Shown here: positions 1 to 64,000 of the stretch, piece after piece
How positions within the stretch are numbered: position 1 is the stretch's first letter
Layout: each line of letters opens with the position of its first letter
From: Phenylobacterium sp.
GTDB lineage: Bacteria > Pseudomonadota > Alphaproteobacteria > Caulobacterales > Caulobacteraceae
Direction of reading: 5' to 3'
NCBI RefSeq assembly: GCF_030693625.1
Contig: NZ_JAUYAF010000019.1
Location: 1-64,000 of the forward strand
DNA length: 64,000 nt
Notes under the pieces: model-generated
The model's input: the letters and a program-made list of their open reading frames with translations, nothing else
What the model was told of the DNA's origin: nothing
Database searches by the model: none
Translations under genes and position numbers: made by a program

Positions 1-1019
1 TGTCGAAGCTATGAAGGTTGTTCACCCGGGATCGGGTTGAGAGAGTGGGGTTGCGAAGCTCCAACCTCTAACCGGGAGACCCCGGATGAACGTCCATAAG
101 AATGCCCGTCTGACGCCGTCGGGTCGAGCCTTGCTGGCCGATCGTGTGGCGAGTGGTTGGACGGTGAAGGCCGCGTCGGCCGCTGCGGGGATATCTCGTC
201 GGACGGCCCACAAGTGGCTGGCCCGGCATCGTCTCGGGGGCGAGCGAAGGCATCAGGACCGCAGCTCGGCGCCGAGACGATGTCCACGCAGAGTGGACGC
301 CGCGCGTGTCTGCGAGATCGAAGCCCTGCGGCGTGACCGGCTGACCGGCGCGGCGATCGCCGGACGTCTGGGCATGGCGCGCTCGACGGTCGGCCTGGTG
401 TTGCGCAGGCTGGGGCTGGGACGTCTGAAGAGCCTCGAGCCGCCGATCCCGATCCTGCGCTATGAGCGAGCCCTGCCCGGGGAGATGATCCATCTGGACA
501 TCAAGAAGCTGGGCCGCTTCGACATCGAGGGCCACCGGGTCACCGGCGACCGTCGCAAAGGCCGCTCGCGCAAGGCCGGCTGGGACTTCCTGCATGTCTG
601 CGTCGATGACGCCTCGCGCCTGGCCTACACCGAGATCCTGGAGAGCGAGCGCGAGGAGGACACCACAGCCTTCCTGGAGCGCGCCCTGGCCTGGCTTGCC
701 CGCCACGGCGTCACCGTCGCGCGGGTGATGACCGACAACGGCTCAGCCTATCGCTCCAAGCTCTTCGCCAAGGCCCTGGCCGAGGCCGGAGCCCGCCACG
801 TCCGGACCCGACCTTACACGCCTCGGACCAACGGCAAGGCCGAACGCTTCATCCAGACCAGCCTGCGGGAATGGGCCTACGCAAGGCCCTATCGATCCTC
901 AGCCGAGCGGGCCCAGGCCATCGAGCCCTGGACCAGAACCTACAATCTCCACAGACCCCACTCCGGCATCGCCGGTCTCACACCATGGCAGCGTGTGAAC
1001 AACCTTCTTGGAAACGACA
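1..1019 (+). mobile_element. IS481-family insertion sequence
   Basis: The two ends are imperfect inverted repeats of about 27 bp: the left end begins TGTCG and both ends share GAAGGTTGTTCAC a few bases in; the right copy ends at 1019. One DDE transposase gene fills the element. The left end coincides with the window start, so the left target duplication cannot be seen. The right flank reads GCTAAC, close to the NCTAGN-type target reported for IS481. The element lies 22 bp past the stop codon of a small lipoprotein gene. Confidence 0.88.
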
Positions 1020-1024
1020 GCTAA
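86..1024 (+). CDS. IS481-family DDE transposase
   Basis: Transposase of 312 residues that would cut and join the element's ends. The N-terminal 60 residues hold a helix-turn-helix (SRRTAHKWLARH); the rve/DDE catalytic core follows with HLDIKK (first Asp), MTDNGSAY (second Asp) and NGKAERFIQ (Glu), then the typical C-terminal NLHRPHSGI block. The ATG follows a GGGAGA Shine-Dalgarno. The TAA stop is at 1022-1024, outside the right inverted repeat, so it is supplied by flanking DNA. Length and motifs look intact, so the element may be active. Confidence 0.95.
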   Translation: MNVHKNARLTPSGRALLADRVASGWTVKAASAAAGISRRTAHKWLARHRLGGERRHQDRSSAPRRCPRRVDAARVCEIEALRRDRLTGAAIAGRLGMARSTVGLVLRRLGLGRLKSLEPPIPILRYERALPGEMIHLDIKKLGRFDIEGHRVTGDRRKGRSRKAGWDFLHVCVDDASRLAYTEILESEREEDTTAFLERALAWLARHGVTVARVMTDNGSAYRSKLFAKALAEAGARHVRTRPYTPRTNGKAERFIQTSLREWAYARPYRSSAERAQAIEPWTRTYNLHRPHSGIAGLTPWQRVNNLLGNDS

Positions 1025-1040
1025 CCCACCTCGCGAGCCG

Positions 1041-1256
1041 TCAGTTATCCATCCACGCGACGTCGCAGCTCCCGTCCTCCCGCATCTTCTTCAGGACAGC
1101 ATGGAGGAGAGCGCCTTGGGCGACTTCCGCGCACTTGCCAGGATCGCTCTCATGATAGGTGTGTCTGTACGGAGAGCCGGCGCTTTGGCAGCCGGACAAC
1201 CCAAGCACCGCAACAAGAATCACTGACCTGTTCGACAGATTGGGAGATCGCGTCAT
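1041..1256 (-). CDS. small putative lipoprotein
   Basis: A 71-residue protein with a signal peptide ending in a lipobox (LGLSGC), so it is probably lipidated and anchored in the cell envelope; the mature part is about 50 residues with two further cysteines (KCAEV and SCDVA) that could pair. A GGGAGG Shine-Dalgarno sits nine bases upstream of the ATG. It lies 14 bp downstream of mfd on the same strand and just upstream of the IS481 insertion point. I do not recognise a family. Confidence 0.6.
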   Translation of the reverse strand: MTRSPNLSNRSVILVAVLGLSGCQSAGSPYRHTYHESDPGKCAEVAQGALLHAVLKKMREDGSCDVAWMDN

Positions 1257-1270
1257 GCCAAGTGACCTCC

Positions 1271-4200
1271 CTACGTCGCGGCCGCAGCCCCGGCCAGCTT
1301 GGCCAGCTCACTCAGAACCCGCTCAGCCGCGTTGAGCCGCTGTTCGGGGGTTTCCCACTCGCCGCGCACCACGACCTTGTTGTCGGGGCGGACCTTCCAG
1401 GCGACCTGGTTCTTGGTGACGAAGGCCATCAGCCCCATGGGGTTGGGGAAGTCCTCGTTGCGGAAGGTGACCACGGCGCCCTTGGGCCCCACGTCGATCT
1501 TGGCGACATTGGCCTCGCGGCAGAGGCCCTTGATGGCCACCACCTTCAACAGCTGGCCGGCTTCCGGCGGCAGGGGGCCGAAGCGGTCGATCATCTCGGC
1601 GGCCAGGGCCTCGCGGTCACCGGACTTCTCGGCGTCGGACAGGCGGCGATAGAGCGACAGGCGCACGTGCAGGTCGGGGACATAGTCCTCGGGGATCAGC
1701 ACGGCGGCGCCAGTGTTGATCTGAGGCGACCAGCCCCGATCGGCGGCGCCCTCGCCCTTGCCGGCCAGTTCCTTCAGGTCATTGACCGCGTCCTCCAGCA
1801 TCTGCTGGTACAGCTCGACGCCGATCTCGCGGATGTGGCCCGACTGTTCCTCGCCCAGCAGGTTGCCGCCGCCGCGCTGGTCCAGGTCATGGCTGGCCAG
1901 CTGGAAGCCGGCGCCCAGGCTGTCGAGGGACTGCAGCACCTTCAGGCGGCGCTCGGCCGAGATGGTGATCTGCTTTTCGGCGGGCGTCGTCATGTAGGCG
2001 TAGGCGCGCGCCTTGGCCCGGCCGACCCGGCCGCGCAGCTGGTAGAGCTGGGCCAGGCCGAACATGTCGGCGCGGTGGATGATCAGGGTGTTGGCGGTGG
2101 GAATATCCAGGCCGCTCTCGACGATCGTGGTCGACAGCAGCACGTCGTACTGGCCCTCGTAGAAGGCGCTCATCACGTCTTCCAGCTGGGTCGGCGCCAT
2201 CTGGCCATGGCCGACGACGTAGCGGACCTCGGGCACCTGCTCGCGCAGGAAGCGTTCCAGCTCGGTCAGGTCGGAGATGCGCGGGACCACGTAATAGGCC
2301 TGGCCGCCACGGTACTTCTCCCGCAGCAGGGCCTCGCGGATGACGATGGGGTCGAAGGGGGTGACGTAGGTGCGCACCGCCAGACGGTCCACCGGCGGGG
2401 TGGCGATGATCGACATCTCCCGGATGCCGCTGAGCGACATTTGGAGGGTTCGAGGGATCGGCGTGGCGGTCAGCGTCAGCATGTGCACGTCGGCGCGAAG
2501 CTCCTTGAGCTTCTCCTTGTGCTTGACCCCGAAGTGCTGCTCCTCGTCGACGATCACCAGGCCGAGGTTCTTGAAGCCCACCTGCTTGGACAGCACCGCG
2601 TGGGTGCCGACGATGATCTCCACCTCGCCGTTCTTGAGCGCCTCGCGGGTCTCGGCGGCTTCCTTGGGCGGCACCAGGCGCGACAGGCGGGTGACCTTGA
2701 TGGGCCAGCCCTGGAAGCGTTCGGTGAAGGTCTTGTAGTGCTGGCGGGCCAGCAGGGTGGTGGGGGCGACGATGGCCACCTGCTGGCCGCTCATGGCCAC
2801 CACGAAGGCGGCGCGCAGGGCCACCTCGGTCTTGCCGAAGCCCACGTCCCCGCAGATCAGGCGATCCATGGGCTTGCCGGCGCTGAGATCCTCGAGGATG
2901 TCGCCGATGGCCGAGAGCTGGTCGTCGGTCTCCTCGTAGGGGAAGCGGGCGCAGAATTCGTCGAACACCCCATGCGGCGGATCGACCGGATCGGTGGTGC
3001 GCGTGGCGCGGGCCGCTGCGATCTGGATCAGGCCGATGGCCATGTCGCGCAGGCGTTCCTTGGCCTTGGCCTTGCGCGCCTGCCAGGCCGCGCCGCCCAG
3101 GCGGTCCAGCTGGACGCCGTCGCCCTCCGAGCCATAGCGGGTCAGCAGGTCGATGTTCTCGACCGGCAGGTAGAGCTTCGCCTCGGCGCCGTATTGCAGC
3201 TCCAGGCAGTCGTGGGGGGCGCCCTGGACCGACAGGGTCTTCAGGCCCTCATAGCGCCCGATGCCGTGGTCGATGTGGACCACGAGGTCGCCGGGGCTGA
3301 GCGACGAGGCCTCGGCCAGGAAGTTGGACGCCCGGCGCTTGCGGCGCGGCCGGGCCAGGCGGTCGCCCAGGATGTCGGTTTCGGAGATGACCGCCAGGGT
3401 GTCAGTCTCGAAACCGCTCTCCAGCGGCAGGACGACCCGTTGCGGGAACTTCGGATTGGCGGCCTTGGCGGCGTCCCAATAGGGCGCCTGGCTGACGTTT
3501 TTCAGGCCGTGGTCGGCCAGCATGACGCCGAGACGCTCTGACGAGCCCTCCGACCAGGAGGCGAACAGCACACGTTTCCCCGACGCAGCTAAGGCTTGCG
3601 CGTGGGCTGCAGTGGCCTCGAACAGGTTCACCGAGTCCTGCTGGCGCTCGGCGATGAAGGTGCGGCCCTGGCGGGCGCCCATGTCCACCACCAGTTCGCC
3701 CCCGGCCTCCTGGAAGGCGGAGAACTGGCGGGTGGCGCGTTCGGCCAGGCGCGCGCGCCATTCCTCGGCGGAGAGATAGAGGCGGTCGGGCTCCAGCGGG
3801 TGGTAGTGGACCTTGCGGTCGGCCTGCGCGCGGGCGTCGTAGGCGTCGGCGATCATGGCCAGCCGCTCGTCGCGAGCCTGGCTGGCCAGGTGATCGACGC
3901 CGATCAGGGCCGAACCCGGCAGATAGTCGAACAGGGTGGCCATCGACGGATAGAACAGGGGCAGCCAGTGCTCCATGCCGGCCCGTCGGCCGCCGCCGCT
4001 CACCGTCTCATAGAGCGGGTCCCCGCCGGGGGCCCCGAAGGCCTCCACATAGCTGCGGCGGAAGCGCGAGATGGAGTCCTTGTCCAGCAGGGCCTCGCTG
4101 ACCGGCAGGAGGCTGACCTCCTTGAGCTGGCGGGTGGAGCGCTGGGTGTCCGGGTCAAAGCCGCGGATGGATTCCAGGGTGTCGCCGAACAGGTCCAGGC

Positions 4201-4777
4201 GCACCGGCTCCTCGGCGTTGGGCGGAAAGACGTCGATGACGCCGCCACGAATGGCGAACTCGCCGCGCTCGGAGACCGTCGAGGCCCGCGCATAGCCGTT
4301 GACCGCGAAGTAGCGCTCCAGGTCGGCGATCTCGACCACATTGCCGGTGCGGGCTGAGTAGGCCGCGCCCTGGACCACGTCCTTGGGCGGGACGCGCTGC
4401 ATCAGGGCGGGCGTGGTGGTGACCAGCAGGGTCGGCTTCTTGGCGTCCAGGCCGTGGGCGAGGCGCGCGAGCGTGGTCATCCGCTGGGCCGCGACGCCGG
4501 GCGACGGACCAGTGCGGTCATAGGGCAGGCAGTCCCAGGACGGGAACTGCAGCACCTCGATGCCCTGGGCGAAGAACCTGAACGCGTCAATGAAGGCCGA
4601 GAGCCGAGAGCCGTCGCGAGCCACGAAGACCGACAGGCCGCCCCGGGCGCGCACAATATCGGCCATGATCAGGGCGTCGAAACCCTCGGGCGCGCCGATC
4701 AGGTCGAGGCGGCCGGGGTCGGTGGCGATACGGCGGTGGTCCGCCGCGCTGGGCGCGCGCGAACCGTCAGCCGCCAT
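1271..4777 (-). CDS. mfd: transcription-repair coupling factor Mfd
   Basis: ATP-dependent translocase that removes RNA polymerase stalled at lesions and recruits UvrA. The N-terminal UvrB-like region is followed by the RNAP-interaction (CarD-like) domain (about 490-580), then a RecG-like helicase with Walker A GDVGFGKT, DEEQHFG box and motif VI QLRGRVGR, and a C-terminal TRCF domain (PLPPEAGQLL region). About 1168 residues, normal for the family. An alternative ATG at 4798 adds seven residues. The start overlaps the 3' end of sdhE, so the two are probably co-transcribed. Confidence 0.97.
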   Translation of the reverse strand: MAADGSRAPSAADHRRIATDPGRLDLIGAPEGFDALIMADIVRARGGLSVFVARDGSRLSAFIDAFRFFAQGIEVLQFPSWDCLPYDRTGPSPGVAAQRMTTLARLAHGLDAKKPTLLVTTTPALMQRVPPKDVVQGAAYSARTGNVVEIADLERYFAVNGYARASTVSERGEFAIRGGVIDVFPPNAEEPVRLDLFGDTLESIRGFDPDTQRSTRQLKEVSLLPVSEALLDKDSISRFRRSYVEAFGAPGGDPLYETVSGGGRRAGMEHWLPLFYPSMATLFDYLPGSALIGVDHLASQARDERLAMIADAYDARAQADRKVHYHPLEPDRLYLSAEEWRARLAERATRQFSAFQEAGGELVVDMGARQGRTFIAERQQDSVNLFEATAAHAQALAASGKRVLFASWSEGSSERLGVMLADHGLKNVSQAPYWDAAKAANPKFPQRVVLPLESGFETDTLAVISETDILGDRLARPRRKRRASNFLAEASSLSPGDLVVHIDHGIGRYEGLKTLSVQGAPHDCLELQYGAEAKLYLPVENIDLLTRYGSEGDGVQLDRLGGAAWQARKAKAKERLRDMAIGLIQIAAARATRTTDPVDPPHGVFDEFCARFPYEETDDQLSAIGDILEDLSAGKPMDRLICGDVGFGKTEVALRAAFVVAMSGQQVAIVAPTTLLARQHYKTFTERFQGWPIKVTRLSRLVPPKEAAETREALKNGEVEIIVGTHAVLSKQVGFKNLGLVIVDEEQHFGVKHKEKLKELRADVHMLTLTATPIPRTLQMSLSGIREMSIIATPPVDRLAVRTYVTPFDPIVIREALLREKYRGGQAYYVVPRISDLTELERFLREQVPEVRYVVGHGQMAPTQLEDVMSAFYEGQYDVLLSTTIVESGLDIPTANTLIIHRADMFGLAQLYQLRGRVGRAKARAYAYMTTPAEKQITISAERRLKVLQSLDSLGAGFQLASHDLDQRGGGNLLGEEQSGHIREIGVELYQQMLEDAVNDLKELAGKGEGAADRGWSPQINTGAAVLIPEDYVPDLHVRLSLYRRLSDAEKSGDREALAAEMIDRFGPLPPEAGQLLKVVAIKGLCREANVAKIDVGPKGAVVTFRNEDFPNPMGLMAFVTKNQVAWKVRPDNKVVVRGEWETPEQRLNAAERVLSELAKLAGAAAAT

Positions 4778-5057
4778 GTTCGTCGCCACGGATCTCATGA
4801 ACCTTGAACCGGAAGGCCTTGATCTGGTTCAGCAGCGAGCCGTCGAATTCCGCCGGAATGTCGGCCCGCTCCATGATCCACTCGTAGAGGTCGTGGTCCG
4901 GCTGCTCGAGCAGCACCTCGAAGAGGTCGAGGTCCTGCGGCGACAGTTCGTGGGCATGGGTGTCCGCGAACGGCCCCAGAATGAGGTCCGCTTCCCTGAA
5001 GCCCCTGTGCCACGCACGGAACTTCAGTTTTCGCAGGCGGGTATCATCTATCGACAT
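4767..5057 (-). CDS. sdhE: FAD assembly factor SdhE
   Basis: A 96-residue SdhE/YgfY/Sdh5-family protein that promotes covalent attachment of FAD to the succinate dehydrogenase flavoprotein. The diagnostic motif is present as RGFREADLILGPF near residue 18, followed by the acidic helical part (DLDLFEVLLEQPDHDLYEWI). It overlaps the start of mfd by at least 11 bp. Adjacent sdhE-mfd genes are, as I recall, a usual alphaproteobacterial arrangement. Confidence 0.93.
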   Translation of the reverse strand: MSIDDTRLRKLKFRAWHRGFREADLILGPFADTHAHELSPQDLDLFEVLLEQPDHDLYEWIMERADIPAEFDGSLLNQIKAFRFKVHEIRGDEHGG

Positions 5058-5104
5058 GTGGACGGGCCGATATAGGGCGGCCCGTCTCCCGACGCCAGCG
5101 TTCA

Positions 5105-5152
5105 GAGCGTGACAGCCTGAAGTGGATGCCGGTTCAGGCGCCCGTCACGCTC
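5105..5152 (-). terminator. long hairpin after the 5165-5776 gene
   Basis: Nested inverted repeats: GAGCGTGAC (5105-5113) pairs with GTCACGCTC (5144-5152), and inside it GCCTGAA (5115-5121) pairs with TTCAGGC (5133-5139). It lies between the stop of the lipoprotein gene and the start of sdhE, both on the minus strand. There is no clear T-run, so it may be an attenuating hairpin rather than a strict intrinsic terminator. Confidence 0.45.
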
Positions 5153-5164
5153 AGGCCCCTGTCG

Positions 5165-5776
5165 TCAGTCGCCGCCGTACCAGGTGAAGGACAGGTTCTT
5201 GAAGGGCTTGCCGCCGATGGAAAGGCCGGTCCGAAGCACGGTCTCGGTTTCAGCACCTTGCTCGCCGGCGCGCGCCCGCTTGAGCGCCGCGGTGTCGATG
5301 GTCCCGTCGAACTGGATCTGGCCCAGGGTGACGTCCGTGCCTGTGAACTGCAGATTGCCGCCGCCTATCTTGTAGCTGGTCGGCAGGACGCGGATCGTCT
5401 TGGTGTAGTTGGGCTGGCCGAGTTCGTTTTCACCCTTCTGCGAGGTGACATCTACAAAATCGAACATGATCGGTCCCCAGGGGCCGCCCTGCTCACCGGC
5501 CTCCCACTTGTTGAAGTCGTCCTCAGGCGCGAAGGTCACGTTCTCCAGCCGGAAGTTGCCGACCTTCACCTCGGTCACGGGCATGTAGTAGCCGAACAGG
5601 TCCTCGCCCTTCACGTGGCTGAAGCCGGCCGGGGTCGGGGTCGGGGTCGCTGCGGCGGGCTCGACCGGCGGGACGAAGCCCGAGTCGGAAGTCGCCTTCT
5701 CCCCGCTAGCGCTCGATGACTGGTTGCACGCAGCCAGCAAGGCGGCCAGGGCAACGGCGGTCCACAGATTGCGCAT
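5165..5776 (-). CDS. putative lipoprotein, beta-rich
   Basis: A 203-residue protein with a signal peptide and lipobox (LAALLAAC, Cys16), then a Ser/Ala/Pro/Thr-rich linker to about residue 55, and a C-terminal domain of alternating hydrophobic segments that looks beta-rich (VGNFRLENVTF, GNLQFTGTDVTLGQIQFDGT). A GGGGGAAG Shine-Dalgarno lies upstream of the ATG. It is divergent from recG and ends before a hairpin that separates it from sdhE. I do not recognise a family; an outer-membrane or periplasmic role is inferred from the lipobox only. Confidence 0.75.
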   Translation of the reverse strand: MRNLWTAVALAALLAACNQSSSASGEKATSDSGFVPPVEPAAATPTPTPAGFSHVKGEDLFGYYMPVTEVKVGNFRLENVTFAPEDDFNKWEAGEQGGPWGPIMFDFVDVTSQKGENELGQPNYTKTIRVLPTSYKIGGGNLQFTGTDVTLGQIQFDGTIDTAALKRARAGEQGAETETVLRTGLSIGGKPFKNLSFTWYGGD

Positions 5777-5853
5777 AGATATCTTCCCCCAAAGGTCGGC
5801 GGGAGATCATCATGGGTCGCGGCGGGCGTCCAGCTTCACGCTATGATCGCGCC

Positions 5854-7929
5854 ATGCGGCCCGAGATTCTGTTTCCCCTCTACGCCCCGGTGACCACGCT
5901 GAAGGGTGTGGGCTCGCGGGTTGCGCCCCTGCTGGAGAAGCTGGCCGGCCCTATCGTGCGCGACGTGCTGTTCTTGGCGCCCCACGCCCTGGTGCGCCGC
6001 CGCCCCGCCACGGTGAACACCGCGATCGAGGGCGAGGTTCAGACCTTCACCGTCGAGATCGACGAGCATCAGAAGCCGCGCAGCCCGCAACAGCCGTGGA
6101 AAATCCGCGCCTTCGACGGCTCGGGCTTCCTGACCCTGGTCTATTTCGGCAGCTTCGGGCACGCGGTCGCCGAGAAGAACCCGGTGGGCGCCAAGCGGAT
6201 CGTCTCGGGCAAGGTTGAGCGGTTCGGCTCGGAGTGGCAGATCAGCCATCCGGACTATCTGGTGGCGCCCGACAAGGCCGACGAGATCCCGGAGGTGGAG
6301 ACCGTCTACCCGGCCACCGCCGGCCTGCCCGCCCGCACGGTGCGCAAGCTGGCCCTGCAGGCCTTGACCCAGGCCGCCGACCTGCCCGAGTGGCAGGACC
6401 CCGCCTGGATGGCCAAGGGTGGCTTCCCCACATGGCGCGAGGCCCTGGAGCGCCTGCACGCCCCGGCCAGCGAGGGCGACCTCCTGCCGACGGCGGCCCA
6501 TCTGCGCCGCCTGGCCTATGACGAATTGCTGGCCCACCAACTGGCCATGGCCCAGCGCAAGGCCGACCGCCGCGCCGAACCCGCCGACAGGATCGCGCCG
6601 GGACCCAAGGCGGCCGCCATCGTCGCCGATCTGCCCTTCAAGCTGACCGGCGCCCAGGAGCGCGCCCTGGCCGACGTGCGCCACGACTTCGCCCAGGGCG
6701 AACGCATGAGCCGCCTGCTGCAGGGGGACGTCGGCTCAGGCAAGACCGTGGTGGCGATGCTGGCCATCGCCGATGTCGCGGCGGCCGGCGGCCAGTGCGC
6801 TCTGATGGCGCCGACCGAAATCCTGGCCCGCCAGCACTATGAGACCCTGTCAGGCCCCCTCGCCGCCCATGGGATCACCTGTGTGCTGTTGACGGGCCGC
6901 GACAAGGGGGCGGCACGCGCGGAAAAGCTGCGGGCCATCGCCAGCGGCGCGGCCCAGGTGGCGGTGGGCACCCACGCGCTCTTCCAGGCGGAGGTGCATT
7001 TCCAGGGGCTGCAGCTCGCCGTCGTCGATGAGCAGCACCGGTTCGGCGTGGCCCAGCGCCAGCTGCTGCAGGCCAAGGGGCGGTCGGTCCACCTGCTGGC
7101 CATGTCGGCGACGCCGATCCCCCGCACCCTGGAACTCACCGTCTATGGCGACCTCGACGTCAGCCGTATCGACGAGAAGCCGCCCGGCCGCACGCCGGTG
7201 GCGACCCGCGCGGCGCCCATGACGCGGGTGGACGAGGTGGAGGCCCGCCTGCGCGAGGCGGTCGCCGGCGGCGCCCAGGCCTTCTGGATCTGCCCGCTGG
7301 TTTCGGAGTCGGAGCTGGTGGACCTGAAGGCCGCCGAGCAGCGGGCCATCGAACTGCGCGCCACGATCGGCGACGGCGTCGGCCTGGTGCATGGCAAGAT
7401 GACCGGGCCGGAGAAGGACGCCGTGATGGCCGACTTCGCCGACAACCGGATCAAGGTGCTGGTGGCCACGACGGTGGTGGAGGTGGGCGTCAACGTCCCC
7501 AACGCCACCATCATGGTCATCGAACAGGCCGAGCGCTTCGGACTGGCCCAACTGCACCAGCTGCGCGGCCGAGTCGGGCGTGGGCGGCGCGAAAGCTCGT
7601 GCGTGCTGCTCTACGATCCGCCGCTGTCGGAGACCGCCCAGAGGCGCCTGGATATCCTGCGGCGCACCGACGACGGCTTCCTGATCGCCGAGACCGACCT
7701 GGAGCTACGGGGCGGCGGCGACGCGCTCGGCCTGCGCCAGAGCGGCTTCCCCGACTATGTGTTCGCCGATCCCTTCGCCCATCGGGACCTGATCGCAGCG
7801 GCCGGCGACGACGCGCGGCTGATCATCGGCCGTGACCCGGAGCTGACCAGCGAGCGCGGCAAGGCGCTGCGGGTCCTGCAGGAGCTGTTCGATTGGCGGG
7901 CCAGTTCGCCGCTGAAGGACGCGGGTTAG
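5854..7929 (+). CDS. recG: ATP-dependent DNA helicase RecG
   Basis: Branch-migrating helicase that remodels stalled forks and Holliday junctions. The N-terminal wedge (OB-fold, about 50-150) precedes a superfamily 2 helicase core with Walker A GDVGSGKT, DEQH box (VDEQHRFG), SATPIPRTL and QLRGRVGRG. From this ATG the protein is 691 residues, normal for RecG, and starts MRPEILFPLYAPVTTLKGVG as expected; an in-frame start at 5812 adds 14 unconvincing residues. Divergent from the preceding lipoprotein gene and convergent with the DUF3089 gene, which ends at the very next base. Confidence 0.97.
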   Translation: MRPEILFPLYAPVTTLKGVGSRVAPLLEKLAGPIVRDVLFLAPHALVRRRPATVNTAIEGEVQTFTVEIDEHQKPRSPQQPWKIRAFDGSGFLTLVYFGSFGHAVAEKNPVGAKRIVSGKVERFGSEWQISHPDYLVAPDKADEIPEVETVYPATAGLPARTVRKLALQALTQAADLPEWQDPAWMAKGGFPTWREALERLHAPASEGDLLPTAAHLRRLAYDELLAHQLAMAQRKADRRAEPADRIAPGPKAAAIVADLPFKLTGAQERALADVRHDFAQGERMSRLLQGDVGSGKTVVAMLAIADVAAAGGQCALMAPTEILARQHYETLSGPLAAHGITCVLLTGRDKGAARAEKLRAIASGAAQVAVGTHALFQAEVHFQGLQLAVVDEQHRFGVAQRQLLQAKGRSVHLLAMSATPIPRTLELTVYGDLDVSRIDEKPPGRTPVATRAAPMTRVDEVEARLREAVAGGAQAFWICPLVSESELVDLKAAEQRAIELRATIGDGVGLVHGKMTGPEKDAVMADFADNRIKVLVATTVVEVGVNVPNATIMVIEQAERFGLAQLHQLRGRVGRGRRESSCVLLYDPPLSETAQRRLDILRRTDDGFLIAETDLELRGGGDALGLRQSGFPDYVFADPFAHRDLIAAAGDDARLIIGRDPELTSERGKALRVLQELFDWRASSPLKDAG

Positions 7930-9114
7930 CTACCGGTCGATCCGATGCACCCGCGACACCTTCACCGCCCGCACCTCGGTGATGGGCGGAGCCGGCCGTA
8001 CGAAGCCCGGGCTCAAGGTCAGGGCCGCGACCCTCCGCTTCGCGTCGGCCTCGAGGTCGCCGTAGAAGAGGTTGTAGCCCGGAACCTTGCGCTTATCGGC
8101 CCAGGAGCCGGCGCTCTTCAGCATCTTGGGCTTGGGCCGTGACACCCGCAGGATGCCGTCCTCGCACCTGGCGGAGACCTGGCGGGTCAGGAAAGCGGGC
8201 CGCGCCCCCCACTCCAGACCGGTGGCGTTGGCCGCCCCCAGGTTCAGCTTGGCGGGCGCAGGGGCGTTGGAGACCGCGCCGAGCAGCGGATTGAAGCACA
8301 GCGGCGTGCGGCCCGAGATGTGCTCCAGCTCGCCGTTCGCGTCCCAGATCAGGGAGCGGTCCTTCAAGGCCTGGACCCGCTCGACGTCATGCTCGAAGGC
8401 CGAGGCCCAGGCGGCGAGGCAGCCGGCCTGCCTTGGTCCAGCGCAGGGCGTCAGCGGCGGGGCGTCGGCGGAAACCACGGTCTCGATGAGGTAGGCCGCC
8501 GCCAGCCGGGCCCGGACCGAAGGGTCGCGGATGACTTCGTCGGCGATCAGGCGCGAGGCCAGGGTGCCGCCCTGTTCCACACCCACGATGATAAAGGGCC
8601 GGCCCTTGTTGTCGGCGGCGAGGTACTGGCGGAAAGCGGCGGCCACGTCGGCATAGGCGAAACGGCGGGCGTCGCGGGCGTCCTCGCGCAGGGTCAGCAG
8701 GGTGTAAAGGCTGGCCTGGCGGTAGCGCGGGGCGAACAGGCGGCCGACGCGGACGAAGGGCCCCGCATAGTTCGGCGCCACGACACGCCGGAAGAACTTG
8801 TCGGCCTGGACGTCGTCGATGGGGCTGTTCCAGTGGGAGCCGCCGTCATAGCTGGTGGGCCCAACGAAGAAGACGTCGGCGGCTGGATCGGCCGTGGTCC
8901 AGACCTCGGGGTGGGCGGGCAACAGGGCCCAGGCGGCGCGGCGCGTGTAGTCGGGCGCCGCTGGCGGCCGGTAGGTCTGGAACGGCTCCTTGGGATCCAG
9001 GGCGTTGCTGGCGATGTCGTCACGCCAGACGAAGGCGGCCATGACCACAAGGGCCAGAACCACGACGACCGCCGCGCTCACCGTCCGCTTGAAGCCCTTG
9101 GGACGCTCCGCCAT
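7930..9114 (-). CDS. DUF3089 family protein, lacking the usual nucleophile serine
   Basis: A 394-residue protein with one N-terminal membrane anchor (about residues 12-28), then an alpha/beta-hydrolase-like domain of the DUF3089 type (DVFFVGPTSYDGGSHWNSP, then FIIVGVEQGGTLAS). In family members I recall, the nucleophile elbow reads G-x-S-Q-G; here it is GVEQGG, with Glu where Ser is expected. It may therefore be non-hydrolytic. It is separated by 3 bp from hldD and is probably in the hldE-hldD transcription unit. Confidence 0.85.
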   Translation of the reverse strand: MAERPKGFKRTVSAAVVVVLALVVMAAFVWRDDIASNALDPKEPFQTYRPPAAPDYTRRAAWALLPAHPEVWTTADPAADVFFVGPTSYDGGSHWNSPIDDVQADKFFRRVVAPNYAGPFVRVGRLFAPRYRQASLYTLLTLREDARDARRFAYADVAAAFRQYLAADNKGRPFIIVGVEQGGTLASRLIADEVIRDPSVRARLAAAYLIETVVSADAPPLTPCAGPRQAGCLAAWASAFEHDVERVQALKDRSLIWDANGELEHISGRTPLCFNPLLGAVSNAPAPAKLNLGAANATGLEWGARPAFLTRQVSARCEDGILRVSRPKPKMLKSAGSWADKRKVPGYNLFYGDLEADAKRRVAALTLSPGFVRPAPPITEVRAVKVSRVHRIDR

Positions 9115-9117
9115 CGC

Positions 9118-10116
9118 CTACCTGTAGGGATCGGGCTGGGACAGGTAGTTGCGGACATAGTCGGTGATGCCGTCCTCCAGCGCCGTCATCGGCTGGTTGA
9201 AGCCGGCGGCCTTCAGGCGGTCCATCTTGGCCTCGGTAAAGTACTGGTACTTGTCGCGGATGGCGGGCGGCATGGGGGTGTATTCGATCTGGGCCGGCTT
9301 GCCGGCGGCGGCGAACACCGCCTTGGCCATGTCCTCAAAGGTCCGCGCGGTTCCGGAGCCAAGGTTGTAGACCCCGTTCACCTGTTCGGATGCGCTGAGC
9401 CAGGCCACCACGTCGGCGACGTCGCGGACATAGACGAAGTCGCGGGTCTGGCCGCCGTCGGCGATGCCCTCGCGATAGGACTTGAAGAGCTGCACCGACT
9501 GGCCGCCGGCGACCTTGGGCCAGATCTGCGAGGCCACCGACTTCATCGAGTGCTTATGCTCCTCGTTGGGCCCGTAGACGTTGAAGAACTTCAGCCCCAC
9601 CCATTGCGGCGGAGCGTAGTCGCGGGCCGCCTGACGCGCGGCGAAGAGATCAAACAGCGCCTTGGACCAGCCGTAGGCGTTCAGCGGCCGCAGGGCGGCC
9701 AGGGACTGAAGATCATCCTTGTCGTCGAAGGCGGTCGCATCGCCGTAGGTGGCCGCCGAGGAGGCGTAGATGAACCGCCGCTGGCGGTCCGCGCACCAGC
9801 GGAACAGGTCGCGGCTGAGCGTGAAGTTGTTGTGGATGATCTTGTCGGCGTCGGGCTCGGTGGTCGACGAAATGGCGCCCATGTGAATGACGATCTCGAT
9901 GTCGCGCCAGCGCTTCTCCAGCCATTCGAACATGTCTTCCGGCGCCACGAAGTCGCCGATCGGGTGCTTGGCGATGTTGCGCCACTTGCCGAGCTCGGCT
10001 TCCTGAAGCCAGTCGCAGACCACCACGTCCAGGGTGGGATCTTCCGCCAGCTTGGCGACGATGTTGGAGCCGATGAAGCCGGCCCCGCCGGTGACGAAGG
10101 CGATACGACGGGTCAT
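9118..10116 (-). CDS. hldD: ADP-L-glycero-D-manno-heptose 6-epimerase
   Basis: Last step of ADP-heptose synthesis for the LPS inner core: epimerises ADP-D-glycero- to ADP-L-glycero-D-manno-heptose using bound NADP. Extended SDR fold of 332 residues: GGAGFIGSN cofactor loop at the N-terminus, IHMGAISSTTE (substrate loop typical of HldD), and the YGWSK catalytic Tyr-Lys pair. Start overlaps the hldE stop by 4 bp (ATGA), so the two are translationally coupled and work on consecutive steps. Confidence 0.95.
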   Translation of the reverse strand: MTRRIAFVTGGAGFIGSNIVAKLAEDPTLDVVVCDWLQEAELGKWRNIAKHPIGDFVAPEDMFEWLEKRWRDIEIVIHMGAISSTTEPDADKIIHNNFTLSRDLFRWCADRQRRFIYASSAATYGDATAFDDKDDLQSLAALRPLNAYGWSKALFDLFAARQAARDYAPPQWVGLKFFNVYGPNEEHKHSMKSVASQIWPKVAGGQSVQLFKSYREGIADGGQTRDFVYVRDVADVVAWLSASEQVNGVYNLGSGTARTFEDMAKAVFAAAGKPAQIEYTPMPPAIRDKYQYFTEAKMDRLKAAGFNQPMTALEDGITDYVRNYLSQPDPYR

Positions 10117-11573
10117 GTCGGTTCCTTGGCGGTCATGCGGGCGATGGCGGCGGTGGTGGAATAGCCGTCGACAATCTGGGCCAGGCGGACCTCCCCGCCC
10201 CAGGACTTCACCAGGTCGCCGCCCACCACCTGGTCCTCCGAATAGTCGGAGCCCTTGATGAGGATTTCAGGCTTGGCGGCCTCGATCAGCTTGATGGGGG
10301 TGTCCTCATCGAAGGGCACCACCAGGTCCACGGCGCCAAGACCCGCCAGCACCATGGCCCGGCCCTCCAGGTCGTTGACCGGTCGCCCCTCCCCCTTCAG
10401 CGCCTTCACCGAGCGGTCGGAGTTGAGCCCCACCACCAGCCGGTCGCACCAGGATCTGGCCTGGTTGAGATAGGTGACGTGGCCACGGTGCAGGATGTCG
10501 AAGCATCCGTTGGTGAAGCCCACCCGCAGCCCCTTGGCGCGCCAGCGGGCGATCTCGTCGGCCATCCGCTGGGGCGTGACGATCTTGCCCTCGGCGGGCG
10601 CCATGTGGGCGGTCAGCGAGGCCTCGATCAGTTCCTCGGGCAGGACGGTGGCGGTGCCCGCCTTACCCACGGCGACGCCAGAGGCGAGCATGGCGAACTC
10701 GATGGCCTGGTCCATCGGCGTTCCGGCGGCCAGGGCCAGGCCAAGCGCCGCGATGGTGGTGTCGCCGGCGCCCGAGGCGTCGAAGACATCGCGGGGCACA
10801 CCGGGGAAGTGGCGAACGGGTTGGCCGCGCACGGCGAGCGAGATGCCCTTGGCCGCCCGCGTCACCAGGATGGCCTTGGCCTCGCAGAGGCTGAGGGCGT
10901 GGGCCAGCGCGGCCTCGATCTCGGGATTGGTGCTGGTGGGCAGGCCGGTGGCGTAGGCGAGTTCGCCGGCGTTGGGCTTGATCACGTCGACCTCGCCGTA
11001 GCGCAGGAAGCTGCGGGCCTTGGAGTCGACGATCACCAGGCCGCCTGCCTCCCGACAGGCGGCGATCACCGCGTCGGTGACGACGCCCTTGCCATAGTCG
11101 GAGATCAGCACGACGCCGGCCCCGGCGGCGACGTCGCGCACCGTACGCACCAGGCGCTGCTCGACCTCGCCCACCGCCGGGATGCTGGCCTCCAGGTCGA
11201 CCCGCAGCAGCTGCTGCCCGCCCGAGACGAAGCGCGTCTTGAGCGTGGTGGGGCGGCCCGGATCGGTGACCAGGAAGCCCTCGATGCCAGTCTTGTCGCC
11301 GATCAGGCGCAGGGCCTCGTGGCCCTCGCTGTCGCCGCCCACCAGGCCGACCAGGGCGACATCACCCCCCAGGGCCGCGACGTTGCGCGCCACGTTGCCG
11401 GCCCCGCCCAGCATCACCAGCTCCCGATCACGGGCCAGGACCGGGATCGGCGCCTCGGGAGAGACTCGGGTCACCTCGCCATAGACGAAGCGGTCCACCA
11501 TCAGGTCGCCGACGCAGACGATGCGGGCGCCCGACAGACGGGTCAGCAGTTGCTGGAGGGTCGAGAGGTCCAT
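10113..11573 (-). CDS. hldE: bifunctional heptose 7-phosphate kinase / heptose 1-phosphate adenylyltransferase
   Basis: Full-length HldE of 486 residues. The N-terminal ribokinase-like domain (to about 315) has GGAGNVARN and the DASGAGDT anion-hole/catalytic signature and phosphorylates heptose 7-phosphate at C1; the C-terminal nucleotidyltransferase domain (from about 340) has FTNGCFDILHRGHV (HxGH-type motif) and adenylylates the product. It heads the hldE-hldD pair. In C. crescentus-like bacteria these genes supply the LPS core. Confidence 0.95.
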   Translation of the reverse strand: MDLSTLQQLLTRLSGARIVCVGDLMVDRFVYGEVTRVSPEAPIPVLARDRELVMLGGAGNVARNVAALGGDVALVGLVGGDSEGHEALRLIGDKTGIEGFLVTDPGRPTTLKTRFVSGGQQLLRVDLEASIPAVGEVEQRLVRTVRDVAAGAGVVLISDYGKGVVTDAVIAACREAGGLVIVDSKARSFLRYGEVDVIKPNAGELAYATGLPTSTNPEIEAALAHALSLCEAKAILVTRAAKGISLAVRGQPVRHFPGVPRDVFDASGAGDTTIAALGLALAAGTPMDQAIEFAMLASGVAVGKAGTATVLPEELIEASLTAHMAPAEGKIVTPQRMADEIARWRAKGLRVGFTNGCFDILHRGHVTYLNQARSWCDRLVVGLNSDRSVKALKGEGRPVNDLEGRAMVLAGLGAVDLVVPFDEDTPIKLIEAAKPEILIKGSDYSEDQVVGGDLVKSWGGEVRLAQIVDGYSTTAAIARMTAKEPT

Positions 11574-11589
11574 GCGGTTGTTTATGGCA

Positions 11590-12441
11590 CTAGGCGCGGG
11601 CGGTATGAATGGCCTTCAGGCTGCGAAGCAGGCCCTCGGCACTGTCCAGCGGCAGGGTGCTGGGCCCATCGCAGAGCGCCGCGTCGGGATTAGGGTGGAA
11701 CTCCAGGAAGACGCCGTCAGCGCCGGCGGCGATCGCGGCCTTGGCGATGATCGGGACCCCCTCACGCCGGCCGCCGGTCGAGGCGCCCTGGGTGCGCGGA
11801 TCCGCGCCCGGGAGCTGGACGGCATGGGTCGCGTCGATGGTGACCGGCACGCCGAGCTTCTGCATCTCCCCGATGCCCAGCATGTCCACCACCAGGTTGT
11901 TGTAGCCAAAGGTGGTGCCGCGCTCGCAGAGCACGCTGATCTGCGCGCCGCCCAGGGCCTCGCGCACCTTGTCGACCATCTGCTTGGTGTCCCACGGGGC
12001 CATGTTCTGGGATTTCTTCTGGTGCAGCCACCCACCCCGGCTGTGGGCCGCGCGCGCCGCGGCGACCACCAGGTCGGTCTGGCGGCCCAGGAAGGCCGGC
12101 ATCTGGACGATATCGGCGACCTCGGCCACCGGCTCTGCCTGGCTGACCTCGTGCAGGTCGGTGCAGATCGGAACGTCGAACTCGTCCTTGATCGCCTGCA
12201 GGATCTCGAGGCCCTTTTCGAGACCGGGACCACGGTAGCTATGGATCGACGAGCGGTTGGCCTTGTCGAAGCTGGCCTTGAACACATAGGGCAGGCCCAG
12301 ATCGCGGCAGATGGCCTTCAACTGGCGAGCCGTGACGCGAGCCAGCTCCAGGTCTTCCAGGACATTCAGGCCAGCGATCACGAACAGCGGCTGGCCGTCG
12401 CCAATCGAGATGTTCCACTTGTTCAGGGTCAGAACGGCCAT
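11590..12441 (-). CDS. kdsA: 3-deoxy-8-phosphooctulonate synthase (Kdo-8-P synthase)
   Basis: Condenses arabinose 5-phosphate and phosphoenolpyruvate to Kdo 8-phosphate for lipid A/LPS. 283 residues, as usual for KdsA, with FKASFDKANRSS, GLEILQAIKDEF, the QTDLV substrate loop and CERGTTFGYNNLVVDM; the Cys at the metal site (near ICTDLH and CERG) should be checked to assign the metal class. The ATG at 12441 has a GGAG upstream; an in-frame start at 12501 would add an unlikely Arg/Pro-rich tail. It follows the ADP-heptose genes (16 bp after hldE start), forming an LPS-precursor cluster. Confidence 0.95.
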   Translation of the reverse strand: MAVLTLNKWNISIGDGQPLFVIAGLNVLEDLELARVTARQLKAICRDLGLPYVFKASFDKANRSSIHSYRGPGLEKGLEILQAIKDEFDVPICTDLHEVSQAEPVAEVADIVQMPAFLGRQTDLVVAAARAAHSRGGWLHQKKSQNMAPWDTKQMVDKVREALGGAQISVLCERGTTFGYNNLVVDMLGIGEMQKLGVPVTIDATHAVQLPGADPRTQGASTGGRREGVPIIAKAAIAAGADGVFLEFHPNPDAALCDGPSTLPLDSAEGLLRSLKAIHTARA

Positions 12442-12622
12442 GGGCGGACTCCGGATCGGTCGGGGGTTTGAGCCTAAGTGGCGCGCGGGGCGCCTCTTCA
12501 CAAGCTGGAATTCGTCGCCTGCATCCGGTGCCGGAACGCGGCCGTAGGTTCAGCAAGGGTTCTCGAATTTTCCCGACGCCAAACCAGTGTTAGTATCCAG
12601 TGAGAGATCGGGAGTTGCAGCC

Positions 12623-13876
12623 ATGACCCTGGCGCACGAATCGTCCCTGACCGCCCTTGCGGCCTCGCCGCGCGCCTTCCGCCGACTCCCCGCCTTGGCC
12701 GATGTCCCCGTCATCTTCCGCAACGCCCTGCGGATGATGGCGCACAACTGGATGGCGGGGGAACTCACCTTCGTCACGCCGAAAGGCCATGAATTGCGCC
12801 TGGAGGGCGAGCCGGGTCCCAAGGCCCGCATCATCGTTCGCGACTTCCGCTTCATCCGCCGCGCCCTGGCAGCCGGCGATATCGGCTTCGCGGAGGGCTA
12901 TGCGGCCGGAGAATGGGATACGCCGGACCTGACAGCGGTGCTCAGCGTCTTTTCGCTGAACTTCGAGAACCTGCGCCGGGTGACCCAGGGCAATCCCATG
13001 GTGGGCGTTTTCAACGTCCTGAGCCATGCCCTGAACGGCAATTCCCGTAGGGGGTCCAAGCGGAACATCCACGCCCACTACGATCTGGGCAATGACTTCT
13101 ACGCGCGCTGGCTGGACCCCAGCATGACCTACTCCTCGGCCAGGTTCGCCCATCCCGGCCAGAGCCTGGAGGCCGCCCAGGCCAACAAGTACCGGGCGCT
13201 GGCCGAACGGATGGACCTGAAGGCCGGACAGACCGTGCTGGAGATCGGCTGCGGCTGGGGCGGCTTCGCCGAATACGCGGCCCGGGAGGTCGGGGCCAAG
13301 GTCACCGGCATCACCATCTCCAAGGCGCAGCACGACTTCGCCGCAAAGCGCATGTTCGACCAGGGCCTGAGCGACCGCGCCGAGATCAAGCTGATCGACT
13401 ACCGCGACGTGGGCGGGACCTTTGATCGGGTGGCCTCCATCGAGATGTTCGAGGCCGTGGGCGAACGCTACTGGCCCACCTATTTCAACAAGATCGATCA
13501 GGTCCTGGCCCCAGGCGGCCGCGCTGGTCTGCAGATCATCACCATCCAGGAAGAGCTGTTCGAGGACTATCGCCGCCACGCAGACTTCATCCAGAAGTAC
13601 ATCTTCCCCGGCGGGATGCTGCCGTCGGAGAGCAAGCTCAAGGCCGAGACGGACCGGGCGGGCCTCGCCTGGACCGGAATTACCCGCTTCGGCCAGGACT
13701 ATGCCGACACCCTGGCCCAATGGGCAGAACGGTTCGACGCCCGTTGGGACGACATCAAGGGCGCCGGTTTCGATGAGAAGTTCCGCAAGATCTGGCGCTT
13801 CTATCTCAGCTATTGCGACGCTGGTTTCCGCACCGGTCGCACCGATGTGGTGCAGCTTGGCCTCTCAAAGGCCTGA
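12623..13876 (+). CDS. cfa: cyclopropane-fatty-acyl-phospholipid synthase
   Basis: SAM-dependent enzyme that adds a methylene bridge across double bonds of membrane phospholipids. 417 residues from this ATG (GGGAG Shine-Dalgarno 10 bases upstream). The N-terminal lipid-binding region (to about 130) precedes the methyltransferase fold with HYDLGNDFYARWLD, the SAM-binding EIGCGWGGFAEYAA loop, and SIEMFEAVGERYWPTYF, all typical of CfA synthases. Divergent from kdsA. Confidence 0.94.
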   Translation: MTLAHESSLTALAASPRAFRRLPALADVPVIFRNALRMMAHNWMAGELTFVTPKGHELRLEGEPGPKARIIVRDFRFIRRALAAGDIGFAEGYAAGEWDTPDLTAVLSVFSLNFENLRRVTQGNPMVGVFNVLSHALNGNSRRGSKRNIHAHYDLGNDFYARWLDPSMTYSSARFAHPGQSLEAAQANKYRALAERMDLKAGQTVLEIGCGWGGFAEYAAREVGAKVTGITISKAQHDFAAKRMFDQGLSDRAEIKLIDYRDVGGTFDRVASIEMFEAVGERYWPTYFNKIDQVLAPGGRAGLQIITIQEELFEDYRRHADFIQKYIFPGGMLPSESKLKAETDRAGLAWTGITRFGQDYADTLAQWAERFDARWDDIKGAGFDEKFRKIWRFYLSYCDAGFRTGRTDVVQLGLSKA

Positions 13877-13919
13877 TCGCCCCCTGTTCGGACGCCCGAT
13901 GGCCCCTTAAGTAGCGGGC

Positions 13920-14918
13920 ATGACCGTCGCACACAGCGTCCTGGACGCCATCGGAAACACGCCGCTCATTCGCCTGGCTCGCGCCAGCGAGGCCACGGGC
14001 TGCGAAATCCTCGGCAAGGCCGAGTTCATGAACCCCGGCCAGTCCGTGAAGGACCGGGCGGCGCTTCACATCATCCGCGACGCGGAACGAAGCGGCCTGT
14101 TGAAACCGGGCGGTCGGATCGTGGAGGGGACGGCCGGCAACACCGGCATCGGCCTGGCCATGGTCGCCGGGGCCAGCGGCTACAAGACCACCATCGTCAT
14201 CCCGCGCACCCAGAGCCAGGAAAAGAAGGACGCCATCCGCCTCCTGGGCGCGCAACTGGTGGAGGTGGACGCGGCCCCCTACTCCAATCCCGACAACTAT
14301 GTCCGCTATTCCGGACGGTTGGCCGAAGAACTTAATGCGAAGGAGCCGGCCGGCGCGATCTGGGCCAACCAGTTCGACAATGTCGCCAACCGCCTGGCCC
14401 ACGTCGAGACCACGGGTCCTGAGATCTGGGAGCAAACGGACGGGAAGGTGGACGCCTTCATCTGCGCCGTGGGCTCCGGCGGAACGCTGGCCGGGGTGGC
14501 CGAGGCGCTGCGGGCGAGGAATCCCAAGGTGGCCATCGGCCTGGCCGACCCGCACGGCGCGGCGCTCTACAGCTACTTCACCGACGGCGAACTCAAGTCG
14601 GAGGGGACCTCGATCAGCGAGGGCATCGGCCAGGGGCGGATCACCGCCAATCTGGAGGGCCTGAAGATCGACCATGCCTACCGCATCGGCGACGAGGAGA
14701 TGCTGCTGGCCATCTACGACATGGTCGAGCATGAAGGGCTGGTGATGGGCGGCTCCACCGGCATCAACGTCGCCGGCGCCATCCGCATGGCCAAGGACCT
14801 GGGGCCAGGCCACACCATCGTGACCATCCTGTGCGACCAGGGCTCGCGCTATCAGAGCAAGATCTACAATCCCGAGTTCCTGAAGGAGCGGGGCCTGCCT
14901 GTCCCCGGCTGGCTATGA
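13920..14918 (+). CDS. cysK: cysteine synthase A (O-acetylserine sulfhydrylase)
   Basis: PLP enzyme making cysteine from O-acetylserine and sulfide. 332 residues with DAIGNTPLIRL at the N-terminus, the Schiff-base lysine in GQSVKDRAA, the phosphate/substrate loop GTAGNTGIGLA and VGSGGTLAG. A cystathionine beta-synthase-like activity cannot be excluded because the fold-II motifs are shared. It overlaps sseA by 4 bp (ATGA), which ties cysteine synthesis to sulfur transfer. Confidence 0.93.
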   Translation: MTVAHSVLDAIGNTPLIRLARASEATGCEILGKAEFMNPGQSVKDRAALHIIRDAERSGLLKPGGRIVEGTAGNTGIGLAMVAGASGYKTTIVIPRTQSQEKKDAIRLLGAQLVEVDAAPYSNPDNYVRYSGRLAEELNAKEPAGAIWANQFDNVANRLAHVETTGPEIWEQTDGKVDAFICAVGSGGTLAGVAEALRARNPKVAIGLADPHGAALYSYFTDGELKSEGTSISEGIGQGRITANLEGLKIDHAYRIGDEEMLLAIYDMVEHEGLVMGGSTGINVAGAIRMAKDLGPGHTIVTILCDQGSRYQSKIYNPEFLKERGLPVPGWL

Positions 14919-15751
14919 CCGACCCCCTGGTTTCCGCGGACTGGCTGGCGTCCCGCCTGGGCGAAGTCCAGGTGGTGGACGCCACCTGGTTCATGCCGGG
15001 CGAGGGCCGCGAATGTCATGCCGAGTATCTGGCCGCCCACATCCCGGGGGCCGTCTTTTTCGACATCGACGCCATCGCCGACAAGACTGTGGACCTCCCC
15101 CACATGCTGCCGACGGCGGAGACTTTCGCCGAGATGGCTGGGGAGCTCGGCCTGTCACGGGACGCCACAGTCGTGGTCTATGACAGCTTCGGGATCCGCT
15201 CGTCCGCGCGGGTCTGGTGGACTCTGCGGGTGATGGGCTTCGACAAGGTCTTTGTGCTGGATGGCGGCTTCAAGACATGGCTGGCCGAGGGCCGCCCCAC
15301 CGAGGCTGGCCCCGCCACCCTGCCCCCAACGGCACTCTCGCCCCGCCTGAACGCCCGGCTGGTGCGCGACGTGTCGGCGGTGAAGAACCTGCTTGAATCG
15401 AAGGCCGCCCAGCTGGTGGACGCCCGCGGCGCGGCCCGTTTCCGCGGCGAGGCGCCGGAGCCTCGCGCCGGGCTGAGATCGGGCCACATGCCGGGCGCCC
15501 GCAATACGCCCTTCGACAGCCTTCTGAATGCGGACGGCACGATGAAGCCGGCCGACCAGCTGAGACCGCTGTTCGCCGCCGCCAAGGTGGACCTCGGCGC
15601 CCCCATCGTCACCACCTGCGGCTCGGGCGTGACCGCCTCGGTGGTCGCCCTGGCCCTGGCCCGTCTCGGCCGCGCGGACGTGGCCGTCTATGACGGCTCC
15701 TGGACCGAATGGGGCGGCCGCAGCGACACCGCCGTGGTGACCGGTTCTTGA
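14915..15751 (+). CDS. sseA: 3-mercaptopyruvate sulfurtransferase
   Basis: Two tandem rhodanese domains, 278 residues. The catalytic loop in the second domain reads CGSGVTA, the form typical of mercaptopyruvate rather than thiosulfate sulfurtransferases; the first domain (YDSFGIRSSARVWW) has the usual inactive loop. Start chosen at the ATG overlapping the cysK stop (ATGA) because a longer in-frame start would run 84 bp into cysK. It transfers sulfane sulfur from 3-mercaptopyruvate. Confidence 0.92.
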   Translation: MTDPLVSADWLASRLGEVQVVDATWFMPGEGRECHAEYLAAHIPGAVFFDIDAIADKTVDLPHMLPTAETFAEMAGELGLSRDATVVVYDSFGIRSSARVWWTLRVMGFDKVFVLDGGFKTWLAEGRPTEAGPATLPPTALSPRLNARLVRDVSAVKNLLESKAAQLVDARGAARFRGEAPEPRAGLRSGHMPGARNTPFDSLLNADGTMKPADQLRPLFAAAKVDLGAPIVTTCGSGVTASVVALALARLGRADVAVYDGSWTEWGGRSDTAVVTGS

Positions 15752-16239
15752 AGGTCCGCCTGGCGACCCCGAACGACATCCCTGCCCTGCCGCGCATCGA
15801 ACGTTCGGCGGGCGAGGCCTTTCGGGGCACCGATCAGGCCTGGATCGCAGACGACATCGTCGCCGAGGCCGACGCCTATCCGCCGCTGATCAAGGCCGGC
15901 GGGGTCTGGGTGGCCGAGGAGGACGAGGTCGTGGCGGGCTTCATCTCCACGCAGCCCGTGGCGGGCGCCTTCCACATCCTGGAGCTGGCCGTCGGCCGCG
16001 ACCACCAGCGCAAGGGCATCGGCCGCGCCTTGATGGATGTCGCCCTCACACAGGCCCGGCGCGTAGGCTATCGCGCCGCGACCCTGACCACCTTCCGCGC
16101 CATCCCCTGGAACGCGCCCTTCTATGCGCGCCTGGGCTTTGAGCTCCTGGACGCGCCGCCGACGGCGCTGGCCGCCATCCTCGCCGAGGAGGCGGCCCGC
16201 GGCCTGACCGACCGCTGCGCGATGCGCCTTGTCCTCTAG
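15748..16239 (+). CDS. GNAT-family N-acetyltransferase
   Basis: A 163-residue GNAT protein starting LKVRLATPNDIPALPRIE, with motif A (ELAVGRDHQRKGIGRALM: the R/Q-x-x-G-x-G/A acetyl-CoA loop) and motif B NAPFYARLGFELLD. I place the start at TTG 15748, which overlaps the sseA stop (TTGA); an ATG at 15709 would lie inside sseA. Substrate unknown. It completes a tightly coupled cysK-sseA-GNAT run and converges on the P450 gene with a 4-bp overlap. Confidence 0.85.
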   Translation: MKVRLATPNDIPALPRIERSAGEAFRGTDQAWIADDIVAEADAYPPLIKAGGVWVAEEDEVVAGFISTQPVAGAFHILELAVGRDHQRKGIGRALMDVALTQARRVGYRAATLTTFRAIPWNAPFYARLGFELLDAPPTALAAILAEEAARGLTDRCAMRLVL

Positions 16240-17510
16240 TTCCGGGTCGGGATGATCACCGGCAGGGTTTCGTAGCCCTTCACGAACACCGAGTGGGTCC
16301 GCTGGGGTTCGCCCACCACCTCGACGGTGGGGAAGCGGGCCAGGATCTCCTCCCAGATGATCTGCAGCTGCAGCTCGGCCAGGCGGTTGCCGACGCAGCG
16401 GTGGACGCCGAAGCCGAAGGAGAGGTGCTGGCGGGGCCGCTCCCGGTCGATGATGTAGTTATCGGGATTGGCGATGACCTCGTCGTCGCGGTTGCCCGAG
16501 ACGTACCACATGGCCACCCGGTCGCCCTTGCGGATGGTCTTGCCGCCGATCTCGTGGTCCTGCGTCGCCGTGCGCGCCATGTGGGCCAGGGGCGTCTGCC
16601 AGCGGATGGTCTCCGACACCATGGACGGAATCAGGGACGGGTTCTCCCGCAGCTTGCGGTACTGGGCCGGGTTCTGGTTCAGGGCGTAGATCGAACCGGA
16701 GATGGTGTTCCGGGTGGTGTCGTTGCCGCCGATGATCAGCAGGGTGACGTTGCCGTGGTACTCATGCTCGTCCATGTCCCGCGTGGCCGGGTTGTGGGCC
16801 AGCATGGAGATCATGTCGAACTTCGGCTCGGTGTCCTTGATCCGGTCGGCCCACAGGCCGTCGAAGGCGTCAAAGCACTTGGTGAGCTCGCTGCGCTTCT
16901 GCTCCCAGCTCTCGCAGACCCCGTGGCCGGGCGGATTGGTCATCATGTCCGACCAGTAGGTCAGGTCGCGGCGGCGTTCGAAGGGGAAGTCGAAGAGGGT
17001 GGCCAGCGTCATGGCCGTCAGCTCCTTCGAGACCAGGTCCACCCAGTCGAAGGTCTCGCCGATGGGCAGGCCATCCAGGATGGCGCCAGCCCGCTCGCGG
17101 ATCACCGGCGCCATCTGGGCCAGGTTGTGAGGCGCCACGGCCGGGCTGACCGCCTTGCGCTGCACATCGTGCTTGGGCGGATCCATGCCGATGAAGCTGG
17201 GCCGAGTCGGCCGGCCGGCCGATTCGGCCTTGGACTCCAGGCTCTGCAGGACGATGCCGTCGGCCGAGGAGAACACCTGATGATTGGTGTCGATGGCCAT
17301 GATGTCGTTGTACTTGGTGACCGACCAATAGGGCCCGTACTCGCTGTTTTCCGTGTAGTGGACCGGGCTTTCGCGGCGCAGGCGCTCAAATTGGGCCCAC
17401 ATGGTGTCGCTGGTGAACAGCTCCGGCTGGGCGGGATTGAGCTGATCCAGCGGCAGAGCCGCGGCCTGCTGGCGGGCCTCCTGGCGGATATCGACGGAAC
17501 CGTCGCTCAT
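16236..17510 (-). CDS. cytochrome P450
   Basis: A 424-residue soluble bacterial P450. The heme-thiolate motif is FGFGVHRCVGNRLAE near residue 370, the I-helix oxygen-activating motif is GGNDTTRN, and the K-helix ExxR is SETIRWQ. The ATG at 17510 follows a strong AGGGAGGA Shine-Dalgarno; a longer in-frame start at 17732 adds an unsupported tail. No ferredoxin or ferredoxin reductase gene is adjacent, so its redox partner is elsewhere. It resembles steroid/fatty-acid-acting alphaproteobacterial P450s, but the substrate is not visible. Confidence 0.94.
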   Translation of the reverse strand: MSDGSVDIRQEARQQAAALPLDQLNPAQPELFTSDTMWAQFERLRRESPVHYTENSEYGPYWSVTKYNDIMAIDTNHQVFSSADGIVLQSLESKAESAGRPTRPSFIGMDPPKHDVQRKAVSPAVAPHNLAQMAPVIRERAGAILDGLPIGETFDWVDLVSKELTAMTLATLFDFPFERRRDLTYWSDMMTNPPGHGVCESWEQKRSELTKCFDAFDGLWADRIKDTEPKFDMISMLAHNPATRDMDEHEYHGNVTLLIIGGNDTTRNTISGSIYALNQNPAQYRKLRENPSLIPSMVSETIRWQTPLAHMARTATQDHEIGGKTIRKGDRVAMWYVSGNRDDEVIANPDNYIIDRERPRQHLSFGFGVHRCVGNRLAELQLQIIWEEILARFPTVEVVGEPQRTHSVFVKGYETLPVIIPTRN

Positions 17511-17613
17511 GGTCGTCCTCCCTGGCAGGCGGACTCTCGAGGGTCCGCTCAGATGTCGTTGAACAGATGACGCCGAACCGAACGCTGTATTGCAAGGGGG
17601 AACTGCCCCAGCG

Positions 17614-18747
17614 TCAGCGAACCGGCGGCGGATAGTGGAGGCCGGGCTGCGGCGCGTTCCACAGGGCGTTGAGGCCGCGCTCCAGCTTGAGCGGCGAGCC
17701 CTGGCCCAGATTGCGGCGGAACACCTCGTCATAGGCGCCGACCTGTCGGATCGCCTGGAAGGCCCAGTCAGCCTTCAGGCCAAGCAAGGGACCAAGGTTC
17801 CCCTGGGCGCCCAGCAGGCGGCGCACGCGGGGGTCCTGCGAGTCGTCCCGCGCCTCAGCGACGTTGTCGGCTGTCAGCTCCAACTCCTCCCCCAGCATCA
17901 GGGCGTAGACGCTCCAGCGGACGATATCGGTCCAGGCGGGGTCGTCCTGACGCACCACCGGTCCCAGCGGCTCCTTGGAGATCACCGTGGGCAGGACCAC
18001 GTGGGCGTTGGGGTTGTTCATCAGCGATCGCGCCGAGGCCAGGGCCGAGACATCGGCGGTGTAGGCGTCGCAGCCCTCGCCCTGATAAGTCTCCCTGGCC
18101 TGCGCCTCGGACTCCGAAACGACAGCGCTGTATTTCAGGCCCCGGATCTTGAAGTAGTCGGCCAGATTCTGTTCGCTGGCGGTGCCGGCCTGGACACAGA
18201 TCCGCGCGCCGTTCAGCTCGTCGGCGCTGGCGAGCCCCAGCGCCTTGGGGGCGAGGAACCCCTGGCCGTCGAAATAGGTGACCGCCGGAAAGTCGAGCGC
18301 GCCTGCATCCCTGCCGAAGGTCCAGGAGGTGTTGCGCGACAGAATGTCGATCTTGCCCGACGACAAGGCCGCGAAGCGGTCCTGGGCGGGGATCGCGGTG
18401 AACCGGACCGCCTTGGCGTCCCCCAGCACCGCGGCTGCGACCGCGCGGCAGATGTCCACATCAAAGCCGCGCCAAGTCCCCTTGTCGTCTGGGAAGGCGA
18501 AGCCCGCGAGGCCCGCGTTGACGCCGCAGGCGAGGTAGCCACGCGCTCGAACGGCCGCGAGGGTCGGGCTGGCCTTGGCCTGTAGAACCTGGGTGGCCGG
18601 ATCGGCGGCCGTCGTGGTCACAGGCTGCGGTTTGGGCGCATCGCCAGCGTCGCCGCACGCGGCGAGGCACAGCAGGAGTCCAACGGCGGCGGTTCGGCGT
18701 AGCGCCTTGATCACAGACCTCACCAAGGTTCTAAGGAGTGCGGGCAT
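17614..18747 (-). CDS. amino-acid ABC transporter substrate-binding lipoprotein (AapJ-like)
   Basis: Periplasmic binding protein type 2 of about 377 residues. It starts with a signal peptide ending in a lipobox (LLLCLAACGD), unusual for AapJ-type proteins, which are normally free periplasmic. Family blocks include GFDVDICRAVAAAVLGD, DRFAALSSGKIDILSRNTSWT and RICVQAGTASEQN. No permease or ATPase genes are adjacent, so it is an orphan binding protein. Start at ATG 18747 gives a normal signal peptide; an upstream start at 18885 would overlap the divergent metC gene. Confidence 0.88.
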   Translation of the reverse strand: MPALLRTLVRSVIKALRRTAAVGLLLCLAACGDAGDAPKPQPVTTTAADPATQVLQAKASPTLAAVRARGYLACGVNAGLAGFAFPDDKGTWRGFDVDICRAVAAAVLGDAKAVRFTAIPAQDRFAALSSGKIDILSRNTSWTFGRDAGALDFPAVTYFDGQGFLAPKALGLASADELNGARICVQAGTASEQNLADYFKIRGLKYSAVVSESEAQARETYQGEGCDAYTADVSALASARSLMNNPNAHVVLPTVISKEPLGPVVRQDDPAWTDIVRWSVYALMLGEELELTADNVAEARDDSQDPRVRRLLGAQGNLGPLLGLKADWAFQAIRQVGAYDEVFRRNLGQGSPLKLERGLNALWNAPQPGLHYPPPVR

Positions 18748-18781
18748 TGTCGCCCCTGTTCGTTCCGAGCCGTCAAGCCGC

Positions 18782-19945
18782 ATGGCCGAAGAAACCCGCC
18801 TGATCCGCGCCGGCGCCGCGCCAAAGTCGCTGGCCAAGACCGTGGGGCCGCCGATCCAGAAGGGCTCCACCGTCCTCCTGCCCAACGCCGAGGCCCTCTA
18901 CGACGACGACAGCTTCATCACCTATGGCCGCCAGGGCCTCGCGGCCCACGACGCCCTGCGCGACGCGCTCGCCGAGATGGAGGGGGCTGCCTGCGTCTGC
19001 CTCTACCCCTCCGGCCTGGCGGCGCTGACCGGCGCCATGCTGGCGGTGCTGAGGGCCGGCGATGAAATTCTGGTGGTGGACAACATCTATAAGCCCACCC
19101 GGCGCTTCTGCGATCATGTGCTGCGGCGTTTCGGCGTGGCGGTCCGCTATTTCGATCCGCGCCAGAGCCCCCAGGATCTGGTCGGCGGCGCCAGCGACGC
19201 CGTGCGGCTGATCGTCATGGAGAGCCCCGGATCTCTCTCCTTCGAGATGCAGGACCTGGCCGCCATCGCCAGCCTGGCCCGCGCACGGGGCATCCTGACC
19301 CTTGCCGACAACACCTGGGGCGCCGGCTACCTGATCAAGCCCCTGGCTCACGGCGTGGACATCAGCGTCCAGGCCCTGACGAAGTATGTCGGCGGCCATT
19401 CCGACGTCTTCATGGGCTCGGCGGCGGCGACCGATCCGACCTTGGTAGGCCAGCTGGAGAACGGCATCGTCCACCTCGGCTGGGCCGTGGCGCCCGAGGA
19501 CGCCTACCAGATGCTGCGAGGCCTGCGCACCCTGCCCACCCGGTTGGCGAAACAGGGGGAAAGCGGCCTGACCATCGCCGCCTGGCTGCGTGATCAGCCG
19601 GAGGTGGCCGGCGTCCTGCACCCCGCCCTGCCCGGCTGTCCGGACCACGAGCTATGGAGGCGAGACTACAGCGGCGCCTGCGGCTTGTTCAGCTTCGTCT
19701 TCGGGCCTGCCCCCGAGGTGGCGGTGAACGCCTTCCTGGACGCCCTCGACCTGTTTGGCCTGGGCTTCTCCTGGGGCGGCTTCGAGAGCCTGGCCATCTC
19801 CTGCGATCCCCAGCTCGGCACGCGGAAGTTCCGCCATGACTACGGCGGCCCCTTGATGCGCCTGCACGTCGGGTTGGAGAACGCCGACGACCTGATGGCC
19901 GACCTGAAGAGGGGGCTGGAGGCCTTCCGCGCCGCGGGCGGCTAG
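18782..19945 (+). CDS. metC: cystathionine beta-lyase
   Basis: PLP enzyme of the Cys/Met metabolism family, 387 residues, cleaving cystathionine to homocysteine. Visible blocks are CLYPSGLAALTGAML, ADNTWGAGYLIKPL and the Schiff-base lysine in ALTKYVGGHSD, followed by FSWGGFESL, which in this family marks lyases acting on cystathionine. It is divergent from the binding protein with only 34 bp between the start codons. Together with cysK and sseA it makes the host stretch rich in sulfur-metabolism genes. Confidence 0.92.
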   Translation: MAEETRLIRAGAAPKSLAKTVGPPIQKGSTVLLPNAEALYDDDSFITYGRQGLAAHDALRDALAEMEGAACVCLYPSGLAALTGAMLAVLRAGDEILVVDNIYKPTRRFCDHVLRRFGVAVRYFDPRQSPQDLVGGASDAVRLIVMESPGSLSFEMQDLAAIASLARARGILTLADNTWGAGYLIKPLAHGVDISVQALTKYVGGHSDVFMGSAAATDPTLVGQLENGIVHLGWAVAPEDAYQMLRGLRTLPTRLAKQGESGLTIAAWLRDQPEVAGVLHPALPGCPDHELWRRDYSGACGLFSFVFGPAPEVAVNAFLDALDLFGLGFSWGGFESLAISCDPQLGTRKFRHDYGGPLMRLHVGLENADDLMADLKRGLEAFRAAGG

Positions 19946-19948
19946 CCC

Positions 19949-20025
19949 TGGCGCGCCCTGCAGGACTCGAACCTGCAACCGCCTGCTTAGAAGGCAGGTG
20001 CTCTATCCAGTTGAGCTAAGGGCGC
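19949..20025 (-). tRNA. tRNA-Arg(UCU), CCA encoded
   Basis: Read on the minus strand, a perfect 7-bp acceptor stem (GCGCCCT with AGGGCGC), D arm with AGCTCAACTGGATAGAGC, anticodon stem CTGCC/GGCAG-type with loop TTCTAAG (anticodon TCT), and T arm GGTTCGAGTCC. The CCA tail is encoded at 19951-19949 after discriminator G. Its 3' end faces metC, so an element integrated at its 3' end would lie to the left, where none is seen. Confidence 0.97.
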
Positions 20026-20155
20026 TAATTTTCACAAGGCGTTGCTGGATAAGGGGTTGCGGGTGCACCAGCAAGGAAACATTCTGAGACCGTCTGACTC
20101 GCGATTTCCCCACCGTCTGACTCCCGTTCGGCGGGCGTTCTAAAACCTCCCCAGC

Positions 20156-20407
20156 TTGGTGGTGTCTCAGTTCGAAATCGGCCCGCGTTTGCAAGCATTC
20201 CTCCTAGACCACGTCCACGCCCTGGCGCTGTTCTTCTTCCACTACAATTTCGTGCGCCAGCATAAGTCGCTCAACAAGCTGACGCCTGCGATGGCTGCTG
20301 GCGTTGCCGACAAGCTGTGGTCGCTGGAAGATATTGCGGAGAAGATCGAGGCTGACCGTACCGCCCCCGGCAAGCGTGGACCTTACAAGAAGCGGGTTGC
20401 TGCCTAG
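20156..20407 (+). pseudogene. C-terminal fragment of an IS1-like transposase
   Basis: About 80 codons ending FFHYNFVRQHKSLNKLTPAMAAGVADKLWSLEDIAEKI, the tail I know from DDE transposases of IS1-like elements with an HYNF-R-HK-TPAMAAG signature. Everything upstream (HTH and the catalytic Asp residues) is missing: the frame opens inside the left inverted repeat. It is the internal remnant of the deletion derivative that spans 20158-20708, and the open frame through the repeat is fortuitous. Confidence 0.8.
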
Positions 20408-20708
20408 CGTGGCAGTCCATCGATATAAACGTCCACGGAAATCTTACCGCGCCCCGGCTCCATCCGAATGCCCGAGCCCGGCGAAGTCCGCAGATAGTCA
20501 GCCGCGTCGTCAAGCGAAGTGAACTTAATAGGCCCGGTGTTTTGGGCGTGCGGAAAGCACACGTAGACCCCTTCAGAATTTCGCTCGGCGCGCTTTGTGA
20601 CGCGCCCCGCCTTAATTTGCTCAATTCGCCCGACTGGCATTCGCCGCCCCCGTGATCCGAGACCACATTAGGACAGAGCGAGCATCAATTTCAAACTGAG
20701 ACACCACC
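20158..20708 (+). mobile_element. IS1-like deletion derivative (551 bp) with passenger ORF
   Basis: The ends are inverted repeats of 23 bp with two mismatches (left begins GGTGGTGTCTCAGTT; right is 20686-20708). They are flanked by an exact 9-bp direct repeat CCCCAGCTT at 20149-20157 and 20709-20717, the target-site duplication. IS1-family elements begin GGT and make 8-9 bp duplications, which fits. Inside are only the last 80 or so codons of a transposase and an oppositely oriented 78-residue ORF, so the element has lost its transposase core and could move only in trans. Confidence 0.85.
20404..20640 (-). CDS. passenger hypothetical protein in the IS derivative
   Basis: A 78-residue protein (starts MPVGRIEQIKAG) with a charged N-terminus and a DDAADYLRTSPGSGIRMEPG core. 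It lies entirely between the inverted repeats and overlaps the transposase remnant by 4 bp in convergent orientation. A short passenger gene inside an otherwise dead IS would be carried to new sites if a transposase acted in trans. Base composition is less GC-rich than the host genes. No family recognised. Confidence 0.5.
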   Translation of the reverse strand: MPVGRIEQIKAGRVTKRAERNSEGVYVCFPHAQNTGPIKFTSLDDAADYLRTSPGSGIRMEPGRGKISVDVYIDGLPR

Positions 20709-20790
20709 CCCCAGCTTGCGAGAACATTAGCAGAACATTCCGCTAGACTCCTTCGCTGCCCCGGCTCTAGGAATTTCGCCGGAGGTCAAC

Positions 20791-20970
20791 ATGCACGCCA
20801 ACGATAACACTGCCCGCCCGCCTGAACTTGTCCCCATCATCGGCGTCCTAGGTGAGGGCGGCGTCGTCACCCTGGTGCGCCCGGGTTTCAATCTGAGAGC
20901 GGCGACGGCCGCCCTGCGCACCAAGCCGCGGCTACGGCTGGTAGGCGACGACATCCCAACGGGGCTGTAG
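20791..20970 (+). CDS. small hypothetical protein (59 aa)
   Basis: ATG with a good GGAGG Shine-Dalgarno 5 bases upstream; product of 59 residues starting MHANDNTARPPELVP, with a glycine-rich middle (GVLGEGGVV) and an Arg/Thr-rich C-terminal part. It heads a run of four short plus-strand genes with tiny gaps or overlaps (20791-21750). Not recognised. The strong ribosome-binding site and the tandem arrangement are the support. Confidence 0.55.
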   Translation: MHANDNTARPPELVPIIGVLGEGGVVTLVRPGFNLRAATAALRTKPRLRLVGDDIPTGL

Positions 20971-20974
20971 CCAG

Positions 20975-21196
20975 GTGGCAACGCAAGTCCGAGAGATCGA
21001 GCGCCGGACCGACGTCGGCGGCAAGACGCTCTACTTCATGATCAAGTCAGGCAGTCGTAGCCGCCAGCACAAGTTCTTCGAGCCCGGCGAGGTGCCAGAC
21101 TTTGAGGGCGACAGCGCCTGGTTTGAAATCGAGGCTCGCGGGGGTCGGTCCCACTGGAAGGTGCTTCGCCAAGTTGAGCCGCCGGCAGGGCGGTGA
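20975..21196 (+). CDS. small hypothetical protein (73 aa)
   Basis: GTG start four bases after the preceding stop. The product (starts MATQVREIERRTD) is charged, with a middle rich in Gly/Ser/Arg (IKSGSRSRQHKFFEPGEVPDF) and a plausible beta-rich C-terminal half (AWFEIEARGGRSHWKVLRQVE). Second of four short genes in tandem. No family recognised. Confidence 0.55.
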   Translation: MATQVREIERRTDVGGKTLYFMIKSGSRSRQHKFFEPGEVPDFEGDSAWFEIEARGGRSHWKVLRQVEPPAGR

Positions 21197-21199
21197 CCT

Positions 21200-21550
21200 G
21201 TGGGCACGCGCAATCCGGACCGTGTCCCCCTGCATATGCGCCGGGCGAAGTGCGAAACTGTCGTCCAGATGATCGAGCAGCGCTGGGACGTGCTGTCCAA
21301 GTGTATGAGTTGCAGCCTGATCATGCAGGTGGACCTGAGGGTGATCGCCAGGGTGAAGGGGCCGACCTATTCCCTCTGGGACAGGTCAGCTCGCTGCAAG
21401 CGCCTCCACTGCTGCGGGGTAGTCCGCTTCAAGGCTAAGTCGCCTGACATGTCCTGGCACGAGCATCTGCGAAGCTTCGACCGGCCCGAGTCTGTCCCCG
21501 CTTGGCTGGAAAACCAGACCGCCAAGGCCAGCAAGGGTCCGAAACGATGA
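21200..21550 (+). CDS. cysteine-rich hypothetical protein, zinc-binding candidate
   Basis: 116 residues from a GTG start. Cysteines occur as CMSC in the N-terminal half and as CKRLHCC about 30 residues on, a spacing that could make a zinc ribbon. The rest is basic and amphipathic (WHEHLRSFDRPESVPAW). The stop overlaps the next start (ATGA). It resembles the small zinc-ribbon proteins often found in phage and plasmid accessory regions, but I cannot name it. Confidence 0.6.
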   Translation: MGTRNPDRVPLHMRRAKCETVVQMIEQRWDVLSKCMSCSLIMQVDLRVIARVKGPTYSLWDRSARCKRLHCCGVVRFKAKSPDMSWHEHLRSFDRPESVPAWLENQTAKASKGPKR

Positions 21551-21750
21551 TGATGTTTCAGACCCTGCACCGGATGATGGGCGGCTCGGAGACCCTGAAG
21601 ATGGCGTGCGAGGAGTGCGGCCATGAGGCGGCGTGGACCTCGGCTCAAGCGAAGGAGCGCCTCGGGCCCGACGCCACACCGATGGATGTCCGGCACCGGC
21701 TGGTCTGCAGTTCCTGCGGCGTCGGGGGGCGCGTCCGAGTGTGGATATGA
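21547..21750 (+). CDS. zinc-ribbon small protein (67 aa)
   Basis: Starts at the first of three consecutive ATG codons (overlapping the previous stop) and holds two CxxC pairs, CEECGHE and CSSCGVGG, about 34 residues apart, the layout of a four-cysteine zinc ribbon. The segment between them (AQAKERLGPDATPMDV) could form the connecting helix. Likely DNA- or protein-binding, by analogy only. Last gene of the small tandem run. Confidence 0.65.
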   Translation: MMMFQTLHRMMGGSETLKMACEECGHEAAWTSAQAKERLGPDATPMDVRHRLVCSSCGVGGRVRVWI

Positions 21751-21990
21751 TGACCTTGGACCACTTGCCCCATCGCCGGCTGCGAAGGCGACCGACAAGC
21801 GGACTCTCAGAAGTTCAGCAACGGATGGGATTCTCACCGCTGACCTGCGGCCCAGAACCGGACCTTCGATCGACAGCCACGCCGCCGGGCCGCCGGGACT
21901 CAAATTTTAGATTTGCCCAATAGACCGTGCCCACCTGCTGATGGACGTAGCAAAGTCCAGTTGCAACGCCCGCCCTATTTTCCAAACGTC

Positions 21991-22467
21991 CTACTCGTCA
22001 ACCTCGCCGTCGTCCTTAAGGTAGAGCTTCGCATACGGATCTTCCTTCACGTCCTTTTCCAACCACTCGGCGGCCCACGCCTTCGGCAGCCCCCTACTAA
22101 TGATCTGGTAGGTCGCCGCCTCAATCGCCTGCATCTCGTCGTAGACGGCCATCACAATCTGACTCCGCGTATTCACGCCAGCCTTCTTCGCAATCGCCCT
22201 CACATAAACCTTGGCCCCGTTCTCGGTGACCCCGAACCTACTGGCGATGTCGGAATTACCCCTGCCCGCCATCAGCATCTGCAGCGCGGCGTGCTGCTTC
22301 GTCGTCAATCTCGTTAGCAGTCCGGCCGCAACACTCGCGGCAGCAGGCGCACCTCCTTCGCTGCGCCTCTGCATCAGGGCCGCAATCATCTGCTGCTGGC
22401 TATCGACCGTCTGTTCCAGCCGCGCGATCCGCTGCTCAAGGGCCGCGTTACCTTTGGATTCCGCCAT
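21991..22467 (-). CDS. LuxR-type HTH protein with N-terminal coiled coil
   Basis: 158 residues from ATG 22467. The first 40 residues look like a coiled coil (AALEQRIARLEQTVDSQQQMIAALM), then a GerE/LuxR-type helix-turn-helix (LTTKQHAALQMLMAGRGNSDIASRFGVTENGAKVYVRAIAKKAG, with the family's LT-x-x-Q...N-x-x-IA...V spacing), and a C-terminal acidic tail (KDDGEVDE). There is no receiver domain, so it probably oligomerises through the coiled coil and regulates without phosphorylation. Possible regulator of the accessory genes. Confidence 0.75.
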   Translation of the reverse strand: MAESKGNAALEQRIARLEQTVDSQQQMIAALMQRRSEGGAPAAASVAAGLLTRLTTKQHAALQMLMAGRGNSDIASRFGVTENGAKVYVRAIAKKAGVNTRSQIVMAVYDEMQAIEAATYQIISRGLPKAWAAEWLEKDVKEDPYAKLYLKDDGEVDE

Positions 22468-22614
22468 ATTTCGTCCGTCCTTCTTGCGGCAGGGAGCCAA
22501 CCACCACGGCCATCCCCCCCGATAGCTGTCTCAAATAGGCGACAGATACCCAAAGTGCAAGAATCAGAAACCATAGGGATCAGAAACACACCTTAAGATG
22601 AGCAAATTCGCGTT

Positions 22615-22727
22615 CGTCTGACCCTAAAGGTGGCTCGAGCTCGGGTCAGACGACAACATTGTCGGAGCCCATCTCGGGCGAGGACATGCGGTAGTGGCTC
22701 ATCCTCCAGGGTGTAGGAGGATGAGCC
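22615..22727. other. two strong hairpins in a gene-free stretch
   Basis: First hairpin: CGTCTGACCC (22615-22624) with GGGTCAGACG (22643-22652). Second: GGCTCATCCTCC (22696-22707) with GGAGGATGAGCC (22716-22727), 8-base loop. They lie between the LuxR-type gene and the 3' end of a lipoprotein gene. Neither has a T-run, so they are not ordinary terminators; the second follows the lipoprotein stop on the minus strand and could still end or stabilise that transcript. Confidence 0.6.
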
Positions 22728-22750
22728 GGTCGTGGTCGTCCCTGGGTGCG

Positions 22751-23110
22751 TTATTGGCCCAGCTGGCAGCGGTTGAGTTCGAGGTTGTAGGCGTTCTGCG
22801 CGTGGACGTTGGGGCGGGTCTCGGAGGTGCAGGTCGCCTGGCCGTAGCCGGTGGCGTTACAGGTGGCCGTCGACCTGGTCGGGATGAGGGCTTCGAGGCG
22901 CCGGCGCTCAGCCTCAGCCCTGGCCTCGCAGTTGAGGGCGGGTCTGGGGGCTGGGTAGGTGATGGGGGCGGGGGTGGAGGCCGGGTAGGCTGGCATAGAC
23001 GGGTAGAGGGAGGAGATAGGCTCCGCCAACTGCGGGCCATAGCAGCCGGTTAGGAGGAGCGGTAGGAAAAGGAAGAGGAAAGCCGAGCTGCATTTTGCGC
23101 TTGGGTTCAT
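22751..23110 (-). CDS. putative lipoprotein, proline-rich
   Basis: 119 residues from ATG 23110. Signal peptide with lipobox (LFLPLLLTGC), then a Pro/Ala/Tyr-rich linker (SMPAYPASTPAPITYPAPRP) and a short helical C-terminal part containing four further cysteines (LNCEARAEAERRR, TATCNATGYGQATCTSE, ELNRCQLGQ). Inferred to be an envelope lipoprotein. It faces away from tRNA-Val and ends just before a strong hairpin. Not recognised. Confidence 0.7.
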   Translation of the reverse strand: MNPSAKCSSAFLFLFLPLLLTGCYGPQLAEPISSLYPSMPAYPASTPAPITYPAPRPALNCEARAEAERRRLEALIPTRSTATCNATGYGQATCTSETRPNVHAQNAYNLELNRCQLGQ

Positions 23111-23295
23111 GTGCGGAATCCGAATGATACCTGGGTCGGCCCAGACGAAGACCAATACTCAGCGCACAACAGGCGCTTGAGCAATCCTCAAACTCGACGT
23201 CAACGCGAAACGGGATCAATCCCCGCCCAGGTTGCGTCTGGCCCTGATAAATCGAGTTACGTCTGAGGGCGGATGACGCACGTGACACTCAGACG

Positions 23296-23370
23296 TGGTG
23301 GACGCGGCAGGGATTGAACCTGCGACCCTCCCCGTGTGAAGGGGATGCTCTCCCGCTTAGCTACGCGTCC
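23296..23370 (-). tRNA. tRNA-Val(CAC), CCA encoded
   Basis: Minus strand; 7-bp acceptor stem GGACGCG with CGCGTCC, discriminator A, encoded CCA (23298-23296), D arm TAGCTAAGCGGGAGAGC, anticodon stem-loop CCCC-TTCACAC-GGGG with anticodon CAC, and T arm GCAGGTTCAATCCCTGC. The 3' end faces left, toward the accessory strip. tRNA genes of this kind are common integration targets, but no second copy of the 3' end was found in this window. Confidence 0.96.
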
Positions 23371-23433
23371 ATACCACAACCTAACCAGAGAGCCCCACTC
23401 GTGTAACGAGTTGCTCCTTTGGACAACTACGTG

Positions 23434-23625
23434 CGGTTCAATTGAACCGTCGCGCATTAGAATTCCGCAGTACCGATAGATCTTTAAGGCCCGCAACCCC
23501 GCTCGGTGTGAACGAAATTCCCTAGTATCTAAGAGACACCCTAAAGACACCCCTTATATATCGTTCGGTATCAACTAACCCTTTACTCACCACCAAATAC
23601 GGTTCACATCGGTTCAATTGAACCA
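23434..23625. promoter_or_regulatory. repeated palindromes GGTTCAATTGAACC (operator candidates)
   Basis: A perfect 16-bp palindrome CGGTTCAATTGAACCG at 23434-23449 and a 14-bp copy GGTTCAATTGAACC at 23611-23624, preceded by a half-site CGGTTCA at 23600-23606. Between them is a duplicated GACACCC (about 23536 and 23547). The stretch 23371-23872 holds no convincing gene. Two identical long palindromes about 176 bp apart suggest a dimeric regulator that could loop DNA between tRNA-Val and the TPR gene. Confidence 0.6.
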
Positions 23626-23872
23626 GGGCACCTCACTACCAAACCAGCGCGGGTGCTGCCCAGAGCAAGTGCATTAATCTGACGTTTGGCTCCTAGACGG
23701 CCTTGGATCGGCAGGACCGTGGATTGCGATCGCCGCATCGCCATGAGCGGACATTCCCAACGGGTGAGGTGGGTGGATTGCAGACGCGAGCGCCCAATGC
23801 AGTCCAAGCTCAGCCGTTGACGTTTCCCCCCTAGTCGAACACCGTTACGGCTGCGGTTTGGGGGCTGCGCTC

Positions 23873-25693
23873 ATGGCGGACGGAATGACGACGCCGCGGG
23901 CGAAACGCTCGCGAAAGGCACGCCCGCCCACTACGCCCGATCCTATCGAGATCGCAATGGAGGCGGAGGCGGAGGGCCGCTCACCTGAAGGCATTGCCTA
24001 TCGGGTGCTGGAAAAGCAGGAGCGGCTGATCGGCTGGCAGATAGCTTCTGAGCGGGCCGGGTTCGCCCTGAGGGTGCTGACCGGGCTCGCTGGGCTGGCA
24101 GCCGCAACGGCGCTGAGCGTCATGGCCTGGCAGGCTAGCCGGTCGGATGGGCTCGTCGTGGAGGCCTTCTCCGTACCCCCGGCGCTGGTCTCGCGCGGCG
24201 CGACCGGCGAGGTGGTGGCGCGCGGCGTACTGGACCGGCTGGGCGAGCTGGACCGGGCCGCCAACTCGCTGCAATCGGTGCGCATTGCTGACGCCTGGAC
24301 CCAGGACACCAAGATCGAGGTGGCCCAGACCGGCGTCTCGCTGGACGACGTGCAGCGCCTGTTACGGCGCTGGCTGGGCCACGAGACCCACCTGACCGGC
24401 GAGGTGGTGCAGACGGCCACGGGAGTTCGCATCACGGCGCGGACCGGCGTGGGCCGTACGGTGACGGCGGAAGGCTCAGCCGAGCAGCTGCCGGAGCTCG
24501 CTAGACAGACGGGCGAGGCGTTGTTCCGCCAGGCACGGCCGGTGCAGTATGCGGAATACCTCTACCGAGGGGGGCGCTGGGCTGAGGCCAAGCCGCTACT
24601 CGCCCAGGTGCTGCAGACCAGTGATGATCCGCTGACACGGGCGGCGGCCGCAAATGCCCTGGGCGCGATCACCGCCTACTCAGAGTTCCGACCCGCTGAA
24701 GGCATCGAGTGGTTCCGCCAGGCGGCCGAGGGTCCGAACCGGCTGCTAGGGGCGATCGCCCTGCGGGACGCCGCCAGCGTTGCAGATGCGCTGGGGCATA
24801 ACCGAGAGAGCATCGTCCTCACCCGGCTGGCGCTCAAGCGGCTTGGCCACGAGCCCGGGGCTGTCGCGGACTGGTACCGGGCGGGCATTCGCGCCACGCT
24901 GGCCGCATCAGAATTCGACTATCACACGGCTTCGCGGCTGCTGCGGCCCTACGTGGGGCGCGCCAACGCCGGTTCGACCGGCGTCTATCGTGCCACCTAC
25001 GCGTCCTATCTGGCCGCCCTGCACGAAACTACGGCCGCGCGGCGGCTCGCCGTGACGCCGTATCCGCTGATAGAGCTGAGTTCGGAAAACTGGCCCGTGA
25101 CGCTCGCCATCGCACGTGCAGCGCGCGCACAAGGCGATGCAAGTCCGCGGATACTGGCGCTGGAAGCGTTCTCGCTGGTTCAACTGGGCCAGCCGGAGGC
25201 CGCGAAAAAGGTAATTGCGACGACGCCGGTGGACTGCTTCTTCTGCGCCCTGACCCGGGCGATGATCTTGTCACGCCAGGGGGATGCCGTCGGAGCCGAG
25301 CAGGCGTTCCGCACGGCGGAACTGCTCTATCCGGGGCAGATCAACACCCTGCTGTACTGGGGCCGCGAGCGGTTGGGGCGGGGCGACGCCCAAGGTGCGC
25401 TTCAGGTGTTCCGTCGCGCGGAGAAGCTCGCGCCGCGCTTCGCTGATCCGGCGGCCTGGTCGGGTGAGGCCCTGCTCGCCTTAGGCGACGACAAGGCCGC
25501 CGAGGAGGCCTTTCGCAAGGCGCAGCCGCTCGCCCCCCGCTGGGGCCGCCTGCACCTGAAGTGGGGCGAGGCGCTGGCCAAGCTGGGGAAGACCGCCGAA
25601 GCCAAGGCGAAGTTTTCCCAGGCAGCCGCCCTCGACCTCACGTCGGCGGAACGGGCCGAGTTGCAAAACGTGACCCGAAAGCGGACCAACTAG
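23873..25693 (+). CDS. TPR-repeat membrane protein
   Basis: 606 residues from ATG 23873. A basic cytoplasmic N-terminus (about 60 residues), one membrane span (ALRVLTGLAGLAAATALSVMAW), then a periplasmic part: an unknown domain (about 95-225, SVPPALVSRGATGEVVARGVLDRL) and a long TPR-like array to the C-terminus (YLYRGGRWAEAKPLLAQVLQ, AEQAFRTAELLYPG, ALQVFRRAEKLAPR, AEEAFRKAQPLAP). I recall similar anchor-plus-TPR proteins in Caulobacterales, some with an N-terminal DNA-binding domain, which this one lacks. Role unknown; probably a scaffold. High GC, host-like. Confidence 0.8.
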   Translation: MADGMTTPRAKRSRKARPPTTPDPIEIAMEAEAEGRSPEGIAYRVLEKQERLIGWQIASERAGFALRVLTGLAGLAAATALSVMAWQASRSDGLVVEAFSVPPALVSRGATGEVVARGVLDRLGELDRAANSLQSVRIADAWTQDTKIEVAQTGVSLDDVQRLLRRWLGHETHLTGEVVQTATGVRITARTGVGRTVTAEGSAEQLPELARQTGEALFRQARPVQYAEYLYRGGRWAEAKPLLAQVLQTSDDPLTRAAAANALGAITAYSEFRPAEGIEWFRQAAEGPNRLLGAIALRDAASVADALGHNRESIVLTRLALKRLGHEPGAVADWYRAGIRATLAASEFDYHTASRLLRPYVGRANAGSTGVYRATYASYLAALHETTAARRLAVTPYPLIELSSENWPVTLAIARAARAQGDASPRILALEAFSLVQLGQPEAAKKVIATTPVDCFFCALTRAMILSRQGDAVGAEQAFRTAELLYPGQINTLLYWGRERLGRGDAQGALQVFRRAEKLAPRFADPAAWSGEALLALGDDKAAEEAFRKAQPLAPRWGRLHLKWGEALAKLGKTAEAKAKFSQAAALDLTSAERAELQNVTRKRTN

Positions 25694-25963
25694 ACTTCCG
25701 GGTTGGGTCGATTTTCCCCGGTGGCTCCACGCCGTGATGTTGCCGTTGGCCAGCGTCGAGGTCTCAGCCCAAATCCGGACGTTCCCAACGACGACCAAGA
25801 GCCCGGTGCGGTAATCGCGCCTCGCGCGGATCAACATCTGATACGGGCCGCGGGCCAAGCCCGGCAATGATGCCAAAGCCACCGCGGCTAGCCTCATGAA
25901 GAAGATCGCGGCCTCAAGGACCTGAGCTTGCCGACTTCAGCGTCTCGGGCTTAGCTCGGAGGC

Positions 25964-26764
25964 ATGTGCAACCTCTACGAACTCCACACGGATCTCTACG
26001 GCTGGGCCGACGCGCATGAGCAGCTGCTGGGCGAGCCGCTGCCCATGCCGGCCGCCGGATCTAACATTGACCTTACGTGGAAGCCGCAGCTCTACCCCGA
26101 CTATCGGGCGCCTATCCTGCGCAACACCGTCGGGGGTGGGCAAGAGATAGGCTTCGCTCGCTGGGGAATGCCGAGCTCAAAGTTCGCGCTGATGCAGGCG
26201 GCCGGCAAGCGGGCCGATAAGCTGCGGGCCAAGGGCAGGACAATCGACGACGCCGCGTTCGCCGATCTGCTGAAGATGGAGCCGGACAAGGGCACCACCA
26301 ACGTAAGGAACACCTCCAACGCCAAGGGGGAGATGAACAAGCACTGGGCGCCATGGCTGACCGTCGAGAGCCGGTGCGTCGTGCCGTTCACCGCCTTCAG
26401 CGAGCCCGATCAAGTTGGCGGCTCGCTGGAAACGATCTGGTTTGCCCGCGGGCAGGATCGGCCCCTCACCTACTTCGCTGGCGTGCACACGGCGGACTAC
26501 GGCTGCGTCCGGAAGATCCAGACCGGCTGGGAGACCTGCGATCTCTTCGCCTTCCTCACGACCGACGCGAACGCCGAGGTTGGAGCCTTTCACGACAAGG
26601 CGATGCCAGTGATCCTGACGACGGCCGAGGAGGTTCGGACCTGGATCTCGGCCCCGTGGGACGAGGCGAAAGCCCTGCAGCGACCGCTCCCCAACTGCAC
26701 GCTGGAAATTGTCGGGCGAGGCAAGGAGCTGGGCCCTACCCGTCCCGCGGCTTCACGATCCTGA
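25964..26764 (+). CDS. SRAP-domain (HMCES/YedK-type) protein
   Basis: 266 residues; SRAP proteins crosslink to abasic sites in single-stranded DNA through Cys2, which is present (MCNLYE). The rest of the site can be read as Asn113/Arg115 (TTNVRNTSN), Glu147 (CVVPFTAFSEP) and His210 (AFHDKAMPVILT). The Arg before the MPV block of typical members is Lys-Ala here, and the usual NxRxE box is altered to NVRNT. It belongs to a divergent subgroup that I have seen in alphaproteobacteria and phages. It sits just outside or at the left end of the prophage. Confidence 0.9.
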   Translation: MCNLYELHTDLYGWADAHEQLLGEPLPMPAAGSNIDLTWKPQLYPDYRAPILRNTVGGGQEIGFARWGMPSSKFALMQAAGKRADKLRAKGRTIDDAAFADLLKMEPDKGTTNVRNTSNAKGEMNKHWAPWLTVESRCVVPFTAFSEPDQVGGSLETIWFARGQDRPLTYFAGVHTADYGCVRKIQTGWETCDLFAFLTTDANAEVGAFHDKAMPVILTTAEEVRTWISAPWDEAKALQRPLPNCTLEIVGRGKELGPTRPAASRS

Positions 26765-26963
26765 ACCCCTCGCTGATCGCGTCGAACCGGCGGACAGCGT
26801 CTTCCAGGATCGCGATGGCCTGGTTGCGCTGATCTCGCTCCTCGCCGAACGACTCCACATCCAGGGCGACCATGAGCTGGCGCAGGATCGCGGGCGGGTC
26901 GAGGGCCAGGCGCTCCATGACCAGGAGCTCCAGGCCGGCTAGGCGGGTCTCTAGTTCGTCCAT
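26736..26963 (-). CDS. small helical hypothetical protein
   Basis: 75 residues starting MDELETRLAGLELLV, almost all predicted helical with alternating Leu/Ala and charged residues. It overlaps the SRAP stop by 29 bp in convergent orientation and sits downstream of an intrinsic terminator at 26996-27031 (so it needs its own promoter). Not recognised; it may be a small dimeric protein. Confidence 0.5.
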   Translation of the reverse strand: MDELETRLAGLELLVMERLALDPPAILRQLMVALDVESFGEERDQRNQAIAILEDAVRRFDAISEGFRIVKPRDG

Positions 26964-26995
26964 GGGCAGAGCCTATCGCGGCGCAGCCAGAACGC

Positions 26996-27031
26996 AAAAA
27001 GCCCGCCGACCCTGTTGGGGGACGGCGGGCT
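26996..27031 (-). terminator. intrinsic terminator for the leftward operon
   Basis: Stem AGCCCGCCG (27000-27008) pairs with CGGCGGGCT (27023-27031), with a 14-base loop, followed on the minus strand by TTTTT (plus A-run 26996-27000). This is a classical Rho-independent terminator for transcription entering from the right, so it should end the three-gene module 27137-28793 and the late prophage transcript. Confidence 0.8.
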
Positions 27032-27136
27032 GCGAAGGCCTCCAGGGACAGGGCCGAGGTTAGGCCGTCGAGGTGTCTAGGTTTGCAGATAGTCTAAGGA
27101 ACGAAGCCTATTCCGGCTGCTGTTCGCAGCTTCCGC

Positions 27137-27538
27137 CTAAGGCTTACGCGCCCCCGCTTGAACAACCAAAACCGACCCTAAAATCGTCGCCGCCACGATG
27201 CCGAGCCCAATCAAAGGCGCCACCCCATCAGACCCGGCATCTACGATGCTTGCCCCAGCGACGATCGCGACCATTTCCTTCACATTCGGCGAGAGAATGT
27301 AGGCGCCCGTCAGCACAGTCATCGACAATACCCCGACAATGTTAGCGGCTCCGGCCGTAAACCGCTTTCCGGCCAGGTCCTTGAGCTCCGCCATAAGGGT
27401 CACCAACACGCCCCCCAGGGATACGTTGGCAAACTTGTCGAGGGCGACGAGGGCGAGAACGGCGACAACTAGGTAGAAGACTGTGGGCCAATTCACGCCG
27501 GCCACGATTGATTGGCCGATAGCTGCAAAGCCGCTCAA
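27137..27538 (-). CDS. three-helix membrane protein, module A gene 3
   Basis: 133 residues with three apparent membrane spans: TVFYLVVAVLALVALDKFA, NIVGVLSMTVLTGAYIL and LIGLGIVAATILGSVLVV. Start is a TTG overlapping the stop of the preceding gene (TTGA). It is the last of three overlapping genes (28793-27137) ending at an intrinsic terminator. It is too far from the lysis cassette to be an obvious holin; a membrane effector is one possibility. The module is less GC-rich than the phage structural genes. Not recognised. Confidence 0.65.
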   Translation of the reverse strand: MSGFAAIGQSIVAGVNWPTVFYLVVAVLALVALDKFANVSLGGVLVTLMAELKDLAGKRFTAGAANIVGVLSMTVLTGAYILSPNVKEMVAIVAGASIVDAGSDGVAPLIGLGIVAATILGSVLVVQAGARKP

Positions 27539-28041
27539 CGCGCAGACCCAAATGGCGCAAAGCTCATAAAGACGAAGGTCATCCCGCTCATGAAGAGTAG
27601 CACGACGAAGAGCGGATGAACTACAACCGAGCCTGCCGCGAAATTCCCAAGCGCTCCAGCGAGTGCCAGGAAAATGACAATCGCACCAACAATTCGAACG
27701 GTTGGGCGCAGACCAATCATGGGCTCCTCCGAGGCCGCCACCATTTCGGTCGGTTCATAATGCGCAAATTCTGCAATTTCATGGCCAGCGCACGGTGCTG
27801 GAGCGACATATTCTGAGATCGGAAACGGAAGAGTTCCGTAGGCGAATATGTCGCGGCGCTCGCGGATGTACACTGTCCCCATTGGAGCGCGCACCAAACC
27901 GCTGGCAGGATGATCTCCCTCCGGAGACACAAACTGACGCAAGGAGAACTGTGGTTCGTAGGTGAAGCCTGTCAATGGTCCAGGCGCAGTCGGCAAGCCG
28001 GGCGCGCGGGGCCGTTCCGAATCCTCAAACGGCTCGGTCAC
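27535..28041 (-). CDS. tail-anchored two-span membrane protein, module A gene 2
   Basis: 168 residues: an extended soluble N-terminal part of about 105 residues (rich in Pro, Phe and acidic residues; FTYEPQFSLRQFVSPEGD), then two C-terminal membrane spans (TVRIVGAIVIFLALAGALGNF and HPLFVVLLFMSGMTFVFMSF). GTG start overlaps the stop of the preceding gene (GTGA) and its stop overlaps the next start. The layout is a cytoplasmic sensor or adaptor part joined to a membrane hairpin. Family unknown. Confidence 0.65.
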   Translation of the reverse strand: MTEPFEDSERPRAPGLPTAPGPLTGFTYEPQFSLRQFVSPEGDHPASGLVRAPMGTVYIRERRDIFAYGTLPFPISEYVAPAPCAGHEIAEFAHYEPTEMVAASEEPMIGLRPTVRIVGAIVIFLALAGALGNFAAGSVVVHPLFVVLLFMSGMTFVFMSFAPFGSAR

Positions 28042-28793
28042 GGTCGAACCTGATGTAGAATGGCGTTAGCGAGATTGTCGCCGAGCAAATCACCCGACTG
28101 ATCAATCAATTCGACAAGCTCTCCTACCAGCTGCTCGAAACGCGAGCCATTCTGATGACCACGCAACGGCTTCGAGTTTAGATCGAATTTGACGGTGGCA
28201 ACTTGTACAGAAGGGGCGTCGACAAAATCCGGGTCGAAGTGAATAAAACCCCCTGCAGAAGCTGGAAGTTGGATCTCAAGTCTGTTGACGATCTGACACT
28301 CCACGAGTGAATTTGTCTCGGCGGAGTTGTTAGCGACCATTACGCTAAAAGCCTCAAATCCCTGCGGCTTCGGGCGCTTGAATATTGAGCTATAGAGATC
28401 ATCAATTCCGCTTGGGATGTCTGCGACCGGAAACTCACAGACGAGAACCACACCCTCGTAAAAATTTGAGTGGTCGGTGTAACGGTCCTCAAGCCGCTCC
28501 ATGAGCTGTATTGCATTCGTAAGCGCAGATCGCAGGCCAGCTTTCGGCAGCCCCCCTTTGAAGCTCAAAGCCAGCTGGACGGCGTTCTCCGCAGCAATCA
28601 ACGTCCGCTTTCCATCACCCATAGTGAATAGGGTCGGATCCGGCATAGGACCTGGGACCTTGGCGACCGACTTCGCGTTGATGAACTGAGCGAAGTGGTC
28701 TTCGAAAAAGAACTGCTGCCGGCGCAAGTCCTCTTTGGGAAACCGGCGCACCAAGTTGACATCGATATCAGATCGAAAAATCGGTTGAGCCAC
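28038..28793 (-). CDS. soluble protein of unknown function, module A gene 1
   Basis: 251 residues with no membrane span or signal peptide. Starts at GTG 28793 after GGGGAG; begins MAQPIFRSDIDVNLVRRFPKED, includes a GDGKRTLIAAENAVQLAL helix region and an RFEQLVGELVELIDQSGD C-terminal helix. The gene is visibly AT-richer than the phage late genes, suggesting separate acquisition. With its two membrane partners it forms a cargo module that could be a phage-encoded defence or superinfection-exclusion system. That is inference from layout only; I recognise no domain. Confidence 0.65.
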   Translation of the reverse strand: MAQPIFRSDIDVNLVRRFPKEDLRRQQFFFEDHFAQFINAKSVAKVPGPMPDPTLFTMGDGKRTLIAAENAVQLALSFKGGLPKAGLRSALTNAIQLMERLEDRYTDHSNFYEGVVLVCEFPVADIPSGIDDLYSSIFKRPKPQGFEAFSVMVANNSAETNSLVECQIVNRLEIQLPASAGGFIHFDPDFVDAPSVQVATVKFDLNSKPLRGHQNGSRFEQLVGELVELIDQSGDLLGDNLANAILHQVRP

Positions 28794-28806
28794 TTAAAAT
28801 TTCTCC

Positions 28807-28832
28807 CCTACGTCGCATACCGTAGGTCCTAC
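28807..28832. promoter_or_regulatory. interleaved palindromes upstream of module A
   Basis: CCTACG (28807-28812) and CGTAGG (28821-28826) form an inverted repeat, overlapped by GTAGGTCCTAC (28822-28832). It lies 14-39 bp upstream of the GTG start of the module's first gene. The position fits an operator or a promoter-proximal hairpin; a possible -35 TTGCCT lies further upstream. Whether it is a promoter is not shown by the sequence alone. Confidence 0.4.
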
Positions 28833-28885
28833 TGCCAGGCAACTCTGGAGGCGTGCGCGTTCCAAACCAGATCCCGAACGCTGAA

Positions 28886-29170
28886 CTAGCCATCCGGCTT
28901 TCGGCAGGCGATGATCGCGGGCTCTACCTCGGCAAGCCTCTGTTTCCGCAGCAGGCGGCCGGCGGCAATGAGCTGATAGCGATCAGCCGCCCCGCCAGCA
29001 GCCTTCAAGGCCGCGTCTTCGTCGGGATAAGGCTTGGGCGCCGGGAGCTTTTCGCTGATGCATGAGACCGGAACCGGCACGTTCACGGTGACGATCTTCA
29101 CCACAGGCTCGGACGCCTTGGTGGCGCAGGCGGCCAGCGACAGGGCGGCGAGGGCGATCAGGGCTTTCAT
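28886..29170 (-). CDS. outer-membrane spanin subunit (Rz1-like lipoprotein)
   Basis: 94 residues starting MKALIALAALSLAACATK: a signal peptide with lipobox Cys15, followed by a proline-containing linker (VPVPVSCISEKLPAPKPYPDED) as in Rz1-type o-spanins. Its start overlaps the stop of the inner-membrane spanin by 4 bp (ATGA). After host inner-membrane and wall breakage, i- and o-spanin together disrupt the outer membrane. The o-spanin is longer than lambda Rz1, with an extra basic C-terminal helix. Confidence 0.8.
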   Translation of the reverse strand: MKALIALAALSLAACATKASEPVVKIVTVNVPVPVSCISEKLPAPKPYPDEDAALKAAGGAADRYQLIAAGRLLRKQRLAEVEPAIIACRKPDG

Positions 29171-29574
29171 TGCAGGCTCCTTAGAACGGCGGTGTCGGCG
29201 GATTCCATGCGCGCGCAGGCGTCGATACCGGCCGGTGGGTTCCTCAGAAGCTTGGCGGCGCGCGCCTCTGCCCCCGCCCTGCCCCTCAGGGCCTGGGTGA
29301 CGGCCTCTTCTGCAGCGGCGGTACGGATGGAGGCTTCGGTCTCCAGACGCTTCACGGCGGCGTTCTGACCGCGCATGGAGGCCTCCAGGCCCGCCTCGTT
29401 GCGTTGGCACTGGTCCAAGTCCGTTTTCGCCACAGACAGCGCCATCTCGGCGGCATCGGCGCGGCGCGTCTGGTGGACCTTGCCCACGCACTGGGTGAGC
29501 GCCAGGACCAGGAACAGCAGAGCGAAGGCTGACGAGATCGGCCCGGCCAATCGTGAGGTTAGGATCGCGAGCAT
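29167..29574 (-). CDS. inner-membrane spanin subunit (Rz-like)
   Basis: 135 residues with one N-terminal membrane span (SSAFALLFLVLALTQCVG) and a long periplasmic helical/coiled-coil part (AEMALSVAKTDLDQCQRNEAGLEASMRGQNAAVKRLETEASI), the form of an i-spanin. Coupled by a 4-bp overlap to the lipoprotein downstream. It follows the endolysin and a 27-residue membrane peptide. Confidence 0.8.
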   Translation of the reverse strand: MLAILTSRLAGPISSAFALLFLVLALTQCVGKVHQTRRADAAEMALSVAKTDLDQCQRNEAGLEASMRGQNAAVKRLETEASIRTAAAEEAVTQALRGRAGAEARAAKLLRNPPAGIDACARMESADTAVLRSLQ

Positions 29575-29582
29575 GCAGGCTC

Positions 29583-29666
29583 CTATCGGAATATGCGGAA
29601 GATGAAGGTGACGACAGCCCAGATGCCGGCGAGCGCGGTCACGGTGATCAGGAGGGCGGGGCTCAC
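29583..29666 (-). CDS. 27-residue single-span membrane peptide in the lysis cassette
   Basis: A GTG start overlaps the endolysin stop (GTGA) and the frame runs 27 codons to a TAG at 29583-29585. The peptide is nearly one membrane span (ALLITVTALAGIWAVVTFIF) with a basic C-terminus. It lies between the endolysin and the i-spanin, 8 bp from the latter. It may be a minute holin/pinholin-like or regulatory peptide. The coupling and hydrophobicity are the only evidence. Confidence 0.55.
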   Translation of the reverse strand: MSPALLITVTALAGIWAVVTFIFRIFR

Positions 29667-30070
29667 GTCAGCTCCCAGTGGGGTCCATCCGTCTCCCCCT
29701 TCTCGCCGATGATTCCGTCACCATCCCAGTCACGCCCCCATCGGACGCCCGCGCCCAGCTCGCCGGCCGCCTGCATCATCGCCTTGTTCACCAGTGCGAA
29801 CTTGGCCGGATCCTTCCAGTCATAGGGGGCCGGCAGCAGATCCACCGCCTTGCCCTCGATGTGTTTGGACTTCAGGGTCCAGGTGACGACCTTGCCAGGG
29901 ACGGTGCGGCCTTGGGCGTAGAGCTGTTTCTGGCGCTCCGGGGGGCGGACGCCCTCCACCACCATGAAGTCCACGGCGGTGATCTGGATCGCGCGCTCGA
30001 CGACGGCGACAAGTCGAGGGTCAACGCCCTGCAGTTTGGCGCGCGACTTCGCGCCCAGCGAGTAGGTCAT
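29663..30070 (-). CDS. endolysin, M15-type peptidase (L-Ala-D-Glu endopeptidase)
   Basis: 135 residues from ATG 30070 (GGAG Shine-Dalgarno eight bases upstream). Zinc-ligand pattern of the VanY/T5-endolysin fold: His70 and Asp77 (SKHIEGKAVDLLP) and His131 (PHWEL). An acidic DWDGDG loop (114-119) resembles the calcium-binding site reported for T5 endolysin. It cuts peptidoglycan cross-bridging peptides at the end of infection. No signal sequence, so it needs a holin; two holin-like proteins lie upstream. Confidence 0.9.
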   Translation of the reverse strand: MTYSLGAKSRAKLQGVDPRLVAVVERAIQITAVDFMVVEGVRPPERQKQLYAQGRTVPGKVVTWTLKSKHIEGKAVDLLPAPYDWKDPAKFALVNKAMMQAAGELGAGVRWGRDWDGDGIIGEKGETDGPHWELT

Positions 30071-30106
30071 GGCAGTCTCCAATTGTGGGGAGGCGTCGGG
30101 AGGCGG

Positions 30107-30484
30107 TTAGGCGCCGGGGGTCGCCGAAGTCGTGGTCACCGCTGCGCCATCCGGCGGGGTGACAGTGGTCTTGGTCACGGTCTCGATGCGGGTGGCGTGT
30201 TCGTCCTGATCAATGGACCCAGACACCCCGTCTCTGCCGCCCTTGAAGCTGACGTTCAGGCCGGTGATCGCGGCTAGAGCCACCAGCACCAGCACCTCAA
30301 CCCCGACAAGCAGGTAGAACATCGCGTCGAGTTGCTGACCGGGGCGCTGGGATGCCCACGGGCCGCGCCAGATGGCCCAGGTCCCGACCGCAAGTAGAAG
30401 GGTCAGAACCGCCGCGCCCCCGATCTGCGCCCATATCTTCACCGGGGCGGCGGCAAGCATGGCCTTCCAGATGCGAGCGATCAT
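30107..30484 (-). CDS. holin-like two-span membrane protein
   Basis: 125 residues: two membrane spans (WAQIGGAAVLTLLLAVGTWAIW, and MFYLLVGVEVLVLVALAAIT) and a hydrophilic C-terminal tail rich in Thr/Asp (SIDQDEHATRIETVTKTTVTP). Directly upstream of the endolysin and 4 bp overlapping the next membrane protein upstream. Position, size and topology suit a holin or holin partner; no named family recognised. Confidence 0.65.
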   Translation of the reverse strand: MIARIWKAMLAAAPVKIWAQIGGAAVLTLLLAVGTWAIWRGPWASQRPGQQLDAMFYLLVGVEVLVLVALAAITGLNVSFKGGRDGVSGSIDQDEHATRIETVTKTTVTPPDGAAVTTTSATPGA

Positions 30485-30762
30485 GGCCGTTTCCTCGGAG
30501 CTGGCTGGCGCTTGATCTCGTCATAGAGCGGCGGCTCTCGGAACAGCCAAGAGCCGGTGATCTGGGTGATCCCAGTCTTAATGTGGCCGATGTCGGCTTC
30601 CATCGTCGCGAGCTTCACGGCGAACCCGGACAGGGCCTCGACTTCCTTCTCCAGCGTCTTCACGCGCTGCAACAAGGCGCCCCATGCTGTCCCGCCAGAC
30701 GCGAGCAAGACGAGGATTGCAAGCAAGAGCTGTCCAATGCTTACGCCGCTTTCGAGTGTCAT
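30481..30762 (-). CDS. single-span coiled-coil membrane protein in lysis cassette
   Basis: 93 residues with one N-terminal membrane span (GQLLLAILVLLASGGTAWGALL) followed by a coiled coil (RVKTLEKEVEALSGFAVKLATMEADIGHI). Topology resembles XhlA-type proteins that pair with holins. Its stop overlaps the start of the holin-like gene (ATGA). First gene of the lysis cassette; a repeated-hairpin region lies upstream of it. Confidence 0.6.
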   Translation of the reverse strand: MTLESGVSIGQLLLAILVLLASGGTAWGALLQRVKTLEKEVEALSGFAVKLATMEADIGHIKTGITQITGSWLFREPPLYDEIKRQPAPRKRP

Positions 30763-30851
30763 GGTCGGGCGTTCTCCGTCCGGCGTTTACTGATGATCGA
30801 ATTGGATGGTGGCGCGTTGGGTGAGGGCCTGCGCAGTCCCCCCGGATCCCT

Positions 30852-31051
30852 GCGCAGGCAAGCGCCCGTTCCTAGCCCCCCAATCACGAGGGGCGGGCGC
30901 ACGCCAGATTCTATTCCTGGTTGCGAGAGACGGAGGCCCGGGTAGTGTGGTGGTGCGCCGCCTAAACCCCGGTGCCCGTCTGCGTCCGACGCCCAACCTC
31001 GGACGCAGGCAGCGCCCGTCCCTGGTCTCACTCAACAACCAGGGACGGGCG
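30852..31051. repeat. duplicated hairpin unit in a gene-free stretch
   Basis: Between the lysis cassette and a plus-strand gene, 327 bp hold no convincing gene but several stem-loops. CTGCGTCCG (30980-30988) pairs with CGGACGCAG (31000-31008). CGCCCGTCCCTGGT (31013-31026) pairs perfectly with ACCAGGGACGGGCG (31038-31051), 14 bp with an 11-base loop. A diverged copy of the second unit starts with GCGCCCG at 30862 and closes at 30891-30900; the two share GCAGGCA(A)GCGCCCG. No T-run follows, so these are not simple terminators. Confidence 0.65.
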
Positions 31052-31089
31052 TATCTGGCGCTCACACTCGCGCCGATCAGGAGAGAGCA

Positions 31090-31299
31090 GTGACCGTCAA
31101 CGAGCTAATCGGCGCGCTCCGCGCCCTGCCGCAGGACGCACGCGTGATCATGCCTGGCTGGGAGGTCGATTTCGTTGAAGTAGCAGCGGCCATTGAAGAC
31201 GAAGCGATCTTCAAGAAAGCGGAATGGCAACTGAGCGATGCGCGCGATCCGGGTGGCGAGCGCCTCGTTAGGCTCGTCGGTCTTGGAGACGAGGCCTAG
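31090..31299 (+). CDS. small hypothetical protein (69 aa), plus strand
   Basis: GTG start with a GGAGAG Shine-Dalgarno seven bases upstream. The sequence begins MTVNELIGALRALPQDARVIMPG, a pattern I recall from small phage/bacterial proteins of unknown role (NELI-AL-ALP-DA-V), followed by an acidic region and a C-terminal RLVRLVGLGDEA. It is opposite in strand to its late-gene neighbours, so it has its own promoter; the hairpins lie immediately upstream. Confidence 0.6.
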   Translation: MTVNELIGALRALPQDARVIMPGWEVDFVEVAAAIEDEAIFKKAEWQLSDARDPGGERLVRLVGLGDEA

Positions 31300-31428
31300 G
31301 CCTGCCCCCCACAATCGGTTCTGGAGCGCGGGACACTTGGTTTCGGAGCTTCTCAATTAGCGCCTTCCGTCATGCGCGCCTCGAATGGTCTTTGATCGGC
31401 CTCTGAAGCCCCGCGGCCTTCACGGGCC

Positions 31429-31442
31429 TTGATCTGAATCAG
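31429..31442. promoter_or_regulatory. FNR/FixK-like box upstream of the lipoprotein gene
   Basis: TTGATCTGAATCAG matches the TTGAT-N4-ATCAA form of FNR/FixK boxes except for the last base, and sits inside the palindrome GATCTGAATCAGATC (31431-31445). It lies 61-74 bp upstream of the ATG at 31503. A regulatory role is inferred from the match and position only. Confidence 0.35.
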
Positions 31443-31502
31443 ATCGCGGCGCGACCTGTAAGGCCAAGCTCGCGCCAAGCTTGGGATGAGACCGTGACCG
31501 CC

Positions 31503-32018
31503 ATGACCCGCCGCCTTCCCCGCACCGTGCTCGCCATCGTCCTTGTCCTTGGCCTGGCGGCGGGGGGCTGCGCCTCCACCGGCACCGGCCCAGCCCAGGA
31601 GGGGTCGGCGCCCGGCCAGAGGTCCGGCGCCATGGTGCGGGGTGGAGAGACCGGGCTGGGGATATCCGGGGCGGTGACCCCGCCGGAACTGAAGGCGGCG
31701 GCGCTCGCGCCCTATGCCCTGCCAAGTCCCCCGGACTGCGCGGCCATGGCCAGCGAGCTCCGCCAGCTCGACGACCTGCTGGGGCCCGATGTCGATGTGC
31801 TGGCCGTGGCCGAGACTCGGTCGGCGGCCATGGGTCGGGCGGCCAACCGGGCGATCGTGGGCGCGGTGCGCGGCGCCATCCCCTACCGCTGGGTGCTGCG
31901 CTGGATGACCCAGGCCGGCAAGCTGGACCGTGAGCTGCGGCTGGCGATCCTGGCGGCCACGGCGCGGCGGGGCTACCTGAAGGGAGTGCGGCTGGGCCTG
32001 GCCTGCCCGGTGACCTGA
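31503..32018 (+). CDS. putative lipoprotein (lysogenic-conversion candidate)
   Basis: 171 residues from ATG 31503; a GTG at 31494 with a better-spaced GGGATGAG is an alternative start. Signal peptide with lipobox (LGLAAGGCAS), a Gly/Ala/Pro-rich linker, then a helical C-terminal domain ending VRGAIPYRWVLRWMTQAGKLDRELRLAILAATARRGYLKGVR. GC content is host-like rather than phage-like. It is a plus-strand gene inside the minus-strand late region, so it may be expressed in the lysogen. I recall similar caulobacterial proteins of unknown function. Confidence 0.75.
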   Translation: MTRRLPRTVLAIVLVLGLAAGGCASTGTGPAQEGSAPGQRSGAMVRGGETGLGISGAVTPPELKAAALAPYALPSPPDCAAMASELRQLDDLLGPDVDVLAVAETRSAAMGRAANRAIVGAVRGAIPYRWVLRWMTQAGKLDRELRLAILAATARRGYLKGVRLGLACPVT

Positions 32019-32034
32019 GGGGGACTTACCCTGG

Positions 32035-32421
32035 TCAGGGGTTGTGCTTGGTCCGGCTGGTGTTCAGCCGCACGGCCCGGAAGGCCAGGCCGCAGAGGAT
32101 GGCGTTCACGCCGTCCGCCTTCATGGCGACCCAGAACAGGCCGTCACAGTTGGTGAGGGCGAACTGCAGGTCTTCCCGCATCCGGTCGTGGAGCGCCGAC
32201 GATTTCGCAAGCTGGTCCCGCACCCACCTGGGCACGAGGCGCACCAGCCACGCGGGCATTGACGCGAAGTCGGTCTCGAAGCCGGCCTTGATCTCAACCC
32301 CACAGCCGCTGTCGGGCTTGCCGATCCAGAACCACAGATCATCCAGGCAGCGATAGACCTGCCGCCCTTCCCTGCGCTTGCCGGGGATGGGGTCAAAGCG
32401 GGCCCGGGTGAAGGATGACAC
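32035..32421 (-). CDS. DUF1353-family protein
   Basis: 128 residues from the GTG at 32421, which shares a base with the preceding stop (TAGTG). Family features: VEIKAGFETDFASMPAWL and SSALHDRMREDL, the conserved loops of DUF1353 (a small phage/bacterial family of unknown activity, with a conserved TDFAS and HD pair). Longer in-frame starts would overlap the neighbouring gene. It sits with tail-fibre accessory genes; a role there is inferred from position. Confidence 0.8.
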   Translation of the reverse strand: MSSFTRARFDPIPGKRREGRQVYRCLDDLWFWIGKPDSGCGVEIKAGFETDFASMPAWLVRLVPRWVRDQLAKSSALHDRMREDLQFALTNCDGLFWVAMKADGVNAILCGLAFRAVRLNTSRTKHNP

Positions 32422-32888
32422 TACAGCGCCAGTGTCGGCCCGATGGCCTTGGCTTCCCGGAACCATTGGTCCAAGTCGTCGGCGGAGAGACCGAAAAAGA
32501 AGCCCATGATCCCCACCATGGGGTGGTCGCGGCGAAGCTCCGACGCGCGCCGCCACTCGATCTGGACGAACGGGTCCTGAGTGGCGACGTAGGCGCTCAC
32601 GGCGTCCAGGCGCGTGCCGTCGCCGTGGGGCTCGCTATGCAGCTTTAGTTCGGCCTGCCGCATGTCCACGGCGACGGGAACGGCTAGGGCGGGGTCTACA
32701 GGAGTGGGCGGACCCTCGGTAGTCAGCACCCAGCCGTCGCCGCCTTGGCGGACGAACTGGCTTTCGCCGGGCGTTGGCGGGGGCTGGCTCACGAAGGCAT
32801 AGCCGGGCGGCATCCCCTCGCCGTCGTCAAGTTCAAGATCGGACCCCAGATAGAAGCCAGCCGGGTCAATAGCGTAATAAAGCGCCAT
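32421..32888 (-). CDS. tail-fibre-associated hypothetical protein
   Basis: 155 residues starting MALYYAIDPAGFYLGSDLE, with a proline-rich stretch (SQPPPTPGE) and a helical C-terminal part (AYVATQDPFVQIEWRRASELRR... ADDLDQWFREAKAI). The beginning resembles short fibre-assembly proteins encoded right after tail-fibre genes. It lies 14 bp downstream of the fibre gene. A chaperone or fibre-tip role is inferred; the family is not certain. Confidence 0.65.
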   Translation of the reverse strand: MALYYAIDPAGFYLGSDLELDDGEGMPPGYAFVSQPPPTPGESQFVRQGGDGWVLTTEGPPTPVDPALAVPVAVDMRQAELKLHSEPHGDGTRLDAVSAYVATQDPFVQIEWRRASELRRDHPMVGIMGFFFGLSADDLDQWFREAKAIGPTLAL

Positions 32889-32902
32889 CGTCTGAGGTCC
32901 TC

Positions 32903-34993
32903 TTAGGTGAGCTTCATGTATGCGGTCAGGCCAGGGTCAAGCGAGGGCGCGGGCACGTAGAACTGAGTAGACCTTGTGTAAGAAAACAGGTCGACAAACC
33001 AGCCGGTGTTGGTCCGGTAGCCCGCATGGAACCCCTCTCCGACCTTAACCGCGTGACCGATCTGATTGCAATACGAAGCGTCCCCAACGAGACTAAGCAC
33101 CCTTGCCTTATTGGGTTGCGTCATAGGGAACTGGATAATCCGACACTCGTAAGTGGTGGAGTTATACCAAAGCAGATAAATAGTTGAGCCCTTGACGCGA
33201 CAGCCGACCGCCGACCCACCAGACCACGTGTATCCACCGGGCTGCCACTCCGCAGCGAGGTAGTAGGTCATGCCAGTGCCCGCAATCATATTGGCGGGCG
33301 TGCCATAATAAATCGTGTCGCCTTGATTGTAGGCGCACTTCCCCGACGCTTCATCTTGGTCAAAGCGGTCTTCGTCTGAGATGTAATAGGCGTGGGAGCC
33401 CGTATAGGCCCAGCTAACGCCCGCGTTAGTCGAGGCCCACTTACACCCCGGCCCAATTATGGTGAGGTTGTTTCCATCGACAACCATCCAACCAAGCATA
33501 CTAGAAGTGCCCGCCGCTCCATTCATCCTTACAGTCCAACTGGTGCCGTTGGTCGAGGTATAAATGTAGTTGGTGGACCCGCTATAACCCCACGCGACCC
33601 AGATACTAAGGCTCGGGACCCATTGAACGCCAATGGGTACAAAGTTCCCTATAAAGTCGAGCGTGCTGTTCGAGCCCGCCGTGGGGTTAAACCGTTGGCT
33701 GTATACCGCTGAGCCGTTGTACATAAGGGCCACGCCCTCGGTTGAGTTCTTAAAATCGAATGCCTCAACCTGATATGACCCGTCGAGGTAGTGGTAGACG
33801 ATCGTTGTCGGGGCCGTGTCGCGAATGACCATAAGCAAATAACTTGGAGCGGTGGCCTTGAACGCCCAAACGCCAGCGTCCCTCAGGCTGTGGCCTGATC
33901 TGGTGATGCTCGGGTATTGGCCGCTAGAGCCGCCGGCGCCTTCCTGGAGCTGGTTAGGCTGGCTCCCGAGCAAAGTGCTTGCCGTGGGGTAGGTGGCTTT
34001 CAGATAGGCCAATCCGGCCTGCTTATAGGTCGTGTCGGCTGGCGTTTGCGCCGTGATGATCACATCGCCGACGACGCCGCCACCCACGACCGGCGCACCG
34101 CTGGCCTTTTCGATGGTCAGCCTGAACTGCGTAGTAGTCACCGCCGTAACGGTCACGATGTCGCCTGCCGCCGAAGCGAAAGTCGTCGAGCCGGGCAGGA
34201 TGAGGTTCGCGCCGTGAGTGAAGGTGCAAGCCCCCGCGCAGAGCAGGCGTCGCTGCGCCCCGGCCTGGGGGGCTGCTGGGAACGCCGTGACGGTGGCGGT
34301 CCCGGTGAAGTCGATCAGGTTGCCCGCCGCGCCCCAGATGTCGGCCGTCGTGGCGTGGCTGGCGACCGTCGCCTTGGCTTCGTTCATCGCGCTGGTGAGC
34401 GAGCCGCCCTGGAAGGCCGGGCCTTCGGGCCCCACCAACCCGCCAATCGAGATGTCCCAGCTTGACGCCGAGCCGACGCCGCTATCGCCTCCCACCGGGA
34501 CCGCAATAGTTAGGGTGGTCCCGCTGTAGGAAGTGACATTGCCGGCCATGTAGCGGGTCGGGTCGCCCGTCACCGTGGCGACGATAGGCATGCCGTTCTG
34601 GTAGCTCTCACCAGCCTGCACGGTCCACGACTTGGGGCCGGTGCCGATGGCGACCGTGTCCGTCGAGGTAGACGAGAACGACAGGCCCGCCGCGAGGTTC
34701 TGCACCGTCACCTTATCGGCGGCTACCGTCGCCTTGTCGGCGGCTACAGCAGCGCGGTCGAGGCCGGTCTGCACCCGGTCGGCGGCCGTCGCTTCGGCGT
34801 CGTCGGCGGTGTCTTCAGCAAAGCCTTCCGCCTCGACGGCGTTGTTGTAGGCATTGGTCGCCAGGGCGTCCATCTGATCGCCGAACGTCTCCTGGGCGCC
34901 GACGAAGGCTTCAGCCTCGTCGTCGAAGTTGGGGATGTCGTTGAAGCTGGGCGCCCCTGGAAGAGGCGTGTGCGGCGTGGGTGCTGTCGGCAC
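32903..34993 (-). CDS. tail fibre / receptor-binding protein with BNR-like propeller
   Basis: 696 residues. The N-terminal 120 residues are alanine-rich coiled coil (VQTGLDRAAVAADKATVAADKVTV), then a beta domain, a short collagen-like GLVGPEGPAFQG (about 186-197), a trimeric-fibre middle, and a C-terminal domain with repeated Asp-box-like loops (STNGTSWTVR, STNAGVSWAYTG), as in sialidase-type propellers. Such domains bind or cut surface sugars, so this is the likely host-range determinant. It is the most AT-rich structural gene here. Confidence 0.8.
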   Translation of the reverse strand: MPTAPTPHTPLPGAPSFNDIPNFDDEAEAFVGAQETFGDQMDALATNAYNNAVEAEGFAEDTADDAEATAADRVQTGLDRAAVAADKATVAADKVTVQNLAAGLSFSSTSTDTVAIGTGPKSWTVQAGESYQNGMPIVATVTGDPTRYMAGNVTSYSGTTLTIAVPVGGDSGVGSASSWDISIGGLVGPEGPAFQGGSLTSAMNEAKATVASHATTADIWGAAGNLIDFTGTATVTAFPAAPQAGAQRRLLCAGACTFTHGANLILPGSTTFASAAGDIVTVTAVTTTQFRLTIEKASGAPVVGGGVVGDVIITAQTPADTTYKQAGLAYLKATYPTASTLLGSQPNQLQEGAGGSSGQYPSITRSGHSLRDAGVWAFKATAPSYLLMVIRDTAPTTIVYHYLDGSYQVEAFDFKNSTEGVALMYNGSAVYSQRFNPTAGSNSTLDFIGNFVPIGVQWVPSLSIWVAWGYSGSTNYIYTSTNGTSWTVRMNGAAGTSSMLGWMVVDGNNLTIIGPGCKWASTNAGVSWAYTGSHAYYISDEDRFDQDEASGKCAYNQGDTIYYGTPANMIAGTGMTYYLAAEWQPGGYTWSGGSAVGCRVKGSTIYLLWYNSTTYECRIIQFPMTQPNKARVLSLVGDASYCNQIGHAVKVGEGFHAGYRTNTGWFVDLFSYTRSTQFYVPAPSLDPGLTAYMKLT

Positions 34994-34995
34994 AG

Positions 34996-35937
34996 TTAGA
35001 CCTCTCTGATGTCGATTTGTTGGACCAGCTGGCCCGCCTCGTTCAGGCGCATGGTCCAGCGGGTGTAGGGGCCGACGATCAGCAGCGGCTCGAAGTTGCC
35101 GTCGGTCTCGTCACTGATGCCCGTCCACAGAGCCGGCACGGCGTTCAGTTCTTCGAGGGTGCGAAGCAGCTTCCGGCTGCGGCTCTTGTCGGTCCATACT
35201 TCCTGGCTGGTCTTCGGGATCGTGCGGCGAGGGGTCAGGACGCTATCGCCCCAGGTATTGAAACCGATGGTGGAGAAGTTCTGACTGTCGCGCTCGGGGT
35301 TGACCTCGACCTCACCAATATCGACGTAGCGCCCTAGGATGAGCCCTCCGATGCTGACGTCGCCCCCGCCGCGCGTGAGGGTGATCGTGATCACCGCATC
35401 TGAGAACATTGGGATGTCGTAGCGGACGACGCTGGGGACTTGCTCGAATGGGATGGTGTAGAAATCGAGCCAGCCGAACACGTCGCGCGTTTGGAGCCCG
35501 ATGATCTCGCTCTTGACCGTCCCGCCGCCAGAAACGCTGGTGGCCGTGATCTCCACCTGGTCAGCGATCATTTTGACCAGGCCCAGAGCATTGACCCGCT
35601 GGCCCGGCGTCACGACGATAGTCAGTGGCGAAGCGCCCGTGGTCACAGTGTCGCGGAGCTGATCGAACATCCGCCAGCGGTTCGACGGCCCCACGGACAG
35701 CCAATAGTCATTACTGGCCGCTTTGGCTGTCGGGAGTGCGTTGCCGGAATTGCCGGCCGATGCGCTCTCCCACGTCCAGTGAAGGGTGGTCGAGATGGCC
35801 CGGTCGCCCTTGGCATAGGTTGCGCCGCCGTCGTAGGCGGTTTCATCAGGCGAGGGTTCGGCCACAGTCGTCGACGTGAGCAATCCAGACGCCGCGCTAA
35901 TCTCAATCGGGCGGGTCACGCGCATGGGGTCAGTCAT
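34996..35937 (-). CDS. tail protein, likely tail-tip component
   Basis: 313 residues between the tape measure and the fibre, the usual place of a distal/minor tail protein. Mostly beta: AISTTLHWTWESASAGNSGN, TIVVTPGQRVNALGLVK, VITITLTRGGGDVSIGGLILGRYVDIG. The last part (TRWTMRLNEAGQLVQQIDIREV) is conserved-looking. Its start overlaps the tape-measure stop at a single base. I do not recognise a named family; assignment rests on position, size and composition. Confidence 0.7.
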   Translation of the reverse strand: MTDPMRVTRPIEISAASGLLTSTTVAEPSPDETAYDGGATYAKGDRAISTTLHWTWESASAGNSGNALPTAKAASNDYWLSVGPSNRWRMFDQLRDTVTTGASPLTIVVTPGQRVNALGLVKMIADQVEITATSVSGGGTVKSEIIGLQTRDVFGWLDFYTIPFEQVPSVVRYDIPMFSDAVITITLTRGGGDVSIGGLILGRYVDIGEVEVNPERDSQNFSTIGFNTWGDSVLTPRRTIPKTSQEVWTDKSRSRKLLRTLEELNAVPALWTGISDETDGNFEPLLIVGPYTRWTMRLNEAGQLVQQIDIREV

Positions 35938-38900
35938 CAGGCGACCTCAGCCAGCGGAACGGTCACCATATTGTCGCCATCACGGGTCACTCGGGTCAGG
36001 GTGTTGGCTGTGGATTCGGAGGACTTCGCGGTCTTGCCGGTGTTCTCGGCGGTCTTGGCCGTGTCGCCGCGGAGACTGGCAACCTCGGCACGGAGCGCCC
36101 GAAGTTCCGCGACCATCTCGGCCATGCTGTCTTTGCGGCTGATGTTCACATGCTCGCCGCCGTTGCCCAGGAAGCCCACGGGCACGGTGTCGCCATAGGC
36201 GGGGCCGGAGATGTCGAAACTGCCACCGGTGGCGAACTTGTACTTGGCGCGCAGGGCCTCAGGATCGCCGTCGTAGCCGAGCCGGCGCATGGTGGCGAAG
36301 GGGTTGGCGCCGACGTAGCGGTCGAAGGTGGCGCTATCGATGCCACCGTTGCTTGACAGGTAGAGGGCCTTGGCCGCGGCGACGTCGGCGTTGTCGTTGG
36401 CGCCGATGGTCACGCCCGCGACCTTGCTGGCCTGGAGCGCGGCTTGAGCGGCGGCGTCGGCCTGCGACTTGCTGGCGTTGGCGCGAGCAAGTTCCGCCAG
36501 GGCCGCGCTCATGCTCATCACTGCGTCGCGCACGGAAAGCACGCTGGCGTTGACGGTGAGCAGTCCCGAGACGGAGGCGTCGAGGGCCGCGAGTTGGGCC
36601 TCGGCCACACCCACCTGGGCATCGGCGACCACGGCGGCGGCCTCAGTCAGCTTGCGGACCCTGGCGACTTCGCGGGCATAGTCGACCTGGGTGCGCGAGG
36701 TGTCCTTCGCGACGGCAAGGGCCGCATCGCCCATGCCGGTGATCTCGCTGGCCGCCTTCAGGTCGCCGCCCTGCACCTGGCGGACCAGGCGCTCCAGCTC
36801 GGCCATCATCAGCGTCTGGCGCTGCGAGAGGTCAGCCCCGCCGGCCTCTGAGTAAGCGACGGCGCGGCTCCACTGGCGCAGGCTGTCGCTGACCCCACGG
36901 GCCTCATCGCGCATTGCGACCAGGGCACCGCGTTCGCGCTTGTAGACTTCGGTGAGCGTGGCCTCGGCTTCAGCCCTGACGTTCTCGGCCGCAGCCACCC
37001 GGGCGTTGGCGTCAGTCACCGCGTCCAGTGCCGATTGCAGGCCACGCAGGCTGGGGTCCAGACCGGACAAGGTGGCGCCGCGCTGGCGGGCCATGACTTC
37101 GGATGTCCGGCCCATCGCGGTGAGGAGCTGGTCTTCAAGGTCCGTGCGCTGGCGCAACATCTCGGCGGCCTTAGCGTTGGCGGCTTCCAGCGCGGCAGCG
37201 TTGGCGGCAATGACCTTGGCTTCATCCTCGCGGGCCCAGATGATCGCCTTCAGACCCTGGGACACCTCGTCGAGCCCCGCGAGTTCATCGCGACGGGTCG
37301 CCAGCAGGACCACGTTCGTGCCCAGGACCGCATCGTCCATGGCTTGGAGTTGGCGCATGAGGCCGACCTGCGTGGCCTGGATCGCCATGGCCTTTTCAGC
37401 CGCCTCTGCGGCCGCAGCGGCTCGCGCTGCTTCCGTGTCCACCAGCTGCTCCGCCTGGCCCACGAACCGCGCCAGCACTTCGTCGATCTGGAGCCGTTCA
37501 AGGGTGGTCAGCTGATCAGTGATCGTCGCGAACTGTTCGGCGGTCAGATAGCCGGCGGTGGCGAGTTCACCGTAGGCGATGCGCTGGGCCGAGATGCTGT
37601 CCTGGACGCCCTTCAGGTCGTAGGCCTTGGGGTCGGTCAGCCGCAGGATCTCGTCGGCAAGGGTGCCGCTGATCTTCTGGGCCTGCTCGAACGCGCCCAG
37701 CACATTGGCGAGCTCGTCCAGCCCCTTGCCCGCGGCGAGGGTGCTTTCGACCAGTTTTCGCTGAGCGTCTGACTGATAGGTCGCGCTTTCGAGAATGCCC
37801 TGGAGGGCGGCGTCCACCGCTGCTGCGCTGTCCCCAACCGCGCTGGTGAGGGTCTGACCGTTCGACAGGTAGATTTGGCTCAGGTCGCGGGTGCCAATCA
37901 CCAAGCCGCTGACCGTGGCGCCAAGCTCGATCCCAGAGGCCTTCAGCATCTGCTGGGCCTTCATGATGGCGTCGGCCGCCGACTTCACCGCGCCTTCGGT
38001 CTCTTCTGTTCGAGACTTGCCGGTGAACTCGCCGGTCGCGAGGTTGTATCCCGCCCCCGCGTTGCTGGGCTTGCCGCCGACGTTGAAGATTTTCGCGGCG
38101 GCGTAGAGGGCGCCGGCGGCGAGAGCGATAGGTCCGAGCACGCCAGCGAGGGCCATCAGACCGTTCGCCACGCCCGCACCCAGCGCGCCGCCACCCAGCA
38201 GGGTGCCAAGGCTGCCGGCCGCGGCAACCCCGCCCGAGCCCGCGAGCCAGCTGCCCGCCGCCATACCCATGCCAGCGATGCTGAGACCGCCACCGATGGC
38301 ATTGCCGGTCTTGCCGCCAACCATCTGAGCAGCAGCCGAACCGGCCGTCATCATGCCGCCGCCGAAGCTGCCGCCCTTGGAAGCGTCGAAGGCCGCGCGA
38401 ACGGTCTGGATGGTCTGGAGAAGGCTGTTCAGAGCGCCCCGGAAATCACCTCGCCCAAAGGCCGACTTGAAGTTTCCAACGGCGTCGGCGGCTTCCGAGA
38501 TCGCGTCAATCAGCAGGCTCTGCTGGCTCGCCTGTTCGGTCTGGAGGGTGTGGATTTCGTCCAGCACATCAAGCCGCTGTTTCGCAAGCTCCACCTCTTG
38601 GACGGTGTAGCCGCCGAGGACGCCGCGCTGGACCTTTTCTTCAAGGCCCATTCGCTCTTGCTCCTGGTGGAGCCGGAGAATGTCGAGATCGACCTGCGCG
38701 CGGGCGTAGGTAGAGCGGCTGAGGTCCGCCTGGTGGCCAAGAAGCTCGGCTTGGAGACCCACCTCCCCCATGCGGATGTCATGGGCTTGGCGCGCAAGCT
38801 CAGCGTCCCGCTGGCGGTCGATTCCGTGCGCCTTCAGGTCCTCGATGCGGGCGTAGGTGAGCTTCAGGCCTTCCAGCAGCGCGATTTGCTCAGCCGCCTC

Positions 38901-40580
38901 GGTGTTGGCCTTGTCGTCGCGGATCTTCGCGATGCGGCCATCGAGTTCGGCGATCTTTTCAAGGTGGCCGGCTTGGAGGATTTGCTTTTCCAGCTTGGCC
39001 CGCTCGGTGACATCGGTCACGAGCGCCAGCCGCGCCTGTAGTTCCTCTTGCTGCGCTTGGGCGATGAGGCGGGCGATCTCCGAGTTGCGCTCGTCGGTGA
39101 CGTCGCGGGGGGGCGAGGCGCCCTTGGGTGCGTTGCCTGCATCCTTGAGCACCTGGGCCTGCGCCCGCCTTAGGGCCTCCGCCCCGATCTCTCCGATGAT
39201 GGCGCGCCCCCCAGACTGGAAGGCGGCCCGATCCGTCGCAAAATCACGCTGGAAGCCGGCCGCCACGTCCGCCCCGCCGAACTTCGCAGGGTCGTACCTA
39301 GGCAGCTTCATCTCAGGCAGTTGGATCTGAGCTTTGCCGCCAGTGATCTGCGACCACGCAGCCTGAAACTTGTTCACCAGCTTGATGTTGCCGTTGATGA
39401 ACCATTCCAGGGAACGGTTCATGGCGTTCACGGTGTTGGCCATGATCACGCCCAGAGCGCTGGGAAGGTTGCTCCAGTTCGAGACGATGGTTTTGTAGCT
39501 GGCGGTGAAGAACGCCATCATGCTCGTGGTCGCCTCGAAGGCGCCCGACGTCATGGCGTTGAGCGTGAGGTTCCACTGCTCGCCCATCCACTTCAGGACG
39601 CCGCCGACCCACGTATCCATGATGTGTCGGCCCAGGACCGTGAAGGTGGCCATCATCGTGTCGCCGAAGGTGACCGTCTTGTCCTTGACCCGATCGAGCT
39701 GGTCTTCGGTGAGCCCCAGTCCCTTGGTGATGTCGTCGGGATAGCCCTTCGAGAGTTCGCGGTGCAGCAACCCGAAGCCGGCGGCCACGGCCCCGACCGC
39801 GAGGGCGATGGGCGCCAGGATGGCGAGAACCGGGCCGAGGAAAGCCCCCATCTGCGCGAAGGCGGCGCCCACGCCCACACCCTGGACCTTCATCATGCCC
39901 AGGGTGTCGGCAATCTGTGGCCCCTGCATCACGAGGATCATGAGGGGATTTGTCATCATAGCCGCTTGGACACCGACGTCGGCGAACTGCCGTGACAGGT
40001 CCACGCCGGCGCGCATGGCGGCGCGCGACGAGCCGACCGTCTTGGCTTGAGCGCCATCCAGCGCGCCAAGACGCGACGTCAGGACGGAGATCGCCGCGGC
40101 GTGCTCCTTGGCGTCGATAGCCCCCATGTTGTGGAGACGGTTGGCCTCAGCCATCTCTGCGTTGGTCCGCGAGACCGCGGCCCCGAGGGGGTCCACGGAC
40201 AGGCGGAGCGCATCCACCGCGGCCGCGGTCTTGGCCAGGTCGCGCTCATATGCCTTGGACGCCTGGGCAAGCTCTCGCATGGCCGCCGCTTCAAGCTGAC
40301 GCTGGGCGCGCACCTGGGCCGACGCGCGCCCGGCGCTCTGCGTGGCGCGCTCCACCGCCCCCTCCGACTGAGCAAGGGACATGTTGGCCTGCGTCGTTCG
40401 TTCAGCCGCCCCGGCCGCCCCTCGCTGGCCTTCGCTCACACGGTCAGTGGCGAGCCTGACCCGCTTGGCGACGGCCTCAAGCTTTTCACTTTTCGCGATC
40501 AGTCCATCCATCCGCTGTTCGGCGGTCATGGCGCTGTCGGATTTGAACTCGAAAACCAGAGTGGCGACGTCGACGGTCAC
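35937..40580 (-). CDS. tail tape measure protein
   Basis: 1547 residues, the longest gene here; sets tail length. N-terminal coiled-coil rich region, a conserved block typical of lambda-H-type tape measures (QFADVGVQAAMMTNPLMILVMQGPQIADTLGMMK near 210-245), membrane-like hydrophobic segments (PVLAILAPIALAVGAVAAGFGL; LAGVLGPIALAAGALYAAAKIF), a coiled-coil middle, and a C-terminal FATGGSFDISGPAYGDTVPVG block. GTG start with GGGAGG six bases upstream. At about 1.5 A per residue it implies a tail near 230 nm. Confidence 0.93.
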   Translation of the reverse strand: MTVDVATLVFEFKSDSAMTAEQRMDGLIAKSEKLEAVAKRVRLATDRVSEGQRGAAGAAERTTQANMSLAQSEGAVERATQSAGRASAQVRAQRQLEAAAMRELAQASKAYERDLAKTAAAVDALRLSVDPLGAAVSRTNAEMAEANRLHNMGAIDAKEHAAAISVLTSRLGALDGAQAKTVGSSRAAMRAGVDLSRQFADVGVQAAMMTNPLMILVMQGPQIADTLGMMKVQGVGVGAAFAQMGAFLGPVLAILAPIALAVGAVAAGFGLLHRELSKGYPDDITKGLGLTEDQLDRVKDKTVTFGDTMMATFTVLGRHIMDTWVGGVLKWMGEQWNLTLNAMTSGAFEATTSMMAFFTASYKTIVSNWSNLPSALGVIMANTVNAMNRSLEWFINGNIKLVNKFQAAWSQITGGKAQIQLPEMKLPRYDPAKFGGADVAAGFQRDFATDRAAFQSGGRAIIGEIGAEALRRAQAQVLKDAGNAPKGASPPRDVTDERNSEIARLIAQAQQEELQARLALVTDVTERAKLEKQILQAGHLEKIAELDGRIAKIRDDKANTEAAEQIALLEGLKLTYARIEDLKAHGIDRQRDAELARQAHDIRMGEVGLQAELLGHQADLSRSTYARAQVDLDILRLHQEQERMGLEEKVQRGVLGGYTVQEVELAKQRLDVLDEIHTLQTEQASQQSLLIDAISEAADAVGNFKSAFGRGDFRGALNSLLQTIQTVRAAFDASKGGSFGGGMMTAGSAAAQMVGGKTGNAIGGGLSIAGMGMAAGSWLAGSGGVAAAGSLGTLLGGGALGAGVANGLMALAGVLGPIALAAGALYAAAKIFNVGGKPSNAGAGYNLATGEFTGKSRTEETEGAVKSAADAIMKAQQMLKASGIELGATVSGLVIGTRDLSQIYLSNGQTLTSAVGDSAAAVDAALQGILESATYQSDAQRKLVESTLAAGKGLDELANVLGAFEQAQKISGTLADEILRLTDPKAYDLKGVQDSISAQRIAYGELATAGYLTAEQFATITDQLTTLERLQIDEVLARFVGQAEQLVDTEAARAAAAAEAAEKAMAIQATQVGLMRQLQAMDDAVLGTNVVLLATRRDELAGLDEVSQGLKAIIWAREDEAKVIAANAAALEAANAKAAEMLRQRTDLEDQLLTAMGRTSEVMARQRGATLSGLDPSLRGLQSALDAVTDANARVAAAENVRAEAEATLTEVYKRERGALVAMRDEARGVSDSLRQWSRAVAYSEAGGADLSQRQTLMMAELERLVRQVQGGDLKAASEITGMGDAALAVAKDTSRTQVDYAREVARVRKLTEAAAVVADAQVGVAEAQLAALDASVSGLLTVNASVLSVRDAVMSMSAALAELARANASKSQADAAAQAALQASKVAGVTIGANDNADVAAAKALYLSSNGGIDSATFDRYVGANPFATMRRLGYDGDPEALRAKYKFATGGSFDISGPAYGDTVPVGFLGNGGEHVNISRKDSMAEMVAELRALRAEVASLRGDTAKTAENTGKTAKSSESTANTLTRVTRDGDNMVTVPLAEVA

Positions 40581-40617
40581 GGTGCGCCTCCCTGGCTTCT
40601 CGTGTTAGGGTTTTCGG

Positions 40618-40869
40618 ATGGACTTGAAGGACGAAGTTGAGGCGGCTCACGGCGTCGCCATCGCGCAGACGGCGCTTTTCGCGGCCCTGATCGGCATCTT
40701 GCGATCGCAGGGCATCCTCACCCGAGAGTTGGAGAACGTCATGTTCGACGCCGCCATCACTCAGGTGGAGACTGCCCCCGGGATCGACCCGCCGCTCGCC
40801 TTGCGCGCTCGGCAGGTTCTTGAGGTGATCGCTTCGGAGTTGGCCGGCCCCCCGCAGGGGCAGGACTAG
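40618..40869 (+). CDS. small hypothetical protein antisense to the tail chaperone end
   Basis: An 83-residue plus-strand frame (MDLKDEVEAAHGVAIAQTALFAALIG...) with a regular helical pattern, filling the gap between the tape-measure start and the chaperone stop and overlapping the latter antisense by 113 bp. No convincing Shine-Dalgarno. It may be a real antisense gene or a fortuitous frame; the coherent hydrophobic/charged pattern is the only support. Confidence 0.35.
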   Translation: MDLKDEVEAAHGVAIAQTALFAALIGILRSQGILTRELENVMFDAAITQVETAPGIDPPLALRARQVLEVIASELAGPPQGQD

Positions 40870-41317
40870 GATTCTCCGAAGGCGCTTCCTCGTACGGCGC
40901 CATCATGAAGTTGATCATGTTCATGATGGCGGCGGCGGCTGCCTTGCGCGCGACGCCGGCTGGGGGTGGCCGGTTCGGGTCCACCGCCGCGTGTAGCTCT
41001 CCAAGATAGGCGTCGGACATTCTGCGAAGAGTGGTGGCCTCCCAGGCGTTCAGCGCGACGCCGGTCGAGTGGCGATAGGCCAGGAGTTCCTGGTACGTGA
41101 CCACCTCACCCCCCGTGCTCGGGCCGATCTTGTAGAGAAAGTCGACGAGGTGCCGCCCGAAGTCCGTCGGCGGAAGATCAAGCTCAGGTCGTTCTCGGCC
41201 GGCCTCCTCGTCCGCCAAGAAGATTTCGCCGCGGGTCTTCTTCGACTTCTCAGGCCTGGCGGCGAGCCAGGCCTGTTGCCGGACGTGGAGAACAAGCTGG
41301 TCGGCGCAGCTCGTCAG
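40757..41317 (-). CDS. tail assembly chaperone, C-terminal (gpT-like) part made by -1 frameshift
   Basis: A frame open for 187 codons in the -1 register relative to the upstream chaperone, with no strong start of its own. From the shift site it reads LTSCADQLVLHVRQQAWLAARPEKSKKTRGEIFLADEEAG and continues through GRHLVDFLYKIGP and RHSTGVALNAWEATTL to a Pro/Arg-rich tail. As in lambda gpG-T it would be made only as a fusion (about 329 residues total) after slippage at 41317-41323. gpT-like domains recruit the tail tube protein while the G part coats the tape measure. Confidence 0.75.
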   Translation of the reverse strand: MTSCADQLVLHVRQQAWLAARPEKSKKTRGEIFLADEEAGRERPELDLPPTDFGRHLVDFLYKIGPSTGGEVVTYQELLAYRHSTGVALNAWEATTLRRMSDAYLGELHAAVDPNRPPPAGVARKAAAAAIMNMINFMMAPYEEAPSENPSPAPAGGRPTPKRSPQEPAERARRAAGRSRGQSPPE

Positions 41318-41745
41318 AAATTTGACCAGTCACCCATCTCAAGGTTCACCTGCTCGGTGAGCCAGTTGCGCTTGGGGTCGGAGTAGCAGGCCCGGAAAGT
41401 CTCGCGGTCCTTGGGATCGCCGCCGCCATAGGTGAAGTTGTTGAAGGAGATGGTGCAGGCCGACAGGAAGCTGGCGATGCGCGCCTTCTTCTGCGCCTGG
41501 GTCTCCCGCGATTTGCCGCGGTGGAACGACAGTCCGAACGATTTTTCGCTCTGCGCCTGCGCGGCCTCGAACTCCTGCGAGCCCGGCCCATAGACGGTTA
41601 CGGACATGGGCTTCTTGACCGTCTTCTTGCCGCCCTCCCCGTCGTCGACTTCGACGTCCACGAGGAAAGGTTCGCCGGTCTTGGGATGGTTCAGGGTGAC
41701 GTCCGTGGTGTCCGAGACATCGAAGGTCGCAACATCAAAGGTCAT
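41314..41745 (-). CDS. tail assembly chaperone (gpG-like)
   Basis: 143 residues: beta-rich N-terminal part (DVATFDVSDTTDVTLNHPKTGEPFLVDVEVDDGE) and a helical C-terminal part (KKARIASFLSACTISFNNFTYGGGDPKDRETFRACYSDPKRNWLTEQVNLEMGDWSNF). It lies between the tail tube protein and the tape measure, the invariable place of the long-tailed-phage chaperone pair. It ends at a slippery heptamer; part of the translation should continue into the gpT-like frame. Confidence 0.85.
   Translation of the reverse strand: MTFDVATFDVSDTTDVTLNHPKTGEPFLVDVEVDDGEGGKKTVKKPMSVTVYGPGSQEFEAAQAQSEKSFGLSFHRGKSRETQAQKKARIASFLSACTISFNNFTYGGGDPKDRETFRACYSDPKRNWLTEQVNLEMGDWSNF
41317..41323 (-). other. predicted -1 ribosomal frameshift site AAATTTC
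   Basis: On the minus strand the heptamer A-AAT-TTC fits X-XXY-YYZ exactly in the reading frame of the upstream chaperone and is followed directly by its TGA stop. After a -1 slip the frame is open for another 186 codons. Position (between the tail-tube gene and the tape measure) matches the well-known lambda G-GT frameshift. Confidence 0.75.
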
Positions 41746-41825
41746 TGCTCGGTCTTTCCGAAAAAGCAGCTCACGGCGCGACCGGAGCCTTAAGTTGGTT
41801 GGGAAAAGTCTCTGTGTCGCCCCGC

Positions 41826-42290
41826 TTAGGCGGGGATCGCCCGGACCAAGGTTCCGGACTTGACGGCCAGGGTCGGCGCCGAGCCGACGATGGTGTCGAC
41901 GCCGCCGATGTTCGTCGGCAGCGCGGTCACCTGAGCCTGGAAGTTGATGATGGTGCCGTCCTGCAGGGTCCACTTGAACGAATAGTGGTCGTCGTCGTCC
42001 AACGCGGTTTGCAGCAGGGCTTGCCCGGCGTCCCCCGGCGCATAGGCCATCTGGGGCGTTTGCGTGCCGTCGTTGAAGCTGCCCTTGAGCTGGACCTGCG
42101 CCCGGGTCTTGAGCGGGTTGTGCGTGACCAGGTTGTAGGTCCGGCCAATCCCGCCGCCGCCGTCGGTCACTTCACCGATCTCGGTCCAGGAGAGGGCCGC
42201 ATAGGCGGTCTTGGTCAGAGTAGCTGGGAGCGCCGCGGACATGTGGAGCGTGGCTCCAGCGGCGGTAAAAGCTTCAGTTGCCCCGGGCAT
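41826..42290 (-). CDS. major tail (tube) protein
   Basis: 154 residues, beta-rich, starting MPGATEAFTAAGATLHMSAALP and including SWTEIGEVTDGGGGIGRTYNLVTHNPL and KWTLQDGTIINFQAQV. The IGEV-T-GG...R pattern is typical of lambda-gpV/HK97-type tail tube proteins. Located upstream of the chaperones in the canonical order. Tube subunits stack as hexameric rings around the tape measure. Confidence 0.85.
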   Translation of the reverse strand: MPGATEAFTAAGATLHMSAALPATLTKTAYAALSWTEIGEVTDGGGGIGRTYNLVTHNPLKTRAQVQLKGSFNDGTQTPQMAYAPGDAGQALLQTALDDDDHYSFKWTLQDGTIINFQAQVTALPTNIGGVDTIVGSAPTLAVKSGTLVRAIPA

Positions 42291-42376
42291 GGTGGTCTCC
42301 TGGTTTCGGGGTGGAGGTTCACGGAGCGCGGGGCGCTACGTGCTACGCGCCGATGATCGGCGAGGTGGGGGGCGGC

Positions 42377-43231
42377 CTAGCCTTCGTCGGCAGGCGCGAC
42401 GGGTGCGGGCGTAGGAGCGGCGCGCGCGGCGCGGGCCTTGGGCTTCGCGGCGGCCTTGGGCCGAGCGGTGCGGGTCGCAGGCTTCGCGGCGTCGTCACCG
42501 CCGCTCAGCTTGAGATCGCCGCCGATGAACTTGGGCTGGTTGGGGTCGATCTCGGCGTCCACGGATTCACCGGGCGCCAGCCGCTGCAGCTGCAGTTGGC
42601 CGCGCTCGTCCTTCGCCCAGAACTTGGCGGACGACTTGCCGGTGTTGGTGATGGTGTGCATTTCCGCGATCCTCGCGTGTTGCGGGGCGGTGGACCCCAG
42701 GGGTTTGATGTTCTCGACGGCCCCGACCCACTCCGGCGAGGGCTTGCCAAACAGCCCCGCGGTCCAGCCGCCCATGCTGCGGATCCTGCCGCCGAACTCA
42801 CGCAGGGCCGCTTCGAAGCCCCAGCGGTAGTCACCCGTCCCAGCCCATGAGCCAGGGTTGATGAAGTGGCCGGCCTCGCTGTCCATCGGGATGCCGCACA
42901 GGATGATCGCGGTGGCGCCCACCTCTGTCAGAGCGCATTGGGCCGCATAGAGGCCCGAGGAGCCGTTCCAGCGGTCGCGGACCTGTTCCGCCCATGGACA
43001 GAGCCCAAGGCCGGCAGGGACGAAGTAGCGGGCCGCAGCGGGGCCTTTGCGCTCGGAGCGCCAGCGACCAAGGCATTCCGGGTGCTCAGTCGCCCAAGCG
43101 TCGAGCTTTCCGGGCCAGTGGATGCCGGCAAGGTTGGCGGCGACGACCATGTGGCGGCGGCCGATCAGTGCGGCGGCGGCTCTGACTTCCTCGAAGACCG
43201 AGGGGGCGCCGCCGAGGATGAGGGCGATCAT
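42377..43231 (-). CDS. hypothetical Rossmann-like protein in the tail module
   Basis: 284 residues from ATG 43231, overlapping the tail-terminator stop by 4 bp. The N-terminal 190 residues look like an alpha/beta nucleotide- or sugar-binding domain (MIALILGGAPSVFEEVRAAAALIGRRHMVVAANLAGIH, IILCGIPMDSEAGHF, WTAGLFGKPSPEW), reminiscent of DUF115/6-HMP-diphosphokinase-like proteins. A separate beta domain follows (TITNTGKSSAKFWAKDERGQLQLQRLAPGESVDAEI) and then an Ala/Pro/Lys-rich tail. A tail module normally has no such gene here. Role unknown. Confidence 0.65.
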   Translation of the reverse strand: MIALILGGAPSVFEEVRAAAALIGRRHMVVAANLAGIHWPGKLDAWATEHPECLGRWRSERKGPAAARYFVPAGLGLCPWAEQVRDRWNGSSGLYAAQCALTEVGATAIILCGIPMDSEAGHFINPGSWAGTGDYRWGFEAALREFGGRIRSMGGWTAGLFGKPSPEWVGAVENIKPLGSTAPQHARIAEMHTITNTGKSSAKFWAKDERGQLQLQRLAPGESVDAEIDPNQPKFIGGDLKLSGGDDAAKPATRTARPKAAAKPKARAARAAPTPAPVAPADEG

Positions 43232-43650
43232 CTGTCGGCAAAGCGGACGCGGACAATGGTCACGTCCCGATCGCCCTGGGGCGGCCCACGGGTGATGGCG
43301 GGCGCCCGGGTGATCTTCACGGTCTGGCCGCCGGTCTTCTGTTTCCATGTGCGGGGGAAAAGGGCCTTGATGGCCTCAGCTCTGGCGTTGGGAGCGCCGA
43401 TGCCACTGGCCCGCACCTGCGCAACCGGCCACATCAGTCGGACTTGAAATGTGCCGCCCAGCATATCCGTGCGCGCCAACCCGATAGGCACGGCCGAGGC
43501 AAACCGCGTCTCGACCTCCTGATACGGGATTGTCCCGTTCGGCTCGCGACCATCAGCGAAGCCCTTGCCCTCGAAAGCAGTCCACTCCGCCCAGCCGAGT
43601 GTGAGCAGCCGCGTCTGCAGGATGCCCCGCATGGCCTGTTCGCTGCTCAT
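43228..43650 (-). CDS. tail terminator/completion protein
   Basis: 140 residues starting MSSEQAMRGILQTRLLTLGWAEWTAFEGKGF, with PVAQVRASGIGAPNARAEAIKALFPRTWKQ. The small size, beta-strand content and position between the gp10-like connector and tail tube genes fit a tail-completion/terminator protein (the DUF4128-type). Coupled to both neighbours by 4-bp overlaps. The family assignment is from pattern recognition and not verified. Confidence 0.75.
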   Translation of the reverse strand: MSSEQAMRGILQTRLLTLGWAEWTAFEGKGFADGREPNGTIPYQEVETRFASAVPIGLARTDMLGGTFQVRLMWPVAQVRASGIGAPNARAEAIKALFPRTWKQKTGGQTVKITRAPAITRGPPQGDRDVTIVRVRFADR

Positions 43651-44075
43651 CCGGCGATCCTCCGCGCAACAGCGGCGGCCATGGGGCTGAACTCTTGGGC
43701 AGACCACATGATGCCGACCGGCGCCTGGCTGCTGTGTCCCGCCTCAATGGCTCCCGCATGGGGCGCGTTGTTAGAGAGATAGAGCATCGTGCCGGCGGGG
43801 TGTTCGGGCATCCGATCCGGTTGATGCACCGCCCTGTGGTTGGTTTCCTGCGTCGTCTCGCTGGAGGGCGATCCCACGCTGAGGAACCAGGACGATTGCA
43901 GGTTGCCCGGGCGGTAGTCGGCCGGCGGCGGCGACTTCCAGAGTTCGGGCTGACCGTAGGGCGTCCAATCGGAGACGAGTTGGCCGCTGAACTGCAGAAA
44001 GGTCTCGCGGACGATGTCGTCCGCCTTCCCCATCGCCTTAGCCTTAAATGCCCGAACGCTGTCAGCGAGGGACAT
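43647..44075 (-). CDS. head-tail connector, HK97 gp10-like
   Basis: 142 residues from ATG 44075. Starts MSLADSVRAFKAKAMGKADDIVRETFLQFSGQLVSDWTPYGQP and continues to YLSNNAPHAGAIEAGHSSQAPVGIMWSAQEF. The N-NAP-A--IE-G-S block is the hallmark of HK97-gp10-type tail/neck proteins. Position after the head-completion gene supports it. The long in-frame extension upstream (to 44453) is not coding. Confidence 0.8.
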   Translation of the reverse strand: MSLADSVRAFKAKAMGKADDIVRETFLQFSGQLVSDWTPYGQPELWKSPPPADYRPGNLQSSWFLSVGSPSSETTQETNHRAVHQPDRMPEHPAGTMLYLSNNAPHAGAIEAGHSSQAPVGIMWSAQEFSPMAAAVARRIAG

Positions 44076-44464
44076 CAGCGGCGCAGGCGCAGTTCGTACA
44101 GGAGCGGAACATCGGCGGGCTGCGTCGTGTCGACGGCCTTCACCGTGTGGGTTTTGCCGTTGAGCGTGACCGTCCAGGCGTCCGCCTCGGGCGTCGGCAA
44201 CGCGGCGCCCGCTTCGGTCAGGGTCGACAGCATGAAGCGGACATCTCCCGCGGCCACGACGCCGCTTGAGATGCTGAAGGCGGAGTAAGCCTCTCCTTGC
44301 ACGCCGTAGGCATGATGGGTCTGAGGCGGACTGGCCCCCGATGTGGTGTCCGAAGCGGTATCGAACGTGCCGTTGGTGGCCGGCTGCAGCAAGGCGACCA
44401 GCTGGCCGGCCTCGCGCATGCCCGCGTCGATGTCCCGCGCCGCCGCCGCCCAATCCTCAGACAC
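44075..44464 (-). CDS. head closure / neck protein
   Basis: 129 residues: N-terminal helix (MSEDWAAAARDIDAGMREAGQLVALL), then beta-rich (SAFSISSGVVAAGDVRFMLS, ADAWTVTLNGKTHTVKAVDTTQPAD). The start-to-stop overlaps with its two neighbours put it in the connector block. Small beta-barrel head-closure proteins have this size and place. No firm family match by eye. Confidence 0.65.
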   Translation of the reverse strand: MSEDWAAAARDIDAGMREAGQLVALLQPATNGTFDTASDTTSGASPPQTHHAYGVQGEAYSAFSISSGVVAAGDVRFMLSTLTEAGAALPTPEADAWTVTLNGKTHTVKAVDTTQPADVPLLYELRLRR

Positions 44465-44873
44465 CGACAGACCTCAGCATGAACTGAGGCGCGTCACGGT
44501 CGCCGATGTAGGGGGCGAACATTGCCTCGATCAGAGTGGACGCAGGCGAGGCCGCATAGGACGCCGAGGCGTCGCCTATGACCGTCCACTTGATGCTTCC
44601 CGCCCCGGTGAGCACCTTTTGCTCAGCAGGGGTGTAAGTCCTGGCGAAGAACCCGGGCGTGGCGAGTTCGAGGCTCGCAGCCTCGTAGGTGGCCGGCTCA
44701 ACGACGGAGAGGGTGTCGTCATAGCCCGGCAGCAGGTTGGCCACGTAGCGATAGAGGATGTGGTCGGAGGCGCGCATGAGCGCAGCCCCCGCCACGGTGT
44801 CGTTAGCGGCGGTCGGGGCGTTGTTGCCCCGCGCCGTCGCGTAGGCTCGCCATGCTGTCAGGGAGCCGTACAC
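44457..44873 (-). CDS. head-tail connector (gp6/adaptor-like)
   Basis: 138 residues from a GTG start. Begins MYGSLTAWRAYATARGNNAPTAANDTVAGAALMRASDHILYRYVANL, a helical N-terminal region common to small connector/adaptor proteins, sometimes annotated DnaT-like ssDNA-binding because of sequence similarity. Located between a SAP-like small protein and the neck proteins. A packaging or head-tail-joining role is inferred from the position. Confidence 0.7.
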   Translation of the reverse strand: MYGSLTAWRAYATARGNNAPTAANDTVAGAALMRASDHILYRYVANLLPGYDDTLSVVEPATYEAASLELATPGFFARTYTPAEQKVLTGAGSIKWTVIGDASASYAASPASTLIEAMFAPYIGDRDAPQFMLRSVGV

Positions 44874-44877
44874 CGGC

Positions 44878-45183
44878 TTAGGCCTTGCCGGCCTTCATGA
44901 GGGCCGCGACTATGTCGCCCTTGGCGCTGGCGCCCTTTAGATCGACCTTCAGGTCGTCGGCCAGCTTCTTAAGCTCGTCGACGGTCATGGCTTCGAGCTC
45001 GGCCTTGGCGGGATCCACAGGCTCGGGATTGACGACGGCCACCTTACCCTTGCCGCCCTCGGTCAGGACCGTGTAGCGGCCGGCCCAGCCCGTGGGTTCT
45101 TCCTTGACGTCGAACTCGGTCCCGATAGCGATCTCGTCGCCATTTTGGCCGTAGATGCCGCCGCCAGTGATTTGGATTTTCAT
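44878..45183 (-). CDS. small structural-region protein with C-terminal SAP/Rho-N-like motif
   Basis: 101 residues. The first part is beta (MKIQITGGGIYGQNGDEIAIGTEFDVKEEPTGWAGRYTVLTEGGKG); the end (AMTVDELKKLADDLKVDLKGASAKGDIVAALMKAG) is the LEM/SAP/HeH-like helix-extended-loop-helix seen in many phage head genes downstream of the major capsid. Function unknown; such domains are often DNA-binding or structural. Confidence 0.7.
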   Translation of the reverse strand: MKIQITGGGIYGQNGDEIAIGTEFDVKEEPTGWAGRYTVLTEGGKGKVAVVNPEPVDPAKAELEAMTVDELKKLADDLKVDLKGASAKGDIVAALMKAGKA

Positions 45184-45231
45184 GTCTTTTGCTCCCGGAT
45201 AGCGGCCCCGCCCGAAGGCGAGGCCAGCCCC

Positions 45232-46278
45232 TTAGACGTCGGTGCTGTAGAAGACGCCGGACTTGCCGTTGGCGTCCGCGCGGATCTCGATGCCCATCGC
45301 GCCCATGACCAGGAATTGGTAGTTGTCGGTCGGGTTTTGACGGGTCTTGGCCGTGGTGTTCACAGCCATGCCGATCAGCGGCCGGATGTAGTCGGCCTTC
45401 GGCACGAAGCCGAAGAACTGGTTACCGGTCAGCTTGAACGTCGCCTCGATCTTGCCGATGCGGCGGTTGGTCAGCAGGTATTCCCGCAGGGAGCCGCCCT
45501 TGAACCCGGCCGAGCCCGAATAGGACCGGTCCAGGTTGCGGGCGATCTGCGGCGAGACGTAGATGTTCACCTTGCCTGCGATCAGGTTGGCGTCGAGCAC
45601 CGCCCCGAAGGTCTGGGTGAAGAACGCGTCGATTGCGTCCGACGTGGTCGACGTGGAGTCCAGGTCGATGTTGGCGCCGCCGGTCGGGCCGAGGTTGATC
45701 GCCTTCGAAAGCGTCGAGGTGCGGATACCCGCAGCCGCGTAGCCTTGGAAGACGATGCCGGCGTCACCGTCCAGCGCGTAGTCGGCCATGTTCGAACGCA
45801 GCTTGGCGGTGATCGCCTCCTGATCGTCAGCGAGAGCATCGAAGTTCTCGGACTGCAGGGTGTTCCACTCCCGCCACTCCCGGCCGTAGCCGGAGGCGAA
45901 GATCGGAACCGGCGCGCCGCGATAGTCGTAGGCCACCTTATCCAGGGCGACCGGGACTTGGCCGCTCATGGACCGGACCACCAGGCCGGCGTCACCGGAC
46001 ACGCGGGTCAGATGGACAAGCTTGCCGATGTTGACGGCCTTCGCGAGCGGCATCAGGTCGGCCATGAAGGCGGACCCTTCATCGTCTCGCATGACGCGGC
46101 GAGTGATGCCGTCCAAGTCCATCCAGGCGTCGCGGGGCAGGATAGCGCCCGAGTTGCCGTGGAAGGACGCGAGGTGGCTTTCGGACTGGTGGAAGTACTC
46201 CCGGTCCGCGCAGAGGTCGCCCCACCAGGCCGCGTGCGGCCGGGAGTTGGCGATGAGCTGATCGTCGAAATAGCGCAT
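45232..46278 (-). CDS. major capsid protein
   Basis: 348 residues, beginning MRYFDDQLIANSRPHAAWWGDLCADREYFHQSES, with PVALDKVAYDYRGAPVPIFASGYGREWREW and YQFLVMGAMGIEIRADANGKSGVFYSTDV at the end. I recall this as one of the HK97-fold capsid families of temperate siphoviruses (encapsulin-like). Location downstream of a small decoration-type protein and protease/scaffold fits. It carries no protease-cleavage delta domain of its own. Confidence 0.85.
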   Translation of the reverse strand: MRYFDDQLIANSRPHAAWWGDLCADREYFHQSESHLASFHGNSGAILPRDAWMDLDGITRRVMRDDEGSAFMADLMPLAKAVNIGKLVHLTRVSGDAGLVVRSMSGQVPVALDKVAYDYRGAPVPIFASGYGREWREWNTLQSENFDALADDQEAITAKLRSNMADYALDGDAGIVFQGYAAAGIRTSTLSKAINLGPTGGANIDLDSTSTTSDAIDAFFTQTFGAVLDANLIAGKVNIYVSPQIARNLDRSYSGSAGFKGGSLREYLLTNRRIGKIEATFKLTGNQFFGFVPKADYIRPLIGMAVNTTAKTRQNPTDNYQFLVMGAMGIEIRADANGKSGVFYSTDV

Positions 46279-46289
46279 GTTCGCCCTCC

Positions 46290-46748
46290 TTAGGCGGCGG
46301 ACAGGTAGGATTGGCTGCCGGCCGCGCGAACGCGGAGGAGCTGCTCAGACCCGGTGTTGTTGTTGTAGACCTCCTCCGAGTACGCCACGACGAGGTCGGA
46401 CGTGGAGGCGATGGCGAGGGTGCCGGTGGCGCCAGGCGTCAGCGGAGTGCCGATGGCCGTGATGTTCACGCCGTTGGCGATGCGGGCCGCGTAGAGTTGA
46501 TCGGCCATCATCTCCATGCCGATCGCGGTGCTGTCGGCCGCCCAGTCATCGTCCACGCCCTTCTGGGCGAGGTAGTTGTCCTGGATCAGCCAGATCTTCC
46601 CGACAGTCGTGGCCGCGGCGAGCGCGAACTTGCCCGACGTGATGACGGCGATGCGGCCGGGCTTGAGGGCGGCTGCGGCGAGGAGTTCCCGCACCTGAGG
46701 CGTCGCCTCGGTGAAAGGGCCCATGTAGATCTTGTTGAAGCGAGCCAT
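46290..46748 (-). CDS. putative head decoration protein
   Basis: 152 residues starting MARFNKIYMGPFTEATPQVRELLAAAALKPGRIAVITSGKFALA, with DNYLAQKGVDDDWAADSTAIGMEMMADQLYAARIANG and beta-rich ends. The N-terminal pattern and its place immediately before the capsid gene resemble capsid-decorating proteins of siphoviruses. A minor capsid role is inferred. Confidence 0.7.
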   Translation of the reverse strand: MARFNKIYMGPFTEATPQVRELLAAAALKPGRIAVITSGKFALAAATTVGKIWLIQDNYLAQKGVDDDWAADSTAIGMEMMADQLYAARIANGVNITAIGTPLTPGATGTLAIASTSDLVVAYSEEVYNNNTGSEQLLRVRAAGSQSYLSAA

Positions 46749-46751
46749 GAT

Positions 46752-47954
46752 TTAGGCCTCCGCCTTGGGCGGCGCGAAGCCGGAGTTGGCCTTCGTCTGG
46801 CGGAAGGCAGGATTGATCGGCGCCGCCGTGCCAGGCTCAGCCTTCTTGGCCAGCGCGCGCGCGGCGTTGAGGGTCAGTTCCTTGGCTTCGGGTTCATCGA
46901 GGAGGTTCGCCTTGACGATCTTCTCGACCAGGCCGGCCAGTTCGACGTCATCCTTGGCCTTCTGGTTGGCCAGGAGGGTTTCGTTCGCGTCGGTGAGCGG
47001 CTTCACAGCCGCGGCGACCGCGTTGCCGATGGCCAGCGCGAGGGCCTCGGGCTTCAGGCTATCCGAGAGGGTCTTCACCTCTGCGGAAAGCGCACTGAAC
47101 TGCTCGTCAGAGACAGCCATGTCGTCTTCCTTTCGATTGTTAGAGGGGTCCCGCTCGGAGGCGTCCAAGCCGAGGGATTTCAGGATGCGGGTCTTCAATT
47201 CCTGCCACTTGGAAGAATCCGCCTTCCGCCTGACAGCTTCGATGAGCCGGGTTCCGGCCCAGTCGATCTCTTGGTCGAAGGCATCACTCAGGCTGGAGTT
47301 GATGACCTCGATGTCTTTCCCCGACGCGTTGACCATCATGCCGACGCCGTCTGCCGGAGTGGCCGCGCCGTCCTCGTCCAGGAGGATGGCGTCGTGATCG
47401 AACTCGATGTTGCGGGCGGTAAACCTGTGCTCGACGTCACCGTTGGCGGCTTCGAGGTTGCAGAGAAGGCCGGTTGAGGTGTGGACCGCCTCCCCCTTCT
47501 CGATGGCCGCGAGGACCGCCTTGCCGCCATCGGACTGGTTGGCGCGCTCGACGTCGATCACCTTGTCGAGGAAGACCCGGCTGTTCTCGCGGCGGATGTT
47601 TTCATTCCAGGCGCCGATCCAGCCGAGGTTGATCCCCTCGGGGTCACGGGCTGAGACGAACTTGCCGTTGATGGACGGGTGGCCAAGGGGAGCCGGGGTG
47701 CGGTCGAGGCCCCTGTAGGACTTCTCGATCTCATCGGCCGGGTAGAGGATCCCGTTCATGACGATGTCGTCGGGGAGCGTGGCGCTCGGCACGATCAAAA
47801 CGTCCCGACCGTTGCGCTTCTCCTTGCGGACGGCTGCCACGTTGGCGAGGGCGCGAATGTTGACGCGAACCTGGTCCCCGCTAGTCCGGTTGGTGAGGAA
47901 GGCGCGAGCGAGCGGCCCCGCGCCAGGCGCAGGCTGCACAGTACGAGGTTGCAT
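46752..47954 (-). CDS. prohead protease fused to scaffold (DUF2213-type)
   Basis: 400 residues from ATG 47954 (an in-frame start at 48074 would run into the portal gene). The N-terminal half is the DUF2213-type protease domain: a catalytic His in PLGHPSINGKFV and Ser in VHTSTGLLC can be read. The C-terminal half (EEQFSALSAEVKTLSDSLKPEALALAIGNAVAAAVKPLTDANETLLANQ) is an Ala/Leu-rich coiled coil typical of a scaffold. The fused form makes one gene do both cleavage and shell assembly. Confidence 0.85.
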   Translation of the reverse strand: MQPRTVQPAPGAGPLARAFLTNRTSGDQVRVNIRALANVAAVRKEKRNGRDVLIVPSATLPDDIVMNGILYPADEIEKSYRGLDRTPAPLGHPSINGKFVSARDPEGINLGWIGAWNENIRRENSRVFLDKVIDVERANQSDGGKAVLAAIEKGEAVHTSTGLLCNLEAANGDVEHRFTARNIEFDHDAILLDEDGAATPADGVGMMVNASGKDIEVINSSLSDAFDQEIDWAGTRLIEAVRRKADSSKWQELKTRILKSLGLDASERDPSNNRKEDDMAVSDEQFSALSAEVKTLSDSLKPEALALAIGNAVAAAVKPLTDANETLLANQKAKDDVELAGLVEKIVKANLLDEPEAKELTLNAARALAKKAEPGTAAPINPAFRQTKANSGFAPPKAEA

Positions 47955-47958
47955 GAGG

Positions 47959-49335
47959 CTACTCCTGGCCGGGCTTGGGCTTGGCCGCGGGGTCTTCGGT
48001 CTGTTGGGAGGCCTTTGGCGGCTCCACCTTCGCATCGGCCTCCGAGAGCGGCTCGTATTCGCCGGCGGCGGCACGGATTTCGGCCCCAGTGAAGGCGCGC
48101 TCGCCTTGGGGGGCCAGCTTCTGGTTCACGCCAGCCATCTTGTCGGCTCGGCCAATCTTGTCGTCAGCCGACGCCTCGGTGAGATCGGTCCAGGCCAGAT
48201 GCCAGTCTCGCTCAGGGATCATCCCGAACCGTTCGAGCCGGCGGACCAGACTCATGATGTTCGGGATGGTTTGAGAGGCCCGACGCGACATGTTCGTCTG
48301 CGCCCACTCCTGGGCATCTTCGGTGCTGGCGCGTTCGCCGGTCTGCATGCCGACCAGGATCTTCATCGGCATGGAGATCGAGGCCGCGAACGACTGGCAG
48401 GCGATCGAGAAGAAATGCTCCGGCGACGGCAGGGTGACCTGCAGGGTCTTGGCGACGATGCCCTGGATCATCAGGGACTTGTCGAAGCCCATGTTCCAGT
48501 CGCCTACCTGCTCGTCGATCTTGTCGGCGATCTCGGAGACCGGGATACCCATGGCCTTGGCCATGTTGTCGACGTTGGCCTCCTTGTCGACTTCGAGGAT
48601 CGGCGCCGACTTGGCGTTCTTCCAGAACCCCTCACCGCCGGCGCCGACGATCTTCTCCATCGTCATCAGGTCGTTGTAGCCGGCCTTCAGGGCCGACGTG
48701 CCATTGAGCGTGCCGTCCTTGGACCAGATGAGGACCCGGTCAGGGTGGACCGTGAAGGCGCGCGGCTGGGTCTTGCTCTTGGGGTCGACCGCCGACTCCT
48801 GGAACTGGAACATCTTGGGCTGGCCGTAGCCGAGCGAGGTCTCGTCGGTGTTCCATTCGCTCACGGTGAGCTGGCCTTCCCAGCAAGGGATGACCTCGAC
48901 CAAACCGTTGAGGCCGCCGGGCACGCGCTTGACGGGATCGCTGAAGGGCTTGCTGTCGGCGAGGCGGAAGATCAGGCCCGCATAGGAGCCGACCATCCCG
49001 CGCCGGTCGCACTCGGCGAGCTGCTGCCAGAGGCGTAGATCGTCGAACCGCTGCCGGATCTGCGCCTCGCGGCGGGTCTCCTTGCGTGTCTCGCCGCCGT
49101 CGCGGCCCTTCTCCTGAAGGAACGGGAAGTCCTGCCAGGTCTTGGCGACCGTCTTGTCCACGCCAGCACGGCCGAGGCCGTTGCGCTCGTACATCGCGTG
49201 GAACTGTCGAAAATCCACGTCCACAGGGAAGCCGAAGTCGGCGTAGTGGTTGTGCTTGGCCGAGGCGAAGAAGCCCGGAAACATGGTGTCCAGGCGACGC
49301 ACCGCGGTGTTGGCGAGGAGAGCGAGGCGGTTCAA
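47959..49335 (-). CDS. portal protein (DUF1073-type)
   Basis: 458 residues from a TTG that overlaps the terminase stop (TTGA). Blocks recalled for this family: NHYADFGFPVDVDFRQFHAMYERNGLGRAGVDK, SWxDFPFLQ-type WQDFPFLQ, ISMPMKILVGMQTGERASTEDAQEWAQTNMSRR, with the helical C-terminal tail. The corresponding domain has been renamed Acb1-like in databases because of a fold relationship, but here the length and gene order mean portal. Forms the dodecameric packaging vertex. Confidence 0.85.
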   Translation of the reverse strand: MNRLALLANTAVRRLDTMFPGFFASAKHNHYADFGFPVDVDFRQFHAMYERNGLGRAGVDKTVAKTWQDFPFLQEKGRDGGETRKETRREAQIRQRFDDLRLWQQLAECDRRGMVGSYAGLIFRLADSKPFSDPVKRVPGGLNGLVEVIPCWEGQLTVSEWNTDETSLGYGQPKMFQFQESAVDPKSKTQPRAFTVHPDRVLIWSKDGTLNGTSALKAGYNDLMTMEKIVGAGGEGFWKNAKSAPILEVDKEANVDNMAKAMGIPVSEIADKIDEQVGDWNMGFDKSLMIQGIVAKTLQVTLPSPEHFFSIACQSFAASISMPMKILVGMQTGERASTEDAQEWAQTNMSRRASQTIPNIMSLVRRLERFGMIPERDWHLAWTDLTEASADDKIGRADKMAGVNQKLAPQGERAFTGAEIRAAAGEYEPLSEADAKVEPPKASQQTEDPAAKPKPGQE

Positions 49336-50804
49336 GTCCGATGCCTCCTCTTGAGGAACACTGCGACGGTCGGGGTGGCTTCGCGAGGGGCATAGGCCAT
49401 GACGAAGGCGTCGGCCTTATTAGGTGAGACCTGAGGCCCGCCGACACGGTTCGGCTTGGCCAGGTCCTTCTTGCTCTCAACCTTCGAGCGGCCGGCGTTG
49501 TCGAAGTCCTTGCGCGGGGTGCAGAGCTCGTCGATCAGGCCGTCGAGGTGGTCACATTCGGGATCGATGCTGATCAGCCGGTCGATGTCGTAGGGCAAGC
49601 CGCGGATGACAGCGTTGAAGGTGTGGCGAAGGCGGTCCGCAACATCCCACCAGGTCTGGGCCTTCAGGTTGGCGTAGAACTCGAGGTTGGTCGGGCTCTT
49701 GGGGTTGTCGTCGATCCGGTTGTCGGGGTTCAGCACCCCTGCCCCGGCGTTGAACTTGAAGTGCTCGACGCTTGTCTCGGTCAACTCGTTCAGCTGCTCG
49801 AAGTGGGCGCCGGCGAAGGCCCCTACCCCGATGCTGTCGTAATCGATCTCAGCGCCTGTGACGCGAGCCTGGGCGTGAACCCGGGTGGCGGACTTGAGCA
49901 GTTCGTCCTCGCCAGCCTTCCATTCGTCGACTGCGACGACCTCGAAGCCTTCCACCTCGACAGTGGCGTTCTTGTCCGCGCCGCCATCGGCGACGTCGAA
50001 CCCGATCCGACGCCGGCCGCCGCGGGGAACCCCCAAGGCCTCCCGAGCGCCAATCGCCGCCAGGACCCAGGACCGCTTGATGATCGCAGCATCGTCGTCG
50101 GTGCGCGGTTCGCCGAGATAGATGTGGCGAAACTCGTCCTCGTCCTCTTCGCGCTTGGCCTCGATCACCTTGAGGATGGTGTTCGAGAGGAAGGGGTTCT
50201 CTGTGTAGTTGATCGTCCGGACGATCGTGTCGGGCGGGCGGTTGGTGACGAACCGCTTGTAGACGAAGTCCGTCGCCAGTCGCGGGTTGAAGATGATCCA
50301 GAACTGCGAGCCCTCCTTGCGAAGGGTCGGCTCGAGGATTTCCCACTGGCTGAGCGTGAGGTTGTGGGCCTCTTCGATCCAACAGACGTCGATGCCTTCG
50401 AGAGACTTGATCTCGTCGATGTGCCGCCAGAGGCCGTAGAAGATGAACTCCGAGCCGGTCGTCTTGTGGACGATCTTGTTGTTCAGGATGTCGAACTCAG
50501 CCTGCAGGCCGAACCGTTCGATCTGGATCTTCAGGAGCGTGTAGACGCTCTCCTCGATCTTGTTCTGGAACTGGCGGGTGCAGAGGAACCGCACCTTGTA
50601 GTTTGAGGCCAGAAAGATCGCGAAACCCGCGGCGTCCCAGCTCTTCGAGGACGAGCGACCACCCTTCAGGACCCTGTTGCGGGCCGGTGTCGTCCAGAAG
50701 TCCCGAAGGACCGGATTGAGGGTTGGGCCGCCGTTGTGCCCGATACGCGCAGGCTGAAGCGTTGATCCGCCTGGGATCGCCTCGCTAGGTGTTCGAGCCG
50801 CCAT
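49332..50804 (-). CDS. terminase large subunit
   Basis: 490 residues. ATPase: Walker-A-like GGRSSSKSW (about 48-56), Walker B with catalytic Glu VCWIEEAHNL (about 140), FIFYGLWRHIDEIKSL. Nuclease: FDVADGGADKNATV (first Asp), with further acidic residues (DEDEFRHIYLGEP and HLDGLIDELCTPRKDF). Drives DNA into the prohead and cuts it. It overlaps the small subunit gene by 20 bp. Whether packaging is cos or headful is not visible. Confidence 0.93.
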   Translation of the reverse strand: MAARTPSEAIPGGSTLQPARIGHNGGPTLNPVLRDFWTTPARNRVLKGGRSSSKSWDAAGFAIFLASNYKVRFLCTRQFQNKIEESVYTLLKIQIERFGLQAEFDILNNKIVHKTTGSEFIFYGLWRHIDEIKSLEGIDVCWIEEAHNLTLSQWEILEPTLRKEGSQFWIIFNPRLATDFVYKRFVTNRPPDTIVRTINYTENPFLSNTILKVIEAKREEDEDEFRHIYLGEPRTDDDAAIIKRSWVLAAIGAREALGVPRGGRRRIGFDVADGGADKNATVEVEGFEVVAVDEWKAGEDELLKSATRVHAQARVTGAEIDYDSIGVGAFAGAHFEQLNELTETSVEHFKFNAGAGVLNPDNRIDDNPKSPTNLEFYANLKAQTWWDVADRLRHTFNAVIRGLPYDIDRLISIDPECDHLDGLIDELCTPRKDFDNAGRSKVESKKDLAKPNRVGGPQVSPNKADAFVMAYAPREATPTVAVFLKRRHRT

Positions 50805-51243
50805 AGAAATCGTCGAGGGTCTTCGGCGTGCTGATCGCCAGGCCGCCGCTCACGACACGGGTGTTCGTGTAGGCGTTGCCCATCTCTTTGGCCGCCTGTT
50901 CGTGGAGCTGCGCCGCGAGTGACAGGTTGCCCATGTTCTCCGCCTGGGCGGCCATGCGTTCCAGCCTGCGAAGGCGGACCGAACGGTTGGCAATCCCGAT
51001 CTGCGCGCTGTCGTCGAGGAAGGCCTTCCGGGTTGCTTCGAAAAGCGTCTTCCACTTGGCCGTTAGGTTGCGTCCTGCCCGCTTCGTCGGGTCATAGGCC
51101 TCGACGGCTTGCGGCGTGATGACGAAGCCGAACTCTGTCTTGAGAGCCTTCGCCACCACGGACGGCGCATCCCACATCGCCAGGTGCTGGACCACAAAGG
51201 CGCGAGCCTCGTCGGTGAGCTTGGCTTCTCCCTTGCCGGCCAT
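50785..51243 (-). CDS. terminase small subunit (DUF2280-type)
   Basis: 152 residues from ATG 51243. An N-terminal helix-turn-helix-like part (LTDEARAFVVQHLAMWDAPSVVAKALKTEFGFVITPQAVEAYDP) and an oligomerisation helix (RNLTAKWKTLFEATRKAFLDDSAQIGIANRSVRLRRLERMAAQAENMGN) match DUF2280-type phage proteins. It binds the packaging site and stimulates TerL. Sits directly before terL, as usual. Confidence 0.8.
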   Translation of the reverse strand: MAGKGEAKLTDEARAFVVQHLAMWDAPSVVAKALKTEFGFVITPQAVEAYDPTKRAGRNLTAKWKTLFEATRKAFLDDSAQIGIANRSVRLRRLERMAAQAENMGNLSLAAQLHEQAAKEMGNAYTNTRVVSGGLAISTPKTLDDFYGGSNT

Positions 51244-51317
51244 CAAGCTGTCCTCAGGGGTTGCCGTGCTCAGCACATCCAGACGTAGTGGTGGTTTCGC
51301 TCACACGGGGGTAGGCG

Positions 51318-51875
51318 ATGTTCGGTGTCGTCGGCGTTGGGAATTTGCAGGAACTGGAACGGGAGAACGCGTTCGTCGGGGTGTTCCTGGCGACTGGCTA
51401 CGACGTCTCAGCTCTCAGCTGGCTTACGTCGGTGTGGGATACGCTCCACTTCCAAAGCGGTCCACGTTGGCATCTGGCAGCACCAACCACTTGGCCAGTT
51501 CGGGGCGATCGGGCTGAAGTCGCGGTGAGCAATTACGATGTCCGCCTGTCGCTCGATCTGGCGAGAATGTATGGCCTAACTCAGAGCGACCTGCCGTGCA
51601 TCGTGCTCGACTCTTTCACCGACGATCTGCATCAGCTGCACATCCCGTTCCCTGAATCCGAACGTGACCGCAGGCGCCTGATCGAGGTCATTTGCCGGTA
51701 CGTAGCCTCGCATGGTCCGGCGGGCTGGCCAGAAGATTGGAAGCCGGGGTGGCGGGGCAAGCTCAATGCCGGGCTGTTTGACCACCTTCAGCGCGACCAG
51801 ATTTTCCGTGCCGGTCTCAAGTTTGTCCCGCACGTTGGAACGCTACTGCTGAAGGCAGTGGCTAGGCGGCCCTGA
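51318..51875 (+). CDS. lone plus-strand cargo protein
   Basis: 185 residues opposite to the late operon, between terS and a metallopeptidase gene. It begins MFGVVGVGNLQELERENAFVGVFLATGYDVSAL and has an alpha/beta look (AVSNYDVRLSLDLARMYGLTQSDLPCIVLDSFTDDLHQLHIPFPES), then a helical part and a basic C-terminus. It converges on the next gene with a 14-bp overlap. The arrangement (own strand, own promoter, packaging-gene border) is typical of morons. I recognise no domain. Confidence 0.65.
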   Translation: MFGVVGVGNLQELERENAFVGVFLATGYDVSALSWLTSVWDTLHFQSGPRWHLAAPTTWPVRGDRAEVAVSNYDVRLSLDLARMYGLTQSDLPCIVLDSFTDDLHQLHIPFPESERDRRRLIEVICRYVASHGPAGWPEDWKPGWRGKLNAGLFDHLQRDQIFRAGLKFVPHVGTLLLKAVARRP

Positions 51876-52482
51876 GCAATCGACAGGTCCCGCAGGCCTG
51901 CGATATCTGGACGGCGCCAACCTCAGGACGGCGACAGGCAACCTCAACGAGGGCCTGGGTTGCGCCGGCTGCTGCACCGACCCCGTACCGGCGAACGATG
52001 GACACGAACTCCTCCACATCGTGTCCTCTGATCGCGAAGGTTGGCTTGCCGCTCTTTCGGAACTTCGGACCCATCGGGCCCATCTCCTGGCCAGCGTGGA
52101 GCAGCTCGTGCTCGACCAGGCTGCAGAACTCGGTTACGTCGCACTGGGCGGCATAGGAGGCGTCGAGGGTGATCAGGAAGTCCGGCACGGAGCCGAACCA
52201 CTCTTCGATCTGCTGCTCAGCCCTGGCCTTTTGCCACTTCCCCATGGCCATTGGAGGCATGATCTCGCACTGGCCGACAATGCGGTGTCCGGCCCTGGTG
52301 TTCGGGACCGTTGTCCACATGAAGGCGAGCGAGGCGTGGCGAAGGTGGGCGTGCTCCTCATTCAGGAGCGTGGCGTCTTCGTCGATGAAGGTGTCGATCG
52401 CCCACTGCAGCACATCATGGGCAGGGACGAAGGCCGGTGACGCGAAGCCTTCGAACATTGCTGAAGGAGGGTGAGGCCGCAT
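51862..52482 (-). CDS. putative phage metallopeptidase
   Basis: 206 residues from ATG 52482. A zinc-peptidase HExxH motif is present as VEHELLHAG (His125, Glu126, His129), preceded by PDFLITLDASYAAQCDVTEFCSL. The C-terminus has a CGTC pair. This resembles the putative phage metallopeptidase domain family seen near terminase genes. Its substrate is not known. It has no signal peptide. Confidence 0.75.
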   Translation of the reverse strand: MRPHPPSAMFEGFASPAFVPAHDVLQWAIDTFIDEDATLLNEEHAHLRHASLAFMWTTVPNTRAGHRIVGQCEIMPPMAMGKWQKARAEQQIEEWFGSVPDFLITLDASYAAQCDVTEFCSLVEHELLHAGQEMGPMGPKFRKSGKPTFAIRGHDVEEFVSIVRRYGVGAAAGATQALVEVACRRPEVGAVQISQACGTCRLLRAA

Positions 52483-52501
52483 TGGCGCACAACCCGAGAC
52501 G

Positions 52502-52927
52502 CTACTGGATCGGTTCTCCGCCTGAGCGAAGATGAGGGTTAACTGCCACTGCTTGGCGAGAACGGATCTCGGCTTTTCGTGCGAGCGCATCAAACTGGCC
52601 CTGGGCAGCAAAAAAGCCGAAGACCGCGGCGCCCATAACACAAAGGCCGAACACGATGAGGGTGACGAGATCCGCCCAATCGATTGGGCGCCCTGCCTGT
52701 ACCAGCTTTCCTATCAGCGTAATGGTCGGGATCAGTCCTAACGCCGTGCCGAGGAACGTGGTTGAAAGCCCCAGGACGATTGGCCTCGCAATGTTGGTCA
52801 TCGCTTCGAGTTCGTGGTCGAAAATCATATGCCAAGTGATGGCATCAGGTCTCGTTTCTAGGAACTGGAATGCGGGCAGCCCGTCACCAGAGACCGGAGT
52901 GATTGAGTTTTGGACCGGCAGCGTCAT
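52502..52927 (-). CDS. two-span membrane protein, module B gene 2
   Basis: 141 residues: soluble N-terminal 50 residues (MTLPVQNSITPVSGDGLPAFQFLETRPDAITWHMIFDHELEAMTN), two membrane spans (PIVLGLSTTFLGTALGLIPTITLIG and ADLVTLIVFGLCVMGAAVFGFFAA) and a basic helical tail. Its ATG overlaps the stop of the partner gene (ATGA). Not recognised. Composition is less GC-rich than the late genes, in line with cargo. Confidence 0.6.
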   Translation of the reverse strand: MTLPVQNSITPVSGDGLPAFQFLETRPDAITWHMIFDHELEAMTNIARPIVLGLSTTFLGTALGLIPTITLIGKLVQAGRPIDWADLVTLIVFGLCVMGAAVFGFFAAQGQFDALARKAEIRSRQAVAVNPHLRSGGEPIQ

Positions 52928-53316
52928 TGGGTCGCCGGCTCGAGAAGACCAGCGAAGGGTCGATCAGAACATGTGAACGTGTAGGAGACGCGGAAGGCTG
53001 GTGGGGAGGATGGATTCCCAACGTATGCGTGTACGCAAACCGCAACGGACACCTTGCGTGAATTGATTGTCGCTACGTCGTCCCAATACCAGACTGAGCC
53101 GCCAGGTTGGGGGTCGCCCATGAAGCGAAAGAAATTGGTAACGGGGCCCGTGACTTCACGTGAAGCGGTCGGAAAGGCTGCCGAATGCTCCATAACAAAA
53201 TGGAAGATCAAGTCGTCGATACCAAGTGTCGCTACGGTGTCTCCGCCTGCAAGCACCAGCTCGCCGTGAGCAACGACCTCTCGACCAAGTCCAATATAAG
53301 CTTTGAGGTCGGCCAA
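52924..53316 (-). CDS. soluble partner protein, module B gene 1
   Basis: 130 residues from a TTG start with GGAG upstream. No membrane span; mostly beta with GELVLAGGDTVATLGIDDLIFHFVMEHS and GGSVWYWDDVATINSRKVSVAVCVHAYV. It is coupled by 4 bp to a two-span membrane protein. The 220 bp upstream (53317-53538) contain an AT-rich run (AATATATATTT) that may be the promoter. Function unknown. Confidence 0.6.
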   Translation of the reverse strand: MADLKAYIGLGREVVAHGELVLAGGDTVATLGIDDLIFHFVMEHSAAFPTASREVTGPVTNFFRFMGDPQPGGSVWYWDDVATINSRKVSVAVCVHAYVGNPSSPPAFRVSYTFTCSDRPFAGLLEPATQ

Positions 53317-53538
53317 TCGATCACATCTCCGATGCGAGCTTACTGCCCCGCTTCATTTCGGCAAGGGACATCAAGACCACAATATATATTTCAATGAGGG
53401 CACGACTTCGACTTGGCGATCTCGGCTTGGCGTCTCGCGCCAGTGCCCGAACTCCTGGGGCCTACGGCGCGCTGCGAAAGCGTCAGCCTCGTAGGTCATC
53501 CCGCGCGCCTCGCGAAGCGAAGCACCACCGCATGTATG

Positions 53539-54099
53539 TCACGCGGCGAGTGAGGGCGCAATATTTTGTGCTTGGTAAGTCTCCAGCTCGCTGTGTGACA
53601 CGTTGACCTCCTGCTCGCGGCCGAAGACGTTGAGGAGAAGCTCGAACCGAGCCTTTCCCTTGGCCCTGATGACTCGACCGATAAAGCCTTCCAGCGGGCC
53701 GCGGATGACCTTCACTTGCTGTCCAGCCGCCCACTTGTGGGAGTATTTCTTCCCCTTCACCTTCGGCGCGACGTAGGTGTGGTCGAACTCGTGGAACATG
53801 TCGGCGATGAAGATGCCGCGGAGGGAGCGGGTACTTGCGATGATGGGCGTCCCGAACTTGTCGCACATGATGTCCCGCACCCGGCGATCCGAACGGGCCG
53901 CGTCGAGCGCGTGATCATTGGGCATGACGGCGAAGACGTAGCCAGGGAAAAGGGCGCGGCTGATCGCGACCTTGGGTCGAGCATGCAGAGACCACTTTCG
54001 CTCCATCGGGCAGTAGGCGGTGATCCCCTTCTCCTCGAAGGCGGCCAGGACGCGCTTCTCCTGGCGGCTGACGACGCGGCAGACGAACCAGGTGCTCAT
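53539..54099 (-). CDS. NusG/RfaH-like transcription antiterminator
   Basis: 186 residues from ATG 54099. An N-terminal NGN domain starts STWFVCRVVSRQEKRVLAAFEEKGITAYCP and includes ISRALFPGYVFAVM; a C-terminal KOW domain reads GQQVKVIRGPLEGFIGRVIRAKGKARFELLLNVFGREQEV. A phage NusG paralogue placed immediately before the packaging/structural operon suggests processive antitermination of the late transcript, as RfaH and phage factors do. No ops-like element was identified. The start overlaps the preceding gene's stop by 4 bp. Confidence 0.9.
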   Translation of the reverse strand: MSTWFVCRVVSRQEKRVLAAFEEKGITAYCPMERKWSLHARPKVAISRALFPGYVFAVMPNDHALDAARSDRRVRDIMCDKFGTPIIASTRSLRGIFIADMFHEFDHTYVAPKVKGKKYSHKWAAGQQVKVIRGPLEGFIGRVIRAKGKARFELLLNVFGREQEVNVSHSELETYQAQNIAPSLAA

Positions 54100-54449
54100 C
54101 GGCGAGATCCTTTGCTGAACTTGGAGTAGTAGCCGCGGCTGAACTTCGGCCAGTCGACGGCTTGGCCCTGGCGAACCATTCGCTCGGCCACGTCGGTGTT
54201 GCCGATCAAGCACTGGGCCACGATGCGGTCGTAGCTCTTGCTCTTCCGGGTGCAGACGAGGGTCTGACCGGCGGTGAGGTCGGCGAGAGCGCGCCGTGCA
54301 GCTGGGCCGGCGGCGGTCTGCAGCTCAGGGGCGTCAATGCCCCAGAGGCGGATCTTCAGGTTGCCGTCACAACGGAAGGTGTCGCCGTCGGTGATGGATG
54401 GATCAGCGCACAGGATGAGGCCGGACATGGCGGCTGCGAGGATGATCAT
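54096..54449 (-). CDS. staphylococcal-nuclease-like protein
   Basis: 117 residues. A hydrophobic N-terminus (MIILAAAMSGLILCA, possibly a signal peptide) precedes an SNase OB-fold: PSITDGDTFRCDGNLKIRLWGIDAPELQTAAGPAARRALADLTAGQTLVC. The catalytic DGDT Asp and the R-L-x-GIDAPE block are present; the third-region Arg (KSKSYDRIVAQC) too. Shorter than typical SNases. It lies between the DUF1376 and NusG-like genes. Secretion is not certain. Confidence 0.8.
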   Translation of the reverse strand: MIILAAAMSGLILCADPSITDGDTFRCDGNLKIRLWGIDAPELQTAAGPAARRALADLTAGQTLVCTRKSKSYDRIVAQCLIGNTDVAERMVRQGQAVDWPKFSRGYYSKFSKGSRR

Positions 54450-55129
54450 GCTGCTAGCTCCGAATGGTCCGACGACTCGACAATGTTCAGCCTAGCCCGG
54501 CGCAGCCTTGCGACCTCGGCGCGGCCCGTGGCGATGAACTCGCACAGCTCACTGTTGAGGTCGGGGTCCGATCGCCGGCAGCGCAGCTCATCCCGCTCAG
54601 CCTCGCTGATGGCGAAGGCCCACGAGCGCTCATCGTCGAGACTCTCTTTCTTCAAATCGGAAATTGAATCTTCGTCACAGAGGGTAGATTGCCCTGTAGG
54701 GGCATCTACCTCTGTGGATGATGCTGATGTGCAGCCGTCAAGCACACCTCTAAGCACTGCTTGTGGGGTGCTTGAAGCACTGCTTTTAGCAGCCTTCGCC
54801 CTCCCCCCGGCACTCGCCCGTTCAATGGCGCGACGACGCTTATCCGCCCATCGCACGAGTTCTTCGTCCACCCGCTTGTGACGCCAGACCCCCTCGGCGA
54901 TGGCGAAGAACGGGGCAATGGCCAGCCGCACCTTCTTCCATCGCTTCAGGTCCATGCGGATGATGCGGGCCAAGGTCGCGTCGTCGTCACGCGGCGGACC
55001 GTTGCGCCAGTACCATCGCACCAGACGGCCATAGGCGCCGTCTTGCTCACAGTCCAGGTGGCCGGTGTCTCCGTCCCAGTCCCCAATGTAGAGGGGCATC
55101 CAGGCGTCGGGCTTGGCATCCTTGCTCAT
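54446..55129 (-). CDS. DUF1376-family (YdaU-like) replication-region protein
   Basis: 227 residues from ATG 55129. The DUF1376 signature is at the start: WMPLYIGDWDGDTGHLDCEQDGAYGRLVRWYWRNGP, DDATLARIIRMDLKRWKKV, and HKRVDEELVRW. The C-terminal half is a low-complexity Ser/Ala linker followed by a helical tail. In phages DUF1376 proteins sit with replication initiators or helicase loaders. Coupled to the DnaA-like gene upstream (ATGA). Confidence 0.85.
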   Translation of the reverse strand: MSKDAKPDAWMPLYIGDWDGDTGHLDCEQDGAYGRLVRWYWRNGPPRDDDATLARIIRMDLKRWKKVRLAIAPFFAIAEGVWRHKRVDEELVRWADKRRRAIERASAGGRAKAAKSSASSTPQAVLRGVLDGCTSASSTEVDAPTGQSTLCDEDSISDLKKESLDDERSWAFAISEAERDELRCRRSDPDLNSELCEFIATGRAEVARLRRARLNIVESSDHSELAA

Positions 55130-55452
55130 GCCCGGGCTTCCCTGTCGGAAGCATCCGCGATGGCCGCAGCGCGGCGCGCGTGGGCGCGAACGCCGTGCAG
55201 GATGGTGGTGTGATCTAGGCCGAAGAAACGACCGATCTGCGGCAGGCTCCAGCGGTCTTGGGCCCGCATCTCCATCATCGCCTCCTGACGCGGGTGAGCG
55301 ATGCGGGTGCAGGAAGTGGGAGCCTTCAGCTCTTCGACGGTCAGGCCATGGCGAGCCGCAACTCGCTCGGTGATCGCGGACATGGTGATGCGAGGCCATG
55401 TGATTGGCGGCAAGGTGGAGTGACGCCATAGAGAAACCGGAACGAGGTTCAT
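55126..55452 (-). CDS. stand-alone DnaA domain IV-like protein
   Basis: 108 residues from ATG 55452. The main part matches the DnaA C-terminal DNA-binding domain: RHGLTVEELKAPTSCTRIAHPRQEAMMEMRAQDRWSLPQIGRFFGLDHTTILHGVRAHARR, including the DHTT-IL-G DnaA-box-recognition helix. There is no AAA+ domain. It could bind DnaA boxes at the phage origin or compete with host DnaA. It lies in a block of overlapping genes with DUF1376 and a LexA-like HTH. Confidence 0.85.
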   Translation of the reverse strand: MNLVPVSLWRHSTLPPITWPRITMSAITERVAARHGLTVEELKAPTSCTRIAHPRQEAMMEMRAQDRWSLPQIGRFFGLDHTTILHGVRAHARRAAAIADASDREARA

Positions 55453-55748
55453 GCCGCGCACCTGTCCGCCAGCACCGCCTCGATCCGGCGATTCAACCGC
55501 ATCAACTGGGCCGTCGGCATGGTCTCGTAGTCGGGCCCTTGGTCCACGATCCGCAGCGTGTGGGCCTTGTTCGGCTCCCAGATGATCAGCGCACGGTCTC
55601 GCATTCGCTCCAGCATCTGGGGGAATGATCCACGGCTACGGATTCCGCACGCGTCAGCGAGGGTTTGGATAGACGGCGGGACGCCATTGACCGTGAGCCG
55701 GCGGATCGCAGCCAGGGTCTCGGCCATCTGGGGTGTTGAAGGCGTCAT
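55449..55748 (-). CDS. LexA-type winged-helix regulator (HTH only)
   Basis: 99 residues, starting MTPSTPQMAETLAAIRRLTVNGVPPSIQTLADACGIRSRGSFPQMLERMRDRALIIWE, the LexA N-terminal DNA-binding fold; the S24 peptidase half is absent. The helical C-terminus (TMPTAQLMRLNRRIEAVLADRCAA) could dimerise. Overlapping starts with both neighbours. A repressor/activator role in early gene expression is inferred. Confidence 0.7.
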   Translation of the reverse strand: MTPSTPQMAETLAAIRRLTVNGVPPSIQTLADACGIRSRGSFPQMLERMRDRALIIWEPNKAHTLRIVDQGPDYETMPTAQLMRLNRRIEAVLADRCAA

Positions 55749-55912
55749 GCCCGGTTCTCCAATCCCCATTCGATGAACTCGCGGACGATCTGAGAGCGGG
55801 TCAGCTTCTCGCGCTTGGCGACGGCGTCGATCTCGGCGACCAACTCGCGGTCGGCGGTGACGCAAAGCTGCTTCTGCCGTTGGACGGCGCGCGGAGGCTT
55901 CTTGCCGCTCAC
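55745..55912 (-). CDS. ribbon-helix-helix protein (55 aa)
   Basis: A GTG start (overlapping the preceding stop, GTGA) opens 55 codons: basic N-terminus (VSGKKPPRAVQRQKQLC), one beta strand (LCVTADREL), and two helices (VAEIDAVAKREKLTRSQIVREFIEWGLENRA), a CopG/Arc-type ribbon-helix-helix. It overlaps the LexA-like gene by 4 bp. Likely a small DNA-binding regulator in the early operon. Confidence 0.75.
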   Translation of the reverse strand: MSGKKPPRAVQRQKQLCVTADRELVAEIDAVAKREKLTRSQIVREFIEWGLENRA

Positions 55913-56166
55913 GCCAGCCCCCACGTTTGGCTGTCGTCGGCGAACAGGGCATCGCGGCGCGGGGCCAGGACGCCAGCCATGATCAGGCGCTCGACAACAT
56001 CAGCGCGGGCGGCGCGGCCCGTGTCGGTGAAGCTCCAGACCGTTCCGTCGCGGCTCACGGTCTTCATGATTTCGGCCCCCGCTTCGATCCGAAGTTGGAC
56101 GCGGGATTTTACGACCTTGCGCGGCTTCCTGGGCTTGGCTTGCGCGGCTTCCTGGGCTTGGCTCAT
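55909..56166 (-). CDS. small hypothetical protein (85 aa)
   Basis: 85 residues starting MSQAQEAAQAKPRKPRKVVK; the beginning is encoded by a 23-bp tandem duplication (56118-56163) read in two registers, giving an Ala/Gln-rich then a Lys/Pro/Arg-rich segment. The rest is a plausible helical domain (RVQLRIEAGAEIMKTVSRDGTVWSFTDTGRAARADVVERLIMAGVLAP). Start and stop overlap both neighbours. Function unknown. Confidence 0.65.
   Translation of the reverse strand: MSQAQEAAQAKPRKPRKVVKSRVQLRIEAGAEIMKTVSRDGTVWSFTDTGRAARADVVERLIMAGVLAPRRDALFADDSQTWGLA
56118..56163 (-). repeat. 23-bp perfect tandem duplication inside a coding sequence
   Basis: Two abutting copies of a 23-base unit (on the plus strand each begins TGCGCGGCTTCCTGGG), at 56118-56140 and 56141-56163. 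Because 23 is not a multiple of three the copies are read in different frames, encoding SQAQEAAQ and then AKPRKPRK at the start of the 85-residue protein. The downstream frame stays open. Confidence 0.9.
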
Positions 56167-56336
56167 GGCTGTTGCCTTTCAACCTTCCCGTCGCGAATGA
56201 TCACGCGGGTTCCGATGGGGATTTCAGAGGGGGAGACGCCGGACTGACCCTTGTGGGTCACGACCATCCAGCCGCCGTCCTGTCGGGCGACGCACCGGGA
56301 GACGGCGTCGGATTTCTCAGCGACGCGAACGGCCAC
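56163..56336 (-). CDS. small hypothetical protein (57 aa)
   Basis: GTG start 3 bp from the upstream stop and a TGA overlapping the next start (ATGA). Product: VAVRVAEKSDAVSRCVARQDGGWMVVTHKGQSGVSPSEIPIGTRVIIRDGKVERQQP, compact and beta-rich with an OB/SH3-like strand pattern. Part of the unbroken chain of overlapping early genes. Unknown function. Confidence 0.6.
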   Translation of the reverse strand: MAVRVAEKSDAVSRCVARQDGGWMVVTHKGQSGVSPSEIPIGTRVIIRDGKVERQQP

Positions 56337-56338
56337 GG

Positions 56339-56554
56339 CTAACCCCTCCCCTCGCCAAGGATGGACATGGCGGCATCGAACCGTTCGCGAGCATCAGGAG
56401 AGACCGCAGCACGAAGGCCGTTGAGGGTGGCGCGGCGCTTCATCGCCCTGACGTGTCCGACGTCTTGTGTCGGTGCGGCCAGGGCTGACGCGCGCTCGGC
56501 CTTCTGGAGGCGGGTCAGCCTGCGGCGGGAGAAGGGGTTGGGGATGCGGAACAC
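56339..56554 (-). CDS. small basic hypothetical protein (71 aa)
   Basis: 71 residues from a GTG that shares a base with the upstream stop (TAGTG). N-terminus strongly basic (MFRIPNPFSRRRLTRLQKAERA), then a helical part (VRAMKRRATLNGLRAAVSPDARERFDAAMSILGEGRG). DNA or RNA contact is plausible from charge. Early-operon member, not recognised. Confidence 0.6.
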   Translation of the reverse strand: MFRIPNPFSRRRLTRLQKAERASALAAPTQDVGHVRAMKRRATLNGLRAAVSPDARERFDAAMSILGEGRG

Positions 56555-56781
56555 TAGAAGGGGATCTCGTCATCGAGTGCCCGGCCGAAGCCGAGGTACT
56601 CGGTCTCTTTCAGGTCGCTCACCTCGAAGCCGGCGACCGCGACCATGACGGTGTAGCGGCGGCTGCGAGCGGAACGGGCCAGACGTTGAGCCTCCGCTTT
56701 CGCCGAGGAATAGGTGGCGTGCTTGACGGTCGGCGTGCCGCCGCCCTCACACCAGACCGTGAAGAAGGTCGCGCCGCGCAC
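56554..56781 (-). CDS. small hypothetical protein (75 aa)
   Basis: 75 residues starting MRGATFFTVWCEGGGTPTVKHATYSSAKAEAQRLARSARSRRYTVMVAVAGFEVSDL. The pattern (strand, helix with AEAQRLAR, strand) resembles small alpha/beta phage proteins that handle nothing more specific than unknown partners. Located between the GapR-like gene (3 bp away) and a basic small protein. Confidence 0.6.
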   Translation of the reverse strand: MRGATFFTVWCEGGGTPTVKHATYSSAKAEAQRLARSARSRRYTVMVAVAGFEVSDLKETEYLGFGRALDDEIPF

Positions 56782-56784
56782 GGC

Positions 56785-57051
56785 TCAGATCTCCCCAAGC
56801 GCGGAGAGGTAGAGGTCGAGAATGGCTTCCTCTTCCTGGCGCTTGGCGCGGTCCTGCTTGCGGATCTTCAGGGCCGAGCGCAGGGCCTTGGTTGAGAAGC
56901 CATTGCCTTTGGCTTCGGCGAAAACTTCCTTCACCTGCTCGGCAATCTCGGCCTTCTCGACCTCCAAGCGCTCGACGCGCTCGACGATGGACTTGATCTG
57001 GTTCTGGGCGGTGCCATTCAGGACATCCGCATGTGCTTGGGCGTCAGACAC
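56785..57051 (-). CDS. GapR paralogue (DUF2312)
   Basis: 88 residues almost identical in pattern to Caulobacter GapR: HADVLNGTAQNQIKSIVERVERLEVEKAEIAEQVKEVFAEAKGNGFSTKALRSALKIRKQDRAKRQEEEAILDLYLSALGEI. GapR tetramers clamp overtwisted, AT-rich DNA ahead of replication and transcription. A phage-encoded copy could help replicate phage DNA, compete with host GapR, or act as a nucleoid protein. The basic KIRKQDRAKRQEEE block is conserved. Confidence 0.92.
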   Translation of the reverse strand: MSDAQAHADVLNGTAQNQIKSIVERVERLEVEKAEIAEQVKEVFAEAKGNGFSTKALRSALKIRKQDRAKRQEEEAILDLYLSALGEI

Positions 57052-57141
57052 AGGTTTGCTCTCCTAATCAGCCCTCAGGCTGCTGGTGGTTTTCGGTGTG
57101 GGCTGGTCGCTTAGGGGGCGATCAGCGGTCGCTATTTGTTC

Positions 57142-57321
57142 TCAGGCCGCGAGGCCCTCGATCATGTCGAGGACGGCATCAGCCGTCCGCCTCGCGGTCG
57201 TGCCGGCGCCGGCTGCCAGCCATCCGGCCAGCGCCAGCGGCGCCCAGGCCAAGACGAGCAGGCAGATCGCGGGCCATCGCAGCCAACTCGTCAGCGGCGG
57301 CGGCTTGTTGTTCGGATTCAT
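57142..57321 (-). CDS. small membrane protein nested in the 3' part of the next gene
   Basis: 59 residues from ATG 57321 in a different frame from 57179-57637. A proline-rich start (MNPNNKPPPLTSWLRW), one membrane span (PAICLLVLAWAPLALAGWLAAG), and a short cytoplasmic tail (TADAVLDMIEGLAA). The overlap is 143 bp. The span is hydrophobic enough to look real, but the overlap and lack of a strong Shine-Dalgarno reduce certainty. Confidence 0.4.
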   Translation of the reverse strand: MNPNNKPPPLTSWLRWPAICLLVLAWAPLALAGWLAAGAGTTARRTADAVLDMIEGLAA

Positions 57322-57637
57322 GGGCGAGCCTTTCACGCTCGGAATGCACCCACGAGCGGAGGGCGGTCTGCGTCCTGATCTCCAGGATGAGCAGCCCAAG
57401 GCCGAAGCCGCCGCGGGGATGGTCGATGATCTTGTCGATGGTGGGTTGGCTGATCTGAGCGGCGAACAGGCCCTTGGCCTCGCCCTCCGTCAGGCCCCAC
57501 TCGGCCATGGCGCACTTCACGCCATTGAGCGGCCAGCGGCGCCGGGCGTAGAGGGCCCAGGCGTTCTTGGTGCTCAGCTTGGCCACGGATGATTTCACGA
57601 CAAAGTCGGATGAGATTTCGCCCACGATGATCCTCAT
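57179..57637 (-). CDS. hypothetical early protein (152 aa)
   Basis: 152 residues starting MRIIVGEISSDFVVKSSVAKLSTKNAWALYARRRWPLNGVKCAMAEWGLTEGEAKGLF, with a middle that looks helix-turn-helix-like (QISQPTIDKIIDHPRGGFGLGLLILEIRTQTALRSWV) and a charged helical C-terminal third. The final 25 residues (Gly/Arg-rich) are overlapped by a nested small ORF. Phage early proteins of this form may regulate the operon; family unknown. Confidence 0.6.
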   Translation of the reverse strand: MRIIVGEISSDFVVKSSVAKLSTKNAWALYARRRWPLNGVKCAMAEWGLTEGEAKGLFAAQISQPTIDKIIDHPRGGFGLGLLILEIRTQTALRSWVHSERERLAHESEQQAAAADELAAMARDLPARLGLGAAGAGRMAGSRRRHDREADG

Positions 57638-57687
57638 GATTGCACCGTGGGCTGAGGGCGCACGGGGCGCTCGGAGGTTCGGCGAAG

Positions 57688-57843
57688 GTGGGAGGACGGC
57701 GGAGAGATCGAGATGCGTGGCGAGCGGCCCTGCGGTGCTTGGAGGCGTGCGGAGGCCGGGACGATTTGACGAGGCGAGCGCTGGCGAAAGCCGCGCGCCG
57801 CTACATCCAACGGGCCAAGGGCTTGGAGCCCGAGGTCCGATGA
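57688..57843 (+). CDS. small plus-strand protein upstream of a terminator
   Basis: From GTG 57688 the frame encodes 51 residues including DAWRAALRCLEACGGRDDLTRRALAKAARRYIQRAKGLEPEVR, a plausible helical protein; an earlier TTG at 57640 is possible. A perfect intrinsic terminator lies 12 bp after the stop on the same strand, supporting a short plus-strand transcript here. It runs against the leftward early operon. Not recognised. Confidence 0.4.
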   Translation: MGGRRRDRDAWRAALRCLEACGGRDDLTRRALAKAARRYIQRAKGLEPEVR

Positions 57844-57855
57844 TGGGAAACTATC

Positions 57856-57891
57856 GGGCAGGGCGCGTGGAGAGACGCGCCCTGCCCTTTT
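57856..57891 (+). terminator. perfect intrinsic terminator, plus strand
   Basis: GGGCAGGGCGCGT (57856-57868) pairs with ACGCGCCCTGCCC (57875-57887), 13 bp with a 6-base loop, followed by TTTT. It faces rightward. Its only plausible client in view is the short ORF just upstream, or an RNA without a long ORF. Confidence 0.85.
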
Positions 57892-58062
57892 CGCTGGGGT
57901 CGGCCAGCTATCGCGCGCCGCAGGCAGACGGCTCGAGGCTCGCGAATTGGTGTGAGGGGTGCGGCGCATGATCGGCGCACGTGGGGCTTGGGGCGAGAAG
58001 CTGTACAGCCCCTCGCCCGCCGATATCGTGGAGGTCTCGACTCCACCACGAATGGAACTTCC

Positions 58063-58299
58063 ATGGTCAACGAACAGGCGGCGATCCACAGCGCCACCCA
58101 AACGCTCCTTGTGGACGTGCTGCGCATCATCCATCGGATCGCCCCTGCGGACGTGGAGGCGCTGCTTGCGGAGTCGGAACAGGTGGCGTCGTCGGCCGAA
58201 ACTCGCAATCCGCCTCCGAGCGAGAATGCGAAGCTTGTTCTCCAATTGCGGGTCGAGATGCTGCGCGAAGTGCTTGAACCTCCGACCCGAGAGCCCTGA
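58063..58299 (+). CDS. small helical hypothetical protein (78 aa)
   Basis: Starts at ATG 58063 with GGAA just upstream. Sequence MVNEQAAIHSATQTLLVDVLRIIHRIAPADVEALLAESEQVASSAE... AKLVLQLRVEMLREVLEPPTREP is amphipathic and free of low complexity. Plus strand, converging on the Cro-like gene with 15 bp between stops. Not recognised. It lies between a terminator and the immunity region. Confidence 0.55.
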   Translation: MVNEQAAIHSATQTLLVDVLRIIHRIAPADVEALLAESEQVASSAETRNPPPSENAKLVLQLRVEMLREVLEPPTREP

Positions 58300-58314
58300 C
58301 TTCTGCCAAGAGGC

Positions 58315-58569
58315 TCATGCCGCCCTCCCCGCTTCGATGGGGGTGAGTGGTCGATTGACACCTTTCGGCCAGGTAGCGCCCTCAGGCCAGTTGCTGGAGA
58401 GCCACTGGACGGCGCGCTCTAGTCGTTTGGTCTGGATGTCTGCGCCGTCCACGATGGCGCCCAGCTTCTTGCTGTCGCCGAAGACGCGCCAGCTCAGCGT
58501 CTTGGTGTCGATGCCAGACGCTCGCCGGTACTCGGCGGTGAGTTCGAGAAGCTGATCAATGGCGCTCAT
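58315..58569 (-). CDS. Cro-like/early regulator, conserved phage protein
   Basis: 84 residues from ATG 58569: MSAIDQLLELTAEYRRASGIDTKTLSWRVFGDSKKLGAIVDGADIQTKRLERAVQWLSSNWPEGATWPKG. I recall this TLSWR-FGDSKKL...FERA-WFS-NWPEGA form next to phage repressors in alphaproteobacteria. Divergent from the S24 repressor with three operators between. It is probably the first lytic gene, in the position of Cro. A TTGACC/GATATC promoter would start transcription at or within a base or two of the ATG. Confidence 0.75.
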   Translation of the reverse strand: MSAIDQLLELTAEYRRASGIDTKTLSWRVFGDSKKLGAIVDGADIQTKRLERAVQWLSSNWPEGATWPKGVNRPLTPIEAGRAA

Positions 58570-58576
58570 GCCACGA

Positions 58577-58605
58577 GATATCGGTATTTCTACCGTTTCG
58601 GTCAA
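58577..58605 (-). promoter_or_regulatory. predicted leftward early promoter
   Basis: On the minus strand, -35 TTGACC (58600-58605) and -10 GATATC (58577-58582) are 17 bp apart, with operator O1 (58582-58595) inside the spacer. The expected transcription start is about 58570, so the Cro-like mRNA may be leaderless. The repressor bound at O1 would block this promoter. Confidence 0.5.
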
Positions 58606-58653
58606 CGGTTATCTTACCGGTCGCGTCTCTTTGTGGGGGCGGTCATCTTACCG
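58582..58653. promoter_or_regulatory. three repressor operators O1-O3
   Basis: 14-bp near-palindromes CGGTATTTCTACCG (58582-58595), CGGTTATCTTACCG (58606-58619) and CGGTCATCTTACCG (58640-58653) fill the gap between the divergent Cro-like and repressor genes. All have CGGT...ACCG arms. Centres are 24 and 34 bp apart. O3 overlaps the region just upstream of the repressor start, so it may autoregulate. Confidence 0.85.
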
Positions 58654-58657
58654 CGCG

Positions 58658-59311
58658 ATGCTAAAGGACGTTCTTTTCCGCGTGGAGCAACGGCTTGAGG
58701 CCGTTGGGCTGTCGGCCGCTGCGGCGTCGCGCAACGCCGGCTTAAGCGAAGACGCGATCCGCAATATGCAGCGGGCGGCAAAAAAAGACTCTGGCCGGAA
58801 GGGCGTCTCCACGGCGACGATCACGGCGCTTGCTGACGTGCTCGACACGACCGTCGGCTGGCTAATGGGCGACGAGGTCGACGCAGAAATCGAAACCGAG
58901 ATCAGGGTGGCCCCGCCCGCAATGGTGAAAATTGTTGGCCGGGTCGGCGCGGGAGCGCGGGTCGAGGCGATCGAGGATATGAGCCAAGAACCGATTGCAC
59001 TACCCGGTGAGCTGGAAGACGCCAGCGCCTACTGGGTCGAGGGCGACTCTTGCTCCCCGGTATTTGAGCCTGGTGACGTGCTGGTGGTCCGCGGACCTGG
59101 CCGTGCTGACGAGGGTGAATTCCTAAACCGCTACTGCGTGGTCGAGACCGACGACGGCCTGGGCTGGGTCAAGCGGGTGACGCGTGGGATGACCGTCCCC
59201 GGTCGGGGCCGCCTGTACAACCTAGAAAGCGACAACGCCGACCCAATCCAAAACCAGCAAATCAAGAGCGCGCGGCCGGTGCTGCTGCGGCTTATCCAGG
59301 GCGGCAGATGA
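58658..59311 (+). CDS. phage repressor, HTH plus S24 LexA-like peptidase
   Basis: 217 residues from ATG 58658 (a longer in-frame start at 58559 would run through the operators). N-terminal helix-turn-helix (LSAAAASRNAGLSEDAIRNMQR, GVSTATITALADVLDTTVGWLMG) and C-terminal S24 domain: candidate cleavage site Ala-Gly in RVGAGARV (near 98-100), catalytic Ser131 in VEGDSCSPVFEPGD, and Lys172 in LGWVKRV. RecA-stimulated self-cleavage would then trigger induction. Operators O1-O3 lie upstream; O4-O5 at 61.46-61.50 kb. Confidence 0.93.
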   Translation: MLKDVLFRVEQRLEAVGLSAAAASRNAGLSEDAIRNMQRAAKKDSGRKGVSTATITALADVLDTTVGWLMGDEVDAEIETEIRVAPPAMVKIVGRVGAGARVEAIEDMSQEPIALPGELEDASAYWVEGDSCSPVFEPGDVLVVRGPGRADEGEFLNRYCVVETDDGLGWVKRVTRGMTVPGRGRLYNLESDNADPIQNQQIKSARPVLLRLIQGGR

Positions 59312-59784
59312 TCGGGCGGCGGCCCCTCCCCCGATTGCCAATCATGCACCAGGTCGCGCTGGTGTCGGTACTGGCGGTCGCCGGCTGCTCGCCGGGGCTG
59401 GAGAACGACAAGATCTGCGCCAAGCCGCCCGCGCTCAACAATCCGATGCTTGCCGTTGGTGGCGCTGGCCCGAACCCTAGGTCCACGGACGCCAAAGACT
59501 GCATTCATCGCTGGGCCTATCGGCTGTCAGGCTCTCCCGATCCCGCTGCCGCTGTTGTGCGGGGCGTACTGGGCGCTTGCCGCACCCCCATCAGCCGGTG
59601 GGCTCTACAAAACTACATGGATGCGCGCGCCATCGAAAAGGCAGCGGGCGGCGGTCAGCCCGAATTTTGGTCATCTGAGACCGGCGCGGCGACGACGGGC
59701 GAGCGGGCCACATACGAGGACGCGATGGCCGAAGCCGAGTTCCGCGTTCAACAGGCCCGCGCAGGCCATTGTCGAACCCCGTGA
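59308..59784 (+). CDS. putative lipoprotein downstream of the repressor
   Basis: 158 residues, start overlapping the repressor stop (ATGA). Signal peptide with lipobox (LVSVLAVAGC), then a soluble part with Cys/His (DAKDCIHRWAYRLSGSPDPAAAVVRGVLGACRTPISRWALQNYM). It would be co-transcribed with the repressor and so made in the lysogen, suggesting an envelope change such as superinfection exclusion (inference). I recall similar lipoproteins beside repressors in caulobacterial prophages. Confidence 0.75.
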   Translation: MIGRRPLPRLPIMHQVALVSVLAVAGCSPGLENDKICAKPPALNNPMLAVGGAGPNPRSTDAKDCIHRWAYRLSGSPDPAAAVVRGVLGACRTPISRWALQNYMDARAIEKAAGGGQPEFWSSETGAATTGERATYEDAMAEAEFRVQQARAGHCRTP

Positions 59785-59848
59785 CCGAGCCCCGCCGCCT
59801 AACAGCGCGGTCTGCTGGCTATATCTCGCTTGGGTCGGGTTGACATAT

Positions 59849-60355
59849 ATGTTAACCGATCACCTTGATAAGCTGGAAGCAGCGCGCGAGCTTATCCTGT
59901 GGCGTCCCATTGGCGATCAGGGTTCAATCAAAAGGTGTTTATGGCTGTCGAGATGCGCGCATGAGCAGGTTCAGGCCTTTGCCGCGACAGAGAGCGCGGG
60001 CCGGGCCGCCGCCTTAAGTCAAACCCTCAACCAGTTCGCGCGGGGCGGCATGCTGCGCGTTCCCAATGATCTGAAAAGGCTGTCGGCGCCCCCAGCAGAC
60101 GAAACCTGGGAGATCCGATGCCGTTCACCCCGACCGGAATTTCGACTGATTGGGGCGTTCGTTGAGCGGGACGGCCTCGTCATTCTACGCGCGGCGCCAC
60201 GCTCAACCTTTGACGGCGGTAAGTGGGGACCGGCGATCCGAGAAATCCACCAAGAATGGGAAAGGCTCTTCCCAAACTTCAGACGGCACCATGGAACGGA
60301 GCTTGGAGACTATGTCAGCAACACCGATCCAGACGGCGGAAGATCGGTTCCGTAA
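59849..60355 (+). CDS. possible toxin of a toxin-antitoxin pair
   Basis: 168 residues. N-terminal helical part of about 85 residues (MLTDHLDKLEAARELILWRPIGDQGSIKRC...), then a beta-rich domain (WEIRCRSPRPEFRLIGAFVERDGLVILRAAPRSTFDGGKWGPAIREIHQEWERLFPNF), which I recall from small phage proteins that precede an HTH gene. Overlap with the HTH gene is 44 bp. Toxicity is not shown; the fold is not clearly RelE/HigB. TTGACA lies at 59840-59845 just before the ATG. Confidence 0.6.
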   Translation: MLTDHLDKLEAARELILWRPIGDQGSIKRCLWLSRCAHEQVQAFAATESAGRAAALSQTLNQFARGGMLRVPNDLKRLSAPPADETWEIRCRSPRPEFRLIGAFVERDGLVILRAAPRSTFDGGKWGPAIREIHQEWERLFPNFRRHHGTELGDYVSNTDPDGGRSVP

Positions 60356-60713
60356 TGATCCTGAGTTTCGCTCGCTCAACCGAGAGGGCGACCTTCGCGA
60401 TGCTGTGTGGGAAGCAATTGTGAAAACCTTCCGGCGTCGCGAGCGCGAAGACGGCCTCACCCAAGCCGAATGGGCTGCTCAAGCGCGCATGACGCCGACC
60501 GCAATCAGCCGCCTTATGCGCCGCCCAGCCAATCTGACGACGACCACCATGGCGCGCTCGCTGAGTGCGTTGGACGCCTATCTGGAGGTCAACGTCGTTG
60601 ACGCTCGCCAGCAAGCGCGGCTCAACAACACTGCGGAAGGCGATCAAAGGAAAGAGGCGGGCGGTTCATCGCCAAAGATGAATTATGTCTATGTGAAAAC
60701 TAATGGCGCGTAA
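60312..60713 (+). CDS. HTH (XRE-type) protein, possible antitoxin
   Basis: 133 residues from ATG 60312; ATG 60291 in frame adds seven residues. Begins MSATPIQTAEDRFRNDPEFRSLNREGDLRDAVWEAIVKTFRRREREDG, then an XRE-like helix-turn-helix (LTQAEWAAQARMTPTAISRLMRRPANLTTTTMARSLSALDAYLEV). The upstream partner overlaps by 44 bp, the order of HigBA-type modules (toxin first). It overlaps the next gene by 11 bp. Confidence 0.7.
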   Translation: MSATPIQTAEDRFRNDPEFRSLNREGDLRDAVWEAIVKTFRRREREDGLTQAEWAAQARMTPTAISRLMRRPANLTTTTMARSLSALDAYLEVNVVDARQQARLNNTAEGDQRKEAGGSSPKMNYVYVKTNGA

Positions 60714-61086
60714 GCTTAAGTTTAAGACCTCACTTCTTTGCGACTACGCAACTGAAGGCTTGTACGGAAAGCCAACCTTAGTCGGGGTGTACTCTGGCGA
60801 CATCGTACTCACCGAAATGCCAATGCAACTCCGCTTGGCCTATTTCGGTGAGATCGAATCCACCCCGACCACTCTTCAGATCAATTTTCTGATGAATGGC
60901 GCGCCTTTCGGCCGATTGGATTGCGAGTCCAATCCCGACGCGGGGCCCTACAGCATAATCCTGTTTCCGACGCTGGACATTAAAATTGCCAAGCCCAGCG
61001 TTATCGAGATCGTCGGCACGTGCGCCGGCATGGCCGACACGGTGCTTCTAAAATCGCGGTTCGAGCTTGGCTCCATGACGCGGTAG
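60703..61086 (+). CDS. DUF6941-like hypothetical protein
   Basis: 127 residues: FKTSLLCDYATEGLYGKPTLVGVYSGDIVLTEMPMQLRLAYFGEIES... with GKPTLVGVYSGD-type start and beta-rich rest, a pattern I associate with the DUF6941 family (uncertain). Third gene in the same transcription unit as the possible toxin and HTH protein. Visibly AT-richer than neighbours. Function unknown. Confidence 0.6.
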   Translation: MARKLKFKTSLLCDYATEGLYGKPTLVGVYSGDIVLTEMPMQLRLAYFGEIESTPTTLQINFLMNGAPFGRLDCESNPDAGPYSIILFPTLDIKIAKPSVIEIVGTCAGMADTVLLKSRFELGSMTR

Positions 61087-61115
61087 CCCCGGCGGGAGTC
61101 GCTTGCTTCCAGGCC

Positions 61116-61352
61116 CTAAAACGCCACCTCCGGCACCTGACCATGGGCAGCTAGGAGGCGGGGCCTGCTCCAACTCTCGAACTCGGGATCGCCCTCCACC
61201 ACGTAGACGATGGCGCCGGCGTTCCGGCGGGCCGCGGTCTCCCCTGCCCTGATCGCATCACTCCTGCGCTTGAACTGGCGCAGTGAACCGTGGGCAAGCT
61301 TCCGCCCGTCCGTCCAGTACGGCTGCACACAGTAGATCGTCACGCTGGCCAT
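61116..61352 (-). CDS. small hypothetical protein (78 aa)
   Basis: 78 residues from ATG 61352, minus strand: MASVTIYCVQPYWTDGRKLAHGSLRQFKRRSDAIRAGETAARRNAGAIVYVVEGDPEFESW. The strand-helix-strand look with an AIRAGE-AARR helix is typical of small phage 'repeat-of-GxxAARR' proteins I cannot name. It ends 29 bp from the DUF6941-like stop. It faces away from the rightward early promoter at 61.48-61.51 kb. Confidence 0.55.
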   Translation of the reverse strand: MASVTIYCVQPYWTDGRKLAHGSLRQFKRRSDAIRAGETAARRNAGAIVYVVEGDPEFESWSRPRLLAAHGQVPEVAF

Positions 61353-61461
61353 TGGCCGGGCCTCCAAAAGTTAACGCCCTATCGATTCCCCGCGCGGCCA
61401 GGGTGAGTCAACGTGACGCTCTGGTGGGCGCGACCGCGATAGACGTAGGGCGAGAAAGAAC

Positions 61462-61502
61462 CGGTAGAAATACCGTTTACCGTTGACGCGGTAATGTTAC
61501 CG
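61462..61502. promoter_or_regulatory. second repressor operator pair O4-O5
   Basis: CGGTAGAAATACCG (61462-61475) is the exact reverse complement of O1 at 58582, and CGGTAATGTTACCG (61489-61502) is of the same form. They are about 27 bp apart centre to centre, upstream of the rightward early operon. The identity of O4 to O1 strongly suggests that the same repressor controls both loci. Confidence 0.85.
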
Positions 61503-61511
61503 GCATAAGTT
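61483..61511 (+). promoter_or_regulatory. rightward early promoter with operator in the spacer
   Basis: -35 TTGACG (61483-61488), a 17-bp spacer containing operator O5, and -10 TAAGTT (61506-61511). It precedes the 103-residue early gene (ATG 61534) which has GGGAGA at about 61522. Repressor bound at O5 would sit between -35 and -10. Confidence 0.6.
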
Positions 61512-61533
61512 CTCCTGACACCGGGAGAACGAC

Positions 61534-61845
61534 ATGCACCTCGCAACCACCCAGACCGCCCCCCGCAACACTCGCCGCGTCGACATGCTGGCGGGCTGTT
61601 CGCCCCTCGCCGTCGAGATGATCCAGGCCCGCGCCGCCGTGGTGGACGCCCTGAGGCTTCACCGGAACGCCCACCGCGCGACCTCTCCCCTGGCCCGCCA
61701 GTTCGCCACCCAGCCGCACCAATCCCGCGAGCGGGTTCGCAAGGCCGTCGCCAACCTCCGCGCCATCGAAGCGAAGGTTGAAGCGACCTACGGGGCGCAG
61801 GTCCCGGTTCGGGTCTACGCCCCCCTCCTGATCGCGGCTGAATAG
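61534..61845 (+). CDS. first rightward early protein (103 aa)
   Basis: 103 residues starting MHLATTQTAPRNTRRVDMLAGCSPLAVEMIQARAAVVDALRLHRNAHRATS, mostly helical, basic overall, ending VPVRVYAPLLIAAE. Good GGGAGA Shine-Dalgarno. First gene of the operon leading to the ERF protein; the promoter upstream is under repressor operators. No family recognised. Confidence 0.65.
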   Translation: MHLATTQTAPRNTRRVDMLAGCSPLAVEMIQARAAVVDALRLHRNAHRATSPLARQFATQPHQSRERVRKAVANLRAIEAKVEATYGAQVPVRVYAPLLIAAE

Positions 61846-61847
61846 CC

Positions 61848-62210
61848 ATGGCCCAGGTCTTTCAATTCCCCCCTCGCCCCGCCCGCGCCATGCCTATCGA
61901 TATGGCCGCCCGCGTGGCCACGAACGCCGCCGACCTCGCGGCATGGCAACGGACCCCCGGCGGCCGCCTCGTCGGAGCCCTGAACACCCTCAAGGCTGTC
62001 GGCTACGAGCACACCGCTGATCGAGTCTATGCGACCTACCTGAGGTCCCTCACCCGCCCTGACGGTCGTGACGTGCCGCTGATCGGTGAAGCCCTGACCG
62101 AACTCCTCTCCATCCCTCAGGAAGACGCCATGCCCCGCCTTGCGGTCGCGGACGCCTGCAGGGCCCTGGCCGACATGCTGGCCGAACCACTGACGCAAGG
62201 AGCGGCCTGA
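61848..62210 (+). CDS. early hypothetical protein (120 aa)
   Basis: 120 residues starting MAQVFQFPPRPARAMPIDMAARVATNAADLAAWQRTPGGRLVGALNTLKAVGYEHTADRVYATYLRSLTRPDG, then a short acidic helical C-terminal part. Start lies 3 bp after the preceding stop; its stop overlaps the next start (TGATG). Rightward early operon; unknown function. Confidence 0.6.
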   Translation: MAQVFQFPPRPARAMPIDMAARVATNAADLAAWQRTPGGRLVGALNTLKAVGYEHTADRVYATYLRSLTRPDGRDVPLIGEALTELLSIPQEDAMPRLAVADACRALADMLAEPLTQGAA

Positions 62211-62386
62211 TGTCTCAACAGCATCGCATCATCGCCTCCGAGGCAGGCCAGTGCTTCGCCCCCGCTCATGGGTCCATCCACATGTTGCCCAGGGCGCGCG
62301 GACACCTTGTCGGCCACGTCATCGCCTTCGCCGCCGGTGGGCTGCTGGCGACCCTCATTCTCATTCTCGAAAGGAGCGTCGGATGA
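62210..62386 (+). CDS. small single-span membrane protein (58 aa)
   Basis: 58 residues, start overlapping the preceding stop and stop overlapping the next start (ATGA). Hydrophilic N-terminal half (MSQQHRIIASEAGQCFAPAHGSIHMLPRARGH), then a membrane span (LVGHVIAFAAGGLLATLILIL) and a short basic end. Role unknown; too small for an enzyme, and placed between hypothetical early genes. Confidence 0.55.
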   Translation: MSQQHRIIASEAGQCFAPAHGSIHMLPRARGHLVGHVIAFAAGGLLATLILILERSVG

Positions 62387-63450
62387 ACGCGCCCGTCACC
62401 ATCATCGAAGAGACGGCGATCTCGTTCGTCGCCGACCCTCAGACCCCGCTCGCGGTCCTGCAGAACAAGGCCGAGGCGGACTCGCTGTTCGCCCGCGTCC
62501 AGGCCGAGATCGAGGCCCACGTTCCCGACCTGACCACGGCGAAGGGACGCGAGGCGATCAAGTCCCTGGCCTTCAAGGTCACCAAGACCAAGACCGCCGT
62601 CGATGCCGCCCGGAAGACCCTGACGGAGGACGCCCGCAAGCAGGTGGACGCCGCCAACGCCGCCGGCCGGGTGATCTGGGACCGGTTGGAAGCCCTAGCC
62701 ATCGAAGCCCGCCGCCCCCTCACCGAGTGGGAGGAAGCCGAGAAGGCCCGCGTCGAGACCGTCGCCAACTGCTTCGGCGCCATCGAAGACCTTTCCCGGC
62801 AAGTTGTCGAGGACACCGCTGCGGCGGTCGCCGAACGCGCCGCCCAACTGCAGGCCATGACCTTTGACGCCAAGGTGTTCGGCGACAGCCTGGAGCGGGC
62901 CGAAAGCGCGCGCGCCGCGGGCATTGAAGGCCTGAATGTCCTTCACGCCCGGCTGACCCAAGAAGAGGCCGACCGCGCCGAGTTGGCCCGGCTGCGCCAG
63001 GAGGCCGCCGAGCGGGAGGAACGCGAACGCGCCGAGGTCGCCGCCAAGGAAGCCGCGCAGGCTGAAGCTACCCGCGCCGCCCAGGCCAAGGCCGATGAAG
63101 ACGCCCGCGCGGAACGTGAAGCCGATGCCCGGTCACTTGCTGCCGCCAACGCCGCCGAAGACGCTCGCAAGGAAGCGGAGCGCGCCTCTCAGGCGGCCCT
63201 CGCCGAGCAAGCCCGCGCCCACCAGGCCGAACTCGACCGCATCCAGCGGGAGACGGACGCCGAAGCCGCCAAGGCCAAGCGCGAAGCTGACGAAGCCGAG
63301 GCCCGCGAGAAGAACCGCGCCCACGTCTCCAAGATCATGGGAGCCGCCAAGCTGGCGGTCATGGGCTTGGGCGTCTCGGAAGACCACGCCAAGGCCGTCG
63401 TGAAGGCCATCCAGACCGGCGCCATCCCCCACGTCTCCATCAAGTTCTGA
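62383..63450 (+). CDS. coiled-coil early protein upstream of erf
   Basis: 355 residues from ATG 62383 (overlapping the previous stop). N-terminal 200 residues alternate helices (NKAEADSLFARVQAEIEAHVPDLTTAKGREAIKSLAFKVTKTKTAVDAARKTLTEDARKQVDAANAAG), followed by a long Ala/Glu/Arg-rich coiled coil (220-320; REERERAEVAAKEAAQAEATRAAQ) and a C-terminal VSKIMGAAKLAVMGLGVSEDHAKAVVKAIQTGAIPHVSIKF. I recall such proteins next to phage annealing proteins. A recombination accessory role is inferred. Confidence 0.75.
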   Translation: MNAPVTIIEETAISFVADPQTPLAVLQNKAEADSLFARVQAEIEAHVPDLTTAKGREAIKSLAFKVTKTKTAVDAARKTLTEDARKQVDAANAAGRVIWDRLEALAIEARRPLTEWEEAEKARVETVANCFGAIEDLSRQVVEDTAAAVAERAAQLQAMTFDAKVFGDSLERAESARAAGIEGLNVLHARLTQEEADRAELARLRQEAAEREERERAEVAAKEAAQAEATRAAQAKADEDARAEREADARSLAAANAAEDARKEAERASQAALAEQARAHQAELDRIQRETDAEAAKAKREADEAEAREKNRAHVSKIMGAAKLAVMGLGVSEDHAKAVVKAIQTGAIPHVSIKF

Positions 63451-63458
63451 GGTCCGAC

Positions 63459-64000
63459 ATGAACGCAGCCGCCCCCATGGTCATTGACCACGACACCCAG
63501 GCCCTCGACGTCTCTCCGAAGACGCGGGCGGCCCAGGTCATCAAGACCGACGCCTCCAAGGTCATGGATCTGATGATCCGGGCCGGAAAGGACCTGGACT
63601 TCGACAAGCTGGAACGCATGCAGACGTTCTACGAGCGCCTGAAGGCCCAGGACGCCGAGGCCGCGTTCAATGCCGCCATGAAGGCCGCGCAGGGCGAAAT
63701 GGGGGCCGTGCGGACGAACAAGGCCAACAGCCAAACCCGCAGCCGCTACGCCGATTATCAGGCGCTCGATGCGATGGCCCGGCCGGTCTACACGGCGCAC
63801 GGCTTCGGTCTGAGCTTCAACCAGGGCGCCAACGCCCCCGCCGATCACGTTCGGGTCGAGTGCTACGTCTCCCACGAGGCGGGGTTCAGCCGCACCTATC
63901 ACATTGACATGCCTGCCGACGGCAAGGGCGCCAAGGGCGGCGATGTCATGACGAAGACCCACGCGACTGGGTCGGCCATGTCCTACGGCCAACGCTACCT
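63459..64000 (+). CDS. ERF-family single-strand annealing protein (3' end beyond window)
   Basis: The first 180 residues of an ERF-type recombinase: MNAAAPMVIDHDTQALDVSPKTRAAQVIKTDASKVMDLMIRAGKDLDFDKLERMQTFYERLKAQDAEAAFNAAMKAAQGEMGAVRTNKANSQTRSRYADYQALDAMARPVYTAHGFGLSFNQG, with the family's K-x-S-R-YADY and (later) SAMSYGQRYL blocks. Anneals complementary strands in phage recombination. The window ends mid-gene, so the C-terminal part is unseen. Confidence 0.9.
   Translation, partial: MNAAAPMVIDHDTQALDVSPKTRAAQVIKTDASKVMDLMIRAGKDLDFDKLERMQTFYERLKAQDAEAAFNAAMKAAQGEMGAVRTNKANSQTRSRYADYQALDAMARPVYTAHGFGLSFNQGANAPADHVRVECYVSHEAGFSRTYHIDMPADGKGAKGGDVMTKTHATGSAMSYGQRY

Follow-up and report, generated by a model that had tools for sequence, protein, structure and literature searches.

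What do three overlapping genes, lying beside the lysis genes of a Phenylobacterium prophage and predicted to code for one soluble and two membrane proteins, do for the element that carries them or for its host? They belong to a stretch of 64,000 nucleotides (positions 1 to 64,000 of contig NZ_JAUYAF010000019.1, forward strand), referred to here as the window, in which the trio and the signals around it are arranged as follows:

28038..28793, minus strand: gene 1, 251 codons, GTG start, without predicted membrane spans; proposed sensor
27535..28041, minus strand: gene 2, 168 codons, about 116 residues followed by two predicted C-terminal membrane spans; proposed membrane adaptor
27137..27538, minus strand: gene 3, 133 codons, three predicted membrane spans; proposed membrane effector
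28803..28809, minus strand: likely ribosome-binding site AGGGGAG, 9 bases ahead of the GTG start of gene 1
28807..28832, no strand assigned: inverted repeats CCTACG-8-CGTAGG, overlapping GTAGGTCCTAC, upstream of gene 1; possible operator
26996..27031, minus strand: intrinsic terminator 3' of gene 3 (-28.8 kcal/mol, z -4.8, equalled by 0 of 200 shuffles)

Are these frames genes at all? The open reading frame listing gives proteins of 251, 168 and 133 residues between 28793 and 27137 on the minus strand, as a preliminary description of this DNA had stated, and the GTGA and TTGA overlaps that it reported are present as 4-base overlaps at both junctions. A comparable chain (130 or more codons per frame, 540 or more altogether, joins within 20 bases) arose in one of 20,000 random sequences generated by a first-order Markov model with the same dinucleotide make-up and read on one strand; because of this rarity and of the overlaps, the three frames are taken as real genes. 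The G+C content is lowest at the second codon position in all three, a gene-like pattern. Decaying or otherwise non-functional sequence would fit with the absence of relatives and with a codon use that is unusual for the genome, but three open frames that tile the stretch with 4-base overlaps, a likely ribosome-binding site, evenly placed spans and a terminator all speak against it, and we consider decay very improbable.

The composition of the trio is foreign to its surroundings. It had been described as AT-richer, and this holds against five genes of the lysis region (52.5, 57.6 and 59.5% G+C for genes 1, 2 and 3, versus 61-68%). Own-frame codon log-odds per codon amount to -0.25, -0.35 and -0.06 for genes 1, 2 and 3, while two lysis genes reach 0.30 and 0.48, and for genes 1 and 2 an antisense frame outscores the own frame in codon use; the trio thus matches poorly the codon use of the other genes on the contig. 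This poor fit, together with the low G+C content, suggests that the three genes may have arrived from elsewhere. Around them, no flanking repeats of an inserted unit (direct repeats of at least 8 bases, inverted repeats of 9 bases) were found.

The terminator expected downstream of gene 3 is confirmed and strong, as the values listed above indicate. The inverted repeat reported upstream of gene 1 is present too, though its fold is unremarkable, being equalled by 14 of 200 shuffles. It was rejected as an operator, since its copies in the window carry no significance: with up to 2 mismatches, they are no more numerous elsewhere in the window than expected by chance. Upstream of the trio, the best match to a sigma-70-type promoter was equalled in 293 of 300 shuffles, and the best match to a Caulobacter-type promoter in 26 of 300. 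No terminator was predicted between the lysis genes and the trio, by a scan that also missed the real terminator at 26996-27031.

How deep in the prophage does the trio lie, and what surrounds it? The features needed to answer this are the following:

19985..20026, no strand assigned: left copy of a 42-base repeat, likely attL, in the 5' half of tRNA-Arg(tct)
28886..29170, minus strand: outer spanin-like gene (Rz1 position), weak match to the Rz-like spanin family phrog_456 (E 0.0033)
29167..29574, minus strand: inner spanin-like gene (Rz position), match to an unnamed PHROG (E 3.8e-6) and to an Rz-like spanin (E 0.055)
29663..30082, minus strand: endolysin, phrog_465 (E 3.7e-47), with Peptidase_M15_4 at E 2.7e-4, under the Pfam cut-off
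30107..30484, minus strand: two-span protein just before the endolysin, likely holin by position
contig 67581-68807: integrase gene, phrog_1 (E 2.1e-21)
contig 68915-68956: right copy of the 42-base repeat, likely attR, just past the integrase gene

The two copies of the repeat are identical over 42 bases, the right one lying outside the window, and they are likely the attachment sites attL and attR. Because this pair bounds an element of about 49 kb, the trio is placed 7.1 kb inside the prophage; the preliminary description, which had put it at the left prophage edge, was mistaken, as the likely attachment repeat is found 7 kb further left, in tRNA-Arg. One tail-region protein, 45% identical, relates the element to Caulobacter phage DMCA. 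The element also bears a tRNA-Val(cac) at 23296-23370 and a gene for a TPR protein at 23858-25693, whose relatives are found on the host's own contig C1 (181818-184383, in pieces 85%, 44% and 42% identical); with matches at E <=1e-5 in 6 of 30 genomes, own genome included, the TPR gene is no core gene.

That the trio comes after the lysis genes proved right, as an endolysin and a spanin-like pair precede it, the spanin matches being weak. The outer spanin-like gene, which is the immediate upstream neighbour of the trio, is 50% identical to a gene of the related stretch L068, and the inner one 36%; a viral scan with the Rz1-like gene gave no match. The two-span protein encoded ahead of the endolysin has no family match of its own, and its 60% identical relative in L067 stands beside a different hydrolase-like gene (Glyco_hydro_19, E 9.4e-5, under the Pfam cut-off).

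Could the trio then be an accessory part of lysis, expressed by read-through of the late operon, with genes 2 and 3 acting like holin and antiholin and gene 1 regulating the timing? It starts 92 bases past the spanin-like genes on the same strand, no terminator is predicted in between, and genes 2 and 3 are of holin size and span number; small membrane proteins encoded near endolysin and spanin-like genes are a trait shared with phage holins and antiholins. On the other hand, neither protein matches a holin family in Pfam, NCBIfam or PHROG, and the case in which gene 3 would be a known holin, named beforehand as fatal to a defence role, was not encountered in these collections. The trio sits after the endolysin and not before it, the two-span gene at 30107-30484 is a better holin candidate by position, an endolysin and spanin-like genes are already there, and the composition of the trio is foreign to that of the lysis genes. 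A part in lysis is therefore judged unlikely.

A comparison set of 35 stretches of related phages and prophages was gathered, 21 through the tail-region protein and 14 through the endolysin; each stretch is a part of a phage, one of barely 1.2 kb, and a gene counted as absent is absent from that part. On this understanding, the 35 stretches contain no match at E 0.1 to any trio protein. What follows the lysis genes varies among them: in L094, L095 and L100 an integrase gene lies no more than about 2 kb away, in L068 this place is occupied by an ATP-grasp gene, and L067 has there an SRAP (SOS-response-associated peptidase), a DUF202 protein and a LuxR-type regulator. Relatives of SRAP occur in 2 of the 35 stretches (66% identical in L066, 52% in L067), in both cases beyond the lysis genes. 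The foreign composition, the absence from the 35 stretches and the variable content of the slot support the reading of the trio as accessory prophage cargo. Of the cargo and defence role that had been put forward, the first part is thus sustained, while the second, defence or exclusion, found no backing from a domain, a match in the defence library or a relative.

In the present prophage, an SRAP gene (25964-26764) adjoins the trio. The ATP-grasp gene of L068 (14271-15014) is of the R2K type (PF14243, E 1.8e-18) and convergent with the spanin-like genes.

The trio resembles prophage morons in its foreign composition, its terminator and its variable slot, and differs from them in that no promoter of its own was found. 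Does it belong to some other lysogenic conversion cassette, acting on the host through membrane stress, transport, competition or a toxin-antitoxin pair? Slot and composition would suit any moron, and the same place is taken up in related phages by genes for a regulator, an ATP-grasp protein or a DUF202 protein, but no domain of such a function was detected in the trio with Pfam, NCBIfam, PHROG or PADLOC, and we hold this to be a rather improbable explanation.

The absence of a recognised domain, already remarked upon in the preliminary description, extends to every collection used. Pfam, NCBIfam and PHROGs gave nothing above chance for the three proteins, and the defence models of PADLOC-DB 2.0.0 no family at E up to 10. 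For gene 1, Pfam families and PDB sequences likewise yielded nothing at E up to 10, and the matches of genes 2 and 3 to PDB sequences, at E 0.69 and above, were read as chance. Among 5.8 billion proteins, each of the three matches only itself, in a search that reaches relatives of similar length sharing exact 5-residue words. Translated searches (tblastn) were without match for all three proteins in phages and for gene 1 in plasmids, as were viral contig scans for genes 2 and 3. The one viral match of gene 1, in L002, to a protein that we take from its start to be a class II glutamine amidotransferase, was rejected, the stretch LFTMGDGK present in both being itself a search pattern.

When 199 genomes of the host's family were searched, gene 1 found nothing besides itself better than E 0.07, gene 2 one other match below 0.01 (E 0.0088) and gene 3 four (E 0.0034 to 0.0090), all partial and falling in open frames 285 to 615 residues long; these matches of genes 2 and 3 were taken as chance, because about two are expected with 199 genomes and because gene 3 is hydrophobic. 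The trio proteins are, as far as sequence comparison goes, orphans in the collections searched. New are the sequences of the trio; its kind, prophage cargo that possibly serves exclusion, is familiar.

One lead was followed further, namely that gene 1 would be a very distant relative of the family TIGR04255 and the trio a membrane-effector version of the cassette layout that this family heads. Gene 1 has a similar length (around 250 residues) and a similar predicted order of strands and helices, and in an alignment with 34 members it keeps three invariant columns (P4, R104 and R250). At 56 of the 73 TIGR04255 loci (at least 5 of the 73 being repeats of another) the first downstream frame either abuts the family gene or overlaps it, a layout like that of the trio. 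The mean pLDDT of the AlphaFold model of gene 1 rose from 34.3 to 60.3 with the 34 TIGR04255 rows, a suggestive comparison without control, and the rise may stem from the added rows alone.

The profile scores go against the lead. With a 64-sequence profile gene 1 scores -0.2 bits, which 161 of 2000 shuffles attain, as do 12 of 639 natural frames, including its own copy; with a 55-sequence profile it scores 0.7 bits, reached by 67 of 2000 shuffles and 8 of 639 natural frames. Three smaller profiles give 1.1, 0.8 and -1.9 bits, scores that 37, 38 and 402 shuffles out of 2000 attain, and profile-profile comparison yields P-values of 0.07 to 0.51. The nearly invariant ITD motif of the family reads ILH in gene 1, no NCBIfam match is obtained at the curated cut-off of TIGR04255 (30 bits), and the host's own genome contains no match to the family. 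The trio shares with these cassettes a first gene of about 250 residues and three overlapping genes, but its partners have two and three predicted spans, whereas a partner with at least two spans occurs among the next two frames at none of the 73 TIGR04255 loci. As the scores do not exceed those of shuffles, gene 1 was not filed under TIGR04255, and a very distant kinship is considered quite improbable.

With three proteins devoid of relatives in the collections searched, any function has to be read from the layout, and this begins with topology. Hydropathy agrees with the earlier picture of one soluble, one two-span and one three-span protein: no span is predicted in gene 1, two in gene 2 (residues 117-135 and 144-162) and three in gene 3 (residues 15-33, 64-82 and 108-126). 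Because arginines precede the first span of gene 2 and end its chain, its front part of 116 residues is suggested to lie on the cytoplasmic side.

Is the trio, then, a prophage-borne exclusion (abortive-infection) module directed against other phages? This is tentatively preferred as the likeliest reading, ahead of lysis control or of another lysogenic function, even if its own chances fall short of even. The product of gene 1, cytoplasmic, would sense a product of the incoming phage; a hairpin of two spans would anchor the product of gene 2 in the inner membrane with its front part in the cytoplasm, and gene 3, with its three spans, would act as channel or stopper. When gene 1 meets the phage product, the signal would be relayed through gene 2 to gene 3, which would collapse the membrane potential ahead of maturation of the invader. 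The more specific proposal of a three-component exclusion system made of soluble sensor, two-span adaptor with a cytoplasmic domain and three-span effector, belonging to a lineage seen nowhere else and achieving with three orphan proteins what takes RexAB two, is a doubtful one. Exclusion would need expression in the lysogen. Late expression of the trio is possible, because it shares its direction with the lysis genes and the scan predicted no terminator in between, and this counts against exclusion, as does the finding of no convincing promoter upstream of the trio.

The best known precedent for such a layout is RexAB, with RexA as the presumed sensor of infection and RexB as the presumed ion channel that opens. 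Other pairs share this division: in Pseudomonas putida, PP_5643/PP_5644 associate a DNA-binding cytoplasmic protein with a membrane effector of four predicted spans (PMC12894663), and mycobacteriophages Sbash and Butters and the Gordonia phage CarolAnn bear soluble/membrane pairs, Sbash gp30/gp31 being presented without known homologues (PMC7542560). Like the RexAB-type systems (lambda RexA/RexB, PP_5643/PP_5644, Sbash gp30/gp31, CarolAnn gp44/gp43), the trio consists of adjacent prophage-borne genes, and members of this type may be without detectable homologues (PMC7542560 and PMC12894663), as the trio is.

These systems, however, comprise two genes and not three, and pair one soluble protein with one small multi-span membrane protein, whereas the trio has one soluble and two membrane proteins; in the membrane parts compared in PMC7542560 all four spans are in one protein, while hydropathy distributes two and three over two proteins of the trio. 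No sequence link of gene 1 to RexA appears in Pfam or among PDB sequences at E up to 10; a kinship of fold is conceivable. By the two features tested, RexA sequence and a single four-span protein, the trio is, on predicted properties, not a RexAB member.

A literature search on Caulobacter phages, prophages and superinfection exclusion brought up nothing on such a trio, judged by titles and abstract starts. The tripartite Caulobacter LypABC, a peptidase/ATPase system (PMC13236601), is not linked here to the trio.

Should the trio exclude phages, it would represent a membrane system triggered by infection and invisible to homology-based defence scans, all three proteins being without relatives in the collections searched. 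Such a case would illustrate how immunity carried by prophages can slip past these scans, and further systems of this kind might be sought in Caulobacteraceae prophages, in the slot that separates the lysis genes from SRAP. If instead it serves lysis control or is another moron, it would be an ordinary, though orphan, cargo cassette.

A side observation concerns the TIGR04255 loci (L077-L091 and L118-L178). The family heads a modular three-gene cassette: in a scan of 10 partner proteins, third genes include a HEPN protein (L161, PF05168, E 5.4e-7) and a PIN protein (L166, PF01850, E 5.8e-19), and most of the others are unnamed. The arrangement resembles a system whose effectors can be exchanged, and the name TIGR04255 does not occur in the set of papers searched. 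The family is also present in six viral contigs (L173-L178), and one member of it shows that the host shares its family with Caulobacter sp. S45: the copy in locus L078, from a genome of the host's family (G010), is 100% identical to the copy in L141, which comes from that strain.
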